Shown: piece by piece, positions 1 through 64,000 of the stretch
Layout: the number at the start of each line of letters is the position of its first letter
Numbering within the stretch: the first letter of the stretch is position 1
Source: Idiomarina aquatica
GTDB lineage: Bacteria; Pseudomonadota; Gammaproteobacteria; Enterobacterales; Alteromonadaceae
Length of the DNA stretch: 64,000 nt
Assembly (NCBI RefSeq): GCF_003987185.1
Contig: NZ_PIPS01000001.1
Location: 1,116,001 to 1,180,000 of the forward strand
Reading direction: 5' to 3'
Notes under the pieces: generated by a model
Database searches by the model: none
Told to the model about the DNA's origin: nothing
Seen by the model: the letters and a program-made list of their open reading frames with translations, nothing else
Position numbers and translations under genes: made by a program

Positions 1-328
1 ACCAACCTGAAGCTACGACGTTGTCCCAGTCTCCTTCAACGTCTAAGGCTGCAAAAATTCCAGCTTCAGTTGCTGCTGGGTATCCATTCGTAACATCGAC
101 AGAGTTACCGTTACCTATACTAACTGAGGCATCATTAGAATTGATAAGAGCCTTTCCGTGAACCATCTCAGAAGCCGCTTTAGCACTGCCAAGTAGACCG
201 TTAACTGTGCTCGTCCGAGCATCACTCGAAAAATTAATAAACTGAGGCGCAGCCGTAACCGCCAAAATCCCTAATACCACGATCACGATGATCAGTTCGA
301 TCAGTGTGAAACCTTTTTGATTGCGCAT
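1..328 (-). CDS. mshA: MSHA major pilin MshA (3' end outside the window)
   Basis: This is a type IV prepilin, the main structural subunit of the MSHA pilus. Translating the minus strand from the ATG at 328 gives a very short leader, MRNQKG, then FTLIELIIVIVVLGILAV. That is the class III cleavage site (Gly|Phe), the conserved Glu at +5 and the hydrophobic assembly helix. 109 codons are visible and the reading frame runs off position 1, so the C-terminal part with its disulphide loop is missing. It lies 62 nt downstream of mshB in the same direction, in the usual mshB-mshA order. A purine-rich GAGAG tract precedes the start. The product is anchored in the inner membrane before assembly. The type IV pilin call is certain. 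The MshA name rests on operon position and the leader. Confidence 0.9.
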   Translation of the reverse strand, partial: MRNQKGFTLIELIIVIVVLGILAVTAAPQFINFSSDARTSTVNGLLGSAKAASEMVHGKALINSNDASVSIGNGNSVDVTNGYPAATEAGIFAALDVEGDWDNVVASGW

Positions 329-390
329 GATAGTACTCTCTCTTTGTTTTACTAAGTTAAAAAATAAGTCGTTAAACGCGGGCCACGCTA

Positions 391-1002
391 TCAGTTATCG
401 TTATTACTGAACACGGTGACACCACCATTTCTGGGGTTGTACACAAAGGCATTGCCGGTGGTGCGATAGTCCTCACCTGCCGGTTCTGCGGCCAAGTTTT
501 TGATGGTGTTCGCCAGATAGTAAACACACAACTGATTATCCATACTGGGTTCTGGATTCGGGGTGGCGTAGGTGAAATAGCGATTTTCGCCTAAGCCATT
601 ATAGTCGTCGGTGACGGTGGGTGAGCCTTGCAGTATGCCCTGCATCAGGCTCACGCAATCGGCGCCGGTTAAATTGGCATCGTGAATGCTGTCATCGCCT
701 CGTGCGGTAACCGGGTAACCGGTGTTGCCATCAACATAAATCGGCAACGAGTCCAGTTCGACCTGTGCGCCGGCACCATTGCTGTCATTGCCGCGCGGGC
801 GGCCTCGCAGTTCCCATTCACCACGGGCGATACCAACCGCACTGGCAAAGCCACCGGCTACCCCTTCGATCGCTGAGTCTTCAGCATCGGCGGTTACGTC
901 GGTAAAGCGCGGCAAGGCCGAGGCAGCAAGCAGCCCTAGTATGACCACCACAATGATCAACTCGATAATGGTAAAACCTGATTGTTGCTTTGCCGAAACC
1001 AT
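391..1002 (-). CDS. mshB: MSHA minor pilin MshB
   Basis: This 203-residue prepilin-like protein has the leader MVSAKQQSG followed by FTIIELIIVVVILGLLAA, so it carries the prepilin peptidase site, Glu+5 and an N-terminal transmembrane helix. The rest is a globular pilin domain with one Cys pair (around residues 113 and 158) that may form the C-terminal loop. It sits between mshF and mshA, exactly where mshB is found in other MSHA operons. A 78-nt gap separates it from mshF and includes a small perfect palindrome (1039-1053). An AAGGAAAT Shine-Dalgarno tract precedes the ATG. MshB proteins are minor pilins thought to prime or cap the fibre. The pilin class is certain and the name is from context. 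Confidence 0.88.
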   Translation of the reverse strand: MVSAKQQSGFTIIELIIVVVILGLLAASALPRFTDVTADAEDSAIEGVAGGFASAVGIARGEWELRGRPRGNDSNGAGAQVELDSLPIYVDGNTGYPVTARGDDSIHDANLTGADCVSLMQGILQGSPTVTDDYNGLGENRYFTYATPNPEPSMDNQLCVYYLANTIKNLAAEPAGEDYRTTGNAFVYNPRNGGVTVFSNNDN

Positions 1003-1080
1003 CAGTTATTTCCTTAAAAAATGTAAGAATATTCTATAACGTAATGTTTACGTTTCATAGTCTTTACGGTCAAACTGTCA

Positions 1081-1527
1081 TCATTTCAACTGCCCTGTGC
1101 GGGCGTCATAAACAAGCCGCAATGTCGCTTCAGCGTCTGTCGTAGCTACCCAAAACCAACATTGCTGCGACTGCAGTTCGACACGCGGATGCAAACGTCC
1201 GCCGGCTAACATTTGCCATAACCGTAGACAGCCATTGTCAATGCCGGGCCATCCCTGCCGATTCATGCGTACCTGAAAGTCCTCTCGTTGCGTTTGCAAC
1301 GTTATTTGCGGAGGCTTTCCCTGCCGCAGCCATTCGGTCCGCGCCAGCATCGCGTTTTCATTAAAGCGCTTTTGCACGACCTCGCGTTCAGCAGCCTGCC
1401 AGCCCCAGCGGTCGTTAAATATACCCACCTCGAGCAACTTCATCACCAGCAGCGCCATCACCGTAATCACCACCAGGTTCTGCAACCAGCGCAATAACCG
1501 TGAGCGTGACTTTTCTTCGGCGCTCAT
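1081..1527 (-). CDS. mshF: MSHA biogenesis protein MshF
   Basis: A 148-residue protein with one N-terminal membrane segment (roughly residues 14-34, LQNLVVITVMALLVMKLLEV) and a periplasmic domain. It has no enzyme motif. Position between mshG and mshB identifies it as MshF, a poorly conserved pilus assembly component of unknown exact role. I place the start at the ATG at 1527, which overlaps the mshG stop by one base (TGATG) behind a G-rich run. A longer frame from 1560 exists but lies inside mshG. The one-base overlap implies translational coupling with mshG. Family assignment rests mainly on synteny. Confidence 0.75.
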   Translation of the reverse strand: MSAEEKSRSRLLRWLQNLVVITVMALLVMKLLEVGIFNDRWGWQAAEREVVQKRFNENAMLARTEWLRQGKPPQITLQTQREDFQVRMNRQGWPGIDNGCLRLWQMLAGGRLHPRVELQSQQCWFWVATTDAEATLRLVYDARTGQLK

Positions 1528-2774
1528 CAGCCCCCCTGGTAAGCACTCATCATGTCCCACATTGGGGTAAAAATACCCAGCGCCAGAATCAGTACCATGA
1601 CAGCGACCACCGCTATCATGGCGGGCTCGATGCGGGCCGTCAGGGTTTTCAGGTCGTAATCGGTTTCACGCTCATAATACTCGGCCACCTCTTTTAATAG
1701 CGTATCGATGCGTCCGGTTTCTTCCCCTACCACGATCATTTGCATCACTAGCGGTGTAAACAGGCTTGACTGCCTGGCCGCACGCGACAAATTGTCGCCC
1801 CGTTCGATGGAGCGGCGAATGTCGATGATTTTCTTTTCCATCCAGGCGTTGTCCACTGCCTCGGCTACCAGCGACAAGGCTTGGGTCAGTGGCACTCCCG
1901 CCCCCAGCATCACCGAAAACGATCGTGAAAACCGCGCCAGCATTGAACGTTCTAAAATGCTACCTATCACCGGCACCTTAAGTTTTAAACTGTCCCAAAA
2001 CAGGCGTCCGGAGGGCTGACTGACGTAGTAGCGGATGCCGATAACGCCGCCCAGTATTGCCATCAGCATCAACGGCCAGTAATTGACAAAAACGCTGGAG
2101 GTACCTAACAACGCCCGTGTTGCCCAAGGCAACTCGACGTTGAAGCGGCTAAACATATCGGCAAAGGTCGGGATGACGAAAATATTCAGTACGAACATCG
2201 CCACAACCAGCGCAATCAGTACAAAGCTTGGGTAGCGGGTCGCCGCTTTAATGCGTTTACGCGTATCCTGTTCTTTTTCCAGATACAGCGCTAACTGCTC
2301 AAACGATTCTTCTAATTGACCGGTGTTTTCACCCACATGGACAATCGCAATCACCAGTTTAGGGAACACTTTTTTATGCTGCGACAGGCCGGCGGATAAG
2401 GTGCGTCCGCGCTCCAACTGACTATGAACGTCTTTCAACGCTTTTTTCATGCGTTTGTTGTGGGTGCTGTCGGCAAGTCCGTCTATCGCCCGCAAAATCG
2501 GGATACCGGCGTTAGTTAACGAATACATCTGCCGGCAGAAGATAATCAGTTGTTCAAGCTCAACACTGGGCTCTAGCGCATCCTTTAACACCTGCAACCA
2601 ATCATTACCACTGCTTTTCGGCGCAGCGGCTCCGGAAGCCGTATTGGCCTCGACCTGTACCGGGACCAAACCGCGCGACATAATGGCTTTGGCGGCGGCC
2701 CGTGAGTCAGCCGCCTCAATGCTGCCCCTTTGCAACTTGCCTTGTTTGTCACGAGCTTGATAGCGAAACTTCAT
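1527..2774 (-). CDS. mshG: MSHA inner-membrane platform protein MshG (PilC/GspF family)
   Basis: This 415-residue polytopic protein begins MKFRYQARDKQGKLQRG, the typical start of PilC/GspF platform proteins. It contains two T2SSF domains (about 75-200 and 275-400) with three transmembrane stretches near residues 180-205, 228-250 and 380-408. The family platform sits in the inner membrane and couples the MshE ATPase to pilin extraction and polymerisation. It starts one base after the mshE stop and overlaps mshF by one base, so it is inside one translationally coupled operon. Length is normal for the family. Confidence 0.95.
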   Translation of the reverse strand: MKFRYQARDKQGKLQRGSIEAADSRAAAKAIMSRGLVPVQVEANTASGAAAPKSSGNDWLQVLKDALEPSVELEQLIIFCRQMYSLTNAGIPILRAIDGLADSTHNKRMKKALKDVHSQLERGRTLSAGLSQHKKVFPKLVIAIVHVGENTGQLEESFEQLALYLEKEQDTRKRIKAATRYPSFVLIALVVAMFVLNIFVIPTFADMFSRFNVELPWATRALLGTSSVFVNYWPLMLMAILGGVIGIRYYVSQPSGRLFWDSLKLKVPVIGSILERSMLARFSRSFSVMLGAGVPLTQALSLVAEAVDNAWMEKKIIDIRRSIERGDNLSRAARQSSLFTPLVMQMIVVGEETGRIDTLLKEVAEYYERETDYDLKTLTARIEPAMIAVVAVMVLILALGIFTPMWDMMSAYQGG

Positions 2775-2775
2775 G

Positions 2776-4539
2776 TTAACGCTCCGCCTGCTCTACGTCG
2801 GCATCGGTATCCACCGTCGCCGGGGTAATGTTGTCCTCAACACTCTCAGCCAGGAACAGCGCTTCTTCGACACTGGTAATGCCTTGCTTTGCGTAATCCA
2901 GCGCCACCAAGGCCATCGAGCGAAAGCCAGTGGACTCATTGGCCGCTTCCGCAAAGCGCTGGGTATCGTTCATGCGCAGGGCATCCATCATTGCCCGGTT
3001 CATTTCCAGTAGTTCAAACACACCTATCCGGCCTTTGTAGCCGGTATGGTTGCAATGCTGACAGCCCCTACCTTTTTTGTAGCTATGCCCGGAGCTGCCC
3101 TTTTCGAGGTGTTCTAGTAGCGACTCCTGTTCTGGCTCTAATGGCGTATCCGTAGCGCAGCGTTCGCACACACGCCGTACCAGTCGCTGCGCAATAATGC
3201 CACGCAATGCGGCAGCAACCAGATAGGAAGGCGCGCCCATGTCAATCAAGCGCATAGCACTGGTAATGGCATCGTTGGTGTGCAAGGTCGACAACACCAA
3301 GTGACCGGTAATCGCACCACGTAAGCCGATTTCCACGGTTTCATGGTCACGCATCTCACCCACCATGATGATATCGGGGTCCTGACGCAGCGTGGTTCGT
3401 AGTACCCGGGCAAAGTCGAGACCGATTTTACTGCTGGTCTGCACCTGAGAAATCCGCGGCAACCGATACTCGACCGGGTCTTCAACGGTGATGACCTTTT
3501 TACTTTCGGTGTTAAGTTCACTTAATGCGCCGTAAAGAGTGGTGGTTTTACCCGAGCCGGTTGGTCCGGTTACCAGCAACATGCCATGGGGCCGGTTGAT
3601 GAGCGCACGAACACGCTTCAGCAGCGGTTCCGGCATGCCGGTCTGATCCAGCGAGAGAATGCCACTGGTTTGGTCCAGCAGACGCATAACGCAGGACTCA
3701 CCGTACTGAACGGGCATTGTCGATACCCGCACATCGATATTCTTCTTTTTGATCTTGATGTTGAAACGGCCGTCCTGAGGTAATCGGCGCTCTGAGATAT
3801 CCATGCCTGACATCAGCTTTAAGCGCAACACCAAAGCACTGGCGATATTGGTCTCATCAAGAATGTTTTCCTGCAGTACTCCGTCGACCCGCTGACGGAT
3901 CCGCAGCATATTCTCGTCGGGTTCGATATGAATGTCCGAGGCCCGCACTTGCACCGCATCTTCAAAGATGGACTGCAGCAGCTTGGCGACGGTCGCATCC
4001 TCTCCTTCCTCGTCGAGGCTCAGGGCGCCCAGTTCAAACTCAGCCGTGTCCTCGTATTCGTCCTGCAACTGGCTGGCGAAGGTTTCAATATCTTTAGTGC
4101 GCCGGTAGAGACTGTCAAACGCCTGCAACAGGTCGGTTTCTGCGACTACCGCAATATCCACTTCTCGCGGTGCCAGTTGTTGATTCACCTGGTCGATGGC
4201 GGCCAAATCCGCTGGATCGCTCATCGCCACTTTGGCGTGACCGTTATCAGCCTCGTAAACCAGCGCCCGGTGGCGGCGTGCCTGTACCTCAGGCAACAAC
4301 TCAACGACCTGCTGTGGGATCTTCTGATCGCTTAACGACACCGTCGGAATTTTCAACTGCTGCGCAAGGAATTCCGTTAACTGTTGCTCACTGATAAAGC
4401 CAAGTTCAATCAGCGTTGCGCCAAGCTTACGGCCGGACTGCTTTTGCTCTTTCAGTGCCGAATCCAGTTGCTTCTCAGAAATGACTTGCTCGTGAACCAG
4501 CAAGTCACCCAAGCGCATTTTAAGGCGTGGACGTTGCAT
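2776..4539 (-). CDS. mshE: MSHA pilus extension ATPase MshE with N-terminal c-di-GMP domain
   Basis: This is a GspE/PilB-type secretion ATPase that powers pilus extension. Walker A is GPTGSGKTTT near residue 325, followed by Asp and His boxes. A tetracysteine zinc site (CERC and CQHC) lies near 455-490. The N-terminus carries the MshEN domain that binds cyclic di-GMP in this family, with repeats RLGDLLVHEQVI and KLGATLIELGFI. The first repeat has Gln where the consensus has Gly. I choose the ATG at 4539 (MQRPRLKM, 587 aa) because AGGAG lies five bases upstream and the N-terminus matches the family. It overlaps the end of mshN by 20 nt. An upstream frame to 4572 and an internal ATG at 4518 are less likely. 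Confidence 0.95.
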   Translation of the reverse strand: MQRPRLKMRLGDLLVHEQVISEKQLDSALKEQKQSGRKLGATLIELGFISEQQLTEFLAQQLKIPTVSLSDQKIPQQVVELLPEVQARRHRALVYEADNGHAKVAMSDPADLAAIDQVNQQLAPREVDIAVVAETDLLQAFDSLYRRTKDIETFASQLQDEYEDTAEFELGALSLDEEGEDATVAKLLQSIFEDAVQVRASDIHIEPDENMLRIRQRVDGVLQENILDETNIASALVLRLKLMSGMDISERRLPQDGRFNIKIKKKNIDVRVSTMPVQYGESCVMRLLDQTSGILSLDQTGMPEPLLKRVRALINRPHGMLLVTGPTGSGKTTTLYGALSELNTESKKVITVEDPVEYRLPRISQVQTSSKIGLDFARVLRTTLRQDPDIIMVGEMRDHETVEIGLRGAITGHLVLSTLHTNDAITSAMRLIDMGAPSYLVAAALRGIIAQRLVRRVCERCATDTPLEPEQESLLEHLEKGSSGHSYKKGRGCQHCNHTGYKGRIGVFELLEMNRAMMDALRMNDTQRFAEAANESTGFRSMALVALDYAKQGITSVEEALFLAESVEDNITPATVDTDADVEQAER

Positions 4540-5596
4540 GCTGGCTCCTGAGTCGTTTGATCTGTTCGGCAATAAAATTCAGCGTCGGGGTGTGCTCGAT
4601 CCGCGCGGCCGCCTGCTCAAATTCAGCCAATGCCTGCTGTGGGTGCTGTTCGCGCAGTGCCAGCGCCAACCCCAGTCGCCAACGACCATTATCCGGTTGA
4701 GCGTTAACCAGTGCGCGGTAGCTTTGCTGCATTGCGTCATTATCATCAAGTTGTTGCGCCAGTTCGGCTTGTAGCTGGTAATACTGGGGTAGCTCCGTCG
4801 CCGCAGGCTGATGCTGTACCAGTAACTGCAGAGCCAACTGCGGCTGGGCTTGTTTTTCCAGCATAGATGCCGCCAACAGTCGCAGTGAATGCGCCTGCGG
4901 GAACTGCTGCAGCCCTTCGCGCAAAATCGCAAGGGCTTGGGTGGTCTGCCCTCGGCCATATTCCAGCGCGGCCCACTCTTTGCGCACATCATGCCATTGT
5001 GGCTGGGCATTCAGGGCTGCTTCGTAGTGGCTGGCAGCATCCGTGAATAGCCCTTGTTTTTGTGCCTGCTCGGCTTTTTGTCGCTGGCGTTCGGCAACTT
5101 CTGCGGCAGTGAGCTGTACGCTTTGCTTGCTAAAGCTGCCAGTGCTAGCGCGTTGCTCACTTTCGCTTGCCGTGTCGTCTGATTGTTGCTGCTCATTTAG
5201 GGTTGGCTCAACCGCGATAGGCTCGGGTAATTCAAGCTCAGCAACTCGCGACGGCGCGGCTTCATTCTCTTCCGCCACTTCAGCAACGCGTTTATCACTC
5301 CCGGTATCCGGTTTGGACGCTGCTGCCTTCACCGGCTCTGATCGCTCGGACTGTGGCTGTTGCGATGGTCGTTGCTGAACCGGTTCAGTAGCCTGAGACG
5401 TTGACGAAACGGAGGCGTTATTCCAGACGTAATAGCCCACAGCAACGACCGTCACCATCACAACGACCAGCAACAGCCACAGCAGCCGGCTGCCGCTTCT
5501 GCTCGGCGGCGCAACGGCTGAGCCATGTCCACCGCCCGAGCCATTGTGCTGGTTGCGCTTATCCAGGTCATTCAATACTTTATTGATAATACTCAA
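4520..5596 (-). CDS. mshN: MSHA biogenesis TPR protein MshN
   Basis: A 358-residue bitopic protein: a cytoplasmic start SIINKVLNDLDKR (an MshN/GspA-like signature), one transmembrane helix around residues 35-55, a long Glu/Ser/Gln-rich linker, then TPR-like helical repeats covering about residues 170-350. It probably acts as a periplasmic scaffold in the MSHA complex. I favour the TTG at 5596, which overlaps the mshM stop (TTGA) and leaves the family N-terminus. GGGAG lies 8 nt upstream. A GTG at 5611 in the same frame would add five residues, but it overlaps that Shine-Dalgarno tract. The 3' end overlaps mshE. Confidence 0.88.
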   Translation of the reverse strand: MSIINKVLNDLDKRNQHNGSGGGHGSAVAPPSRSGSRLLWLLLVVVMVTVVAVGYYVWNNASVSSTSQATEPVQQRPSQQPQSERSEPVKAAASKPDTGSDKRVAEVAEENEAAPSRVAELELPEPIAVEPTLNEQQQSDDTASESEQRASTGSFSKQSVQLTAAEVAERQRQKAEQAQKQGLFTDAASHYEAALNAQPQWHDVRKEWAALEYGRGQTTQALAILREGLQQFPQAHSLRLLAASMLEKQAQPQLALQLLVQHQPAATELPQYYQLQAELAQQLDDNDAMQQSYRALVNAQPDNGRWRLGLALALREQHPQQALAEFEQAAARIEHTPTLNFIAEQIKRLRSQHATSTP

Positions 5597-6537
5597 CCCA
5601 GTAACTCCCACGGCAGATAGTCGACAAACAGCGCTCCTAACGCGACCACTAGCCCAACGCTAAAAAGTAGAGTCCACAAGAACAGGCGATAACGGCGACT
5701 GCGGTAGATGACATCGTCGGTATCGGCAGCGGCCAGTTTGACATCATTCAGCGTGAGTTGATGGCGGCCTTCGCCAAACGCCAGCAGCAACATTTTATGG
5801 CACAACATGTTAACCAACCGCGGTATCCCTCTGCTGCATTCATAAATGGAAGCCACCACTTTGGCTGAAAAAATGGGCGCTCCGCTATAGCCGGCAATGC
5901 GCATGCGGTGGCCAATATATTCGCTGGTTTCATCAGCGTTCATTGCCGTTAATTGGTAGGAGAAGCTGATGCGTTGGCGCAACTGTCGAAACCGATGCTG
6001 TTGCAGTCGATCGTCTAACTCAGGCTGCCCAACCAGCACGATGTGCAGCAGTTTGCGGGATTGTGTTTCCAGGTTAGAAAGCAGCCGCACCGCTTCGAGG
6101 CTCTCTTCCGGCAACGCCTGTGCCTCATCAATGATCAGCACCACCGACTGACCATGTTGATTAATCTCCAGAAGGCGTTGTTGCAGTGCGCGCGCTAACT
6201 GATGCTCGCCGCCAATAGCCTGGGTATCCACTTCCAGCTCTTGCGCGATAGCTCGCCGCAGCTCTTCCGGGCTGAGGTAGGAGTCAGGCACGTAAGCGGT
6301 TTTAAAAAAGTCAGGTATGTCCTCAAGCAGCCGCCGACACAGCAAGGTTTTCCCGGTGCCGACCTCACCGGTTACTTTAATAAAACCCTCGCCGGTTTTC
6401 AGCGCCGTCAGCACCACCTTAGCCGCCTGATGATGGCTTTTAAGATCACAATAAAACTGCGTATTCGGCGTTATTGTGAACGGTAGCTGCTGCAGACCAT
6501 AGTGATACAAATACATCCCGACGACACCCGCTTTCAT
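5593..6537 (-). CDS. mshM: MSHA biogenesis ATPase MshM (ExeA-like AAA)
   Basis: An AAA ATPase of the ExeA/GspA family: Walker A GEVGTGKTLL near residue 58, Walker B VVLIIDEAQ near 130, a sensor-type GIPRLVN motif near 240 and a single C-terminal transmembrane segment (about 285-308). ExeA-type ATPases help assemble or place the outer-membrane secretin, consistent with mshL directly upstream. The ATG at 6537 overlaps the mshL stop (TAATG), but the family N-terminus aligns from the ATG at 6516 (MYLYHYGL). Neither start has a strong Shine-Dalgarno sequence, so the first seven residues are uncertain. Confidence 0.92.
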   Translation of the reverse strand: MKAGVVGMYLYHYGLQQLPFTITPNTQFYCDLKSHHQAAKVVLTALKTGEGFIKVTGEVGTGKTLLCRRLLEDIPDFFKTAYVPDSYLSPEELRRAIAQELEVDTQAIGGEHQLARALQQRLLEINQHGQSVVLIIDEAQALPEESLEAVRLLSNLETQSRKLLHIVLVGQPELDDRLQQHRFRQLRQRISFSYQLTAMNADETSEYIGHRMRIAGYSGAPIFSAKVVASIYECSRGIPRLVNMLCHKMLLLAFGEGRHQLTLNDVKLAAADTDDVIYRSRRYRLFLWTLLFSVGLVVALGALFVDYLPWELLG

Positions 6538-8234
6538 TAATCCGTTAAATCAGGAAACCATGTTTTCAAGAGTTCCCGTGAACGTTCCAGTTCCTGTTGC
6601 CACGTATCCGCGCCAATGACCGTTGGTTTGATCAGAATGACCAACTCTTTTTTCTCGACCCGATTGGCACGGTTTTTAAACAAGTTACCCAATAACGGCA
6701 AGTCTCCCAGTAACGGTACTTGCTCGATGTCTTCGGTGGTGGTGGTTTGCATTAAACCGCCCAGTACCACAATTTCGCCGTTGCGAGCGCGGACAATGGT
6801 GTCGCTCTCACGAATATTACTGCGTGCCAGCGGCAAGCGCAGTGTTTCATCGCCTATTTCGATGACTTTTTCCTGCTCCGCAGTTTCTACCACGGACGGG
6901 TGAACATGCAGGGTGACCACATCGTCATCACTGATTTGCGGCGTCACATCCAACGAAATACCGGAGAAAAATGGTGTCAGTTCAATGTCCGAGCTGGTTA
7001 ACGCATCATTAAGGCCCGTGGTGTTGGTCTGCGACTGAACGTCAGTAACGTAATACTCGTCTTCACCAATTTTAATGACCGCTTTTTGGTTATTCGATGC
7101 ACTGACGCGAGGGTTCGACAGCACCTGCACGGAGCCCTGGGTTTGTAGCAGCTGTAAGAAGCTGGAAAAATTATTGTCGCTAAAGCGCAACCCGAATAAG
7201 CCATTGGACGTGGCGCTGGCAAGGTCTGCTGGGGTTGAGCCATTAAAGTTCACATCGAACCCCGACCCCAAACCATCGGCAAATTCATCCAGCTTGCTCC
7301 ACTGTATGCCTTGCTCAAACCCATCGGCCAGTGTCACTTCAACAATCCGGGCTTCAAGAATGACCTGTCGCTGCAGGCGCGTTTGCAGCGTGGCCAGAAA
7401 CTCACCCACTGCACGTAGCTTAGACGGCTGTGCGGTAACACTAACAATGCCAGCCTGCGGTGACATCACCACAGAACTGCCGTTGCCGGCCACTTTGCTG
7501 ATCATGTCTTCGAGCTCGCCCCAGATATCCGTTTCGGACTGCGAACTGACACTGGCTCCGTTGCCGCCCTGCATCCGCTGGTTTGAGCTATTGCTGTTGC
7601 CGGAGCCTCCGCCCAACAGCCCTGGATTATTAAAATCACTGTTGGAATTATTAAAGCTGCCGCTGCTGTTGTTTTGGTTGCCGTTATTCGCGTTCTGGCT
7701 AACCCCGCCACTGGTAATCTGCGTTTGCGACATACCGAACCGTTTTAAGGACAAATAATCCAGCGAAAAGGTTTTGGTGCGCACCCCACTTGGAAACACC
7801 TGGACCATTCGGCCGGTTTGCTTAATCTCATAACCGTAAGTGTCTTCGATCACAGCAAGCGTTTCATCAATAGTGACGTCTTTTAAGTCCAGTGAGATTT
7901 CCCCCTCCACATCGGGGTGAACGATGATGTTATACGGGGTATCCACCGTCAGGCTGTAAAAGAACTCGCGTGCATCCATGGCTTTCGCTTGCAACACAAA
8001 GCGTTGTTCTTCCACCAGATTATTGGTGTCGGACGGACTGACCTGGATCGGTTGTGCTAAGTAGGCGGCAACCGCCTCAGGAATATCGTCATTGCTCGGC
8101 TGCGGGTTCGGCTTAGCCGTTGACGTCTGTTCCAACGCCTCGTAGGCTTGCTGAGGCGCTTGGTTCGGCTGATAAGCGCAGCCTGCCATTGAGCTCAACA
8201 AGGTGATACTGATGATAAAACATCCAACTCTCAT
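6537..8234 (-). CDS. mshL: MSHA outer-membrane secretin MshL (lipoprotein)
   Basis: A 565-residue secretin that forms the outer-membrane gate for the pilus. A lipoprotein signal peptide ends at SSMAGC (Cys18). N-terminal STN/secretin-N modules (about 60-270) are interrupted by a low-complexity Asn/Ser/Gly linker near residues 180-225. The C-terminal secretin domain contains the typical VPLLGDLPLLGNLF motif near 515. Length and order match MshL/PilQ proteins. Its start overlaps the mshK stop by 4 nt (ATGA) and its stop overlaps mshM by one base, so all three should be co-translated. Confidence 0.95.
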   Translation of the reverse strand: MRVGCFIISITLLSSMAGCAYQPNQAPQQAYEALEQTSTAKPNPQPSNDDIPEAVAAYLAQPIQVSPSDTNNLVEEQRFVLQAKAMDAREFFYSLTVDTPYNIIVHPDVEGEISLDLKDVTIDETLAVIEDTYGYEIKQTGRMVQVFPSGVRTKTFSLDYLSLKRFGMSQTQITSGGVSQNANNGNQNNSSGSFNNSNSDFNNPGLLGGGSGNSNSSNQRMQGGNGASVSSQSETDIWGELEDMISKVAGNGSSVVMSPQAGIVSVTAQPSKLRAVGEFLATLQTRLQRQVILEARIVEVTLADGFEQGIQWSKLDEFADGLGSGFDVNFNGSTPADLASATSNGLFGLRFSDNNFSSFLQLLQTQGSVQVLSNPRVSASNNQKAVIKIGEDEYYVTDVQSQTNTTGLNDALTSSDIELTPFFSGISLDVTPQISDDDVVTLHVHPSVVETAEQEKVIEIGDETLRLPLARSNIRESDTIVRARNGEIVVLGGLMQTTTTEDIEQVPLLGDLPLLGNLFKNRANRVEKKELVILIKPTVIGADTWQQELERSRELLKTWFPDLTD

Positions 8235-8596
8235 TCAATTTCTCCTTGCTGACCACTACGACGCTTAATACCGCGGCTGTACATCGTCAGCTCAACTTCT
8301 TGTTGACCATTTTGCAAGCGCACCCGCTGATTCTCAATCGCAACAATTCTGAACCCGCGGATTTCATCATGATGCTGATAGCGTTGACCATTGATGATGG
8401 CATAACGGCGCTCGCCGAACACAATAATTTGGTCCAGTTCGAGCCCTTTCTGCGGTTTACCGCCGGCCGTTGCCGTAACCTGCGGTTGCCAACCATAAGG
8501 ACGGGTGGGATCTTCAGTCGCAACAGCGGTGGTGCTGAGTGTCGACAGCATCAACGTTAGTGTCAAAGGGATGTACAGTTTGTTGCCTCTAGCCAC
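8231..8596 (-). CDS. mshK: MSHA biogenesis protein MshK
   Basis: A 121-residue secreted protein with a signal peptide (about residues 6-25, ending TTAVA) followed by the EDPTRPYGWQP motif common in MshK. The small domain resembles PilP/GspC-type proteins that contact the secretin. I place the start at the GTG at 8596, seven bases after AAGGAG. TTG codons at 8599 and 8614 are in the same frame but are badly spaced or lie upstream of that site. It overlaps the mshJ end by 8 nt and mshL by 4 nt. Identity rests on synteny plus the DPTRP motif. Confidence 0.82.
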   Translation of the reverse strand: MARGNKLYIPLTLTLMLSTLSTTAVATEDPTRPYGWQPQVTATAGGKPQKGLELDQIIVFGERRYAIINGQRYQHHDEIRGFRIVAIENQRVRLQNGQQEVELTMYSRGIKRRSGQQGEIE

Positions 8597-9233
8597 CAAT
8601 GATCTCCTTATCAACGCTTAACAGTTGCCAAACGATATCGACTTCTGCCTGCGGATAATCGAGTACCTGATAATGGAAACGGTGCCATTGTACTTCCGGA
8701 TGCAACTCACGCAACTGCTGAAAAAACAACCGCAGTTCGGTGTAATTTCCCCGATACGTGGCATTAATCTGGTGCCGATACAGACTCACCGTGCCATCTT
8801 CTGCTTCAATCGGCTGTGGCGATTGCGATGCCAACGTCACCAACTGAAGCGCATCCGGGTACTGTAAGCTGCTCTCCAAAAACCGTTGACGCTCAGATTT
8901 ATTCAGCAAGGTGTACGCATCAGACACGTCCTTCAATGACATCAAACGCGACTCTTTGCGCGAAATTTGTTGCCGCAGTGGCTGATTAATGTCTTCTTGT
9001 AATTGCTGCTGCAACACATCGATTGACTGCTGTTGCTGCGCCAGCTGTTGCTCAACATTGCTCAACTGTTGCTGGTTGCGTTGATGTTGTGCTTGCAATG
9101 GCAACAGCTGGTAGCTTAACAACGGCAAGGTAACCAGTAACCAGACGGCCACCCCGATGAGCACACGTCGCTCGCGAGGTAGCTCGCCGAATTGTTCCGC
9201 CCATTGATGCCAGCGTTGCAATAGCTTATCCAT
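8589..9233 (-). CDS. mshJ: MSHA biogenesis protein MshJ (PilO-like)
   Basis: A 214-residue bitopic inner-membrane protein. A short cytoplasmic N-terminus precedes one transmembrane helix (about 24-45), a Gln-rich coiled coil (about 48-90) and a C-terminal ferredoxin-like domain, the architecture of PilO/GspM. It probably pairs with the PilN-like protein encoded just upstream to connect the cytoplasmic MshI to the secretin. Its ATG overlaps the upstream stop by one base (TAATG). No catalytic motif is expected or seen. Confidence 0.85.
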   Translation of the reverse strand: MDKLLQRWHQWAEQFGELPRERRVLIGVAVWLLVTLPLLSYQLLPLQAQHQRNQQQLSNVEQQLAQQQQSIDVLQQQLQEDINQPLRQQISRKESRLMSLKDVSDAYTLLNKSERQRFLESSLQYPDALQLVTLASQSPQPIEAEDGTVSLYRHQINATYRGNYTELRLFFQQLRELHPEVQWHRFHYQVLDYPQAEVDIVWQLLSVDKEIIGG

Positions 9234-9868
9234 TACTTTGTCCCCGTAGCCGGCGCACCATAACTCACCGTATCACCGTTCGACGGGCTTTGCTGATTAT
9301 TTAAAGAAAAGGTTTGTTGTTGCTGCTCGTTGCGATCCAGATCGACGACCGCAAAATGGCTTTGTGACAGCAGCGGCATTGACTGGAACCGTTGCATCCA
9401 GCGCGGGAGTAAATTAGCCCGAATCATTTTGCCGGATAACGAGACCCCATCAGGCGTAATGCTGAACTCCGTCAGCCAGAGGCCGTCAATATTGACTTGT
9501 GACAATTCCTGCATCAACTGATCCGGCGCTATCTGCCGCTCTGATTGCTGTGCTGCCAACTGTTGATTTAGCTGTTGTTGTGCCGCTATTGCCGCTTCTA
9601 AGGCTTGTTCCTGTTCTGTCAGGGCAGGGCTTGGTGAACGTTGTTCCAACTGTTGCTGTAATTGCTCGCGGCGCTGTTTTTGTTGTGCCAACTGTTCCTC
9701 CAACTGTGCCAGCGCCTGACGGCTTTGCTGTTGAAGCTGACTGGTGTACAGCACCGCTGCCAGCACGCAGACCGCCAAAACCAGGGTCACCAATGCCAAC
9801 CGATTTAACGACAACCGTTGTACGATCGGTTTGAGTTCATCACGCAGTAAATTAATCGATTGCTTCAT
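9233..9868 (-). CDS. MSHA biogenesis PilN-like protein (MshI2)
   Basis: A 211-residue PilN-family protein. It begins MKQSINLLRDELKP, the short cytoplasmic INL motif that docks into PilM in type IV pilus systems. One transmembrane helix (about 24-43), a Gln-rich coiled coil (about 44-110) and a small periplasmic domain follow. It overlaps the PilM-like mshI by 4 nt, so the PilM/PilN/PilO equivalents are consecutive genes. Some genomes name this gene mshI2. I leave the symbol empty because naming varies. Confidence 0.85.
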   Translation of the reverse strand: MKQSINLLRDELKPIVQRLSLNRLALVTLVLAVCVLAAVLYTSQLQQQSRQALAQLEEQLAQQKQRREQLQQQLEQRSPSPALTEQEQALEAAIAAQQQLNQQLAAQQSERQIAPDQLMQELSQVNIDGLWLTEFSITPDGVSLSGKMIRANLLPRWMQRFQSMPLLSQSHFAVVDLDRNEQQQQTFSLNNQQSPSNGDTVSYGAPATGTK

Positions 9869-10806
9869 GAGGACTCCTTCGCCTGCGTCGAGTCTTCATG
9901 GGCCACTTTTGCGGCTGCAAAGGCATCGAGGTCGCTAAAGTCACCCTCACACAATTCACTCATCCAGTCTTCGTAATGGTAGCGCTGCACATCAACCGCC
10001 AACAACTCCGTCAGGGACTGCGTCACTTCGTCTAGTAACGAATGCTGCAATGCCAGCTTGATGGTCTTTACCGGTGCCTGACGTAGCTGACTTTCGTAGT
10101 AATCCATCGAGCGTTGGAGTTCGGTTGCCAGAGGTTCCAGCGCACCGAGCTTAATCTCTTCTTTGCTGTAGTGCTGGATCGACTGTAAACCACTCAGCGC
10201 ACGGGTAAAACACAGTTTGCCGCGATGATAAATTTGCGCCAGATAGCCACGGGGTAATGGGTATAAGCACAACTCCGCGCGCTCCGCCTGGCTGTGCAAC
10301 GTTGCTAATTCGATCTCGCTGACGCTGATTTTAACCGGCACCCAGCCGCACGCGACAATGTCGTGTGTCCATTGCTTAAGTTCCGCCTTGTTTGCTACCA
10401 CCGCCACGACTTTATCCTGTCCGGACGCCTGATACGCCAGTTCGTAGTAATCGGTCACCATCTCTTCGGGTGCCAAATCGACCAACTCCCCCAGTTGGAA
10501 AGCGAGGCTGGCAGCAATATCCTGTGCCGGTACGTCAGGCCGGTCAACGGTCACAGACTGATAACGAGTTAACCCCAGCACTAACGTCACTTCGGCTTTT
10601 TTTAGATCCAGCTTGCTGTAGGTTTCGCTAAATTGTTGTAGCGCGTCAGCAAATGAGGAGGAGGACAGGTCGGTTGAATCATTCACAACCACTTCGGGCA
10701 GGTCAGCTTCGGTATGCCGCAACACCATGAGTCGCAGCTGCTTTACACCAAGTTGTAATATTATCCGGTAATTACCAGAACGCGCACGGGACGCTCCGAT
10801 CAGCAC
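9865..10806 (-). CDS. mshI: MSHA biogenesis protein MshI (PilM-like actin fold)
   Basis: A 313-residue cytoplasmic protein of the PilM/MshI class, with an actin-like fold inferred from family. It is the first gene of the msh operon here. The start is the GTG at 10806, seven bases after AAGGG. No ATG is available near the N-terminus. It lacks a signal peptide and membrane segment. In the family, PilM binds the PilN cytoplasmic tail and links it to the assembly ATPase. A possible extended -10 element lies about 30 bases upstream. Confidence 0.85.
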   Translation of the reverse strand: MLIGASRARSGNYRIILQLGVKQLRLMVLRHTEADLPEVVVNDSTDLSSSSFADALQQFSETYSKLDLKKAEVTLVLGLTRYQSVTVDRPDVPAQDIAASLAFQLGELVDLAPEEMVTDYYELAYQASGQDKVVAVVANKAELKQWTHDIVACGWVPVKISVSEIELATLHSQAERAELCLYPLPRGYLAQIYHRGKLCFTRALSGLQSIQHYSKEEIKLGALEPLATELQRSMDYYESQLRQAPVKTIKLALQHSLLDEVTQSLTELLAVDVQRYHYEDWMSELCEGDFSDLDAFAAAKVAHEDSTQAKESS

Positions 10807-10837
10807 ACGTTAACCCTTTTCTAATTATTATCGGGAA

Positions 10838-10846
10838 ATGATACCA
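10838..10846 (-). promoter_or_regulatory. Possible extended -10 promoter of the msh operon
   Basis: On the minus strand TGGTATCAT reads as an extended -10 (TGn plus TATCAT) about 30 nt upstream of the mshI GTG. No convincing -35 hexamer is present at the right spacing. This is the only promoter-like sequence in the gap between the chemoreceptor terminator and mshI. Confidence 0.4.
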
Positions 10847-10884
10847 GAGATGTGCTCAGCAAGTGAACAAAAAACGACAAAAAA

Positions 10885-10921
10885 CAACAAAAAATGAAGG
10901 GCTATGACAGCGGCATAGCCC
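10885..10921 (-). terminator. Rho-independent terminator of the chemoreceptor gene
   Basis: The minus strand carries an 8-bp stem GGGCTATG / CATAGCCC with a 7-nt loop, followed by TTCATTTTTTGTTG. It lies 35 nt past the chemoreceptor stop codon and upstream of the msh operon, so it insulates the two units. Confidence 0.8.
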
Positions 10922-10956
10922 ATACGTTACAGACGCTTAGCAGACTCAGTAACCGA

Positions 10957-12576
10957 CTAGAAACGGAACTGACCTACAGCCCGACTCAATTTACCGGCAA
11001 GTTCCTGTAATTGATGTGCGGTAGCGCTGGTATGTTCCGTTGCTTCCTGGTTTTGATCGGCCATTGCCGAGAAACTCTCAACGTTACGCGCTACTTCATC
11101 GCTGGCGGCGTTCTGCTCGCCCAATGCGTCGCTGATGTCCTGCACCACCTGCAACACTCGGTCAAAGCTCTCGCGAATCTCATTAATCGCCTGACCGGTC
11201 ATTGAAGCCAGCTCAACGCCTTCCTCAACCTCGTGCACACCATGCTCCATTTGCTTAACACTGGCCTGAGTGCCGCTCTGAATTTTTGCCACCGTGGCTT
11301 CGATTTCATCGGTGGATTCGCTGGTACGTTGCGCCAAATGACGAACCTCATCGGCGACTACGGAGAATCCGCGGCCTTGCTCTCCGGCACGAGCCGCCTC
11401 AATGGCCGCATTCAGTGCCAGTAAATTGGTTTGATCGGCAATCGATTTGATCACGTTAACGATGGAGCTGATTTGCTCGGACTGTTTATCCAGTTCAACC
11501 AACTGTGCCGACGCTTGCTGAACAGCGTCGCTGATGCGGTTCATTGAGGCAACCATCTGCTCCATAACGGAGGCACTTTGTTCAGCGTTTTTACTGGACT
11601 GTTCAGATATTTCACGTGCTTCTGAGGCGTTCTCTGACACATGGTTGATGCTGGTACTCAATTCTTCAATCGAAGTCGCAATCGTGGTTGATGCCCGCGT
11701 TTGTTCATTAGACGAGGCTGATAACTGTTCGGCGGTACTGGCCACCGAGTTACTGGCTGAATCCAGCTCCGACGATGCGGTTTTAATTTCACCCATCATA
11801 TTGCGCAGTTGTGTCTGCATGGTGGCCATCGCTGACAACAGCTCTGCCACTTCATCACGGCCGCTATCATCAATCGTCGCCCGTAAGTTACCATCGGCAA
11901 TGGTGGTTGCCACCCGCATGGCATCCTCAATGCGCCCCGCCAATTGACGTCGGAATAAGAGTGCGGCCACGACCGCGACCCCAGCGACCAGCAAGCCACC
12001 CAGCACCACGACCGAATAAACCAGTTTCGCGGCACTGTCTGCCGCGGCAGAGCGCTGTACCAACAATTGCTGTTCCGTCGCGATAAACTGATCCATCAGC
12101 TCGCGGAGTTGATCCATGCCTTCTTTGCCACGCCCCTGCTTCACAAGGTAAGCGGCCTGATCCAGACCCATAGCACCCGGTCCGTATTGAGTACGAATAT
12201 CAATCGGAGGGTCGATCGCCTCGGTCAACCACTGCTGGTAGACCTCGCTGAGCTGTTGCAGCAATTGCTGTTGTTCCGGATTGTCAGCGGTCAACTCACG
12301 TAATGATTTGAGGTTGCGTTCAACACCTTCTTTACCGTCAATATAGGGTTGCTGAAAAGCTTCTTCACCACTGATGACATACCCCCGTTGGCCACTTTCA
12401 ATATTGAGAAAGTGTTTAACCAGATCCTCCGCCTCGCTGATGACGGTGAAAGTATGTTCAGCGCGTTGCGTGGTTTGTTCCATGTTGGAAACGCTATAGA
12501 CGACCGTGCCGATCAGTCCTGCCAAAACAACAATGATCACACCAAAGGCGATGATGAGTTTGTGAATGAGCTTCAT
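10957..12576 (-). CDS. Methyl-accepting chemotaxis protein with CHASE3 sensor domain
   Basis: A 539-residue transmembrane chemoreceptor. TM1 is about residues 7-29, then a periplasmic helical domain containing [16 protein letters not shown], the CHASE3 signature. TM2 (about 188-208) and a HAMP domain (about 210-262) follow, then the cytoplasmic signalling helix with the conserved tip [20 protein letters not shown] near residue 390. There is no C-terminal pentapeptide for CheR/CheB tethering. It should signal to CheA/CheW and the flagellar motor. The ligand cannot be predicted. A FliA-type promoter upstream supports co-regulation with flagella rather than with the neighbouring MSHA operon. Confidence 0.95.
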
Positions 12577-12632
12577 CCGGCATCTTCCGAGTTATGGTTC
12601 TTGAGTAAAGGTTACACTTTATCTATCGGCCA

Positions 12633-12659
12633 GTCTCGGCGGTTCTTCAATAAACTTTA
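12633..12659 (-). promoter_or_regulatory. FliA (sigma-28) promoter of the chemoreceptor gene
   Basis: On the minus strand TAAAGTTT, 11 nt, then GCCGAGAC. The -35 matches the sigma-28 consensus fully and the -10 (GCCGATAA) in 6 of 8 positions, with consensus spacing. It lies about 57 nt upstream of the chemoreceptor ATG, in the gap after pyrC. Confidence 0.75.
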
Positions 12660-12663
12660 ACGT

Positions 12664-13698
12664 TCATTCAGAAACTTGCCACTGCAGCGTATTACCGGCG
12701 TAATACGGCACCATTGGGCCATCAGCAGTATCCAGCGTTGCCGCCACTTGCCATGGCGACTGCGACAAGGTGATGGTTTCTTGATTCTTCTCAAAACCAT
12801 AAAACGCCGCACCAAATACGGAAGCAAAATTTTCCAGTTTGTCGAGCGCCTGATGCTGAGCAAAAAACTCGGCATATAACTCAATCGCCGCCGGCGCCGA
12901 GTAACAGCCTGCGCAGCCACAAGAGGTTTCTTTATTCGCCTGTACATGCGGCGCGGAATCAGTACCGAGGAAAAACTTAGGATTGCCCGACAGTGCCGCC
13001 TGTTGCAGTCGCAACTGGTGCTCACGACGTTTTAAAATCGGCAGACAATAATTATGCGGACGTACACCGCCAACCAGCAAGTCGTTGCGATTCATCAACA
13101 AATGCTGCGGGGTCATAGTTGCTGCGACGTTCTCATTGGCCTCACTGACAAAGTCGACGGCGTCGCCGGTCGTGATGTGTTCCAGTATCAGCTTTAAGCC
13201 GGGAAACTGCTGAGTGATCGGTATCAGATGACGTTCGATGAAGACGCGCTCGCGATCAAAGATGTCGATCTCTTTATCGGTGACTTCCCCGTGAACCAGC
13301 AACGGAACCCCGTGCTGCTGCATCGCTTCAAGTACCGGAGCCAGCGCTTCCACCGATTTGACACCGGCCGCTGAATTAGTGGTTGCTCCGGACGGATACA
13401 GTTTAAAGCCGATGATGCGGCGGTCAGCTGCGGCTTTTTTCACTTCAGCAACCGAGGTATCAGCAGTCAGATACAGTGCCATTAGGGGTTCAAACGTCAT
13501 CTCCGCTGGCAACGCCGCCATAATTCGCTCGCGGTAAGCCAATGCCATTTCGACCGTGGTCACTGGCGGCACCAGATTAGGCATTACAACCGCACGGTGG
13601 AAAACCCGCGCGGAAGCCGGAACCGTTGTTTGTAGTAATGCGCCATCGCGCAAATGGAGGTGCCAATCGTCAGGTCGAGCTATGGTTAACTGCTGCAT
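12664..13698 (-). CDS. pyrC: Dihydroorotase
   Basis: A 344-residue class II (E. coli-type) dihydroorotase that interconverts N-carbamoyl-L-aspartate and dihydroorotate in pyrimidine synthesis. The N-terminus MQQLTIARPDDWHLHLRDG carries the zinc-binding HxH (His13, His15). The carboxylated-lysine region GFKLYPSG lies near residue 100. Further metal ligands are in LVHGEV and LEHITT, and the catalytic Asp is in LGTDSAPH near 250. It is monocistronic, with its own promoter and a leader hairpin that may regulate translation. tdk lies upstream on the same strand. Confidence 0.97.
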   Translation of the reverse strand: MQQLTIARPDDWHLHLRDGALLQTTVPASARVFHRAVVMPNLVPPVTTVEMALAYRERIMAALPAEMTFEPLMALYLTADTSVAEVKKAAADRRIIGFKLYPSGATTNSAAGVKSVEALAPVLEAMQQHGVPLLVHGEVTDKEIDIFDRERVFIERHLIPITQQFPGLKLILEHITTGDAVDFVSEANENVAATMTPQHLLMNRNDLLVGGVRPHNYCLPILKRREHQLRLQQAALSGNPKFFLGTDSAPHVQANKETSCGCAGCYSAPAAIELYAEFFAQHQALDKLENFASVFGAAFYGFEKNQETITLSQSPWQVAATLDTADGPMVPYYAGNTLQWQVSE

Positions 13699-13704
13699 CG
13701 GGGG

Positions 13705-13738
13705 AGCCTATCTCGTTGTCAATGTAAAAGCTTAGGCT
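13705..13738 (-). promoter_or_regulatory. pyrC leader hairpin sequestering the Shine-Dalgarno region
   Basis: In the pyrC mRNA, AGCCTA at the predicted 5' end (13733-13738) is complementary to TAGGCT (13705-13710). TAGGCT contains the only Shine-Dalgarno-like AGG before the ATG. This resembles the enteric pyrC leader, where the choice of transcription start nucleotide, set by CTP, decides whether the hairpin forms. The pairing is seen. The regulation is inferred. Confidence 0.55.
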
Positions 13739-13741
13739 GAA

Positions 13742-13771
13742 ATTATATGCTGTTGCATAGCGCCCTGTCTA
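13742..13771 (-). promoter_or_regulatory. pyrC promoter
   Basis: The minus strand has TAGACA, an 18-nt spacer and TATAAT, ending 44 nt upstream of the pyrC ATG. Transcription would begin near the CAGCC stretch that forms the 5' arm of the leader hairpin. Confidence 0.75.
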
Positions 13772-13783
13772 ACCCGACGCCGA

Positions 13784-14365
13784 TTAACGCAGTCCCATCG
13801 CTTCCTTCCAGTGCTTGCGACAGCAGGACACATAGCGATCATTTCCCCCGATAGCAATTTGCTGACCCATGGTAACGGCTTGCCCATTTTCATCGACGCG
13901 CAGCGACATCGTGGCTTTGCGGCCACAATGACAAATGGTTTTCATCTCCACCAGTTTGTCGGCGATGGCCAGCAAAACGGCACTGCCGGGGAAGGCATTA
14001 CCAAACGCATCGGTGCGGATGCCATAACACATGACCGGAATGTCATGACGATCGACCAGTGTGCTCAACTGCCAAACCTGCTGCTCGGTTAAAAACTGTG
14101 CTTCGTCAATCAACAAACAGTCAATGGGTGTGCGCCGATGCTCAGCCAGCACTTTATCGATCAGGTTACAATCACTGCCAAAACTCATTGCCTGACGTTT
14201 TATCCCAAGTCGCGACGCAATTTTGCCGCTACCGGCGCGATCATCGATCGCCGGGGTCATTAACAACACCTGCTGATTGCGCTCTTCGTAATTGTGCGCA
14301 ACCTGTAATAACGAGGTGCTTTTACCGGCATTCATCGCCGAGTAGGTAAAATACAAGGAAGCCAT
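13784..14365 (-). CDS. tdk: Thymidine kinase (type II)
   Basis: A 193-residue thymidine kinase that phosphorylates thymidine with ATP in pyrimidine salvage. The P-loop is MNAGKSTSLLQ at residues 11-21, the Walker B/catalytic segment LLIDEAQFL is near 83-91, and a zinc-finger-like region has ICHCGRKA near 142 and YVSCCRKH near 178. Length is typical of the bacterial TK1-like family. It is divergent from add (56-nt gap) and upstream of pyrC, so three nucleotide-metabolism genes are clustered. Confidence 0.97.
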   Translation of the reverse strand: MASLYFTYSAMNAGKSTSLLQVAHNYEERNQQVLLMTPAIDDRAGSGKIASRLGIKRQAMSFGSDCNLIDKVLAEHRRTPIDCLLIDEAQFLTEQQVWQLSTLVDRHDIPVMCYGIRTDAFGNAFPGSAVLLAIADKLVEMKTICHCGRKATMSLRVDENGQAVTMGQQIAIGGNDRYVSCCRKHWKEAMGLR

Positions 14366-14421
14366 ATTATTGTTTTTATGTCATCATGATAAAAAGCAAA
14401 TCTTACCGAGGAGCCTGTGAT

Positions 14422-15651
14422 ATGCAATACCCAGCCGAATTTATCCGTGCCATTCCCAAAGCCGATCTGCACTTACACCTGGATGGTAGTTTACGTGCCA
14501 GCAGCTTGGTGGATATGGCGAAACGCTCCGGCGTCGAACTGCCCAGTTACACGGAAGAAGGCCTGTTCGAACAGGTATTTAAGTCGCATTACAATAACCT
14601 CGGTGAGTATTTAAACGGGTTTCAGTACACCTGTGCGGTACTGCGGGATCTGGAAAACCTGGAGCAAGCCTCGTACGAGCTGGCCATTGACAACCAAAAC
14701 GAGGGCGTCACTTATATTGAGGTAAGGTTTGCCCCCCAGTTATTGATGGATCCCTCTAAAGGCGTCACCTTTGATACCATCATGCATGTCGTCAATGACG
14801 GTTTAAAGCGTGCCAAAGACGAATATAACCAACAGCCGGACGTAAAAAGCGGTGACAAGCCGGCCTTTAATTACGGCATCATTAACTGTGCCATGCGGAT
14901 GTTTGGCAAAAAAGGGTTCTCCCCTTACTACACCCAACTGTTCCAGCACCTGCGTGACTTTGAACCCATGCAAGTTATTCGCACCGCTGCGATGGAGCTG
15001 GTGCGCGCCAGTGTCCGTATGCGCGACGAAGAAGGGCTACCGATTGTCGGGCTGGACATCGCTGGACAAGAAATTGGTTATCCCGCGGGTAAATTCAAAG
15101 ACGTTTACGAATACGCCCATGAAAACTTTTTACTGAAAACCGTGCACGCTGGTGAAGCCTATGGCGCTGAAAGTATCTTTGAGGCACTGACTCAGTGTCA
15201 TGCCGATCGCCTGGGTCATGGCTATTCGTTATTTTCACCGGAAATGACCTCTGATCCGAGCATTAACGATCCTAAAGCTTATGGTGAAAAGCTGGCGTCC
15301 TACATTGCTGACCAACGCATCGCTATCGAAGTCTGCTTAACGTCAAACCTGCAGACCAATCCTGCCATTGGCGACATTAAGAATCACAACTTCCGCCATA
15401 TGCTGGATCATCGTTTGGCCACCGTCATCTGTACCGATAATCGGCTGGTTTCGCGCACCACCGTCAGTAACGAATATCAGTTGGCGGTTGATAACTTTGA
15501 TATTCCGTTGCACCGACTGAAGGATTTGGTTGCTTACAGCTTCAAGAAGAACTTCTACCCCGGTGCTTACACCGAAAAGCGTGAATACACGAAGCAGAAT
15601 CTGGCGTACTTTGACAAGATGGTCGCGAAGTTTGGATTAACCGAGGAATAA
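14422..15651 (+). CDS. add: Adenosine deaminase
   Basis: A 409-residue metal-dependent adenosine deaminase (adenosine to inosine, purine salvage). Zinc ligands are His17 and His19 in KADLHLHLDGSL, and the catalytic TVHAGEA and RLGHGY motifs lie near residues 240 and 265. The metal-site Asp is in CTDNRLVS near 340, where TDN replaces the TDD of E. coli-type enzymes. TDN is known in a subset of bacterial Add proteins. It is longer than E. coli Add (333 aa), with an insertion around residues 135-165. I use the ATG at 14422, which has AGGAG 8 nt upstream, rather than the ATG at 14386. Adenine deaminase activity is a less likely alternative. Confidence 0.9.
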   Translation: MQYPAEFIRAIPKADLHLHLDGSLRASSLVDMAKRSGVELPSYTEEGLFEQVFKSHYNNLGEYLNGFQYTCAVLRDLENLEQASYELAIDNQNEGVTYIEVRFAPQLLMDPSKGVTFDTIMHVVNDGLKRAKDEYNQQPDVKSGDKPAFNYGIINCAMRMFGKKGFSPYYTQLFQHLRDFEPMQVIRTAAMELVRASVRMRDEEGLPIVGLDIAGQEIGYPAGKFKDVYEYAHENFLLKTVHAGEAYGAESIFEALTQCHADRLGHGYSLFSPEMTSDPSINDPKAYGEKLASYIADQRIAIEVCLTSNLQTNPAIGDIKNHNFRHMLDHRLATVICTDNRLVSRTTVSNEYQLAVDNFDIPLHRLKDLVAYSFKKNFYPGAYTEKREYTKQNLAYFDKMVAKFGLTEE

Positions 15652-15667
15652 GCGTCAGTTTAACGAG

Positions 15668-15703
15668 GCTCGCCAGGCAGTCACTGCTGCCGGGCGAGCT
15701 TTC
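15668..15703 (+). terminator. Probable terminator after add
   Basis: The arms GCTCGCC-A-GGCAG and CTGCC-G-GGCGAGC form a 12-bp stem with one mismatch and a 6-nt loop, followed by a short TTTC. It lies 17 nt after the add stop. The weak T tract lowers confidence. Confidence 0.5.
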
Positions 15704-15726
15704 ATGCCGTCATCATCTGTGACGAA

Positions 15727-16320
15727 TTAGAACGGAATATCGTCGTCAAAATCCGCCGAGTCTGGCGAGAACGGCTGAGGTTGTGATGGTTGTTGAGGGC
15801 GCTGTTGTGGTGCATTACCCGGCGTCGGGGCCTGACCACCACCCTGTGGCTGCTGCGCTGGTTGCTGCGGCGGCTGTTGATAACCCTGCTGATAGCCACC
15901 TTGCTGTGCCGGAGCAGACTGATTCATGCCCTGGTTCATGCCTTGATTCATACCTTGGTTCTGACCCATGCCAGCACCACCGCGCGAATCCAGCATTTGC
16001 ATGTCGTTAATGACGATTTCTGTGGTGTAACGATCCTGGCCATCCTGACCTTGCCATTTACGGGTTTGCAGTCGCCCTTCGACGTATACTTTTGAACCTT
16101 TTTTCAGGTATTCACCGGCAATCTCCGCCAAGCGACGATACGCCACACAACGGTGCCATTCGGTTTGCTCGCGCGGCTCGCCCGTTTGTTTATCTTTCCA
16201 GGTTTCGCTGGTCGCGATTGATAAATTCGCAATAGCCGTGCTGTTTTGCGTATAACGCACTTCTGGATCGGCACCCAGGTTACCGATTAAAATCACTTTG
16301 TTGACACCGCGACTGGCCAT
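15727..16320 (-). CDS. ssb: Single-stranded DNA-binding protein
   Basis: A 197-residue SSB. The OB-fold covers about residues 1-112 (begins [16 protein letters not shown], with the EWHRCVAY segment near 55). A Gln/Gly/Pro-rich disordered linker and the conserved acidic tip DFDDDIPF follow; the tip recruits repair and replication proteins. The linker contains four consecutive GMNQ units encoded by an imperfect 12-bp tandem repeat. CAGGAG lies six bases before the ATG. It is downstream of the YajR-like transporter on the same strand with a 45-nt AT-rich gap that could hold its own promoter. uvrA lies beyond the transporter. Confidence 0.97.
15922..15961. repeat. 12-bp tandem repeat in the ssb linker
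   Basis: About 3.3 copies of a 12-bp unit (ATTCATGCCCTG, GTTCATGCCTTG, ATTCATACCTTG, GTTC) encode consecutive GMNQ residues in the SSB linker. Unit length is a multiple of three, so copy-number change would keep the frame. Confidence 0.8.
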
Positions 16321-16365
16321 GCTTTTCTCCTGTTTTAAATCTTATCGTATTAATTAAAATTGTCG

Positions 16366-17745
16366 TTATTTTGCCGGTTCATGGGCTTGCAAGAGACCTT
16401 GCACGGTCTCTTCATCATACTGCTTTTTATCGACTTTTAAATAACTAATTTGGTCATCTGGTGCGTAACGAACTTCCTCAACGCCGGTTACTTGTAACAG
16501 CCGTTGATTTAATTCACTCCGCTGAGTTTCCGCCAAATGACCAAGGTTCAGCGCCACATTAGTCACCGCTTTCGGATTTTTCATCCATAAGGTTAACACT
16601 AACCAACAGCCTAATAGAGTCAGCGATAAAATGCCTAATCCCGTTGACTGATATGTTTGTAAGACCCAACCGCCGGTACTGCCACCGATAAAAGCACCTA
16701 AAAACTGACTGGTCGCATAAAGGCCGCTGGCACTGCCTTTACTACCGGCCGGCGCAATACGGGTTAAGAATGAAGGTAGCGAAGCTTCCAGATAGTTGAA
16801 GCCGGCGAAAAAAATCACCAGCGCCGCCACCAGCACCACCGCCGAAGCTCCCAACATATCGGCCAGCGCCACCCCAATGCACAGCATCAGCAATGCCAAT
16901 CGGAACCAGAACACTTGATTATCAGTTCGCGAGCTGCGAATGATCATGGGCACCATGACGGCAATTGATGCCACCAATGTTGGCAGATAAAACCAGGCGT
17001 GGGTTGCTGGCTCAAAGCCGGCCTGCTGCAGTTGCGTCGGCAACGTGATAAACCAAGCCGTCAGCACCGCATGTAACACAAAAACGCCGACATTCAGCTG
17101 CCATAACTGACCATGTTTTAACAGGCTACGCAACTCGGATGCAACGGGTAGCGCATCTCGTCGTGCCGTTTGTGTTTGCACCTGTGGCACGCTGGCGACT
17201 AATACCACGATGCCTAACACGCCGGTTGCAGCGGTAAACCAAAAGATACCCGCCAAACCCAGCCAACTGCCAAGCAAAGGACCCGCCACCATGGCAACGG
17301 CAAAGGCGAGCCCGATACACATACCGATGATCGCCATGACTTTGGTACGTTGCTGTTCTCGCGACACGTCAGCAGCCAGCGCTAAAATGGCGGCTGCCAC
17401 GGCACCCAAGCCCTGGATAGCCCGCCCGATTGCGACCCCAAGCAAACTGTCCGCCTGCGCCGCAACCACACTTCCGAGGATAAACACCAACAGCCCCAGG
17501 ATAATGACCGGACGCCGGCCCCAACGATCCGACAACATGCCCATGGGGATCTGCAGCAGAGCCTGAGTGAGACCGTAAGCACCCAACGTTGCACCCATAA
17601 GGAAGGCACTATAATCTGGGTAGTCACGGGCATAAATTGCCAGCACGGGCATGATCAAAAACAGCCCCAGCATCCGTATTCCGAAGACGGATGCCAGCGC
17701 AACAGCGGCTCGTTTTTCCGTTTGATTTAGTGTTTGTTGTGACAT
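16366..17745 (-). CDS. MFS transporter, YajR-like with C-terminal YAM domain
   Basis: A 459-residue major facilitator protein with 12 predicted membrane helices (about residues 10-395). The A-motif-like GMLSDRWGRRPV lies near residue 68. A C-terminal soluble domain of about 65 residues contains LLQVTGVEEVRYAPD, matching the ferredoxin-like YAM domain of E. coli YajR. The substrate is unknown; proton-coupled drug or metabolite efflux is the family expectation. It lies between ssb and uvrA, an arrangement seen in several gammaproteobacteria. It is divergent from uvrA across 92 nt, in which I find no LexA box. Confidence 0.88.
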   Translation of the reverse strand: MSQQTLNQTEKRAAVALASVFGIRMLGLFLIMPVLAIYARDYPDYSAFLMGATLGAYGLTQALLQIPMGMLSDRWGRRPVIILGLLVFILGSVVAAQADSLLGVAIGRAIQGLGAVAAAILALAADVSREQQRTKVMAIIGMCIGLAFAVAMVAGPLLGSWLGLAGIFWFTAATGVLGIVVLVASVPQVQTQTARRDALPVASELRSLLKHGQLWQLNVGVFVLHAVLTAWFITLPTQLQQAGFEPATHAWFYLPTLVASIAVMVPMIIRSSRTDNQVFWFRLALLMLCIGVALADMLGASAVVLVAALVIFFAGFNYLEASLPSFLTRIAPAGSKGSASGLYATSQFLGAFIGGSTGGWVLQTYQSTGLGILSLTLLGCWLVLTLWMKNPKAVTNVALNLGHLAETQRSELNQRLLQVTGVEEVRYAPDDQISYLKVDKKQYDEETVQGLLQAHEPAK

Positions 17746-17837
17746 CGACCACAGCTTTAGAATTCTTCAATGACAGCATTGTACCAGATGCGGCTGGGTG
17801 TGCGATAATGTGTTCAGCAGCCAATAGGAAGTAATGA

Positions 17838-20660
17838 ATGGATACCATAGAAGTACGCGGAGCAAGAACACACAATCTTAAGAACTTTAATCTCTCGATA
17901 CCGCGCAATAAGCTGGTGGTTATCACCGGTTTATCGGGGTCGGGCAAGTCTTCGTTGGCTTTTGATACCCTCTATGCGGAAGGCCAGCGACGCTACGTCG
18001 AATCGCTGTCGGCTTACGCGCGGCAGTTTTTGTCATTGATGGAGAAACCCGATGTGGACTCTATCGAGGGCTTGTCGCCGGCGATATCGATTGAACAAAA
18101 GTCGACCTCGCACAACCCCCGTTCGACGGTTGGTACCATCACCGAAATATACGACTATTTGCGGTTATTGTACGCCCGTGTCGGCGAACCTCGCTGTCCA
18201 ACCCATGACGTGCCGTTAGCGGCGCAGACCGTTTCGCAAATGGTGGACAACGTACTGGCAGCGCCAGAGGGATCGAAGCTGATGATGCTGGCTCCCATTA
18301 TTCAGAACCGCAAGGGTGAGCACCTAAAAGTATTAGAGAATCTTGCCCTGCAAGGTTTCATTCGTGCCCGTATTGATGGCGAAATATGTGACTTGAGCGA
18401 TCCACCAACACTGGAGTTGCAGAAAAAACACACCATCGAAGTCGTGGTCGACCGGTTTAAAGTTCGTGAGGGGCTAGAACAGCGTCTTGCCGAGTCGTTC
18501 GAGACTGCGCTCGAGCTGAGCGGCGGCACGGCCCTGGTTGCACCGATGGAAGGCAATGACGATGAAATGGTGTTCTCGGCCAACTTCGCTTGCCCGCATT
18601 GCGGCTTCAGCATGCAAGAGCTAGAGCCTCGACTGTTCTCCTTTAATAACCCGGCCGGTGCCTGCGGTACCTGTGACGGCCTTGGCGTTGAACAATTTTT
18701 TGATCCAGCCAAAGTGGTCACTAACGCGGAGCTGTCATTAACCGGCGGCGCCATTCGGGGCTGGGATAAACGTAATTTCTACTACTATCAAATGCTGCAG
18801 TCTCTGGCTAAGCATTACGAATTTAAGTTGTCGACGCCGTTCAACGAGCTGGATGAAGACGTACGGCACAAAATTTTGTTCGGTAGCGGTCAGCAGCAGA
18901 TTAAGTTTACTTATGTGAACGATCGCGGCGATAAAGTCGTGCGTGAACACCCGTTTGAAGGGATCATCCCGAACATGCAACGCCGCTACCGCGAAACCGA
19001 GTCACAGGCGGTGCGGGAAGAGCTTTCCAAGTACATTGCGGTACAACCCTGTAAAAGCTGTAATGGCTCGCGGTTACGCACCGAGGCTCGTCATGTGTTT
19101 ATTAGTGACACCACGCTGCCGCAGGTCGCAGAGCGCTCGATTGGCGACGCCCTGAGCTTTTTCCAGACACTCGAACTAGAAGGCCAGCGCGCACAAATCG
19201 CGGAAAAAATTCTGAAAGAAATTAATGACCGACTGCGTTTTTTGGTGAACGTTGGTTTGAATTACCTGAGTCTGTCACGCAGTGCCGAAACGCTGTCGGG
19301 TGGTGAAGCACAGCGCATCCGCCTCGCCAGCCAAATTGGCGCGGGTCTGGTCGGCGTGATGTACGTGCTTGACGAACCCAGCATTGGCCTGCATCAGCGC
19401 GACAACGAACGCTTGCTCAACACGCTCACGCACTTACGGGATTTAGGTAACACGGTGATCGTGGTTGAGCACGACGAAGACGCCATTCGTCAGGCCGACC
19501 ACATCATTGATATTGGTCCGGGTGCCGGGGTTCACGGCGGGGAAATCATCGCTCAGGGCAAGGTCGATGACATAATTGGTAGCAGCGATTCACTCACCGG
19601 TGACTACCTCTCCGGCAAAAAAGTGATCGATGTGCCGGCACAACGGCACGTACCGGATGATCGCCGACTGGTGATCAAAGGCGCACGCGGTAACAACTTG
19701 AAGGGTGTCGACTTTGAATTGCCGTTGGGCGTGCTGACCTGTGTGACCGGGGTTTCCGGCTCGGGTAAGTCAACGCTGGTTAACGATACGCTGTTCCACC
19801 TTGCGCATCTTGAGTTAAACGGTGCAACAACAGGTGAACCGGCTGCATACGACGAGGTGGACGGCCTGCAGTATCTGGACAAAGTCGTCGACATCGATCA
19901 AAGCCCGATTGGTCGCACACCGCGGTCGAACCCGGCCACCTATACCGGTATTTTTACCCCTATCCGTGAATTGTTCGCGGGGGTACCTGAGTCCCGAGCT
20001 CGTGGCTATAAACCCGGACGCTTTAGCTTTAACGTCCGCGGGGGCCGCTGTGAGGCCTGCCAGGGTGACGGTGTTATAAAAGTTGAAATGCACTTTCTGC
20101 CGGACGTTTATGTCCCGTGTGACATCTGTAAAGGAAAGCGCTATAACCGCGAAACGCTCGATATTCAATACAAAGGTAAGAATATCAACGAAGTGCTGGA
20201 TATGACCATCGAAGAAGCCCGCGAGTTTTTCGAGCCCATCCCGGCCATTGCGCGCAAACTGCAAACGCTGATGGATGTTGGGCTATCCTATGTACGACTT
20301 GGTCAGTCTGCCACTACACTGTCGGGTGGTGAGGCACAACGGGTGAAACTGTCGCGCGAATTATCGAAGCGGGATACCGGCAAAACGCTGTATATTCTCG
20401 ATGAGCCAACCACCGGCCTGCACTTCCACGACATTAAACAGTTGCTTGCCGTGATTCATCGCTTACGTGACCATGGTAATACAGTGGTTGTTATTGAACA
20501 CAATCTGGACGTGATCAAAACGGCCGACTGGATCATTGATCTGGGACCAGAGGGCGGATCCGGCGGCGGCGAAATCATTGCGCAGGGTACACCCGAAGAG
20601 ATTTGTGAAGTGGAGCGTTCGCACACTGCGCGTTTTTTGAAACCCATGTTAAGCAACTAG
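17838..20660 (+). CDS. uvrA: Excinuclease ABC subunit A
   Basis: A 940-residue UvrA, the damage-recognition ATPase of nucleotide excision repair and the same length as E. coli UvrA. Two ABC modules are seen: Walker [13 protein letters not shown] (near 31) and [12 protein letters not shown] (near 640), with ABC signatures [12 protein letters not shown] (near 490) and [11 protein letters not shown] (near 832). Two zinc modules are present, CPHCGF...CGTCDG (near 253-280) and CEACQG...CDICKG (near 740-765). AGGA lies eight bases upstream of the ATG. It acts in the cytoplasm with UvrB and UvrC. Confidence 0.98.
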
Positions 20661-20675
20661 CAAGGATGCCATAAG

Positions 20676-21083
20676 ATGTTAGAAGAACAGTTTAAAGTTC
20701 GTTTTTATGAAACCGACGCGCTGGGACACGTCAACAATACGGTGGTACCGATGTGGATCGAAACCGGCCGGTTGCCGATATTTGAGTTTTTCGGTGAAAT
20801 GTCACCGGAAACTCAAAGCCTGATCGTGGCTCGGCTGGAAGTCGACTACCTTAGGCCGATCTTCTTTGGCAGTAACGTAACGGTAAAGACCTATGTCAGC
20901 CGTTTGGGCGGTTCGTCCTTTGATATCAGCACAGAGATTTGGCAAAAAGACGAACTCTGTGCCAAAGGCAAGACCGTGTTAGTTTATTTTGATTTCAGCG
21001 AGCAGACCTCGATTGCTTTAACCGACGGTTTACGCTCACGATTAGCAACACTCACTCATCCGGAGCATCCTCTTGACGCGTGA
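20676..21083 (+). CDS. Hotdog-fold acyl-CoA thioesterase (4HBT family)
   Basis: A 135-residue single-domain hotdog thioesterase. The N-terminal VRFYETDALGHVNNTVV contains the 4HBT active-site Asp-x-x-x-His-Val-Asn pattern (about residues 10-26). Substrate is not predictable; short- to medium-chain acyl-CoA thioesters are usual for the group. It lies 15 nt after uvrA and overlaps glsB by 11 nt, so the pair is probably cotranscribed. A YbgC/FadM-like role is possible but not demonstrable. Confidence 0.85.
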   Translation: MLEEQFKVRFYETDALGHVNNTVVPMWIETGRLPIFEFFGEMSPETQSLIVARLEVDYLRPIFFGSNVTVKTYVSRLGGSSFDISTEIWQKDELCAKGKTVLVYFDFSEQTSIALTDGLRSRLATLTHPEHPLDA

Positions 21084-22029
21084 TTTAGTTAGTGGTGGCC
21101 AACACATCCATGCACCTGACGACCTTAACCGGTTGTTGCAGGAGATATACGATGAGGCCATGACCATCACCTCTGGCAAAGTAGCGGATTATATCCCTGC
21201 TTTGGCCGAGGTAAACCCTGACTATTGTGCGCTAACCCTCGCGACGTTGGATGGCGAAGTCTTTAATGTTGGCGATACTCAGCAGCCTTTTTCGATCCAG
21301 TCGGTGTCAAAAATCTTTGGTTTAATGCTAGCCATGGAACGACTCGGCGATGAACTGTGGCAGCGGGTAAAAATGGAACCTTCCGGCCAGGCCTTTAATT
21401 CCATCGTTCAGTTAGAGTGGGAGAAAGGCATCCCGCGTAATCCAATGATTAACGCAGGCGCCATTCTTGTCAGTGACGTTCTGGTGAGTCGTTATTCGGC
21501 CAGTAAAAATGCGGTTTTAAGCCTGGTACGCACGCTCTGCGGCAATGAATCGGTGCATGCAGACCATGAAGTACACCTATCGGAAAAAGCCCATGGGCAC
21601 CGCAACGCAGCATTAGCTCACTTGATGAAGAGCTTCGGCAATATCGAATCCGATGTTGATGAATTGCTGGATCATTATTTCTGGCAGTGTGCCTTAACGA
21701 TGACTTGTGAAAACCTGGCTCGCTCCTTTACGTTCTTGGCTAATGACGGCGTATGCCCCTTTTCTAAGAACAGCATTATGTCAAAGCGCGATTCCCAGCG
21801 CATTAACGCGCTGCTCTCAACCAGCGGCATGTATGACCAAAGCGGTGAGTTTGCGTTTACCGTAGGAGTCCCGGCGAAAAGTGGTGTCGGTGGCGGTATT
21901 GTTGCCGTGGTACCTGATTTTGGTGTCATTGCCGCCTGGAGCCCGCGACTGAACGAATACGGAAATAGTGCCCGCGGTATGTTTATGGTTCGTGAACTGG
22001 CCAACCGCCTGGGCCTGAGTGTGTATTAA
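21073..22029 (+). CDS. glsB: Glutaminase
   Basis: A 318-residue serine-dependent glutaminase (glutamine to glutamate plus ammonia) of the beta-lactamase-like family. The SxxK nucleophile motif is in FSIQSVSKIF near residue 75. NPMINAGAI (near 130) and KSGVGGGI (near 275) are other conserved active-site segments. The start is a TTG at 21073 overlapping the thioesterase gene, with GGAG seven bases upstream. Its end overlaps the convergent solute-binding protein gene by 4 nt. Confidence 0.95.
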   Translation: MTRDLVSGGQHIHAPDDLNRLLQEIYDEAMTITSGKVADYIPALAEVNPDYCALTLATLDGEVFNVGDTQQPFSIQSVSKIFGLMLAMERLGDELWQRVKMEPSGQAFNSIVQLEWEKGIPRNPMINAGAILVSDVLVSRYSASKNAVLSLVRTLCGNESVHADHEVHLSEKAHGHRNAALAHLMKSFGNIESDVDELLDHYFWQCALTMTCENLARSFTFLANDGVCPFSKNSIMSKRDSQRINALLSTSGMYDQSGEFAFTVGVPAKSGVGGGIVAVVPDFGVIAAWSPRLNEYGNSARGMFMVRELANRLGLSVY

Positions 22030-22805
22030 CGGCGGTACAGTTGAAACCGCTGCAGGTTAAAGCGCGCAAACAGGTGATTAAACTTCTCATCACGTGACAA
22101 CAACCGAACCAGTCGCTGTACTTCTTCAACGGATATGCCTTTGCCCGTCGCTACAACCACCCCGAGTTCGTACTCACTCTCGACACGATCTGAAATCAGT
22201 AATTGCTCGAGATAGTTAACCGAAGAATTTTTCAGAGCACTCAACAGTTCGTCATTAAGTACGGCAGCATCAATACGGCCGCCAAGCAGCATTCGTAAGT
22301 TGGTGATGCGGGAGTCGGACAGATAAATGGAATAACGTTTGGCAACCTCTTCGGAGTTCATCACGGTACCGCCAAAGAGATAATGATAGCCGCGCACACC
22401 GCCAAGCTTGAGCCCTTCGAGATTTTCAAAGAACGACTGATCCCTGCCAGCAACCTTCTTGGCCACTAAACGCTCAGAACCCCTTAGTAACGGAAATGTT
22501 GTGGCAACGTCCACTTGAGCGTTCTGCCAGCCCCAAAGTAATGACTCGAAAAAAATAACATCGCAACAGCCCTCGGCGGAAAGCGCCTGGTAACGGCCAT
22601 TGGGAGGAATCGCCTGAATGATGAACTCGTACTCATTTTGATTATCGTTAAGCAGATTAACCAGTTCCGTGGTGACATCGGTTTCGAGCGTACCAGAAAA
22701 AAACGGCGGAAAATCATAGGCCGCCACATACACCGGTTCGCGAGACAAGGCGTTTCCGGTAAACAGTGAACAAACGATTAATAACGACAGGATATATCGA
22801 TTCAC
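22026..22805 (-). CDS. Orphan periplasmic solute-binding protein (SBP_bac_3-like)
   Basis: A 259-residue exported protein. A signal peptide (about residues 1-21, NRYILSLLIVCSLFTGNALS) is followed by VYVAAYDFPPFF and a C-terminal lobe typical of family 3 amino-acid-binding proteins. No ABC transporter subunits adjoin it, so it may be a sensor or scavenger protein rather than a transport component. I place the start at the GTG at 22805. The frame stays open upstream into the hairpin array to 23096, but that part is the repeat flanking tuf and should not be coding. A promoter-like TTGCGC-16-TATTAT lies about 30 nt upstream, within the repeat edge. It is convergent with glsB. Confidence 0.75.
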   Translation of the reverse strand: MNRYILSLLIVCSLFTGNALSREPVYVAAYDFPPFFSGTLETDVTTELVNLLNDNQNEYEFIIQAIPPNGRYQALSAEGCCDVIFFESLLWGWQNAQVDVATTFPLLRGSERLVAKKVAGRDQSFFENLEGLKLGGVRGYHYLFGGTVMNSEEVAKRYSIYLSDSRITNLRMLLGGRIDAAVLNDELLSALKNSSVNYLEQLLISDRVESEYELGVVVATGKGISVEEVQRLVRLLSRDEKFNHLFARFNLQRFQLYRR

Positions 22806-22835
22806 GGCGTAACGTTGATTAACAAGGACGCAACC

Positions 22836-22863
22836 ATAATACCTAACACAACGCGAAGCGCAA
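22836..22863 (-). promoter_or_regulatory. Promoter-like element before the solute-binding protein
   Basis: The minus strand has TTGCGC, 16 nt, TATTAT, ending 31 nt before the GTG. It is the counterpart of the tRNA-Trp promoter found at the same place in the second copy of the tuf repeat. Confidence 0.5.
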
Positions 22864-23093
22864 GCGCCTTGGCACTCACTTCGTTCGCGCTTGGCCCTCG
22901 CTCCGCTCGGTTGCCGGGCACCGGCTTCGCCGGTTTGCTTGGCGCGGCCAACGGCCGCTTGCTTGACGCCTCGTGCTTCGCACTCGCTTGCTGTTAAAAA
23001 AAGCAAGTGCGCGCAGCGCACGCGCGGACAAGCCGCGTCAGCGGTGCCTGGCAAGCCGAAGGCGCCTGGCAAGTGAGCAACGCGAACGCCAGA
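22851..23093. repeat. Intergenic mini-palindrome array downstream of tufA
   Basis: A GC-rich non-coding stretch built of short perfect palindromes, mostly with 3-nt loops: GCCGG-GCA-CCGGC and CCGGC-TTC-GCCGG (22913-22933), GCGGCC-AAC-GGCCGC (22944-22958), GTGC-TTC-GCAC (22973-22983) and GTGCGC-GCA-GCGCAC (23007-23021). It fills most of the 358-nt gap between the solute-binding protein and tufA. No gene is supported here. Confidence 0.75.
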
Positions 23094-23096
23094 CAT

Positions 23097-23125
23097 AAAA
23101 AAACCCGGCCGAAGCCGGGTTTTTT
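23097..23125 (-). terminator. tufA terminator
   Basis: CCCGGC-CGAA-GCCGGG flanked by seven A and six T residues, so it can work on both strands. On the minus strand it ends the str operon 38 nt after the tufA stop. Between stop and terminator are two overlapping hairpins, CTTGCGCC-TCT-GGCGCAAG (23138-23156) and GCAAGC-GGTA-GCTTGC (23127-23142), which cannot form together. Confidence 0.92.
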
Positions 23126-23163
23126 AGCAAGCGGTAGCTTGCGCCTCTGGCGCAAGATACTGC

Positions 23164-24348
23164 TTAGTCGATGATCTTAGATACAACACCTGCACCTACA
23201 GTACGACCACCTTCACGGATGGCGAAACGCAGACCTTCGTCCATCGCGATTGGAGCAATCAGCTCTACCACGAATTTCAGGTTGTCGCCTGGCATTACCA
23301 TTTCTACGCCTTCTGGCAACTCTACCGCACCGGTTACGTCCGTTGTACGGAAGTAGAACTGTGGACGATAGCCTTTGAAGAATGGCGTGTGACGGCCACC
23401 TTCGTCTTTGCTCAGTACGTAGACTTCTGCTTCGAACTTAGTGTGCGGAGTGATAGTACCTGGCTTCGCCAATACCTGACCACGCTCTACTTCGTCACGC
23501 TTCGTACCACGCAGCAACGCACCGATGTTCTCACCTGCACGACCTTCGTCAAGCAGCTTACGGAACATCTCAACACCCGTTACGGTTGTCTTGGTGGTTT
23601 CTTTCATACCTACGATTTCACACTCGTCGCCAGTGCGGATGATCCCGCGCTCGACACGACCGGTGACTACCGTACCACGACCTGAGATCGAGAATACGTC
23701 TTCGATTGGCATGATGAATGGCTTATCGATGTCACGCTCTGGCTCTGGGATGTAGCTGTCCAGGGCGTCTGCTAGTTCGATGATCTTCTTCGACCACTCT
23801 TCGTCACCTTCCAGTGCTTTCAGGGCTGAACCCTGGATTACCGGCAGGTCGTCGCCCGGGAATTCGTATTCTGATAACAGTTCACGAACTTCCATTTCTA
23901 CCAGCTCTAACAGCTCTTCATCGTCAACCATGTCACATTTGTTCATGAATACTACGATGTAAGGTACGCCTACCTGACGTGACAGCAGGATGTGCTCACG
24001 AGTCTGTGGCATTGGGCCGTCTGTTGCTGCTACTACCAGGATTGCGCCGTCCATCTGCGCCGCACCGGTGATCATGTTTTTAACATAGTCAGCGTGTCCT
24101 GGGCAGTCTACGTGAGCGTAGTGACGTGCTGGCGTGTCATACTCAACGTGTGATGTTGAGATGGTGATACCACGCTCTTTCTCTTCTGGCGCGTTATCGA
24201 TGGCTGCGAAGTCTTTCGCCGCACCACCGTATACTTTTGCCAAAACAGTTGTAATAGCAGCAGTCAGGGTAGTTTTACCGTGGTCAACGTGACCAATGGT
24301 GCCGACGTTTACGTGCGGCTTCGAACGTTCAAATTTTTCTTTAGACAT
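23164..24348 (-). CDS. tufA: Elongation factor Tu (copy A)
   Basis: A 394-residue EF-Tu that delivers aminoacyl-tRNA to the ribosome. G-domain motifs are [10 protein letters not shown] (residues 19-28), DCPGHADY (81-88), NKCD (136-139) and SALKAL (about 174). Domains 2 and 3 are complete. It is the last gene of rpsL-rpsG-fusA-tufA, as in E. coli. The protein is identical to that from the copy at 40098-41282. A hairpin with a short T tract in the 60-nt fusA-tufA gap may reduce read-through. Confidence 0.98.
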
Positions 24349-24370
24349 GATAGTTCCTCAAACTTAAGTT

Positions 24371-24398
24371 AAAAGTCCGGTCTCGTAAAAAACCGGAC
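24371..24398 (-). terminator. Possible attenuator between fusA and tufA
   Basis: The minus strand shows the stem GTCCGGT / ACCGGAC with a 10-nt loop, followed by TTTTAAC. It lies after the fusA stop and about 20 nt before tufA. The short stem and T tract suggest partial termination or transcript processing. Confidence 0.45.
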
Positions 24399-24408
24399 CA
24401 GACCTTAC

Positions 24409-26532
24409 TTATTTAGCGTTACGCTCAGCCATCACTTTTTCAGCGATGTTGTTTGGTGCTTCACCGTACTTCAAGAATTCCATTGAGTAAGATGCGCGAC
24501 CTTGAGTTTGTGAACGCAAGTCAGTTGCGTAACCAAACATCTCAGAAAGAGGCACAACCGCGTTAACAGCTTTCAAGCCGCCTGGCGCTTCTTCCATGCC
24601 TTCGATCAGACCGCGGCGACGGTTTAAGTCACCAACAACATCACCCATAGATTCTTCAGGAGTGATAACTTCAACTTTCATCAGTGGTTCAAGCAATACT
24701 GGGTCAGCTTGTAATGCACCTTTTTTGAAGGCCATGCTACCAGCGATCTTAAACGCCATTTCTGATGAGTCGACGTCGTGGTAAGAGCCATCATACAGAG
24801 TCGCTTTAACACCCAATACTGGGTAGCCAGCCAATACACCCTGTTCCATCTGCTCTTGAACACCTTTATCAACAGCTGGGATGTACTCTTTTGGTACCAC
24901 ACCACCAACGATTTCGTTAACGAATTCGTAAGTGACATCATCACCGTTTTCGTCTTCTTCGATCTTCATCGGTTCAAGTTTCAGCCAAACGTGACCGAAC
25001 TGACCACGACCACCTGATTGACGAACGAACTTGCCTTCAACTTCAACCGCTTTACGAATTGCTTCACGGTATGCAACCTGAGGCTGACCAACGTTACATT
25101 CAACTTTGAACTCACGCTTCATACGGTCAACGATGATGTCCAAGTGTAACTCGCCCATACCAGAGATGATGGTTTGGCCTGATTCTTCGTCAGTCTTAAC
25201 ACGGAATGACGGATCTTCAGCAGCCAATTTACCCAGGGCAATACCCATTTTCTCTTGGTCGGCTTTGGTTTTCGGTTCTACCGCAACAGAGATAACCGGC
25301 TCTGGGAATTCCATACGCTCCAGGATAATTGGATTGTTTGGATCACAAAGCGTGTCACCCGTTGTTACGTCTTTAAGACCGATCAGTGCAGCGATGTCAC
25401 CAGCGCGCACTTCTTTGATTTCTTCACGGCTGTTTGAGTGCATTTGCACCATACGGCCAACACGTTCTTTCTTGCTCTTAACCGCGTTGATAACGCCGTC
25501 ACCCTGATTAAGCACACCAGAGTAAACACGAACGAACGTCAAGGTACCTACGAATGGGTCAGTCGCAATTTTGAACGCCAACGCCGAGAACGGCTCTTCG
25601 TCGCTCGACTTACGAATGCCTTCGCTTTCGTCAGGCAAAATACCGCGGATCGCTTTAACTTCTGTAGGCGACGGCAAGTATTCGATAACAGCGTCAAGTA
25701 CTGCTTGAACACCCTTGTTTTTGAACGCAGAACCAGCAGCTACCAAGCAGATTTCGTTCGCCAAAGTACGCGCACGCAGACCTTGCTTGATTTCAGCTTC
25801 AGTTAACTCGCCGTCTTCAAGGTATTTGTTCATCAGTTCTTCGTTGGCTTCGGCAGCAGCTTCAACCAACTCTGCGTGATATTCTTCACACAGATCAACC
25901 ATATCTTCTGGGATGTCTTCATAAGTGAATGACGTACCCATGTCTTCTTCGTTCCAGTTGATGAACTTCATCTTGATCAAGTCAACAACGCCGCGGAAGT
26001 TATCTTCAGCGCCTACTGGAAGCTGCATTGGTACCGCTTGGGCTGCCAAACGCGTTTTCATTTGGTTTACAACAGACAAGAAGTCCGCACCAGCGCGGTC
26101 CATCTTGTTAACGAAAACCATACGTGGAACTTCATATTTGTTCGCCTGGCGCCAAACAGTTTCTGTTTGAGGCTGAACACCTGAAGATGCACACAGAACG
26201 ACGACAGCGCCGTCAAGAACACGCAGAGAACGTTCTACTTCGATGGTGAAGTCAACGTGCCCAGGAGTATCAATGATGTTGATACGGTGCTCAGGGAACT
26301 GCTTGTCCATACCTTGCCAGAAACAGGTTGTTGCTGCCGAGGTAATGGTGATACCACGTTCTTGTTCTTGCTCCATCCAGTCCATGGTAGCTGCACCATC
26401 GTGCACCTCACCAATCTTGTGAGACAGACCTGTGTAGAACAACACACGCTCAGTAGTGGTTGTCTTACCGGCGTCTACGTGAGCACAGATACCGATATTA
26501 CGATAGCGCTCAATGGAAGTTTTACGAGCCAC
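24409..26532 (-). CDS. fusA: Elongation factor G
   Basis: A 707-residue EF-G, the GTPase that drives ribosomal translocation. It begins [30 protein letters not shown], with the P-loop at about residues 17-25. The G2 region contains [13 protein letters not shown]3 DTPGHVDF (near 89) and G4 NKMD (near 142). All five domains fit in the length (E. coli 704). It is 30 nt downstream of rpsG in the str operon. Confidence 0.98.
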
Positions 26533-26562
26533 AATAAACTCCTTACTCGGTTAACTGTGAAT

Positions 26563-27033
26563 TTACCAGCGATAGTGAGCAAACGCTTTGTTTGCTTCAG
26601 CCATGCGGTGAACGTCTTCACGTTTCTTCACAGCTGACCCTTTGTTTTCTGATGCATCTAGCATTTCAGCTGCCAGACGCTGCGACATTGATTTTTCACC
26701 ACGGGTGCGCGCTGCATCAACTAACCAGCGCATAGCCAGTGCGTTACGACGTACCGGACGAACTTCAACTGGAACTTGGTAGGTTGAACCACCAACACGA
26801 CGAGATTTAACCTCGACGGTAGGACGCACGTTTTCTAGTGCGGCATCGAAAATTTCCAGATGATCTTTACCTGACTTCTCAGCCAGAATGTCCAGTGCAC
26901 CGTAGATAATCTTTTCAGCGACTGCTTTTTTGCCGTCAACCATGACGACATTGATAAACTTAGCCAACAACTCGGATCCGAACTTAGGATCTGGAAGGAT
27001 TTTACGTTGACCTATGACGCGTCTTCTTGGCAT
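26563..27033 (-). CDS. rpsG: 30S ribosomal protein S7
   Basis: A 156-residue S7, a primary binder of the 3' major domain of 16S rRNA. The N-terminus [18 protein letters not shown] and the [13 protein letters not shown] segment near 80-92 are characteristic. It follows rpsL after 71 nt. In E. coli the rpsL-rpsG spacer is the site where S7 represses the operon, but I did not verify that structure here. Confidence 0.98.
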
Positions 27034-27104
27034 CTCAATATTCTCCGATTAATTCAGGGTATTACCCAAAACGTACAAAGTTTGGCCTTACTAACGGAGA
27101 ACCG

Positions 27105-27479
27105 TTAAGACTTAGGCCGCTTCGCGCCGTACTTAGAACGGCCTTGTTTACGATCGTTAACACCTGAACAGTCAAGTGCACCACGAACGGTGTGGTAGCG
27201 AACACCTGGCAAGTCTTTTACACGACCGCCACGGATCAGTACGACTGAGTGTTCTTGTAAGTTGTGGCCTTCACCACCGATGTATGAAGAAACTTCATAA
27301 CCGTTGGTCAGACGTACACGACAAACTTTGCGCATTGCAGAGTTTGGTTTCTTTGGGGTTGTGGTGTAAACACGGGTACAAACTCCGCGTTTTTGAGGGC
27401 ACGCTTCAAGAGCCGGAACGTTGCTTTTCACAACCGGCTTCTGACGGCCTTTACGCACCAGCTGATTAACTGTTGCCAT
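27105..27479 (-). CDS. rpsL: 30S ribosomal protein S12
   Basis: A 124-residue S12, part of the decoding centre and the same length as E. coli S12. The [13 protein letters not shown] and [13 protein letters not shown] loops carry the lysines whose substitution gives streptomycin resistance; both are wild type here. It is the first gene of the str operon, behind a strong promoter and a roughly 110-nt leader. Confidence 0.98.
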
Positions 27480-27587
27480 TCATTACTCCTAGTTTAGTTG
27501 ATGTCGCTTTTTAGCGCGCACGAGGGTGCGTGAAAAATCGCTAAATCCTGACCATTAACGATCAGATCCCGAAAATCGGGAGCGGGA

Positions 27588-27616
27588 ATTTTAATGGTCA
27601 TATTTTCACCTGTCAA
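27588..27616 (-). promoter_or_regulatory. str operon promoter (rpsL-rpsG-fusA-tufA)
   Basis: The minus strand carries TTGACA, a 17-nt spacer and TAAAAT: a full-consensus -35 and a good -10. The -35 begins about 12 nt beyond the rpoC terminator stem. A small TCCCGA-AAA-TCGGGA hairpin lies in the leader. The tuf genes also have other upstream regions. Confidence 0.85.
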
Positions 27617-27620
27617 GGCT

Positions 27621-27659
27621 ATATAAAAGAAGCCGGTACTGATATCAGTACCGGCTTCT
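27621..27659 (-). terminator. rpoBC operon terminator (perfect 32-bp palindrome)
   Basis: A perfect inverted repeat runs from 27628 to 27659 (AGAAGCCGGTACTGAT and its complement, no loop bases left over), followed on the minus strand by TTTATAT. It lies 25 nt after the rpoC stop and immediately before the str promoter. Confidence 0.88.
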
Positions 27660-27684
27660 GTACGCTGTCTAAACAGAACGTGCT

Positions 27685-30600
27685 TTATTCAGCACTATCA
27701 TCGCTCTGGCCACCCGCATTTAGGGCGTCAGCCAGTTGCTGTTCTGCTTCTTCAGCCGTCATCTTAGGCGCTTCTTCTACCACCTGCATTTCGTCAAGGC
27801 GACGCTGCATGCGTTCCTTGTGATACGAATAGCCGGTACCGGCAGGAATCAGTCGACCTACGATAACGTTTTCTTTCAGTCCGCGCAGACTGTCTTTCTT
27901 GCCGCCAACGGCCGCTTCGGTCAGGACACGAGTGGTCTCCTGGAACGAGGCCGCAGAAATAAACGACTCAGTTGACAGTGATGCTTTGGTAATACCCAAC
28001 AGCTGACGCTCGAAGGTCGCAGGCTGTTTGCCTTCTGCTTCGGCTTTTGCGTTTGCTGCCAGTACCTCAGACATTTCAACCATTTCGCCTTCCAGCAAGT
28101 TGGTGTCGTTAGCGCGCAGGATAAGTGCTTTACGCAGCATCTGACGAACGATAGTTTCGATGTGCTTATCGTTAATCTTAACACCTTGTAAGCGGTAAAC
28201 TTCCTGCACTTCGTTAACGATGTAGTTTGCTACCGCGCTAACACCACGCAAGCGAAGGATATCGTGCGGCGCTTCCGGGCCGTCCGCGATAACTTCACCT
28301 TTCTCAACGTGTTCACCTTCAAACACGTTCAGCTGACGCCACTTCGGAATCATCTCTTCGTACTGATCACCGCCATCGGTTGGTGTGATCAATAGACGAC
28401 GTTTACCTTTAGTTTCTTTACCGAATGACACCGTACCGGTGATTTCAGCAAGAATCGCAGGCTCTTTCGGACGGCGCGCTTCGAACAAGTCAGCAACCCG
28501 TGGCAGACCACCGGTGATGTCGCGAGTTTTCGAACCTTCTTGCGGAATACGTGCAAGGGTATCACCCACTTTCACTTCGGCGTTGTCTTCCAGGTTGATG
28601 ATCGCGTTACCCGGCAGGAAGTACTGCGCTGGGATATCGGTACCAACGATGTTTACGTCGTTACCTTTCTCATCCACCAGTTTCACCATCGGACGCATGT
28701 CTTTACCGGCGCTGGTACGTTGACCTGTTTCCAGTACAACAACGCTTGAAAGACCGGTCAGTTCGTCGGTCTGACGAGTCATGGTGACACCATCAATCAA
28801 GTCAACAAACTTGATGCGACCTTCTACTTCGGTAATGATTGGGTGCGTGTGCGGGTCCCAGTTTGCAACGGTTTCACCGCCTTCAACTGCGTCGCCTTCA
28901 CCTTTCTTCAGTACCGCACCGTAAGGCACTTTATAGCGCTCACGTTCACGACCATACTCATCAATCAGCGTCAACTCGGTCGAGCGTGAGGTAATCACGT
29001 GCGCTTTATCGCTGTTAACAACCCATTTCGCGTTGTGTAGCTTGATGGTACCCGGGTTTTTAACCTGGACACTGTTTTCTGCTGTCGCCCGTGATGCCGC
29101 ACCACCAATGTGGAAGGTACGCATGGTAAGCTGTGTACCCGGTTCACCGATGGACTGAGCCGCGATAACACCAACTGCCTCACCTTGGTTAACCATGTGG
29201 CCACGAGCCAAGTCACGGCCGTAACAGTGAGCACAAACACCAAAGTCCGTGTCACAGGTGATGACCGAGCGAACTTTAACTTCATCGATGGAGTTCTCTT
29301 CGAGGATGTCGCAGTTCTTCTCGTCCAACAAGGTGTTGCGTGGCAGCAGCACTTCATCCGAACCAGGCTTGAGGACGTCTTCACAGACCACACGACCCAG
29401 TACACGTTCGCGCAATGGTTCAACAACGTCACCACCTTCGATCAATGGTTTCATGATAAGGCCTTCGAACGTGCCACAATCTTCTTCCATGATCACAACG
29501 TCTTGTGAAACGTCAACCAGACGACGGGTCAGATAACCTGAGTTCGCGGTCTTCAATGCAGTATCGGCCAAACCTTTACGCGCACCGTGGGTTGAGATGA
29601 AGTACTGAAGTACGTTCAAACCTTCACGGAAGTTAGCAACGATTGGCGTTTCGATGATTGAGCCATCCGGCTTCGCCATCAGACCACGCATACCGGCCAA
29701 CTGACGAATCTGTGCGGGGCTACCACGAGCGCCCGAGTCCGCCATCATAAAGATAGAGTTAAATGATGCCTGCTCTTCTTCTTTACCGTCTTTGTTGATA
29801 ACAATTTCTTTCGACAGGTTGTCCATCATCGCTTTCGAGACTTTCTCGTTAGCGGTTGACCAAATGTCGATAACTTTGTTGTATTTCTCGCCCGCGGTTA
29901 CCAGACCTGATTCAAACTGCTCCTGAATCTCTGCCACTTCTTCTTCCGCAGCTTCAACGATTTCTTTTTTGGCATCCGGGATCACCATATCGTTGATACC
30001 AACCGATGCACCGGAGACCATTGCGTAATGGAAACCTGTGTACATAACCTGGTCAGCAAAAATAACGGTGTCTTTCAGACCTAAATCACGGTATGCCTGG
30101 TTTAGCATACGAGCGATTGGCTTTTTACCCATTGGCTGATCGATCAGCTCAAACGGTAAGCCTTTCGGCATGATCAGTGACAACAATGCACGACCGACGG
30201 TCGTATCACGCAATTGCGTTTTGGTTTCTTTGGTGCCGTCTTCGTGAATGGTGGTATCCGTGATACGTACCTTCACGCGAGAGTGCAGTTCAACCAAGCC
30301 GTTACGGTAGGCTTTTTCAGCTTCCGACGGGCTCTTAAACGCCATGCCTTCGCCTTTGGCATTGATCTTTTCTTTGGTCATGTAGTACAGACCTAAGACA
30401 ACGTCCTGTGAAGGAACGATGATCGGATCACCACTGGCTGGCGACAGTACGTTGTTGGTCGACATCATCAACGCACGCGCTTCTAGCTGCGCTTCTAGCG
30501 TCAACGGTAAGTGAACGGCCATTTGGTCACCGTCGAAGTCGGCGTTATAGGCCGCACACACCAATGGGTGCAACTGAATTGCCTTACCTTCGATCAGTAC

Positions 30601-31917
30601 CGGTTCGAATGCCTGAATACCCAAACGGTGAAGTGTTGGGGCACGGTTCAACAGCACCGGATGCTCTTTGATGACTTCATCAAGAACGTCCCAAACCTCT
30701 GCGGTTTCACGCTCAACCATCTTCTTCGCGGCTTTGATGGTTGTTGCCAAGCCACGGCGCTCAAGTTTGCCGTAAATAAATGGCTTGAACAGTTCCAATG
30801 CCATCTTCTTAGGCAGACCACACTGATGCAGGCGCAACTTAGGACCAACGGTAATAACCGAACGACCTGAGTAGTCAACACGTTTACCCAACAGGTTCTG
30901 ACGGAAACGACCCTGCTTACCTTTGATCATATCGGCAAGTGATTTCAGTGGGCGCTTGTTCGAGCCAGTGATAGCACGGCCACGACGACCATTATCTAAC
31001 AACGCATCAACGGCTTCCTGCAACATACGTTTTTCGTTACGTACGATGATGTCAGGTGCTGCTAAGTCAAGCAGACGCTTCAGACGGTTGTTACGGTTGA
31101 TCACGCGACGGTACAGATCGTTCAGATCCGAAGTCGCGAAACGACCGCCGTCCAACGGTACTAATGGGCGCAAATCCGGTGGTAACACCGGTAATACTTT
31201 CAGAATCATCCACTCAGGCTTGTTACCTGACATTTGGAACGACTCAAGTAATTTCAGACGCTTGCTGATTTTCTTGCGCTTGGTTTCGGAATTGGTTTCC
31301 GGCAACTCTTCACGCAGCTGTTGGATCTCAGCATCGATGTCGATGGCGCGTAACAGATCAAGTACGGCTTCCGCACCCATCTTCGCGTCGAACTCATCGC
31401 CGTGCTCTTCCAACGCATCAAGGTATTCTTCTTCGGTCAGAATCTGGCCTTGTTCCAGTGACGTCAAGCCACCTTCGGTTACCACATAAGATTCGAAGTA
31501 CAGCACGCGTTCGATGTCACGCAGCGTCATGTCCAGCATCAAACCGATACGAGACGGCAGTGACTTAAGGAACCAAATATGTGCAACCGGGCTGGCCAGT
31601 TCGATGTGACCCATACGCTCACGACGTACCTTGGTCAGTGTAACTTCAACGCCACACTTCTCACAGATAACGCCACGGTGCTTCAAACGCTTGTATTTAC
31701 CACACAAACATTCGTAGTCTTTTACCGGACCAAAAATACGCGCACAGAACAAGCCGTCACGTTCTGGCTTGAAAGTACGGTAATTGATTGTTTCCGGCTT
31801 TTTCACCTCACCGTATGACCAACTGCGGATCATATCAGGTGATGACAGTTGGATTCGAATACCATCGAACTCTTCTGTCTGGTTAGCCGGTTTTAAAAAC
31901 TTAAGCAAGTCTTTCAC
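27685..31917 (-). CDS. rpoC: RNA polymerase beta' subunit
   Basis: A 1410-residue beta' (E. coli 1407). The N-terminal zinc site [19 protein letters not shown] is near residues 70-88, and the invariant catalytic NADFDGDQM near 458-466 carries the three Mg-binding Asp residues. A second zinc site ([16 protein letters not shown]) is near 890. The bridge helix and trigger loop regions are present. It is 72 nt downstream of rpoB. Confidence 0.99.
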
Positions 31918-31989
31918 GATTTATCTCCTGTCGGAGTTCAAACCTCAGGGGAGTGCGAGCACTCCCCGAATTCATTCCGCAACAGCGTA

Positions 31990-36018
<4,029 letters not shown>

Positions 36019-36159
36019 GGGGTTCCTCAGCTAGCTGATTGATGACCCTAACCAACGAGTGGTTCGATGGTTAAATACAGAGTGTTAGTCTGTTGTTCCC
36101 GTTGTTCTGTACCGCTAACTTGTATCCCAACGACGGGCAAAAATGATACAAGCGTTAAA

Positions 36160-36194
36160 GCGCGAAAAGGCTGGTGGTCAATTAACCACCAGCC
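36160..36194 (-). terminator. rplL-rpoB attenuator
   Basis: A perfect 10-bp stem GGCTGGTGGT / ACCACCAGCC with a 6-nt loop, then TTTTCGCGC on the minus strand, 37 nt after the rplL stop. In E. coli a partial terminator at this place lowers rpoBC expression relative to L7/L12. Conserved position supports the same role. Confidence 0.85.
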
Positions 36195-36230
36195 TAAGGC
36201 CGCTAGGCCAGATGTAGAGCTAAAGTTAAA

Positions 36231-36608
36231 TTACTTAACTTCAACTTCCGCACCAGCTTCTTCAAGCTGCTTTTTCAGCTCTTCAGCTTCGTCTTTGCTT
36301 ACGCCTTCTTTGACTGCTACTGGAGCAGACTCAACCATAGCTTTAGCTTCTTTCAAGCCAAGGCCAGTTGCGCCGCGTACTGCTTTGATCGCTGCAACTT
36401 TGTTGCTGCCTGCGCCTTTCAGTACTACGTCAAATTCAGTTTTCTCTTCAGCTGCTGCTTCGCCGCCAGCCGCTGGGCCAGCTGCTACTGCTACTGCTGC
36501 AGATGCGTCAACGCCGAATTTTTCTTCAGCTGCTTCGATCAGTTCAACCAGTTCCATAACTGGCATTTCAGCGATCGCGTTTAAGATATCGTCTTTAGTC
36601 AGAGCCAT
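36231..36608 (-). CDS. rplL: 50S ribosomal protein L7/L12
   Basis: A 125-residue stalk protein. The N-terminal dimerisation helices ([20 protein letters not shown]) are followed by an Ala/Gly hinge near residues 36-52 and a C-terminal factor-binding domain ([20 protein letters not shown]). It lies 53 nt after rplJ and binds L10 in several copies. Confidence 0.98.
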
Positions 36609-36661
36609 TACTCTAAACTCCTGGGTTGATAATTACAAAAAATGGTTTAAAAACCAACGTA

Positions 36662-37180
36662 TTATTTAGCGTCTTTAATTGCCGCCAACGTACGCACAAA
36701 CTTAGCAGGTACTTCGTTAACTGTTCTAACGAATTTGCTAACAGGTGCTTTGAAGGTGGCGAGCAATTTAGCCAATGCTTCATCACGAGTCGGAAGTGAA
36801 GCAACTGCGTCCAGTTTTTCTGGACCCATGATGCCATTACCGATCGACAGAGCCGTCACTTGCAGTTTCTTATTTTCTTTAGCGAAATCTTTGAACAAGC
36901 GAGCTGAAGCGCCCGGTGCGTCCAAAGAGAAGCCGTAAATAAGAGGTCCTTTAAGTGCATCCGCCATGTCGTCAAACTGAGTACCTTCGAAGGCACGCTT
37001 TGCAAGAGTATTACGTACAACTTTCACGAATACGCCTTGCTCACGAGCTTTCTTACGCAGCTCAGTCATGTCGGCAACTTCGATGCCTCGATATTCAGCA
37101 ACGGTGACAGCTAGCGCGTTTGAAGCTACTTCGTTAACTTCCTTAACGATGGCCTTCTTTCCGGCTAAACCTATTGCCAC
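36662..37180 (-). CDS. rplJ: 50S ribosomal protein L10
   Basis: A 172-residue L10 that anchors L7/L12 dimers to 23S rRNA. I choose the GTG at 37180, giving [20 protein letters not shown], which aligns with the L10 N-terminus; GAGG lies eight bases upstream. A longer frame from a GTG at 37189 adds three residues and would include its own ribosome-binding site. The preceding leader carries the L10 autoregulatory element. Confidence 0.97.
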
Positions 37181-37282
37181 TGATATCACCTCGTTTAAAT
37201 TCGGGACCTAAGTCCCTCGTTACAAGTTAAGTGAGGTTACCCCCACCGCGTTGTCCCGGTGAATCTCTTACCCAGAGAGCCT

Positions 37283-37365
37283 GAGTCGGATATCACCATC
37301 TGCGTAGGAAATTAAGTGCCGCTATTCGATACTACTGAAATACTCGCGGTACACCTACGGTCTTG
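37283..37365 (-). promoter_or_regulatory. L10 leader: autoregulatory mRNA element of rplJL
   Basis: The rplA-rplJ gap (255 nt) contains CAAGACCGTAGGTGT and, further on, CCTACGCAGATGGTGA on the minus strand. CGTAGG and CCTACG pair to close the structure, and both blocks resemble the enteric rplJ leader bound by the L10-L7/L12 complex. The match is from memory of the family. A covariance search would confirm it. Confidence 0.82.
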
Positions 37366-37435
37366 GATGAGAGCCTTGTGTCATTGTCTTTTGGACAACG
37401 GCACGGCAGCTCCAACCCACAAACCTTTACAGCAA

Positions 37436-38131
37436 TTAACCGGCGCTTACCGTGCCTTGGTCAATGCTCACACCAGCACCCATCGTGGTAGACAGGCTGA
37501 TGCGTTTAAAGTAAACACCTTTAGCAGAAGAAGGCTTCGCTTTCTTCAATGCAGCCAACAAGGCGTCTAAGTTTTCTTTCAATTTGTCGTTATCGAAGTC
37601 AACACGGCCGATGGTCGCGTGAACGATACCGTTTTTGTCGTTGCGATAGCGTACCTGACCGGCTTTAGCGTTTTTAACCGCTGTTGCCACGTCTGGTGTT
37701 ACGGTACCGGTTTTCGGGTTAGGCATCAGGCCGCGTGGACCTAAGATTTGACCTAACTGGCCGACAACGCGCATCGCGTCTGGTGATGCAACAACAACGT
37801 CGAAGTTCATCTCGCCTTTCTTAACTTGCTCAGCAAGATCTTCCATACCTACGATGTCTGCACCAGCTTCTTGTGCTTTTGCTACGTTGTCACCTGAAGT
37901 GAACACAGCAACACGAACATCACGGCCAGTACCGTTAGGTAGTACAGTAGCACCACGAACGTTTTGGTCTGATTTACGTGCATCGATACCTAGGTTAACA
38001 GCAACGTCAACACTTTCAGTGAACTTGGCAGTAGCCAGCTCTTTCAACAGTGTGATTGCTTCGTTAACGTCGTAGTCACGGGCTTCAACTTTTTCGCGGA
38101 TCAAACGAGCGCGTTTTGATAATTTAGCCAT
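37436..38131 (-). CDS. rplA: 50S ribosomal protein L1
   Basis: A 231-residue L1 that forms the mobile stalk at the E site and represses its own operon in E. coli. It begins [15 protein letters not shown], and the GRDVRVAVF and [10 protein letters not shown] segments (near 68 and 122) are typical. It starts 3 nt after rplK stops. Confidence 0.98.
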
Positions 38132-38134
38132 TGA

Positions 38135-38563
38135 TTAGCCCTCCACATTTAGGCCCATCGCACGGGCAGAGCCGGCGATAGTACGAACTGCTGCGTCAAG
38201 GTCAGCGGCAGTCAGATCAGGTTCTTTCACTTTCGCAATTTCTTCTAATTGCGCACGAGTAACGGTACCCACTTTTTCAGTGTTAGGACGACCAGAACCG
38301 CTCTTGATACCGGCTGCTTTCTTCAGCAAGAAGGCTGCAGGAGGTGTCTTAGTGATGAACGTGAATGAACGATCTTCGAAAACTGTAATTTCTACAGGAA
38401 CCGGTGCACCTTTTTCCAGGCTGTCGGTCTGTGCGTTAAACGCTTTACAGAATTCCATGATGTTAACACCATGCTGACCCAATGCAGGACCAACTGGTGG
38501 TGAAGGGTTAGCTGAACCAGCAGCTACCTGTAACTTGATGATGGCTGATACTTTTTTCGCCAT
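38135..38563 (-). CDS. rplK: 50S ribosomal protein L11
   Basis: A 142-residue L11 of the GTPase-associated centre. It begins [16 protein letters not shown], followed by the proline-rich [20 protein letters not shown] segment, which in the family contacts thiostrepton-class drugs and RelA-dependent signalling. I use the ATG at 38563 with AGAGGTG upstream; the frame could begin three codons earlier. It is the first gene after its own promoter. Confidence 0.98.
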
Positions 38564-38649
38564 GATTATCACCTCTGTTGTGGGTGTAACGCCTCGTAAC
38601 TTGTCAGAGTCAAATTACTCAATCGGCTCCCCGTTAAAAAAGGACGCGA

Positions 38650-38678
38650 ATTATAGGCGAATTCGCATCCACGATCAA
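38650..38678 (-). promoter_or_regulatory. rplKA promoter
   Basis: The minus strand has TTGATC, a 17-nt spacer and a perfect TATAAT. It lies in the nusG-rplK gap and leaves a leader of about 80 nt before rplK, where L1 would be expected to bind by analogy with E. coli. Confidence 0.85.
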
Positions 38679-38700
38679 TGCCTTGTCGGCTATTTTTTAC

Positions 38701-39240
38701 TCACGCTTTTTCGATCTGGCTGAACTCTAGCTCTACAGGCGTTGCACGGCCGAAGATAGAGACCGATACCGTAACGCGACTTTTTTCGTAGTCGACTTCC
38801 TCAACGGTACCATTAAAGTCAGCAAACGGACCGTCGTTAACACGCACGACTTCGCCCGGTTCGAACAAGGTTTTCGGTTTCGGTTTGTCTTGTGAGTCTT
38901 GTAAGCGATCCAAAATCGCGTCAGCTTCACGCTTTGAAATCGGTGTAGGACGCTCACTGCTACCGCCGATGAATCCTAATACCCGTGGTACGCTTTTCAC
39001 TAAGTGCCACGTTTCATCATCCATGACCATCTCAACCAGCACATACCCCGGGAAGAACTTACGTTCGCTCTTACGGCGCACGCCGGCCTTCATTTCGACC
39101 ACTTCTTCTTTTGGCACGAGTACTTCGCCAAATTTGTCTTCCAGGCCGTGCATTTTAATGTGTTCTTTCAGCGACTCAGCAACACGCGCCTCAAAACCGG
39201 AAAAAGCTTGTACAACGTACCAACGCTTCGTATCGCTCAT
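38701..39240 (-). CDS. nusG: Transcription elongation/antitermination factor NusG
   Basis: A 179-residue NusG. The NGN domain begins [20 protein letters not shown] and includes [11 protein letters not shown] near residue 60. The C-terminal KOW domain contains [19 protein letters not shown] (near 125-143). It binds RNA polymerase and couples it to Rho or the ribosome. It starts one base after the secE stop. Confidence 0.98.
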
Positions 39241-39241
39241 A

Positions 39242-39622
39242 TTAAATCTCCAATCCGGTTAAGAAACCAACCACGCGCACCAGAATGCCGTCTAAGCCCC
39301 AAAGGATAAGCGCAACGATAACCGTCGCCACAACGACAATCAACGTTGTCTGAGTGGCTTCCTGACGCGAAGGCCAAACCACTTTACGCACTTCTGTGCG
39401 GCTTTCTTTGGCAAACGACAGAAATTGCTGCCCTTTCGTTGTCATTGCTGCGGTAAAGCCCGCTAAGCCAACCAGAATCACTACACCAATCGCACGATAA
39501 AGCACGGAGATTTCTTCCGTGTAATAATGGTTGCCGCCAATAGCAACGACTAACAAGGCGATGGTAATGATCCATTTAACGCTATTTAAGGAACTGCTTT
39601 GCGTCTCGTTATTTGCGCTCAT
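39242..39622 (-). CDS. secE: Preprotein translocase subunit SecE
   Basis: A 126-residue three-helix SecE as in gammaproteobacteria. Membrane segments are near residues 14-31, 40-60 and 95-118, and the amphipathic cytoplasmic helix [20 protein letters not shown] (about 74-93) holds SecY. It lies downstream of tRNA-Trp and upstream of nusG. Confidence 0.97.
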
Positions 39623-39675
39623 TCTAAAATCCTAATTGCGACTAGCCGTTTCGCTCAACGAACTTTCATAAAATC

Positions 39676-39751
39676 TGGCAGGGGCGGAGGGATTCGAACC
39701 CCCAACCGTCGGTTTTGGAGACCGCTGTTCTGCCATTGGAACTACGCCCCT
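39676..39751 (-). tRNA. tRNA-Trp (CCA anticodon)
   Basis: The minus strand begins AGGGGCGTAGTTCCAATGG, with anticodon loop CTCCAAA and T-arm GGGGGTTCGAATCCCTC. The acceptor stem pairs AGGGGCG with CGCCCCT, the discriminator is G, and CCA is encoded. It sits between tufB and secE and has its own promoter. Confidence 0.96.
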
Positions 39752-39794
39752 ATACTGTCCTGCGCCGAAATAAGGGCTCAGGATTGGACGCGGT

Positions 39795-39822
39795 ATTATA
39801 CCTAAGACTGCGCGAAGCGCAA
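39795..39822 (-). promoter_or_regulatory. Promoter of tRNA-Trp-secE-nusG
   Basis: The minus strand has TTGCGC, 16 nt, TATAAT (perfect -10), about 44 nt before tRNA-Trp. The -35 and spacer lie in the edge of the repeated tuf cassette. Confidence 0.75.
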
Positions 39823-40025
39823 CACTCACTTCGTTCGCGCCTGGCCCTCGCTGCGCTCGGTTGCTAGGCACCGGCTGCGCCGGTTTGCTTGGCGCGGCCA
39901 ACCGCCGCTTGCTTGGCGCCTCGTGCTTCGCACTCGCTTGCTGTTAAAAAAAGCAAGTGCGCGCAGCGCACGCGCGGACAAGCCGCGTCAGCGGTGCCTG
40001 GCAAGTGAGCAACGCGAACGCCAGA
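39807..40025. repeat. Intergenic mini-palindrome array downstream of tufB
   Basis: Second copy of the hairpin array seen after tufA. CCGGC-TGC-GCCGG, GTGC-TTC-GCAC and GTGCGC-GCA-GCGCAC are kept, while GCGGCC-AAC-GGCCGC is broken by one change (GGCCGC to CGCCGC). It fills most of the 346-nt gap between tRNA-Trp and tufB. No gene is supported. Confidence 0.75.
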
Positions 40026-40028
40026 CAT

Positions 40029-40059
40029 AAAAAAAACCCGGCCGAAGCCGGGTTTTTTT
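40029..40059 (-). terminator. tufB terminator
   Basis: CCCGGC-CGAA-GCCGGG flanked by eight A and seven T residues, the same hairpin as after tufA. It ends the tRNA-tufB transcript before the tRNA-Trp promoter. Confidence 0.92.
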
Positions 40060-40097
40060 AGCAAGCGGTAGCTTGCGCCTCTGGCGCAAGATACTGC

Positions 40098-41282
40098 TTA
40101 GTCGATGATCTTAGATACAACACCTGCACCTACAGTACGACCACCTTCACGGATGGCGAAACGCAGACCTTCGTCCATCGCGATTGGAGCAATCAGCTCT
40201 ACCACGAATTTCAGGTTGTCGCCTGGCATTACCATTTCTACGCCTTCTGGCAACTCTACCGCACCGGTTACGTCCGTTGTACGGAAGTAGAACTGTGGAC
40301 GATAGCCTTTGAAGAATGGCGTGTGACGGCCACCTTCGTCTTTGCTCAGTACGTAGACTTCTGCTTCGAACTTAGTGTGCGGAGTGATAGTACCTGGCTT
40401 CGCCAATACCTGACCACGCTCTACTTCGTCACGCTTCGTACCACGCAGCAACGCACCGATGTTCTCACCTGCACGACCTTCGTCAAGCAGCTTACGGAAC
40501 ATCTCAACACCCGTTACGGTTGTCTTGGTGGTTTCTTTCATACCTACGATTTCACACTCGTCGCCAGTGCGGATGATCCCGCGCTCGACACGACCGGTGA
40601 CTACCGTACCACGACCTGAGATCGAGAATACGTCTTCGATTGGCATGATGAATGGCTTATCGATGTCACGCTCTGGCTCTGGGATGTAGCTGTCCAGGGC
40701 GTCTGCTAGTTCGATGATCTTCTTCGACCACTCTTCGTCACCTTCCAGTGCTTTCAGGGCTGAACCCTGGATTACCGGCAGGTCGTCGCCCGGGAATTCG
40801 TATTCTGATAACAGTTCACGAACTTCCATTTCTACCAGCTCTAACAGCTCTTCATCGTCAACCATGTCACATTTGTTCATGAATACTACGATGTAAGGTA
40901 CGCCTACCTGACGTGACAACAGGATGTGCTCACGAGTCTGTGGCATTGGGCCGTCTGTTGCTGCTACTACCAGGATTGCGCCGTCCATCTGCGCCGCACC
41001 GGTGATCATGTTTTTAACATAGTCAGCGTGTCCTGGGCAGTCTACGTGAGCGTAGTGGCGTGCTGGAGTGTCATACTCAACGTGTGATGTTGAGATGGTG
41101 ATACCACGCTCTTTCTCTTCTGGCGCGTTATCGATGGCTGCGAAGTCTTTCGCCGCACCACCGTATACTTTTGCCAAAACAGTTGTAATAGCAGCGGTCA
41201 GGGTAGTTTTACCGTGGTCAACGTGACCAATGGTGCCGACGTTTACGTGCGGCTTCGAACGTTCAAATTTTTCTTTAGACAT
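40098..41282 (-). CDS. tufB: Elongation factor Tu (copy B)
   Basis: A 394-residue EF-Tu whose protein sequence is identical to copy A. The four nucleotide differences I see all lie in the 5' half and are silent. It is preceded by four tRNA genes exactly as thrU-tyrU-glyT-thrT-tufB in E. coli, so it should be cotranscribed with them. The upstream 74 nt differ completely from the tufA leader, so the two copies are independently regulated. Confidence 0.98.
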
Positions 41283-41356
41283 TGCAGCCTCTCTAACAAA
41301 ATTCTTTCGGTGTTTACCTTACGACCGGTGGTTTGTCAGATGGGCCAAATAAGAAA

Positions 41357-41432
41357 TGGTGCTGATAGGCGGATTTGAACCGCCGACCTCACCCTTACCA
41401 AGGGTGCGCTCTACCAACTGAGCTATATCAGC
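41357..41432 (-). tRNA. tRNA-Thr (GGT anticodon)
   Basis: The minus strand begins GCTGATATAGCTCAGTTGG, with anticodon loop CTTGGTAA, T-arm GGCGGTTCAAATCCGCC, discriminator A and encoded CCA. It is the thrT equivalent, last in the tRNA cluster before tufB. Confidence 0.96.
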
Positions 41433-41445
41433 ACGGATTGTAGCT

Positions 41446-41520
<75 letters not shown>

Positions 41521-41558
41521 TGAACTATTTGGGCCACCTCAAAACCAAGGAAATTGCG

Positions 41559-41643
41559 TGGTGGAGGGGGCAGGATTCGAACCTGCGAAGGCTGAGCCGT
41601 CAGATTTACAGTCTGATCCCTTTGGCCACTCGGGAACCCCTCC
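41559..41643 (-). tRNA. tRNA-Tyr (GTA anticodon)
   Basis: The minus strand begins GGAGGGGTTCCCGAGTGG, with anticodon loop CTGTAAA and the long variable arm expected for tRNA-Tyr. The T-arm is GCAGGTTCGAATCCTGC, the discriminator A and CCA is encoded. It is the tyrU equivalent. Confidence 0.96.
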
Positions 41644-41659
41644 CAAATGCAATTTGAAT

Positions 41660-41735
<76 letters not shown>

Positions 41736-41755
41736 ACCCCGGTTAGGTGGAGCGC

Positions 41756-41784
41756 ATTCTATGGTACTAATTTTGATAGTGCAA
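41756..41784 (-). promoter_or_regulatory. Promoter of the tRNA-Thr/Tyr/Gly/Thr-tufB operon
   Basis: The minus strand carries TTGCAC, a 17-nt spacer and TAGAAT, followed by a GC-rich GCGCTCC discriminator of the kind found at stringently controlled stable-RNA promoters. The first tRNA starts about 20 nt downstream of the -10. Confidence 0.85.
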
Positions 41785-41863
41785 TAGCTTTGCGCAAAAA
41801 AATTTATATTTTATGGTCAGTTGCTCAGTTTTTGACTTTTTCGCACAAAATCCCAGCAATTTT

Positions 41864-42139
41864 ATCGCTGCCGCGATGGCCGTTTGTGCCTCCGGCACGG
41901 CTGTTTATTGCTACGCAATGGCTGTTTATCGCCTTCGGCGATGGCTGTTTGTTCGCTCGCTTTGCTTGCGTACGGCCTTTTGAGCCTGCGGCGCGGGAAA
42001 ACATAAACACCCTCGCTTTGGGTTTTGCCGCCGCCCCAGGCGGCAAATAGCCGTAACCGCCGAAGGCAGGTTACAAACGGCCATCGCCGCAGGCGATAAA
42101 ATGCCGCCCGGAACGGGCAAACGGCCGACGCCGCAGGCG

Positions 42140-42140
<1 letters not shown>
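41864..42140. repeat. Composite mini-palindrome array downstream of purA
   Basis: The gap of about 400 nt between the first tRNA and purA is filled by short perfect palindromes: ATCGC-TGCC-GCGAT, GTGCC-TCC-GGCAC, ATTGC-TAC-GCAAT, ATCGCC-TTC-GGCGAT, TTTGCCGCC-GCCCCA-GGCGGCAAA, ATCGCC-GCA-GGCGAT, GCCCG-GAA-CGGGC and ACGCC-GCA-GGCGT. In the left half they are joined by GGCTGTTT-like linkers and in the right half by AAACGGCC, so the whole block is a large imperfect palindrome. The last hairpin touches the purA stop codon. No coding sequence is supported. Confidence 0.8.
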
Positions 42141-43494
<1,354 letters not shown>

Positions 43495-43501
43495 CGCGCA
43501 T

Positions 43502-43544
43502 AAAAAAGCCCCGGGTGATTTTTTAATCACTACCGGGGCTTTTT
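43502..43544 (-). terminator. hflC terminator (bidirectional)
   Basis: AAAAAGCCCCGG and CCGGGGCTTTTT enclose an inner GTGATT-TTTT-AATCAC hairpin. A T tract follows on both strands. It ends the hfq-hflX-hflK-hflC transcripts 13 nt after the hflC stop, just before the purA promoter. Confidence 0.88.
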
Positions 43545-43556
43545 CTCGACCAGGAA

Positions 43557-44450
43557 CTAGTCTTCTAGCTGTCCCTGCATGTCCTGCAAGTACTTGAAGA
43601 AGTCGCTCTTGCCGTCCAGAACCAGTACATCGGTACCGGACTCAAACGACTTGGTGTAGGCTTCCATACTGCGGATAAAGGAGAAGAACTCAGGGTCCTG
43701 AGAATACGCGTCTGCGTAAATCTTAGCAGCCTGTGCATCACCTTCACCTCGCAGTTCACGCGACTGACGTTTGGCATCCGCCAACATTACGGTGACTCGT
43801 GCATCCACATCGGCGCGAATAAATTCCGCCTGCTCGCGACCTTCAGAGCGGTGCTCTGTTGCCACTGCCTGACGCTCAGCACGCATACGCTGATAGATCG
43901 ACTGGCTGACTTCGTTTGGCAGGTTAATTTGCATCACCCGCACGTCAACCACTTCAACACCCAAGTCACTCGCGCTTTCAGCGCCTTTAATCAAGGCTTC
44001 ACGCATCAGCTCATCACGTTCACCGGAAACGATGTCAGAGATGGTACGGCTACCGAATTCGCTGCGCAGACCACTGTTGATACGACGAGTCAGCAAGGCT
44101 TCCGCCTGCAACTTGTTACCGCCGTTGGTGCTCAGATAAAAGGTCGAAAAGTCGTTAATACGCCACATGACGTAGGTATCAACGATCAAGTCTTTCTTCT
44201 CACTGGTCACAAACCGATCCGGATCGCCATCCAGTGTCTGTAGACGAGCGTCCAAGCGTTTGACCGTTTCGATAAACGGAATTTTAAAGTGCAAACCCGG
44301 TTCAAATACCCGGGCTTCGCCGGTCTCGGCATCACGCTCAACTTTACCAAACTGGATAAGTATCGCGCGTTCGCCTTCTTTAACGACGTAAACCGATGAC
44401 AGGCCGAGTGCAACAAGCACAACAACAATAATTGCAATTAGGTTTTTCAT
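43557..44450 (-). CDS. hflC: FtsH protease modulator HflC
   Basis: A 297-residue SPFH/prohibitin-family protein with one N-terminal membrane anchor (about residues 3-23, LIAIIVVVLVALGLSSVYVV) and a large periplasmic SPFH domain. HflC forms a cage with HflK around FtsH and modulates membrane-protein degradation. Its ATG overlaps the hflK stop by one base (TAATG). Confidence 0.97.
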   Translation of the reverse strand: MKNLIAIIVVVLVALGLSSVYVVKEGERAILIQFGKVERDAETGEARVFEPGLHFKIPFIETVKRLDARLQTLDGDPDRFVTSEKKDLIVDTYVMWRINDFSTFYLSTNGGNKLQAEALLTRRINSGLRSEFGSRTISDIVSGERDELMREALIKGAESASDLGVEVVDVRVMQINLPNEVSQSIYQRMRAERQAVATEHRSEGREQAEFIRADVDARVTVMLADAKRQSRELRGEGDAQAAKIYADAYSQDPEFFSFIRSMEAYTKSFESGTDVLVLDGKSDFFKYLQDMQGQLED

Positions 44451-45610
44451 TAGTCTCGACCTCCACCACGATTGCTCGAACGGCCAGTACCTACCTCATT
44501 TGAGTTCATCGAGTTATTACTATTGCTCGAGCTCTCTAGCGGTACCCGCGACGGTGAGAACGATGTCACGTTACGTCCCTGCTTTTCCAGGATCTTGTCG
44601 AGTGGCAGATACATCATGTTGTTGCTACCTTCAACATCCACCAACACCTTAGGCGTTTTGCTGTACAGATCTTGTAAGGTATCCAGATAAATGCGTTCAC
44701 GCGTTACCTGTGGTGCTTGTTTGTACTCCGGCAGTAACTCGTTAAAGCGAGCCACTTCACCTTGTGCTTCCAGGATAATCTGCTCCTTATACGCTTGTGC
44801 TTCTTGCAACATACGGCGAACCTGACCACGCGCCAAAGGCTCGACTTCACGTGCATAAGCTTCCGCTTCACGGATAAAGCGTTCTTCGTCTTCCTGCGCG
44901 GAGATCGCATCATCAAAGGCATCTTTTACCGCTTCCGGCGGACGTGCCGGCAACAGGTTAATGTCGACGATTTGCAAACCCATTTCATAAGGCATGACGG
45001 TACGCTCTAATAATTCCAGCGTTCTCGCACGAACGTCCTCACGACCGCGGGTCAGCACTTCATCCATGGTGGTATGACCGACAACATAACGCAGCGCACT
45101 GTCGGTTGCTTTCGACAGCACAGCATCAGCGTTAACCACGTTAAATAAGTAGTTGCGTGGGTCGACGACGCGATACTGAACGTCCAATTGCACAACGACC
45201 ACGTTTTCGTCTTGCGTTAACATGAAGCCTTCGGTGCTGTCCGAGCGGATGTTGTTAACGTCCACGTGTTCCACGGTGTCGATAAAGACCGGACGCCAGT
45301 GCAATCCTGACTCAACCAGCGTGTGGAAATTACCAAACCGCAATACGACGCCACGATCCGCTTCCTTAACGGTGTAAAAGCCAGCAATAAACCAGACAAT
45401 CAGGGCGATAATAGCGATTAAGCCAACGCCCTTTGCCGGAATCCCGGAGCTGCCGCCCGAGCCACCGCCTTTTTTGCCGCCAAAGCCGAATTTCGCAAAC
45501 AGCTTGCGCAATGCTTCATCTAGATCAGGGGGGCCTTGATCATTTCCCCCTTGGTTTTTCCATGGGTCGCGGTCTTTATCACCGCCATTACCCGGTTGGT
45601 TCCAAGCCAT
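44450..45610 (-). CDS. hflK: FtsH protease modulator HflK
   Basis: A 386-residue SPFH-family partner of HflC. A Gly/Asp-rich cytoplasmic N-terminus (MAWNQPGNGGDKDRDPWK) precedes one membrane helix (about 64-84) and the SPFH domain. The C-terminus is Ser/Asn-rich and disordered. It is translationally coupled to hflC and lies 54 nt after hflX. Confidence 0.97.
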   Translation of the reverse strand: MAWNQPGNGGDKDRDPWKNQGGNDQGPPDLDEALRKLFAKFGFGGKKGGGSGGSSGIPAKGVGLIAIIALIVWFIAGFYTVKEADRGVVLRFGNFHTLVESGLHWRPVFIDTVEHVDVNNIRSDSTEGFMLTQDENVVVVQLDVQYRVVDPRNYLFNVVNADAVLSKATDSALRYVVGHTTMDEVLTRGREDVRARTLELLERTVMPYEMGLQIVDINLLPARPPEAVKDAFDDAISAQEDEERFIREAEAYAREVEPLARGQVRRMLQEAQAYKEQIILEAQGEVARFNELLPEYKQAPQVTRERIYLDTLQDLYSKTPKVLVDVEGSNNMMYLPLDKILEKQGRNVTSFSPSRVPLESSSNSNNSMNSNEVGTGRSSNRGGGRD

Positions 45611-45664
45611 GGACTACTCCACTTTAGTTTAAATACGCCAATTGTATCTTAGTAACAGTCTAAA

Positions 45665-46957
45665 TTATCTTTGCCCATCTACAAACTGATCGAGCTGATA
45701 ATCGTACTGCTTTTGTAATTTGCGCCAGTCAACGACCGACATTTTTATCGCAACATTCAGTTGCCCCGTCTCGTCAACGTGCTCAGCCGTGACACTGTTT
45801 AGGCTGTACAATGTACCACGTAGTTTACCCATCGACGGCGGTAATTTTAAGCGCAAATCGACCATTTGCTTACCCAGCCGCTCCTGCAACGCTTGCAGAA
45901 TAAGCTCCAGCCCTTCCCCTTGTTGGGCTGAAACCCATACTCTGACCGGCTTGCCTTCATCATCGCGATCAATTTTCGGGGTAACGGCGTCGAGTTTATC
46001 GATTTTGTTGCAAATCATTAACTGCGGCACATCACCGGCGTCAATCTCGGTCAATACTTCGGTAACCTGATCAACGTTATCTTCGTGGTGTTCATCGGCA
46101 ATATCGACGACATGCAGCAACAAGGTTGCATCTTGTGTTTCTTGTAAGGTCGCCTTAAATGCTGCCACCAGATCGTGTGGCAGATGACGAATAAACCCAA
46201 CGGTATCCGCCAGGATAACAGTGCCAACCTCATCCACCTCGATTTTTCGAAGGGTCGGGTCAAGGGTGGCGAACAGCTGATCTGCCGCATAAACGTCGGA
46301 GCTACAGAGCTTGTTAAACAGCGTTGATTTACCGGCGTTGGTATAACCTACCAGGCTCACGGTCGGAATTTCTGCACGCTGCCGAGCCCGTCGTCCCTGC
46401 TCGCGTTGCTTCTGCACCTTTTCCAGCCGCTTAAGAATGTTTTTGATGCGCCCACGAATCAACCGACGGTCGGTTTCCAACTGGGTCTCACCGGGGCCGC
46501 GCAGGCCGATACCGCCTTTTTGACGCTCAAGGTGCGTCCAGCCGCGTACCAACCGGGTCGAGATGTGTCGCAACTGCGCTAGCTCAACCTGCAACTTACC
46601 TTCGTGAGTTCGTGCGCGCTGGGCAAATATATCGAGAATCAAGCCGGTACGATCAAGCACACGGCACTGACAAATTTTTTCGAGGTTACGTTCCTGCGTC
46701 GGAGACAATGCGTGATTAAAAATGACAATGCTGGCTTGCGTTTCCTTCACCAGCTCTGCGATTTCCTCGGCCTTACCACTGCCAACAAAGTATTTTGGAC
46801 TCGGGGAACTGCGCGCAGCAGTCACCACGCCGAGTGTTTTTACACCTGCTGAGTCGGCGAGTAATTGTAATTCCGAGAGGTCTTCGCGGTCGACTTCGGC
46901 GGGTAAGTCCATATGGACCAATATAGCGTAATCGCCACCTTCATATCTGTCGAACAA
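45665..46957 (-). CDS. hflX: Ribosome-associated GTPase HflX
   Basis: A 430-residue GTPase that splits or rescues stalled ribosomes in E. coli. The N-terminal HflX domain includes GLRGPGETQLETDRR near 150. The G domain has GYTNAGKSTLFNKL (near 202), DTVGFIRHLP (near 250) and NKID (near 315). It is 26 nt downstream of hfq in the conserved miaA-hfq-hflX-hflK-hflC order. Confidence 0.97.
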   Translation of the reverse strand: MFDRYEGGDYAILVHMDLPAEVDREDLSELQLLADSAGVKTLGVVTAARSSPSPKYFVGSGKAEEIAELVKETQASIVIFNHALSPTQERNLEKICQCRVLDRTGLILDIFAQRARTHEGKLQVELAQLRHISTRLVRGWTHLERQKGGIGLRGPGETQLETDRRLIRGRIKNILKRLEKVQKQREQGRRARQRAEIPTVSLVGYTNAGKSTLFNKLCSSDVYAADQLFATLDPTLRKIEVDEVGTVILADTVGFIRHLPHDLVAAFKATLQETQDATLLLHVVDIADEHHEDNVDQVTEVLTEIDAGDVPQLMICNKIDKLDAVTPKIDRDDEGKPVRVWVSAQQGEGLELILQALQERLGKQMVDLRLKLPPSMGKLRGTLYSLNSVTAEHVDETGQLNVAIKMSVVDWRKLQKQYDYQLDQFVDGQR

Positions 46958-46983
46958 GTTTGAGAGACCTCCTGCTTGAGTGA

Positions 46984-47280
<297 letters not shown>

Positions 47281-47382
47281 TTAAAAAGGCGTCGTATTAC
47301 AAGCAAGTACGACTCACATCTACCCTAGACCAGTCATTAATTTTTGCAACATAAATCTTATCTATGGGCGGATCGTAAAACT

Positions 47383-48333
47383 TCAATGCTGGTCAGGAAA
47401 TCTTTTTGCCGGCTGCTGTAATGCTGCGGCAACCCGGGTTGACAGATCGGTGGCGCCCGTTTCCAACCATTGCACATCAGGCCAGCCCCGGAGCCAGGTT
47501 AATTGACGCTTAGCGAGTTGTCGGGTGGCAATAATACCGCGCTCACGCATGGTTTGATAATCATAGTCACCGGCAAGATACGACCACATTTGTCGATAAC
47601 CGACGCAGCGAACGGACGGTAGATCCGGATGCAGATCGCCACGCTCATACAGCGCACGCACTTCAGCTTCGAATGGTTGCGCCAGCATTTCATCAAAACG
47701 CTGCTCGATGCGCTGATGCAACTGCTGACGCTCGCGCGGGGCGATGGCAAATTGATACAGCGGATACGGCAACCGGCCTTCCCGAGCTTGCGTCAGTTCC
47801 GTTAAGGTTTTTCCTGACACTCGGTAAACTTCCAGCGCACGCAGCGTTCGTTGCGGGTCATTAGGATGAATACGAGCGCCACTTGGCGGGTCGATGTGGC
47901 TTAACTGCTGATGCAGGTGCGCCAGTCCATACTGCGCCAACTCGTCGGTCAGTTGCTGTCGTACCGCCGCATCCGACTCAGGCAATTTCGACATTCCTTC
48001 CAACAGCGCTTTAAAATACAGCATGGTACCACCGACCAATAATGGCACCTTGCCGCGGCTGAGAATTTCCTCAATACACTGCGTTGCATCACGCTGAAAC
48101 TCCGCGGCGGAATAGCTTTCTGCGGGGTCACAAATGTCGATCAAATGATGAGGGACCTGATTCAGTTCTTGCGCCGTAGGCTTAGCCGTACCTATATCCA
48201 TACCACGGTATATCAGCGCCGAATCAACCGAGACGATCTCGCACGGTAATTGCTCACTCAACGTCAACGCCAGCGCGGTTTTACCGGCGGCGGTCGGGCC
48301 GTATAAACAGATCACAAAAGGGTTTGGTTTCAT
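47383..48333 (-). CDS. miaA: tRNA dimethylallyltransferase
   Basis: A 316-residue enzyme that adds an isopentenyl group to A37 of tRNAs reading UNN codons. The P-loop [10 protein letters not shown] is at residues 12-21, [15 protein letters not shown] near 37-51, and [11 protein letters not shown] near 101. It starts 3 nt after the mutL stop, as in the E. coli amiB-mutL-miaA-hfq order. Confidence 0.97.
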
Positions 48334-48336
48334 TGC

Positions 48337-50073
48337 TTACTCAGTTGCTGCCGCGGGCGGCTCCAGATCATACACCAATCCGCGATCAGCGCCCAACTGC
48401 TGTTGCCATTGATTGAGCCAGTACTCAGCCTGAGTTAACGAATAGCTCTCGTTGAGTCCGCGCATGGCAAGCCAAGCAGCCAGTTGCTCCAGTTGCTGGG
48501 TTTCCAGAACGGTGCGGATGAGACCAACACAATGATGCGCAACATTGCCCTGCCGTAACATCGAGGGCACGGTATCGACCACTAAACGAGACCCCTTTAA
48601 TCGATAATTCAGGCCACAGCGATTGAGGGTATCGGCCTGCTCCAGCACCTGTTGAGGACTAATGCCAAACTGTTTCAGATCAACGCTCACCTCGACCAAT
48701 AACGGTTGACCACTCAAGCCCTGCTGCAATTGCTGCTGTAACTGCCTGGTCAACACCTTTCGTTGCGTCGTTTGTAAATCCAGCCAGGCCACCTGCTCGT
48801 CATCCTTCATTAGTAACCAACGTTGCCTAACCACCGTTAACGCGCGCCAACTTGGCGTTTTCTCAACAACAGCAGCCGGCTCCGATTCGTCCCGCGGACG
48901 GACAACGGCGGCGGCATTTGGCAAAATACTCGGTCCTGCACGATACCCCGACAAACGCTCATTTAATGCGGACGTCTTGGTCTGGTAGCCATGTGCTGGC
49001 TTAGCATCCCCCGATGGCTGCGGCCTTGCGGCTTGTGCCTGTGGTGGTGTCTGATCCGCTGATTGCTGAGGTTGTTGACTGAGTGCGTTGGCAACCGCCT
49101 GCATGATAAAGTCATGTACCTGCCGCTGTTGATGGAACCTGACTTCGTGCTTGGCCGGATGAACATTAACGTCCACTTGCTGTGGCGGCAAGCAAAAATA
49201 GAGCACGTACGTCGGAACACGTTCCGGCAATAAATAGCGTTCGTAAGCCTGACGAATAGCATGACTCAGTAATTTGTCTTTCATCATGCGGCCGTTAACA
49301 AAACAATACTGAATATCAGCCTGATGCCGGCAGGCCTCCGCCGGTGCAATCCAGCCACTCAGTTGATAGGGTTCGGCGTTGGCTGATATTGCCAGTGCAC
49401 TATCCGCAAAGCCTGCACCACAAACCTTCGCCACCCGTCGCCGTTGGCTGTTTTCGTCGGTCGCTTTGACGCGCGGGTAATGGCGTACCCGCTTACCCTG
49501 GTGGTTCAGTGTGATGTCGACATCAAAGCGGCTCAGAGCGATGCGCTTGAGCGTTTCGTCGATGTGCGCAAATTCGGTTTTTTCCGTGCGCAGGAACTTA
49601 CGCCGCGCCGGCGTATTGAAGAAAATATCCTGAATATCGATGCTGGTACCGTCAGGGTGGGCCGCTGGCTCGATTTGTACCGCCATATCGCGACCGGCGG
49701 TCCAGGCTTGCCAGGCTTCGCTTTGCTGTGCCGGTTTAGAGGTTAACCTGAGCCGCGAAACCGAGCTAATACTGGCTAAGGCTTCCCCTCGAAAGCCGAG
49801 GCTTTGAATCGCCTCTAAATCATCTAAAGAGGCAATCTTACTGGTTGCATGGCGGCTCAGCGCCAACGCCAGCTCGTCTTTACTGATGCCACAGCCATTA
49901 TCCCGAATCCGTATGCGTTTGATGCCGCCATTTTCGACATCAATCACCAGCTGGTCGGCGCCGGCATCTAACGAATTCTCGACCAGCTCTTTGACCACCG
50001 ATGCCGGGCGCTCGACCACTTCACCGGCGGCGATCTGGTTAGCAAGCTCGATAGGAAGTTGGCGAATCGGCAT
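48337..50073 (-). CDS. mutL: DNA mismatch repair protein MutL
   Basis: A 578-residue MutL. The GHKL ATPase domain shows [14 protein letters not shown] (near 28), RDNGCGI (near 57) and [10 protein letters not shown] (near 92). The C-terminal dimerisation domain lacks the DQHA-type endonuclease motif, which fits the MutH-dependent class found in gammaproteobacteria. The start overlaps the amiB stop by one base (TGATG). Confidence 0.97.
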
Positions 50074-51410
50074 CAGCGGCTCGGGATGGTCAGTTTTTGG
50101 CCGACTTGCAGCACCGAACTTTTCAGGTTGTTCTCGCGTTTGATCGCCGCCACAGTGGTGCCGTAACGCTCAGCAATCAGTGACAAGGCGTCCCCCGACT
50201 TCACCGTATATTCGATGGTGCCGTGATTGGCCAGGTAGGTGTTATCTAATGGGTTATTGACAAAATATTGTCGAATGCCGTTATAAATTGCACGCGCCAG
50301 TTTCTGCTGATGGCCGTTACTGTTCAGCAGACGTTCCTCATGAGGGTTAGAGATAAATCCGGTTTCCACCAGTAACGACGGTTTATCCGGCGATTTCAAC
50401 ACCGCAAAGCTGGCTGCCTGAGGCTTGCTTTTGTGCATTTTTGTGATGCGACTCATCTCGTCAATAATGTAACGAGAGGCCGAATACGCGCCGGCAATCG
50501 AACTGTCCATCGACATATCCAACAGCGTTTGCGCCAAAAACGGTTCATGCCCGGTATCACGAATAATGGTTTCCGCACCACCGAGCAGTTCCGATTTGCG
50601 CTCGGTGCCTTCCAACCAGCGACCCACTTCAGAATCCGCCCGCCGCTTCGACAGCACCCACACCGAGGCACCGCGCGGCTGTGGCGTACGGAACGCATCC
50701 GCATGAATTGACACGAAAAAATCGGCTTTTGCCTGCCACGCCTTTTGAGGGCGCAGGTTCAAATCAACATAGTAGTCGCCGGAACGAATTAAATAGGCCT
50801 GCATACCAGGATCGTCATTAATCATGCTGGCCAGTGCGCGTGCGATTTTTAGTACCACAGTTTTTTCGTAGGTACCGCTTGGACCAATTGAACCAGGGTC
50901 ATCACCGCCGTGTCCGGCATCGATAGCGATGGTTACTTTACGATCCTTTAATTCAGCGATGGACTTGGCCGGGCCACTGCGCTCCGCTGACTTGCCCGGC
51001 AAATCAACGACTAAGCGGTCCGGATAGGATTCGTTCGCCGGCAACGGGAAAATTTGCGGTTCGCTCTTGGCCGCTAACTCAATCACTATGCGCGTGTCAT
51101 TGTTATTTTTTGGGGTACTGGTACGAATGAGATCGACCAGCAAAGAATCTTCCCCCAGCTCGTCCAGCGACGTCTTAAGGCTGGTGTTACTAAAATCGAT
51201 AACCAATCGTAAAGGGTCGCTACCGTACAGTGTAAAGTAGCTGTAGTCCGGCGCCTTCTTTAAGTCAAAGACAATCCGAGTTTTATCAGGCGACGGCCAT
51301 ACCCTGATACTTTCAATGCTGTTCTGGGCAGCGGCTAACGCCGGTGCCAAAGTAAGTATCAGCACCAGCGCAGATTGCCACACATTCCCGAAAATACGAC
51401 GGTAATTCAT
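50073..51410 (-). CDS. amiB: N-acetylmuramoyl-L-alanine amidase AmiB
   Basis: A 445-residue periplasmic amidase that cleaves septal peptidoglycan. A signal peptide (about residues 10-28) is followed by an AMIN domain (about 30-130) and an Amidase_3 catalytic domain from [15 protein letters not shown] (zinc His near 166). A C-terminal LysM motif, [15 protein letters not shown], lies near 400-445. A single LysM and AMIN together fit AmiB rather than AmiA or AmiC. It overlaps tsaE by 4 nt. Confidence 0.95.
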
Positions 51411-51862
51411 AATTGTTGTAATAACGCTTCTGCGTCTTTATTTTTAGCGTCCAAAATAATGCGACGACCCTGCTCATAATAGCTTAGCGTGATTTCAATA
51501 TCGGCTTGCGGAAGCCATCCTTCACCACGCTCAGGCCATTCGATCAGATTCAGCGTGTCATTGGCGAAGTAATCCCGAATCCCCATGTATTCGAGTTCCT
51601 CCGGATCCGCCAACCGGTACAAATCAAAGTGGTGCACTCGCCAGTTATTGAGCTGGTAGGGCTCAACTAAGGTGTAGGTCGGACTTTTTACCGCCCCTTG
51701 ATGCCCCAAGCGGTTAATGATGCCGCGGCAAAACGTTGTTTTGCCAGCACCCAAATCGCCGTGTAAATAAATCACCACAGGCTGTTTTATCGCTTCGGCA
51801 AAACGCGCGGCGAAAGCCAGTGTGTCCTGTTCGTTTGCTAAATCTCGTTGAAGCCGTGTCAC
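51407..51862 (-). CDS. tsaE: tRNA threonylcarbamoyladenosine biosynthesis ATPase TsaE
   Basis: A 151-residue P-loop ATPase needed for t6A37 tRNA modification with TsaB and TsaD. Walker A is [13 protein letters not shown] near residue 36-48, followed by [10 protein letters not shown] (about 60-69) and EWPERG near 110. I choose the GTG at 51862, six bases after AGGA. A TTG at 51877 in the same frame is less likely. It follows nnr and overlaps amiB. Confidence 0.95.
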
Positions 51863-51880
51863 TGCGTATCCTATCAATAA

Positions 51881-53398
51881 TTATTCGAGCGGCAGGCCGT
51901 TCACCAGGCGCCGTAACGGTAACAACAAATCGGTCGCCAGCGTGCCGCGTTCACCATCCTTTCCGGCCTCTTCACCCGCCACTGCATGCCAATAGGCACC
52001 TGCAACGAGTGCCTGCGCCGGTGCCAATTTCTGCGCCAGCAGTGAGCCAATCAAACCGGCCAGACAATCTCCCATGCCGCCGCTTGCCAGCGCTGGACTA
52101 CCACGGCCGATGACGAAATTACCACGTTCAGAGCTGATCAGGCTACCCGCCCCTTTCAGCAGCACCTGGCCCCCAAACCGTTGGCGAAGTGATTCGACCG
52201 CGCTAAACCGATCTTGTTCCACGTCCTTTGCCGAGCTTTGCAATAAACGTCCTGCTTCACCGGGATGGGGGGTTAACACAAAACGATCCGAGCGTTGTGG
52301 CGATTGCGCCAGCAAATTCAGCCCGTCCGCGTCAACCACTTTGACATTATTATTGCCATTAATGACTTCGTTAAAACAGGCTTTGGCCCATTCGCTCTGA
52401 CCAAGGCCCGGTCCAATCACCACCACCGTTGCCTGAGCCAGCAGCGGCTTCAATGCATCACTTGCATGGATACCATGAACCATCGCCTCGGGCTGCGCCG
52501 CGGCAATCACTCCGACATTATCCGGGTGACAGGCAACCGATACTTTGCCTGCGCCGGTGCGCAACGCGGTTTTCATTGCCAATATCACAGCACCGGGCAT
52601 ACCTTCGCCCCCGCCAACGACCAGCACATGACCAAAGTCACCTTTATGGGCATTCACCCGTCGTTTACCGAGCCAGTCATAATAGTTGTCACAACCTGCC
52701 AGCTTCCAATCGGCTTTATTCGCGTTGAAGAACGCCTCGCCGACACCCAAATCAGCGAGCTGCAGTTGCCCCACAAAAGCCGGTGCTTCACCCGTGTAGA
52801 GTCCGCGCTTGATTGCGACCATGGTAACGGTCAGCGTTGCCTTAATGGCTGCCCCCAATACGGCACCGGTATCAGCATCAATACCAGACGGAATATCCAC
52901 CGCCAGTACCGGCAGCCCGGATTGATTAACATCACGCGTCCAGCGTAATAACCGACCTTCCAGCGGCCGACTCAAGCCAATGCCAAACACCGCGTCAACC
53001 ACAATATCAAACTGCGTTGCCTCAAATTCGTCAAACCGGTGTTCTTGCTGACCTAGGTCGCGCCAGGCCTGACGCGCGTGTTGTGCATCATTGCTGGTAA
53101 CCTGTTGCAGCTCTGCATCCGGCTTAAGCGCGAACACGCTTACCCGGTAGCCCTGCTGCTGTGCCAGGCGCGCTACCACATAGCCGTCGCCGCCATTATT
53201 GCCTTCCCCGCAAAATACCGCAACTCGGGCTCCTTGGTGGCACTGTTGCTGTAACTGCTGGAACACGGCTTTCCCGGCTGCGGCCATCAATGCACGCATG
53301 CTCAAACCGCTGCGCTCAGCCGCCTGCTGTTCCCCTTCACGTACCTGTTCTGCACGGTAAAGACTTTGTGATAAACTTACTGTTGCCGTTTCTGACAT
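51881..53398 (-). CDS. nnr: Bifunctional NAD(P)H-hydrate epimerase / ADP-dependent NAD(P)H-hydrate dehydratase
   Basis: A 505-residue two-domain repair enzyme for hydrated NAD(P)H. The N-terminal YjeF/NnrE epimerase domain has CGEGNNGGDGYVVARL near 62. The C-terminal NnrD kinase-fold dehydratase has VVGGGEGMPGA near 255, LTPHPGEAGRLL near 370 and the ATP-binding GGMGDCLAG near 435. I use the ATG at 53398 because an upstream frame would run into the divergent queG. The divergent gap is only 25 nt. Confidence 0.95.
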   Translation of the reverse strand: MSETATVSLSQSLYRAEQVREGEQQAAERSGLSMRALMAAAGKAVFQQLQQQCHQGARVAVFCGEGNNGGDGYVVARLAQQQGYRVSVFALKPDAELQQVTSNDAQHARQAWRDLGQQEHRFDEFEATQFDIVVDAVFGIGLSRPLEGRLLRWTRDVNQSGLPVLAVDIPSGIDADTGAVLGAAIKATLTVTMVAIKRGLYTGEAPAFVGQLQLADLGVGEAFFNANKADWKLAGCDNYYDWLGKRRVNAHKGDFGHVLVVGGGEGMPGAVILAMKTALRTGAGKVSVACHPDNVGVIAAAQPEAMVHGIHASDALKPLLAQATVVVIGPGLGQSEWAKACFNEVINGNNNVKVVDADGLNLLAQSPQRSDRFVLTPHPGEAGRLLQSSAKDVEQDRFSAVESLRQRFGGQVLLKGAGSLISSERGNFVIGRGSPALASGGMGDCLAGLIGSLLAQKLAPAQALVAGAYWHAVAGEEAGKDGERGTLATDLLLPLRRLVNGLPLE

Positions 53399-53423
53399 TA
53401 TTGCCCCCAAAAGCGAGTAAGTC

Positions 53424-54563
53424 ATGCCCAAGCAGCCGCTCACCGAACAACAACTGGCCCAACTGGCGACCGACATAAAACGTTGGGGCGCTGAACTCGG
53501 TTTTCAAAAAGTCGGTATTGCGGACTTAGACCTGAGTCGTCATGAAGCTAGCTTACAAGACTGGCTGGATAAAGGCTATCATGGCGAAATGGAGTTTATG
53601 GAACGGCACGGTATGCTCAGAGCACGCCCAGCTGAGTTGCACCCGGGTTCCGTGCGGGCCATTTCGGTACGGATGAATTACCTGCCCGTAGAAGCGGGCT
53701 TTGCGAAAACGCTTAACGACTCCAACAAAGCCTTTATCTCTCGCTATGCACTAGGCCGCGACTACCATAAGCTGATGCGCAAACGGCTGAAACAGCTGGG
53801 TGATAAAATTAAGGCCGCATTCGATGGCACCGATTTTCGTCCATTTGTCGATTCGGCACCGATCATGGAGCGTCCTTTGGCCGAAAAAGCCGGGCTTGGC
53901 TGGACCGGTAAGCACACACTGATCCTCGATCGAGACAGTGGCTCATGGTTTTTTCTTGGTGAGTTACTGATTAACTTACCGCTACCGGTCGACCAACCGG
54001 TGGAGGAAGGCTGCGGCAGTTGCACCGCCTGTATAACCATTTGCCCGACCCAGGCCATCGTCGGGCCTTATGAGCTGGATGCGCGCCGTTGTATTTCCTA
54101 TTTAACCATCGAGTTACGCGGCGCGATTCCGGAACACCTGCGACCACTGATCGGTAACCGCATTTATGGTTGCGACGACTGCCAGCTGATTTGTCCGTGG
54201 AACCGCTATGCCCAGCTTACCGACGAGGCCGACTTCAACCCCCGCCAGTATTTACATAGCCCTGAATTACTTACCCTGTGGCAATGGGACGAACAAACCT
54301 TTCTGGAGCGGCTGGAAGGCTCACCGATTCGCCGGATTGGTTTTGACTGCTGGTTGCGCAACCTTGCTGTGGCACTTGGAAACGCCAACGCCGATGTCAC
54401 CATTATTGAAGCATTGGAACAACGTAGTGGTGAAGTCAGCGACATGGTTCAGGAGCACATCGACTGGGCACTGGAGCGCCAACGTAGTGGTGTGGCAAAA
54501 ACCACACAACAGTTAAAACGGCTGGTAAGAGCGGTCGAAAAAGGGTTACCCCGCGACGCCTGA
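53424..54563 (+). CDS. queG: Epoxyqueuosine reductase
   Basis: A 379-residue cobalamin-dependent iron-sulphur enzyme that catalyses the last step of queuosine synthesis in tRNA. Two 4Fe-4S motifs are present: CGSCTACITICP (near 194-205) and CDDCQLICP (near 252-260). The DUF1730 region with SRYALGRDYH is near 105-115. It is divergent from nnr. The neighbour arrangement queG/nnr/tsaE/amiB is shared with E. coli. Confidence 0.97.
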   Translation: MPKQPLTEQQLAQLATDIKRWGAELGFQKVGIADLDLSRHEASLQDWLDKGYHGEMEFMERHGMLRARPAELHPGSVRAISVRMNYLPVEAGFAKTLNDSNKAFISRYALGRDYHKLMRKRLKQLGDKIKAAFDGTDFRPFVDSAPIMERPLAEKAGLGWTGKHTLILDRDSGSWFFLGELLINLPLPVDQPVEEGCGSCTACITICPTQAIVGPYELDARRCISYLTIELRGAIPEHLRPLIGNRIYGCDDCQLICPWNRYAQLTDEADFNPRQYLHSPELLTLWQWDEQTFLERLEGSPIRRIGFDCWLRNLAVALGNANADVTIIEALEQRSGEVSDMVQEHIDWALERQRSGVAKTTQQLKRLVRAVEKGLPRDA

Positions 54564-54572
54564 TGGCGCAGC

Positions 54573-54776
54573 TTATTCTGGTTTAAATACCCCGATGACC
54601 TGATCAAATTGACGTTGACTGCCGCCGCCTTGCTCCTTCGGTTCGCTGAAGCGATGCTTACATTCGACACACTCAACCTGTTCGACGTCGTTCTCGAGGA
54701 ATAGCATGAGCGTATCCATCGCCTTGCATTTGGGGCAGGTTGCCCCTGCGATAAAGCGTTTTTTCTGTCGTGCCAC
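54573..54776 (-). CDS. yheV: YheV-family zinc-ribbon protein
   Basis: A 67-residue small protein with two Cys pairs, CPKC (residues 14-17) and CVEC (near 36-39), forming a probable zinc ribbon. It begins MARQKKRFIAGA and ends DQVIGVFKPE. Function is unknown. It is divergent from yheS, its usual neighbourhood in gammaproteobacteria, and convergent with queG across 9 nt. Confidence 0.85.
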   Translation of the reverse strand: MARQKKRFIAGATCPKCKAMDTLMLFLENDVEQVECVECKHRFSEPKEQGGGSQRQFDQVIGVFKPE

Positions 54777-54856
54777 AATGACTCCTGTGTCAGCTATCCG
54801 CGAAAATGGTAGACTGTGCCTATTCTACCTTAACGTAGGCAAACGATAAACAGACC

Positions 54857-56779
54857 ATGATCACAGCCGAAAACCTCGCCTTGTTGAGAGGCGGTAGTAC
54901 TCTGTTTGAAGACAGCAGCTTTCAAATATTTCCACAGCATCGCGTTGGCCTGGTCGGCAAAAACGGCTGTGGCAAATCATCGTTATTTGCCCTGTTTAGA
55001 GGCGAACTACAAGCCGATGAAGGGCAACTGCATGTACCGGCAAAATGGCGTTTTGCCAGCGTTGCCCAGGACACACCGGCACTTGAGCAAAGCGCATTAA
55101 GCTACGTGATCGATGGTGATCGCCCGTTTCGTCAATTACAGGCCGAGTTGGCACAGGCCGAGACCGCCGAAGACGGCCACCGCATGGCTGAGTTGCACGA
55201 TCAGTTGGCGGCCATTGGGTCCTTTGATATCGAGGCTCGCGCCAGCGCGATGTTGGCCGGACTTGGTTTTGCACAGGAGCAGTTGCAGAATCCGGTCAAG
55301 GCGTTCTCCGGCGGCTGGCGAATGCGTCTTAATCTGGCGCAAGCATTGATGGCGCGGGCTGACCTGTTGTTGCTGGATGAGCCAACCAACCACCTGGACG
55401 TCGACGCCATTTTCTGGCTTGAAGACTATCTGAAACAGTTTTCCGGCACACTGATTTTGATTTCTCACGACCGCGACTTCCTTGATCAGGTGTGTACTGA
55501 CATACTGCATATCGAGCATCAGCGGGTTAACGCTTATCGCGGGAATTACAGTCAGTTTGAAGCTCAGCGCGCGGAACAACTGGCGCAACAACAGAGCCAA
55601 TACGAAAAAGCACAGGTGATGCGTCAACATCTGCAAAGTTATGTCGACCGTTTCCGCTATAAAGCCAGCAAAGCCAAGCAGGCCCAGAGCCGCTTAAAAG
55701 CTATCGAAAAACTGCCGACGCAGGCACCGCTGCGAGCGCAGTCAGACATCCAGTTCCGCTTTTTAGAGCCACCGCAACTGCCTAACCCCTTAATGACCCT
55801 GCGCGACGCCCAGGCAGGTTACGATGAAACGGTTGTACTTCACTCTATCAAGCTCAATTTAGTCCCCGGCACACGGCTTGGCCTGCTCGGCCGCAATGGC
55901 GCCGGTAAATCAACCTTAATTAAGCTGCTGGCCGGCGAGCTTCCGCCTTTAGGTGGTGAGCGCGTTGTCAGTCAGGGGCTGAGAATCGGTTACTTTGCCC
56001 AGCATCAATTAGAGACGTTAGACATGCAGGCCTCTGCACTGTTACACCTGCAGCGTTTAGATCGCCATGCCACAGAGCAGCAGTTACGCGACTTCCTCGG
56101 AAAGCTTGGCTTTTCCGGGGACGATGCGACACGCGCAGTTGAACCTATGTCAGGCGGCGAAAAAGCGCGCCTGGCACTGGCCATTATTATTTATCAAAAA
56201 CCCAACCTGCTGTTGCTTGATGAGCCAACCAACCACCTTGATTTGAGTTTGCGCGATACGCTGGTTGATGCATTACAGGACTATCAGGGCGCACTGATCG
56301 TTGTGGCTCACGATCGCCATCTGTTACGCACCACCGTTGATGAATTCTGTCTGGTTGCCGGTGGTCAGGTACAGCCGTTTGACGGCGACCTTGACGATTA
56401 CCATCGCTGGCTGCAGGAACAGGCCAGTGCCAGTAAGAGTAAGTCGGCTCCGGCGGCCGGCCAGCGGCAGGCGCCGGACCGCAAAGAGCAGAAACGCCGG
56501 GAAGCGCAATTCAGACAACAGGTTGCACCGCTGAAAAAGCGGATTGAACAGCGCGAGGCCGAAATCAGCCAGTTGGAACAACAGCTTGAGCAATTGCATG
56601 AACAACTCAGTGATGCCAGTTTGTATGATGACGCTAACAAAGCCCAACTGCAGGATTTACTGCAGCAGCAGACAGCGATCAAACAACAGCTGGAACAAGC
56701 CGAGGCGGACTGGATGGCCGCCGAGGAAGAGTTGGCCGAACACCAGCAACTCTTTGCCGACAGTCACGATACAATATGA
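54857..56779 (+). CDS. yheS: ABC-F family ATPase YheS
   Basis: A 640-residue soluble ABC-F protein with two ATPase cassettes: Walker A GKNGCGKSSL (near 34) and GRNGAGKSTL (near 346), with signatures FSGGWRMRLNLA (near 150) and MSGGEKARLAL (near 432). The linker between them (about 235-285) is basic and helical. A long Gln/Glu-rich coiled coil makes up the C-terminus (about 560-630). ABC-F proteins act on the ribosome, not in transport. It overlaps yheT by 4 nt. Confidence 0.93.
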   Translation: MITAENLALLRGGSTLFEDSSFQIFPQHRVGLVGKNGCGKSSLFALFRGELQADEGQLHVPAKWRFASVAQDTPALEQSALSYVIDGDRPFRQLQAELAQAETAEDGHRMAELHDQLAAIGSFDIEARASAMLAGLGFAQEQLQNPVKAFSGGWRMRLNLAQALMARADLLLLDEPTNHLDVDAIFWLEDYLKQFSGTLILISHDRDFLDQVCTDILHIEHQRVNAYRGNYSQFEAQRAEQLAQQQSQYEKAQVMRQHLQSYVDRFRYKASKAKQAQSRLKAIEKLPTQAPLRAQSDIQFRFLEPPQLPNPLMTLRDAQAGYDETVVLHSIKLNLVPGTRLGLLGRNGAGKSTLIKLLAGELPPLGGERVVSQGLRIGYFAQHQLETLDMQASALLHLQRLDRHATEQQLRDFLGKLGFSGDDATRAVEPMSGGEKARLALAIIIYQKPNLLLLDEPTNHLDLSLRDTLVDALQDYQGALIVVAHDRHLLRTTVDEFCLVAGGQVQPFDGDLDDYHRWLQEQASASKSKSAPAAGQRQAPDRKEQKRREAQFRQQVAPLKKRIEQREAEISQLEQQLEQLHEQLSDASLYDDANKAQLQDLLQQQTAIKQQLEQAEADWMAAEEELAEHQQLFADSHDTI

Positions 56780-57765
56780 ACAGCGCGAGCTTTGTTGCCC
56801 CATTCGGGCTGAGCAACCCTCACCTGCAAACACTGACGCCGCGAATTCTGTTTAAGCCGCGCCAATGGTCAGGACATTGGCAGCCGTTTGAGCTCGCTGA
56901 CGGTGACTTCGTCGACCTGTGCTGGCGACGGCCACCCGATCGCCGCAGCTCAAAACCAATCTTGTTGTTGTTTCATAGTCTGGAGGGCTCCGTTGACTCG
57001 CCTTATATTTGGCAAACCATGGAACTCGCTGACGCACTGGGCTGGCAAACCTTGGTAATGCATTTTCGTGGCTGCGGCAAGTCGGGCCTGAACCGTCTCC
57101 CCCGCGCCTATCACTCTGGCGATATCGGCGACGCCAGCGCGGTCATTGATTGGTTACAACAACGTTTTGGCAACGCGCGTCTATTGACCGCCGGCTTCAG
57201 TCTTGGCGGCAACATGCTGGCACAGTTACTGGCCAACTCCGTTAGCCAACATCTGCAAGCGGCCGCAATTGCCTGTGCACCATTGGATTTACACAGTTGC
57301 TCAGAACGCATTGATCGCGGATTATCGCGGATTTATCGGCGCTACCTGCTGACACCGCTCAAACAAAAATTTCGCCTAAAGCGTGAACAAGGCATTATTG
57401 CAGACGACCACCCACTGGCGAATGTCGATACCACGCCGATGCAGAGCTTTTTTGAGTTTGATAATGACATCACAGCGCCGCTGCATGGGTTTAAAAACGT
57501 TGATGATTATTATCACCGCGCCAGCGGACGGCAGTTCTTAGCCCATATCACTACTCCGACTCTGATTATCCATGCCCATGACGACCCTTTTATGGGCGCT
57601 GCGGTTGTGCCGACGGCAAAAGAGTTGTCTGCCGCCGTGACCTACGAAGTTAGCCATCATGGTGGTCACATGGGCTTTGTTGAACGCAAATACGGACGCT
57701 GGCAAAGCTGGCTTCCACAGCGCTTGATTGGTTTCTTACAGCATCAACTAATGGAGGCACGCTAA
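56776..57765 (+). CDS. yheT: Alpha/beta hydrolase YheT
   Basis: A 329-residue hydrolase of the YheT/ABHD1-3 group. It has [11 protein letters not shown] near 97-107, the nucleophile elbow GFSLGGNML near 143, and a likely catalytic His in HHGGHMGF near 296. The substrate is unknown; esterase or lipase activity is expected from the family. The gene is coupled to yheS (4-nt overlap) and yheU (TAATG), preserving the enteric yheSTU operon. Confidence 0.93.
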
Positions 57766-58007
57766 TGCGAATTCCATGGCAGGAATTAGACCCAGAGACA
57801 TTAAATAACCTATTGGAGTCGGTGGTACTGCGCGAAGGCACCGATTACGGCGAGCAGGAACTGAGTTTCGCTGCCAAGGTTGAACAATTACGCCATAAGC
57901 TTAAATCCGGCGAAGCCGTTATTGTTTACTCCGAACTGCACGAAAGCGTGGATATTGTCGATCCACAACAAGTGAGCGCTAACGAAAACGGGGCTGACGA
58001 GCAATAA
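57765..58007 (+). CDS. yheU: YheU family protein
   Basis: An 80-residue protein beginning [20 protein letters not shown], with the conserved REGTDYGE segment (about 25-32). Function is unknown. The last 29 nt overlap the 3' end of cysQ on the opposite strand, so the two transcripts would be complementary at their ends. Confidence 0.9.
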
Positions 58008-58791
58008 ATACGCTCTGCCAATCGACCCTTGGGTCGCCCAATACCAGAAAGTTGGGGTTCAACAGACTAACGGTCTGATTGTACGTGATAGGCTCAAAGT
58101 TTTCGTTGACGATGGTGCCGCCGGCCTCACTAACAATCACTTGTGCGGCGGCGGTGTCCCACTCGCCGGTCGGACCAAGCCGCAGGAAACAGTCGGCTTT
58201 TCCTTCGGCGATAAAACAGGCTTTTAACGAACAACTGCCAGCGGGTAATGGCTGCAACTCGCGATCCGTTTGAATGCGGCTGAGCACCGGAGCGCGTGGC
58301 TGGCGACGACTGATTGCGATGATGATGGGATCGGACTGAGGATCATCGAGCGCCCGCACCCGAATTTGCTGACTGCCTGCCGTCGTGGTTTTATAAGCGC
58401 CTTCACCGCGTTTGGCAGCATACAGACTGTTACCCGCCGGCCAAAAAATCACCCCGAGCGTGGGCTGATTATCTTCCACCAGCGCGATATTCACGGCAAA
58501 ATCACCCGAGCGGGAAATAAATTCTTGAGTGCCGTCAATCGGGTCGATCAAAAAATAACGCTGCCAACCACGTCGCTGTTGATAACTTTCATGTTCGCTT
58601 TCTTCCGACAATACCGGAATATCAGGATACACCTGCTGCAGACGGTCAATGATGAGTTCACTTGCTGCCATATCGGCACTGGTAACCGGCGATTCATCCG
58701 GCTTTTGATAGGTGGAATAGTCGCGCCGTTCGTACAACTGCATAATACGTTCGCCCGCTTCCCGGGCAATACCAGCAAGGGTATCCAGCAT
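57979..58791 (-). CDS. cysQ: 3'(2'),5'-bisphosphate nucleotidase CysQ
   Basis: A 270-residue Mg-dependent phosphatase of the inositol-monophosphatase fold that hydrolyses 3'-phosphoadenosine 5'-phosphate from sulphate assimilation. Metal-binding motifs are EESEHE (near 61) and DPIDGTQEF (near 82-90), with [15 protein letters not shown] (near 213). It ends inside yheU and lies 4 nt after nudE. Confidence 0.95.
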
Positions 58792-58795
58792 GTGT

Positions 58796-59344
58796 TTACC
58801 GTCCTTTATTTCGCAACATCAGCAACAGTGCGGTCAAGCTGCGCGCTTCGCTAAAATCCGGTTGCGCCAGCAGCTTCTCGACCTCGTTAATGTTCCACGG
58901 CACTTTTTCCAGCGGCTCGGGTTCATCTCCCGGCAACGCTTCGGGGTACAAGTCTTCAGCCACAAATAAGGTCATCTTAGCCTGAAAAAATTGCGGCGCC
59001 ATGGTGACCTCGGTCAAGCGCTGTAAGGACCGACAGCCGTAGCCAATTTCCTCTTTGAGTTCTCGTTGTGCCGCCTGCTCGGGGGTCTCGCCCGGATCAA
59101 TCAAGCCTTTAGGGAAGCCCAATTGATACTCGTGCAGCCCGGCAGCATACTCCCGCACTAAGATCATGGTTTCATCATCGATAAACGGCACCACCATCAC
59201 CGCACCTCGGCCACTACCTTGCATACGTTCAAACTGTCGTTGTTCGCCGTTACTAAAACGCAAGTCCACCGCTTCGATTTTTAACAGTCGGCTTTGCGCG
59301 ACGACTTTCCGTGCCAATACCTTAGGAACTTGTCGAGATGCCAT
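58796..59344 (-). CDS. nudE: ADP compounds hydrolase NudE
   Basis: A 182-residue Nudix hydrolase acting on ADP-ribose, Ap3A and NADH in the E. coli family. The Nudix box is GLIDPGETPEQAAQRELKEE followed by IGY (about residues 82-104), complete. It is cotranscribed with cysQ and divergent from sthA across 156 nt. Confidence 0.93.
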   Translation of the reverse strand: MASRQVPKVLARKVVAQSRLLKIEAVDLRFSNGEQRQFERMQGSGRGAVMVVPFIDDETMILVREYAAGLHEYQLGFPKGLIDPGETPEQAAQRELKEEIGYGCRSLQRLTEVTMAPQFFQAKMTLFVAEDLYPEALPGDEPEPLEKVPWNINEVEKLLAQPDFSEARSLTALLLMLRNKGR

Positions 59345-59500
59345 AATGCGTTACTACCATGATAAATATCAGCTTCTACTATAACGCCTCTGCAGACAGA
59401 AAACAGTAGCAATTAAGACTTAGATCTATGTGCTGATGACGTTACCCTGAGGCAATGCTAATCTATCAGCAATTTTCGTAAAATCGGCTGGAGAAGTTCT

Positions 59501-60910
59501 GTGGGTAAAAAAGTTGCCACTGAAACCAATTTTGATGTTGTTGTTATCGGTACCGGTCCGGGCGGCGAAGGTGCTGCGATGCAACTGGCAAAAAACGATA
59601 AGAAAGTTGCTGTTGTTGAACGCCACCAGTCCATTGGCGGTGGCTGCACGCACTGGGGAACCATCCCGTCGAAGGCGCTCCGTCATGCGGTCAGTCGCCT
59701 GATTGAGTACAACAACAACCCGCTGTTTACCGGTACCGGCTGGCAAAGTGGCATGACCTTTTCGCAAATTTTGCATTATGCCTCAGGCGTTATTCGTAAA
59801 CAGGTTAAACTGCGCAGTTCGTTTTATCAGCGCAACGACGTTACCGTGATTCACGGCTCAGCCTCGTTCGTTGACGCCAACCGCATCAAAGTCACCAAAA
59901 ATGACGGCTCCTTTGACTACCTTAATGTTGAGCAAGTGGTGATTGCCACAGGCTCTCGTCCATACCACCCCGGCGACATTGATTTTAAGCACCCACGCAT
60001 CTACGACTCAGATACCGTGCTCTCGCTGGATAAGGATCCCAAAAACATTCTCATCTACGGAGCCGGTGTTATTGGTAGCGAATACGCCAGTATCTTTCGT
60101 GGTATGGGTGTTAAAGTCGATCTGATTAACCAACGCGATCGGCTGCTGTCGTTTCTGGATGCTGAGATTTCCGATGCGCTCAGTTACCACCTGCGTAACA
60201 ATGGTGTGGTGATCCGTCACAACGAAGAATATGAAAGCATTACCGGCCATGACGACGGCGTTACGCTGAAAACCAAGTCGGGCAAAATCATGAAAGCCGA
60301 TTGCTTATTATTCGCCAACGGCCGATCCGGTAATATTGAAGCGCTGAATTGCGATGCCGTCGGTCTTAAACCGAATCATCGTGGACAACTCGAAGTGGAT
60401 CAAAATTATCGCACGGGCGTCGACAATATTTATGCCGTGGGCGACATCATTGGTTATCCAAGTCTCGCCAGCGCCGCCTATGATCAAGGACGCATCTGCG
60501 CCACCGCTATTCTTAATGGCCGTTGCGATGAAGAGCTTATCAGTGATATTCCAACCGGCATCTACACCATTCCGGAAATCAGTTCCGTCGGTAAGACGGA
60601 AGAGGAACTGACCGCGGCCAAAGTGCCTTATGAAGTTGGCCGGGCGCAATTCAAGCATCTGGCTCGTGCACAAATTTCGGGTAACAATGTGGGTTGTTTA
60701 AAGCTACTGTTCCACCGCGATACCCGAGAACTGCTGGGTCTGCATTGCTTCGGTGAACGGGCCTCGGAAATTATTCACATCGGACAGGCGATCATGGAAC
60801 AGAAAAACGGGGGTAACAGCATCGACTACTTTGTTAATACCACCTTCAACTACCCGACCATGGCCGAGGCCTATCGTGTTGCCGCGCTAAACGGCATCAA
60901 TCGACTTTAA
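59501..60910 (+). CDS. sthA: Soluble pyridine nucleotide transhydrogenase
   Basis: A 469-residue flavoprotein that passes hydride between NADPH and NAD+. The FAD-binding [14 protein letters not shown] is near residues 14-27, and [10 protein letters not shown] near 46-55 lacks the second Cys of the disulphide reductases, as in SthA. The NAD-binding [11 protein letters not shown] is near 187. The start is the GTG at 59501, seven bases after GGAG. Its stop overlaps envZ (convergent) by 4 nt. Confidence 0.97.
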
Positions 60911-62214
60911 CTACGTTGAGGTAACTGAACGGTAACTTTAAGACCTTTACCCGGCACATTCTCCATGTCGATAGTGCCGTCATGGCGGTCAACAATGCGT
61001 TTGATGATCGCCAGCCCCAACCCCGAGCCGACGCCGCCGCGCGCTTTATCACCCTGAGTGAACGGTTGGAATAACTGCTGTTGCTGTTCCGGCGGGATGC
61101 CGGGACCATCATCGGTAACAGAAAACCAAACCTGACGGCGTTTCTTGTTGTAGCCCGATTCGATCCAAACATTGGCATTACCATACCGCTCAGCGTTCTC
61201 GAGCAGATTGATGACCACGCGCTTGATCGACAACGGCCGCAACTGGATACGCGGACAACGGCCTAAATTAACGTGAAATTGTTTCTGCCAGGAATCCGGA
61301 ACGTTAGCCACGGTTTGTTCCAGCAACTCGTTCAATGACTCTTTGCTGGAGTTTTCCTGCTGATCCAACCGAACATAATCGATGAATTGGTCAATAATGT
61401 CATTCATGTCATCGATATCTTCAGCGATCCCCTGCGCCAGGTAATCCTCGGACTCAGGCATCATTTCCGCCGCCAGGCGAATCCGCGTCAGTGGTGTACG
61501 CAAATCATGGGAAACCCCGGCCATTAATAAGTTGCGGTCATTTTCCAATTCCTGAATGCCGCGCGACATACGATTAAACGCCCGTGTTACCGCCACGATT
61601 TCACTGGCGCCCCGCTCCGGCAACTGCGACGGAAATTCACCGCGACCAACCTGTTTGGCCGACTCTTCCAGCGCCTTTAACGGCCGGTTCAACCAGTTCG
61701 CGAAGAGGATGCCGCCGACCACACTGAGGATACCGATCACCAGCAAATAAATGACCAACGGAGAAAACTGCCCCGACGTGAGGCTGTTAAGCGGCACCCG
61801 AATCCAGTAGTCAGGTGCCTGCGGAGGTTTTACCCAGACAAAAAACTCCTCTCCCTGAGCAATCCGAACTTCCGCTTCGCCGCCCAGTTCCGCTGACATG
61901 ATTTCCGACAAATAACCGTAGTAAGTGGTTAAGCGAAGTCCCTCTTCCTGCGCTTTTTCATCGTCAAATACGCGAATACCCGTTGCCTCATAGAACGCCA
62001 CCGCAAGCGACTGTTCCGTCTGTCGCTCAGGAAGTGTCGTCTCACGAATGAACATGGTTTTTATTTGCTTGGCAACCAGCTGCGTGATCTGCTCAACCGA
62101 GGGTTTGACGACGTAGTTGCTCACCATCAGATAGGACACGACCTGATTCAGTAAGAGCACCAACGCCAACAATCCGACGGTTCGGGCAAACGCTGATTTA
62201 GGGAAAAGTGTCAT
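60907..62214 (-). CDS. envZ: Osmosensor histidine kinase EnvZ
   Basis: A 435-residue inner-membrane sensor kinase. TM1 is about residues 11-33, a periplasmic domain spans about 34-150, TM2 is about 152-172, then HAMP. The phosphoacceptor His is in [20 protein letters not shown] (near 233). N box [10 protein letters not shown] (near 338) and G boxes DDGPGIPP and GSGLGLAII follow. It starts immediately after ompR ends, as in the enteric ompB operon. Confidence 0.95.
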
Positions 62215-62940
62215 TTAACTTTTTAATCGGCCGTCTGGCACAAACACATAACCCAGACCCCACACCGTCTGAATATAACGGGGCTTGGCAGGGTCCGCTT
62301 CCAGCATACGACGCAGACGCGAAACCTGGACATCAATCGACCGCTCGAGTGCACTGTAATCACGACCGCGGGCCAGATTCATGAGTTTGTCCCGTGACAA
62401 GGGCTCACGCGGATGAGTGACCAATGCTTTTAGCACCGCAAACTCGCCACTGGTGAGTGGCATTGGCGTATCACCATCAAACATTTCACGTGTTCCGAGG
62501 TTGAGGCGATAAGTGCCAAAGGTGACCTCTTCGTCGTCCTGACTGGGTGCTCCCGGAGCCTCATTACCACGACGGCGCAACACGGCACGGATACGGGCCA
62601 GTAGTTCTCGGGGATTAAAGGGTTTGGCAAGGTAATCGTCGGCACCGAGTTCGAGCCCGATAATACGATCAACCTCGTCGCCTTTGGCCGTTAACATAAT
62701 AACCGGAATGGTATTATTGTTTTGCCGCAAGCGTTTACAGATAGATAGGCCGTCCTCACCCGGTAACATCAGATCCAGCACCATCAGATGGAAATTTTCC
62801 CGGGTTAACAGGCGATCCATTTGTTCAGCGTTTTGTGCTACACGAACCTGGAATCCCTGTTCGTTCAAATAGCGTTCTAATAAACTGCGCAGGCGGGCGT
62901 CGTCATCTACTACCAGAACCTTTAGGGTTTCTTGTGTCAT
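62215..62940 (-). CDS. ompR: Response regulator OmpR
   Basis: A 241-residue response regulator very close to enteric OmpR. The receiver domain has VVDDDARLR and the phosphorylated Asp in LMVLDLMLPGEDG (near residue 57). The winged-helix DNA-binding domain includes REPLSRDKLMNLARGRDYSA and ends VWGLGYVFVPDG. I use the ATG at 62940 (MTQETLKVL), since the 14 extra codons upstream do not match the family. A 7-bp inverted repeat (ACACTCA at 62979-62985, TGAGTGT at 63008-63014) lies upstream. Confidence 0.97.
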   Translation of the reverse strand: MTQETLKVLVVDDDARLRSLLERYLNEQGFQVRVAQNAEQMDRLLTRENFHLMVLDLMLPGEDGLSICKRLRQNNNTIPVIMLTAKGDEVDRIIGLELGADDYLAKPFNPRELLARIRAVLRRRGNEAPGAPSQDDEEVTFGTYRLNLGTREMFDGDTPMPLTSGEFAVLKALVTHPREPLSRDKLMNLARGRDYSALERSIDVQVSRLRRMLEADPAKPRYIQTVWGLGYVFVPDGRLKS

Positions 62941-63036
62941 GGTATTTTTCTCGGTCTTGGTATTTTGGTTATTAACATACACTCAGAAAAACGGATTAAG
63001 AAGCCTTTGAGTGTTAACAAATGTGTCCACAGGCTT

Positions 63037-63462
63037 TTATAAATCCGTCCAGTAACGCGTCATTTTTACGTATAAAAAAGACGCCGTCCAGGTAATCAAT
63101 ACCAGCCCGGTCAGGCTTTCAATGCCGGTTAGAAAGCGTAACTCGCCCTGCGGATAAATATCACCGAAACCAACCGTGGTATAAACCGTGAAGGAAAAAT
63201 ACAAACTGTCGAGGAAACTACCGTCAAAAGCACCGTGCAAGGTGCCAAAATCAGGGTGGTGATGCATAAAATAATAAGCCAGTGCAAAAATGGCCGCCTC
63301 ACAACTGTGGACGATAAGTGCCAGCAACACGGCGATGCCGATGCGAAACTGCGCCAACACCCGCCACTTGTGAAAGACCAAACCAATTTGCCGTAGCGCT
63401 TCATAGTGAAACGCCACGACCAGCAACACCACCAGACTGTTGGCAAGAAACGATATGATCAC
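63037..63462 (-). CDS. Small potassium-channel-like protein
   Basis: A 141-residue membrane protein with hydrophobic segments near residues 1-19, 41-66 and 112-130. A pore loop carries TVYTTVGFGDIYP (about 92-104), the K+ selectivity filter TVGFGD. This is the Ion_trans_2 pore module without a cytoplasmic RCK or cyclic-nucleotide domain. Its start overlaps the upstream RND gene by 4 nt, so it is cotranscribed with an efflux pump component. Selectivity is inferred from the filter. Confidence 0.85.
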   Translation of the reverse strand: MIISFLANSLVVLLVVAFHYEALRQIGLVFHKWRVLAQFRIGIAVLLALIVHSCEAAIFALAYYFMHHHPDFGTLHGAFDGSFLDSLYFSFTVYTTVGFGDIYPQGELRFLTGIESLTGLVLITWTASFLYVKMTRYWTDL

Positions 63463-64000
63463 GAGCGTTTACTGTCCGCTAAAAAGTTGTACAACCCGTA
63501 ATACAATAGAGGAACGACAATCACCGTCAACACCGTTGACGCCGCCAGACCGAAAATCAACGAAATCGCCAGCCCGTTGAAAATCGGATCCGCAAGGATA
63601 AAATAGGCACCAATCATCGCCGATACCGCCGTCAGCACGATCGGTTTTAAGCGCACAGCGCCGGCGAGTACCACGGCATCTTCCAGTGAATAGCCCTCTT
63701 CCATCAGTTGGCGAATAAAGACCACCAACAGTATCGAGTTCCGCACGATAATGCCGGCCAATGCGATCATGCCGATCATTGATGTTGCGGTAAATTCTTT
63801 ACCCAGCAACCAATGGCCGGGCAAAATCCCAACCAAGGTCAGCGGTATTGGCGACATGATGATCAATGGCATCAAATAGGAGCGGAATTGCGCGACCAAC
63901 AACACGAAAATCATGAAAATCCCGACGCTGTAAGCGAGTCCCATATCACGGAACGTCTCGTAGGTAATCTGCCACTCACCATCCCATTTAATCGCCACGG
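63459..64000 (-). CDS. RND efflux transporter, C-terminal part (5' end outside the window)
   Basis: At least 179 residues from the C-terminal membrane domain of an RND-family permease. Helices are seen near visible residues 24-42, 45-60, 70-95, 118-135 and 145-170, and the conserved GIIVRNSILLVVF segment is near 82-94. The frame continues past position 64000. Whether it is a heavy-metal or hydrophobe exporter cannot be told from this part. It is followed by the overlapping channel gene. Confidence 0.88.
   Translation of the reverse strand, partial: VAIKWDGEWQITYETFRDMGLAYSVGIFMIFVLLVAQFRSYLMPLIIMSPIPLTLVGILPGHWLLGKEFTATSMIGMIALAGIIVRNSILLVVFIRQLMEEGYSLEDAVVLAGAVRLKPIVLTAVSAMIGAYFILADPIFNGLAISLIFGLAASTVLTVIVVPLLYYGLYNFLADSKRS

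What the first reader, a model, noticed from the sequence alone, without database searches (positions are those of the whole stretch)
22851..23160. The same 3-nt-loop hairpin style flanks both tuf genes
The DNA downstream of tufA (and tufB at 39807-40095) has many perfect stems with 3-nt loops, such as CCGGC-TTC-GCCGG, GTGCGC-GCA-GCGCAC and CTTGCGCC-TCT-GGCGCAAG. The array after purA uses the same geometry with different sequences. All three lie immediately 3' of highly expressed minus-strand genes. This suggests one class of element, possibly acting on transcript ends or supercoiling, and not a protein-coding region.
Basis: partly seen in the sequence, partly recalled or inferred. Interest (0 to 1): 0.5.

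Follow-up and report, generated by a model that had tools for sequence, protein, structure and literature searches.

The report
Hairpin-array mobile element around S23 gene
The hairpin-rich DNA behind two of this marine bacterium's most used genes looks like gene-less copies of a little-known family of jumping DNA, whose complete copies carry a small protein gene otherwise known from insertions in ribosomal RNA.

Summary
The arrays behind tufA (about 22867-23091) and tufB (39809-40026) are 86% identical and belong to one repeat class: variable stems, mostly with 3-nt loops, separated by a constant linker (TTGCNNGGC) that is inverted between left and right halves. The purA array has another linker (GGCTGTTT). 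The genus is Idiomarina. Of 16 congeners with a readable tuf 3' end, 14 have no such array; sister I. aquatica has none behind tufA and a purA-type array behind tufB. Of 19 genomes (own included), three carry linker-hairpin arrays of the three classes searched; all three have a PF05635 gene (23S rRNA intervening-sequence protein, S23) above cut-off, as does one other. All 7 such genes have hairpin arrays on both sides: simple inverted halves in 4, two-half arrays on each side in 3. Protein subtype follows linker class. Elsewhere in the phylum PF05635 genes have complementary flanks far more often than ordinary genes (29/52 against 1/364). I read the tuf and purA arrays as gene-less relatives of a mobile element related to ribosomal intervening sequences. 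The RAYT gene is not tied to the arrays. Movement, and any action on transcript ends, is not shown.

The parts
22867..23091 (.). class A hairpin array 3' of tufA (extra DNA relative to I. aquatica tufA; borders approximate, the alignment can be placed in more than one way)
   Evidence: no array in G005 (I. aquatica) at the same place or in 14 other congeners
22890..22967 (+). left-half linkers CTTGGC 22890, TTGCCGGGC 22911, TTGCTTGGC 22935, TTGCTTGAC 22959
22920..22934 (.). variable hairpin ACCGGC-TTC-GCCGGT
   Evidence: among the 29 units
22944..22958 (.). variable hairpin GCGGCC-AAC-GGCCGC
23007..23021 (.). variable hairpin GTGCGC-GCA-GCGCAC, right half
23046..23072 (-). right-half linkers GCCTGGCAA at 23046 and 23064 (inverted)
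23098..23125 (-). intrinsic terminator of tufA (12-bp stem with T run); relatives without the array have one too
23134..23156 (+). GTAG-tagged REP-like palindrome in the tufA 3' UTR, separate repeat family
39809..40026 (.). class A hairpin array 3' of tufB; relatives G017 and G011 have a 17-nt segment here (borders approximate)
40030..40059 (-). intrinsic terminator of tufB
40068..40090 (+). GTAG-tagged REP-like palindrome in the tufB 3' UTR
41864..42140 (.). class B hairpin array 3' of purA; left linkers GGCYGTTT at 41878, 41899, 41920, 41943, right linkers AAAYRGCC at 42045, 42075, 42119

Best explanation
The arrays are gene-less copies of a family of mobile, intervening-sequence-like elements. 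In the plainest full element (classes A and B) a small PF05635 gene (S23 / 23S rRNA intervening-sequence protein, a four-helix bundle) lies between two arms in inverted orientation. Each arm is a row of variable hairpins joined by a class-specific linker, so the arms can pair into one long branched stem. In classes D and E the gene lies between two arrays that each hold both halves. Shown: the anatomy, the association of gene and arrays, stems kept while their sequence varies, and presence or absence at orthologous sites. Inferred: a folded single strand of the element (RNA, or lagging-strand DNA) is what is recognised and copied; the S23 protein acts as a nucleic-acid chaperone, in trans on gene-less copies; a host or other enzyme does the joining; copies survive where harmless, such as beyond terminators; the two tuf copies are kept alike by gene conversion together with tuf.
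For: PF05635 above cut-off in 4 of 19 genomes of the genus (7 genes), all 7 with hairpin arrays on both sides. Class A pattern matches: 28 in G000 and 31 in G005, 0-2 in the other 17. Class D: 10, 2 and 1 in G000, G005 and G001, 0 in the other 16, reversed control 2 in all. Class B palindromic, by eye, in the same three. These three carriers all have PF05635: P = 0.004 for 3 of 3 in 4 of 19, relatedness not corrected. Protein identity 70-76% within a linker class, 35-56% between. Beyond the genus: flank complementarity of 19 or more at 29 of 52 PF05635 loci (23 of 45 outside Idiomarina) against 1 of 364 G000 ORFs; own flanks beat outer flanks at 47 of 52. One of those loci lies in a 23S rRNA gene (L261, by eye). 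Stems: 94.8% of cells paired against 66.1% shuffled, covariation 0.732 against 0.234, at most 0.106 when slid. Units between linkers palindromic in 58 of 61 from G000/G005, 0 of 24 elsewhere. Array against none at tufA.
Against: No transposition was observed and no target-site duplication is clear. PF05635 has no known catalytic activity. In 3 of 7 Idiomarina loci (classes D and E) each flank holds both linker orientations, and in two of them direct similarity of the flanks exceeds the inverted one (105 against 63.5; 168 against 55); over all loci direct is at least as high as inverted in 12 of 52. G005 has class B arrays but no class B PF05635 gene; one of its class B arm pairs holds an NTP_transf_2 gene. 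The A and D protein pairs sit at the same loci in two species, so plain descent explains their match to the linker; only the B pair is at different places. Carriers may be related species. 23 of 52 loci score under 19. The 364-ORF control is from one genome.
Confidence: 0.62

Rival explanations
1. In-place growth: hairpin arrays grow from a short seed palindrome by replication slippage and template switching, which also keeps stems perfect; PF05635 genes merely tolerate or attract such DNA.
For: Some array-less relatives carry one small palindrome at the tufB site (GCGCTTCGCGC in G017 and G003). Stem repair by strand switching would also give the covariation. Local tandem amplification is visible in class D (L310).
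Against: Does not explain the same linker at 14 separate class A places, the two-half inverted layout (4 of the 14 by linker pattern), the shared hairpin order seen by eye, or 7 of 7 PF05635 genes beside arrays.
Confidence: 0.2
2. REP/BIME elements moved by a RAYT.
For: A RAYT-like gene is present (Y1_Tnp match, DHMHFV motif), and GTAG-tagged REPs occur (11 of GTAGCTTGCGCC in 464 kb), with similar palindromes in the centre of some class A elements.
Against: The RAYT has no array of class A, B or D near it. Stems are not conserved in sequence; linkers are. The other two Y1_Tnp hits are 77-aa frames beside a TnpB-like ORF (TnpB by eye).
Confidence: 0.08
3. Host-selected 3'-end elements: arrays stabilise mRNA 3' ends, stop read-through or bind gyrase downstream of highly transcribed genes.
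For: The three arrays of the window lie 3' of tufA, tufB and purA (tuf known to be highly expressed; recalled). 0 of 14 class A places are divergent (P = 0.056).
Against: 14 of 16 congeners with a readable tuf 3' end have no class A or B array there. At mdh most congeners show only a terminator or unrelated repeats, as far as contigs reach. I. aquatica has none at tufA. An array sits in frame inside flhF in G001.
Confidence: 0.1

Closest known systems
23S rRNA intervening sequences (IVS) with S23p ORF (Coxiella, Leptospira and others)
   Same: PF05635 gene between terminal inverted repeats that form a long stem; heptameric repeats noted in Coxiella (PMC4990558, passages read), like the short-repeat flanks seen here outside Idiomarina
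   Different: Here in intergenic DNA, not in rRNA; arms are rows of linker-separated hairpins in Idiomarina; gene-less copies dispersed in the genome
REP / BIME with RAYT
   Same: Dispersed palindromes, inverted pairs around a small gene, mostly extragenic (PMC2817692 and PMC3733652, passages read)
   Different: Palindrome sequence variable, linker constant; partner gene is PF05635, not a tyrosine transposase; array units carry no GTAG/CGTC tag
Rickettsia palindromic elements
   Same: Palindromic element in frame in a coding gene (flhF in G001); RPE features recalled, not read
   Different: Multi-hairpin arrays with linkers, mostly intergenic, different genus
Avd / bAvd proteins of diversity-generating retroelements
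   Same: PF05635 resembles Avd (PMC10053308, passages read); nearest PDB chain by sequence 2gsc_A, a homopentamer of four-helix bundles (PMC4990558, passages)
   Different: Reverse transcriptases beside the 7 Idiomarina genes were not searched for; the one sub-cut-off hit (G010, L214) looks DGR-like and has no hairpin arrays (by eye)

Membership tests
23S rRNA IVS element | PF05635 (S23p) ORF inside | tested here: met
   Met for 7 copies; no such ORF in the tuf and purA copies of the window
23S rRNA IVS element | terminal inverted repeats able to form a long stem | tested here: met
   Six of 7 Idiomarina loci score 44.5-88; L211 scores 10.5 because an inserted element lies between gene and right arm, 155.5 across it. 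Simple left-half/right-half plan in 4 of 7; in 3 each flank has both orientations
23S rRNA IVS element | located in 23S rRNA | tested here: not met
   All 7 lie next to protein genes (by eye); L261 in another genome is in 23S rRNA (by eye)
23S rRNA IVS element | excised by RNase III | not testable with these tools
   needs RNA
REP/BIME with RAYT | palindrome sequence conserved between copies | tested here: not met
   6 of 6 stem pairs change on both sides among 29 units; linkers conserved instead
REP/BIME with RAYT | RAYT gene flanked by the same repeats | tested here: not met
   No class A/B/D array near the RAYT; another repeat stands beside it
REP/BIME with RAYT | GTAG or CGTC tag at one end of each palindrome | tested here: not met
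   Array units are bounded by TTGCNNGGC; in the tufA region only the hairpin at 23138-23156 has GTAG
Non-autonomous mobile element (MITE-like) | filled and empty orthologous sites | tested here: met
   tufA: array in G000, none in G005; tufB: class A in G000, class B in G005, 17 nt in G017 and G011
Non-autonomous mobile element (MITE-like) | target-site duplication | tested here: inconclusive
   Borders in the tuf alignments are ambiguous and show no clear duplication
Non-autonomous mobile element (MITE-like) | partner transposase with the same ends | tested here: inconclusive
   Only Y1_Tnp was searched in the whole genome, none of its 3 hits carries array ends as its own; other transposases were not searched. 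Partner candidate is the PF05635 gene

The most novel reading that the evidence does not exclude
PF05635 (S23/IVP) genes across Pseudomonadota are the cores of one class of mobile element, of which ribosomal intervening sequences are only the copies that landed in rRNA. Each lineage has its own arm repeat (heptamers, or hairpins with a linker), the protein recognises the folded arms, and gene-less copies such as those behind tuf and purA spread in trans, much as REPs relate to RAYTs but without a known transposase.
Probability: 0.37. Interest if true: 0.85.

Novelty: new variant of a known kind. Interest (0 to 1): 0.7.

Why it matters
The function of the S23/IVP protein and the origin of ribosomal intervening sequences were still called unknown or unclear in PMC4990558 (2016, passages read). 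If intergenic copies with the same gene and pairing arms are common, and have gene-less relatives that differ between sister species, mobility and recognition become testable in harmless laboratory bacteria. It would also give many unexplained hairpin and heptamer arrays in bacterial genomes a common origin.

Tried and rejected
Rfam scan of the window: only tRNAs at gathering score. The class A linker pattern over the GTDB representative genomes gave 58 stretches; the three of I. aquatica are hairpin arrays. Of 68 units in those stretches, 5 are palindromic at p < 0.05: 3 of I. aquatica and 2 marginal (p 0.046; about 3 expected by chance). Most others look like coding repeats (by eye), but a Verrucomicrobia MAG (L138/L189) and a Comamonadaceae MAG (L191) have palindromes offset from the linker, which this test misses. 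I searched the genomes of L138, L191, L155, L190 and L148 for PF05635: 11 matches, 0, 0, 0 and 1; unresolved. 3-nt loops alone as signature: rejected, weak excess. RAYT as partner: rejected for these classes. A target resembling the element ends (AGCGCTTGGCG in G011 at the tufB site): suggestive at one locus, not pursued. PF05635 between cysD and cysN (L251, L252, L257, L258, L264) and nuoC and nuoD (L241, L267): by eye only (gene names recalled). Literature: 10 searches; in their listings I saw no paper tying PF05635 genes to intergenic repeat arms or hairpin arrays. Four papers were read in passages. Preprints and most subscription papers are not in that library, so this is no proof of absence.

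Rows dropped: one search used 52 of 57 over-cut-off PF05635 loci in hand (L231, L233, L235, L243 too short; L250 fetched with a wrong length); L214, below cut-off, was left out. L248-L267 were picked by hand from rows without a locus, mostly the same class as the window. The print was cut, so flanks of L228-L238 were seen only in part. In one search, 5 of 23 rows were dropped by eye as chance or coding. In one search, 24 of 85 units came from other genomes and served as control.

Full report
What is there. The window is C1:1116001-1180000 of a 2.97 Mb genome. The nearest named relative seen is Idiomarina aquatica 18_TX: genome G005, same genus, has a contig of 292,452 bases, as has record NZ_SNXI01000002.1. 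The genus name rests on this match. Behind tufA and tufB stand two copies of one array (86% identity over query positions 7-255; alignment). Along the + strand, hairpins of 4-6 bp, mostly with 3-nt loops, are separated by TTGCNNGGC in the left half and by its reverse complement in the right half. The array behind purA has the same plan with GGCYGTTT. The terminator at 23098-23125 and the GTAG palindrome at 23134-23156 are separate features.

More than chance. Folding z-scores are -4.4 and -7.0. Linker-N-linker matches: 28 in this genome, none for the pattern read backwards. In 61 units from this genome and I. aquatica, 58 are better palindromes than shuffles at p < 0.05; of 24 units that match the linkers in other genomes, none is. 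Across 29 units of equal length every one of six stem pairs changes on both sides, 94.8% of cells pair (shuffled 66.1%), and the covariation score is 0.732 against 0.234 shuffled and at most 0.106 when slid. So the stem is kept while its sequence varies. Compensatory change under selection and repair by strand switching would both give this.

Anatomy of a complete class A copy. At about C1:1002710-1003000 and C1:1004103-1004376 (L203, by eye) the left half reads linker-H1-linker-H2-linker-H3-linker-H4, then a centre with a REP-like palindrome, then H4'-H3'-H2'-H1' with inverted linkers. Corresponding hairpins differ in sequence. Of the 14 class A places, 4 show both linker orientations in two clusters by pattern; some others show one half only.

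Partner gene. [quoted passage not shown] in I. aquatica the corresponding locus holds the gene without that insertion. In 19 genomes of the genus (own included) PF05635 scores above cut-off 7 times in 4 genomes (0 of 14 control genomes). All 7 have hairpin arrays on both sides. For classes A (G000, G005) and B (GGCTGTTT; G000, G001) the plan is left half, gene, inverted right half. For class D (GGTTTNGGC and variants; G000, G001) and class E (G018) both linker orientations occur on each side of the gene, that is, a two-half array on either side. The proteins are 70-76% identical within a class and 35-56% between classes; the A and D pairs are at corresponding loci, while the B pair sits on different sides of murJ in G000 and G001 (gene names by eye). 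Pattern matches: class A 28 and 31 in G000 and G005, 0-2 in the other 17; class D 10, 2 and 1 in G000, G005 and G001, 0 in the other 16 (pattern read backwards: 2 in all 19); class B, palindromic by eye in about 6 of 8, 17 of 19 and 7 of 8 matches in G000, G005 and G001, while matches in the others look coding. Carriers of classes A, B or D against PF05635 among 19: P = 0.004, relatedness not corrected. Class E was not searched in the other genomes, so no figure is given with it.

Beyond the genus. PF05635 has a match in 62 of 398 genomes of the phylum, above cut-off in 58. By eye, in the flanks I saw, many genes lie between short tandem repeats in inverted orientation, for example GGCAGTA units on one side and TACTGCC units on the other (one search print was cut), and L261 is inside 23S rRNA. 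In 52 of 57 loci in hand (7 of them Idiomarina), local complementarity of the 350-nt flanks exceeds that of outer flanks in 47, with median 19 against 10. It is in the top 5% of swapped partners in 34 of 52; swaps include corresponding loci of related genomes. Direct similarity is at least as high as inverted in 12 of 52. A score of 19 or more is reached by 29 of 52 loci, but by 1 of 364 ORFs sampled from G000, and that ORF lies between two class B arrays. The control is from one genome.

Presence and absence. tuf 3' ends could be read in 16 of 18 congeners; G007 and G012 gave no match. Fourteen have no class A or B array there, G001 has class B arrays behind both tuf genes, and I. aquatica has none behind tufA, while behind tufB it shares the left border with G000 and then continues as class B. 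At the mdh 3' end G000 has a class A element and G001 a class D array; the others show, by eye and as far as contigs reach, a terminator or unrelated repeats (G005 and G014 are cut off by contig ends). Class B also occurs in frame inside flhF in G001 (QTAVPEA repeats).

Mechanism. Shown: anatomy, gene association, stems kept, turnover between species. Inferred: mobility of the folded single strand with the S23 protein as helper. The nearest solved structure by sequence is 2gsc_A (XCC0516), E = 1.1e-16; its homopentamer of four-helix bundles is from PMC4990558 (passages). No enzyme was found that could do the joining, and only Y1_Tnp was looked for.

Arrays are not random. 0 of 14 class A places are divergent (P = 0.056; rough ORF caller), so 3' location is only a lean. 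RAYT: one gene, not tied to these arrays.

Limits. No strain-level data, no expression data. Arrays with other linkers in other congeners were not searched for. G131 and G173, with 10 pattern matches each, were not inspected; their matches are not listed there.

Noticed in passing
L313:67-900 (G001:C1:162766-163599): A class B hairpin array lies in frame in an FlhF-like gene (name by eye; SRP54 GTPase match), translated as four QTAVPEA repeats and more.
   Followed up: partly
L306:628-921 (G005:C13:79927-80220): A small NTP_transf_2 gene, not PF05635, sits between inverted class B arrays beside murJ and rpsT.
   Followed up: partly
L201:780-1590 (G005:C2:255579-256389): A tRNA lies between two inverted class A half-arrays; tRNA-Arg by eye.
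   Followed up: no
L040:1856-3240 (G000:C1:531229-532613): Beside the RAYT gene stands another repeated palindrome family (CGAGGCTCCGCCTCG with CTACCTAC), which may be its true partner repeat.
   Followed up: no
L268-L286, mdh 3' end: Looks like a hot spot in the genus: class A, class D, or unrelated repeat elements in different species.
   Followed up: no
L251, L252, L257, L258, L264; L241, L267: PF05635 genes recur between cysD and cysN, and between nuoC and nuoD, in several genera with different flanking repeats (by eye).
   Followed up: no
L138, L189 (Verrucomicrobia MAG), L315-L323: Palindromic units beside the linker TTGCTTGGC also occur in this MAG (by eye), and its genome has 11 PF05635 matches.
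   Followed up: partly
G000 C1:496-1156 kb: By eye nearly all exact CTTGCTTGGC sites that lie in class A arrays fall in this 660-kb stretch; one further array on C2.
   Followed up: no
window 22026-23096: An ORF runs through the tufA array because the array lacks stops in that frame; a gene caller could extend the neighbouring gene wrongly.
   Followed up: no
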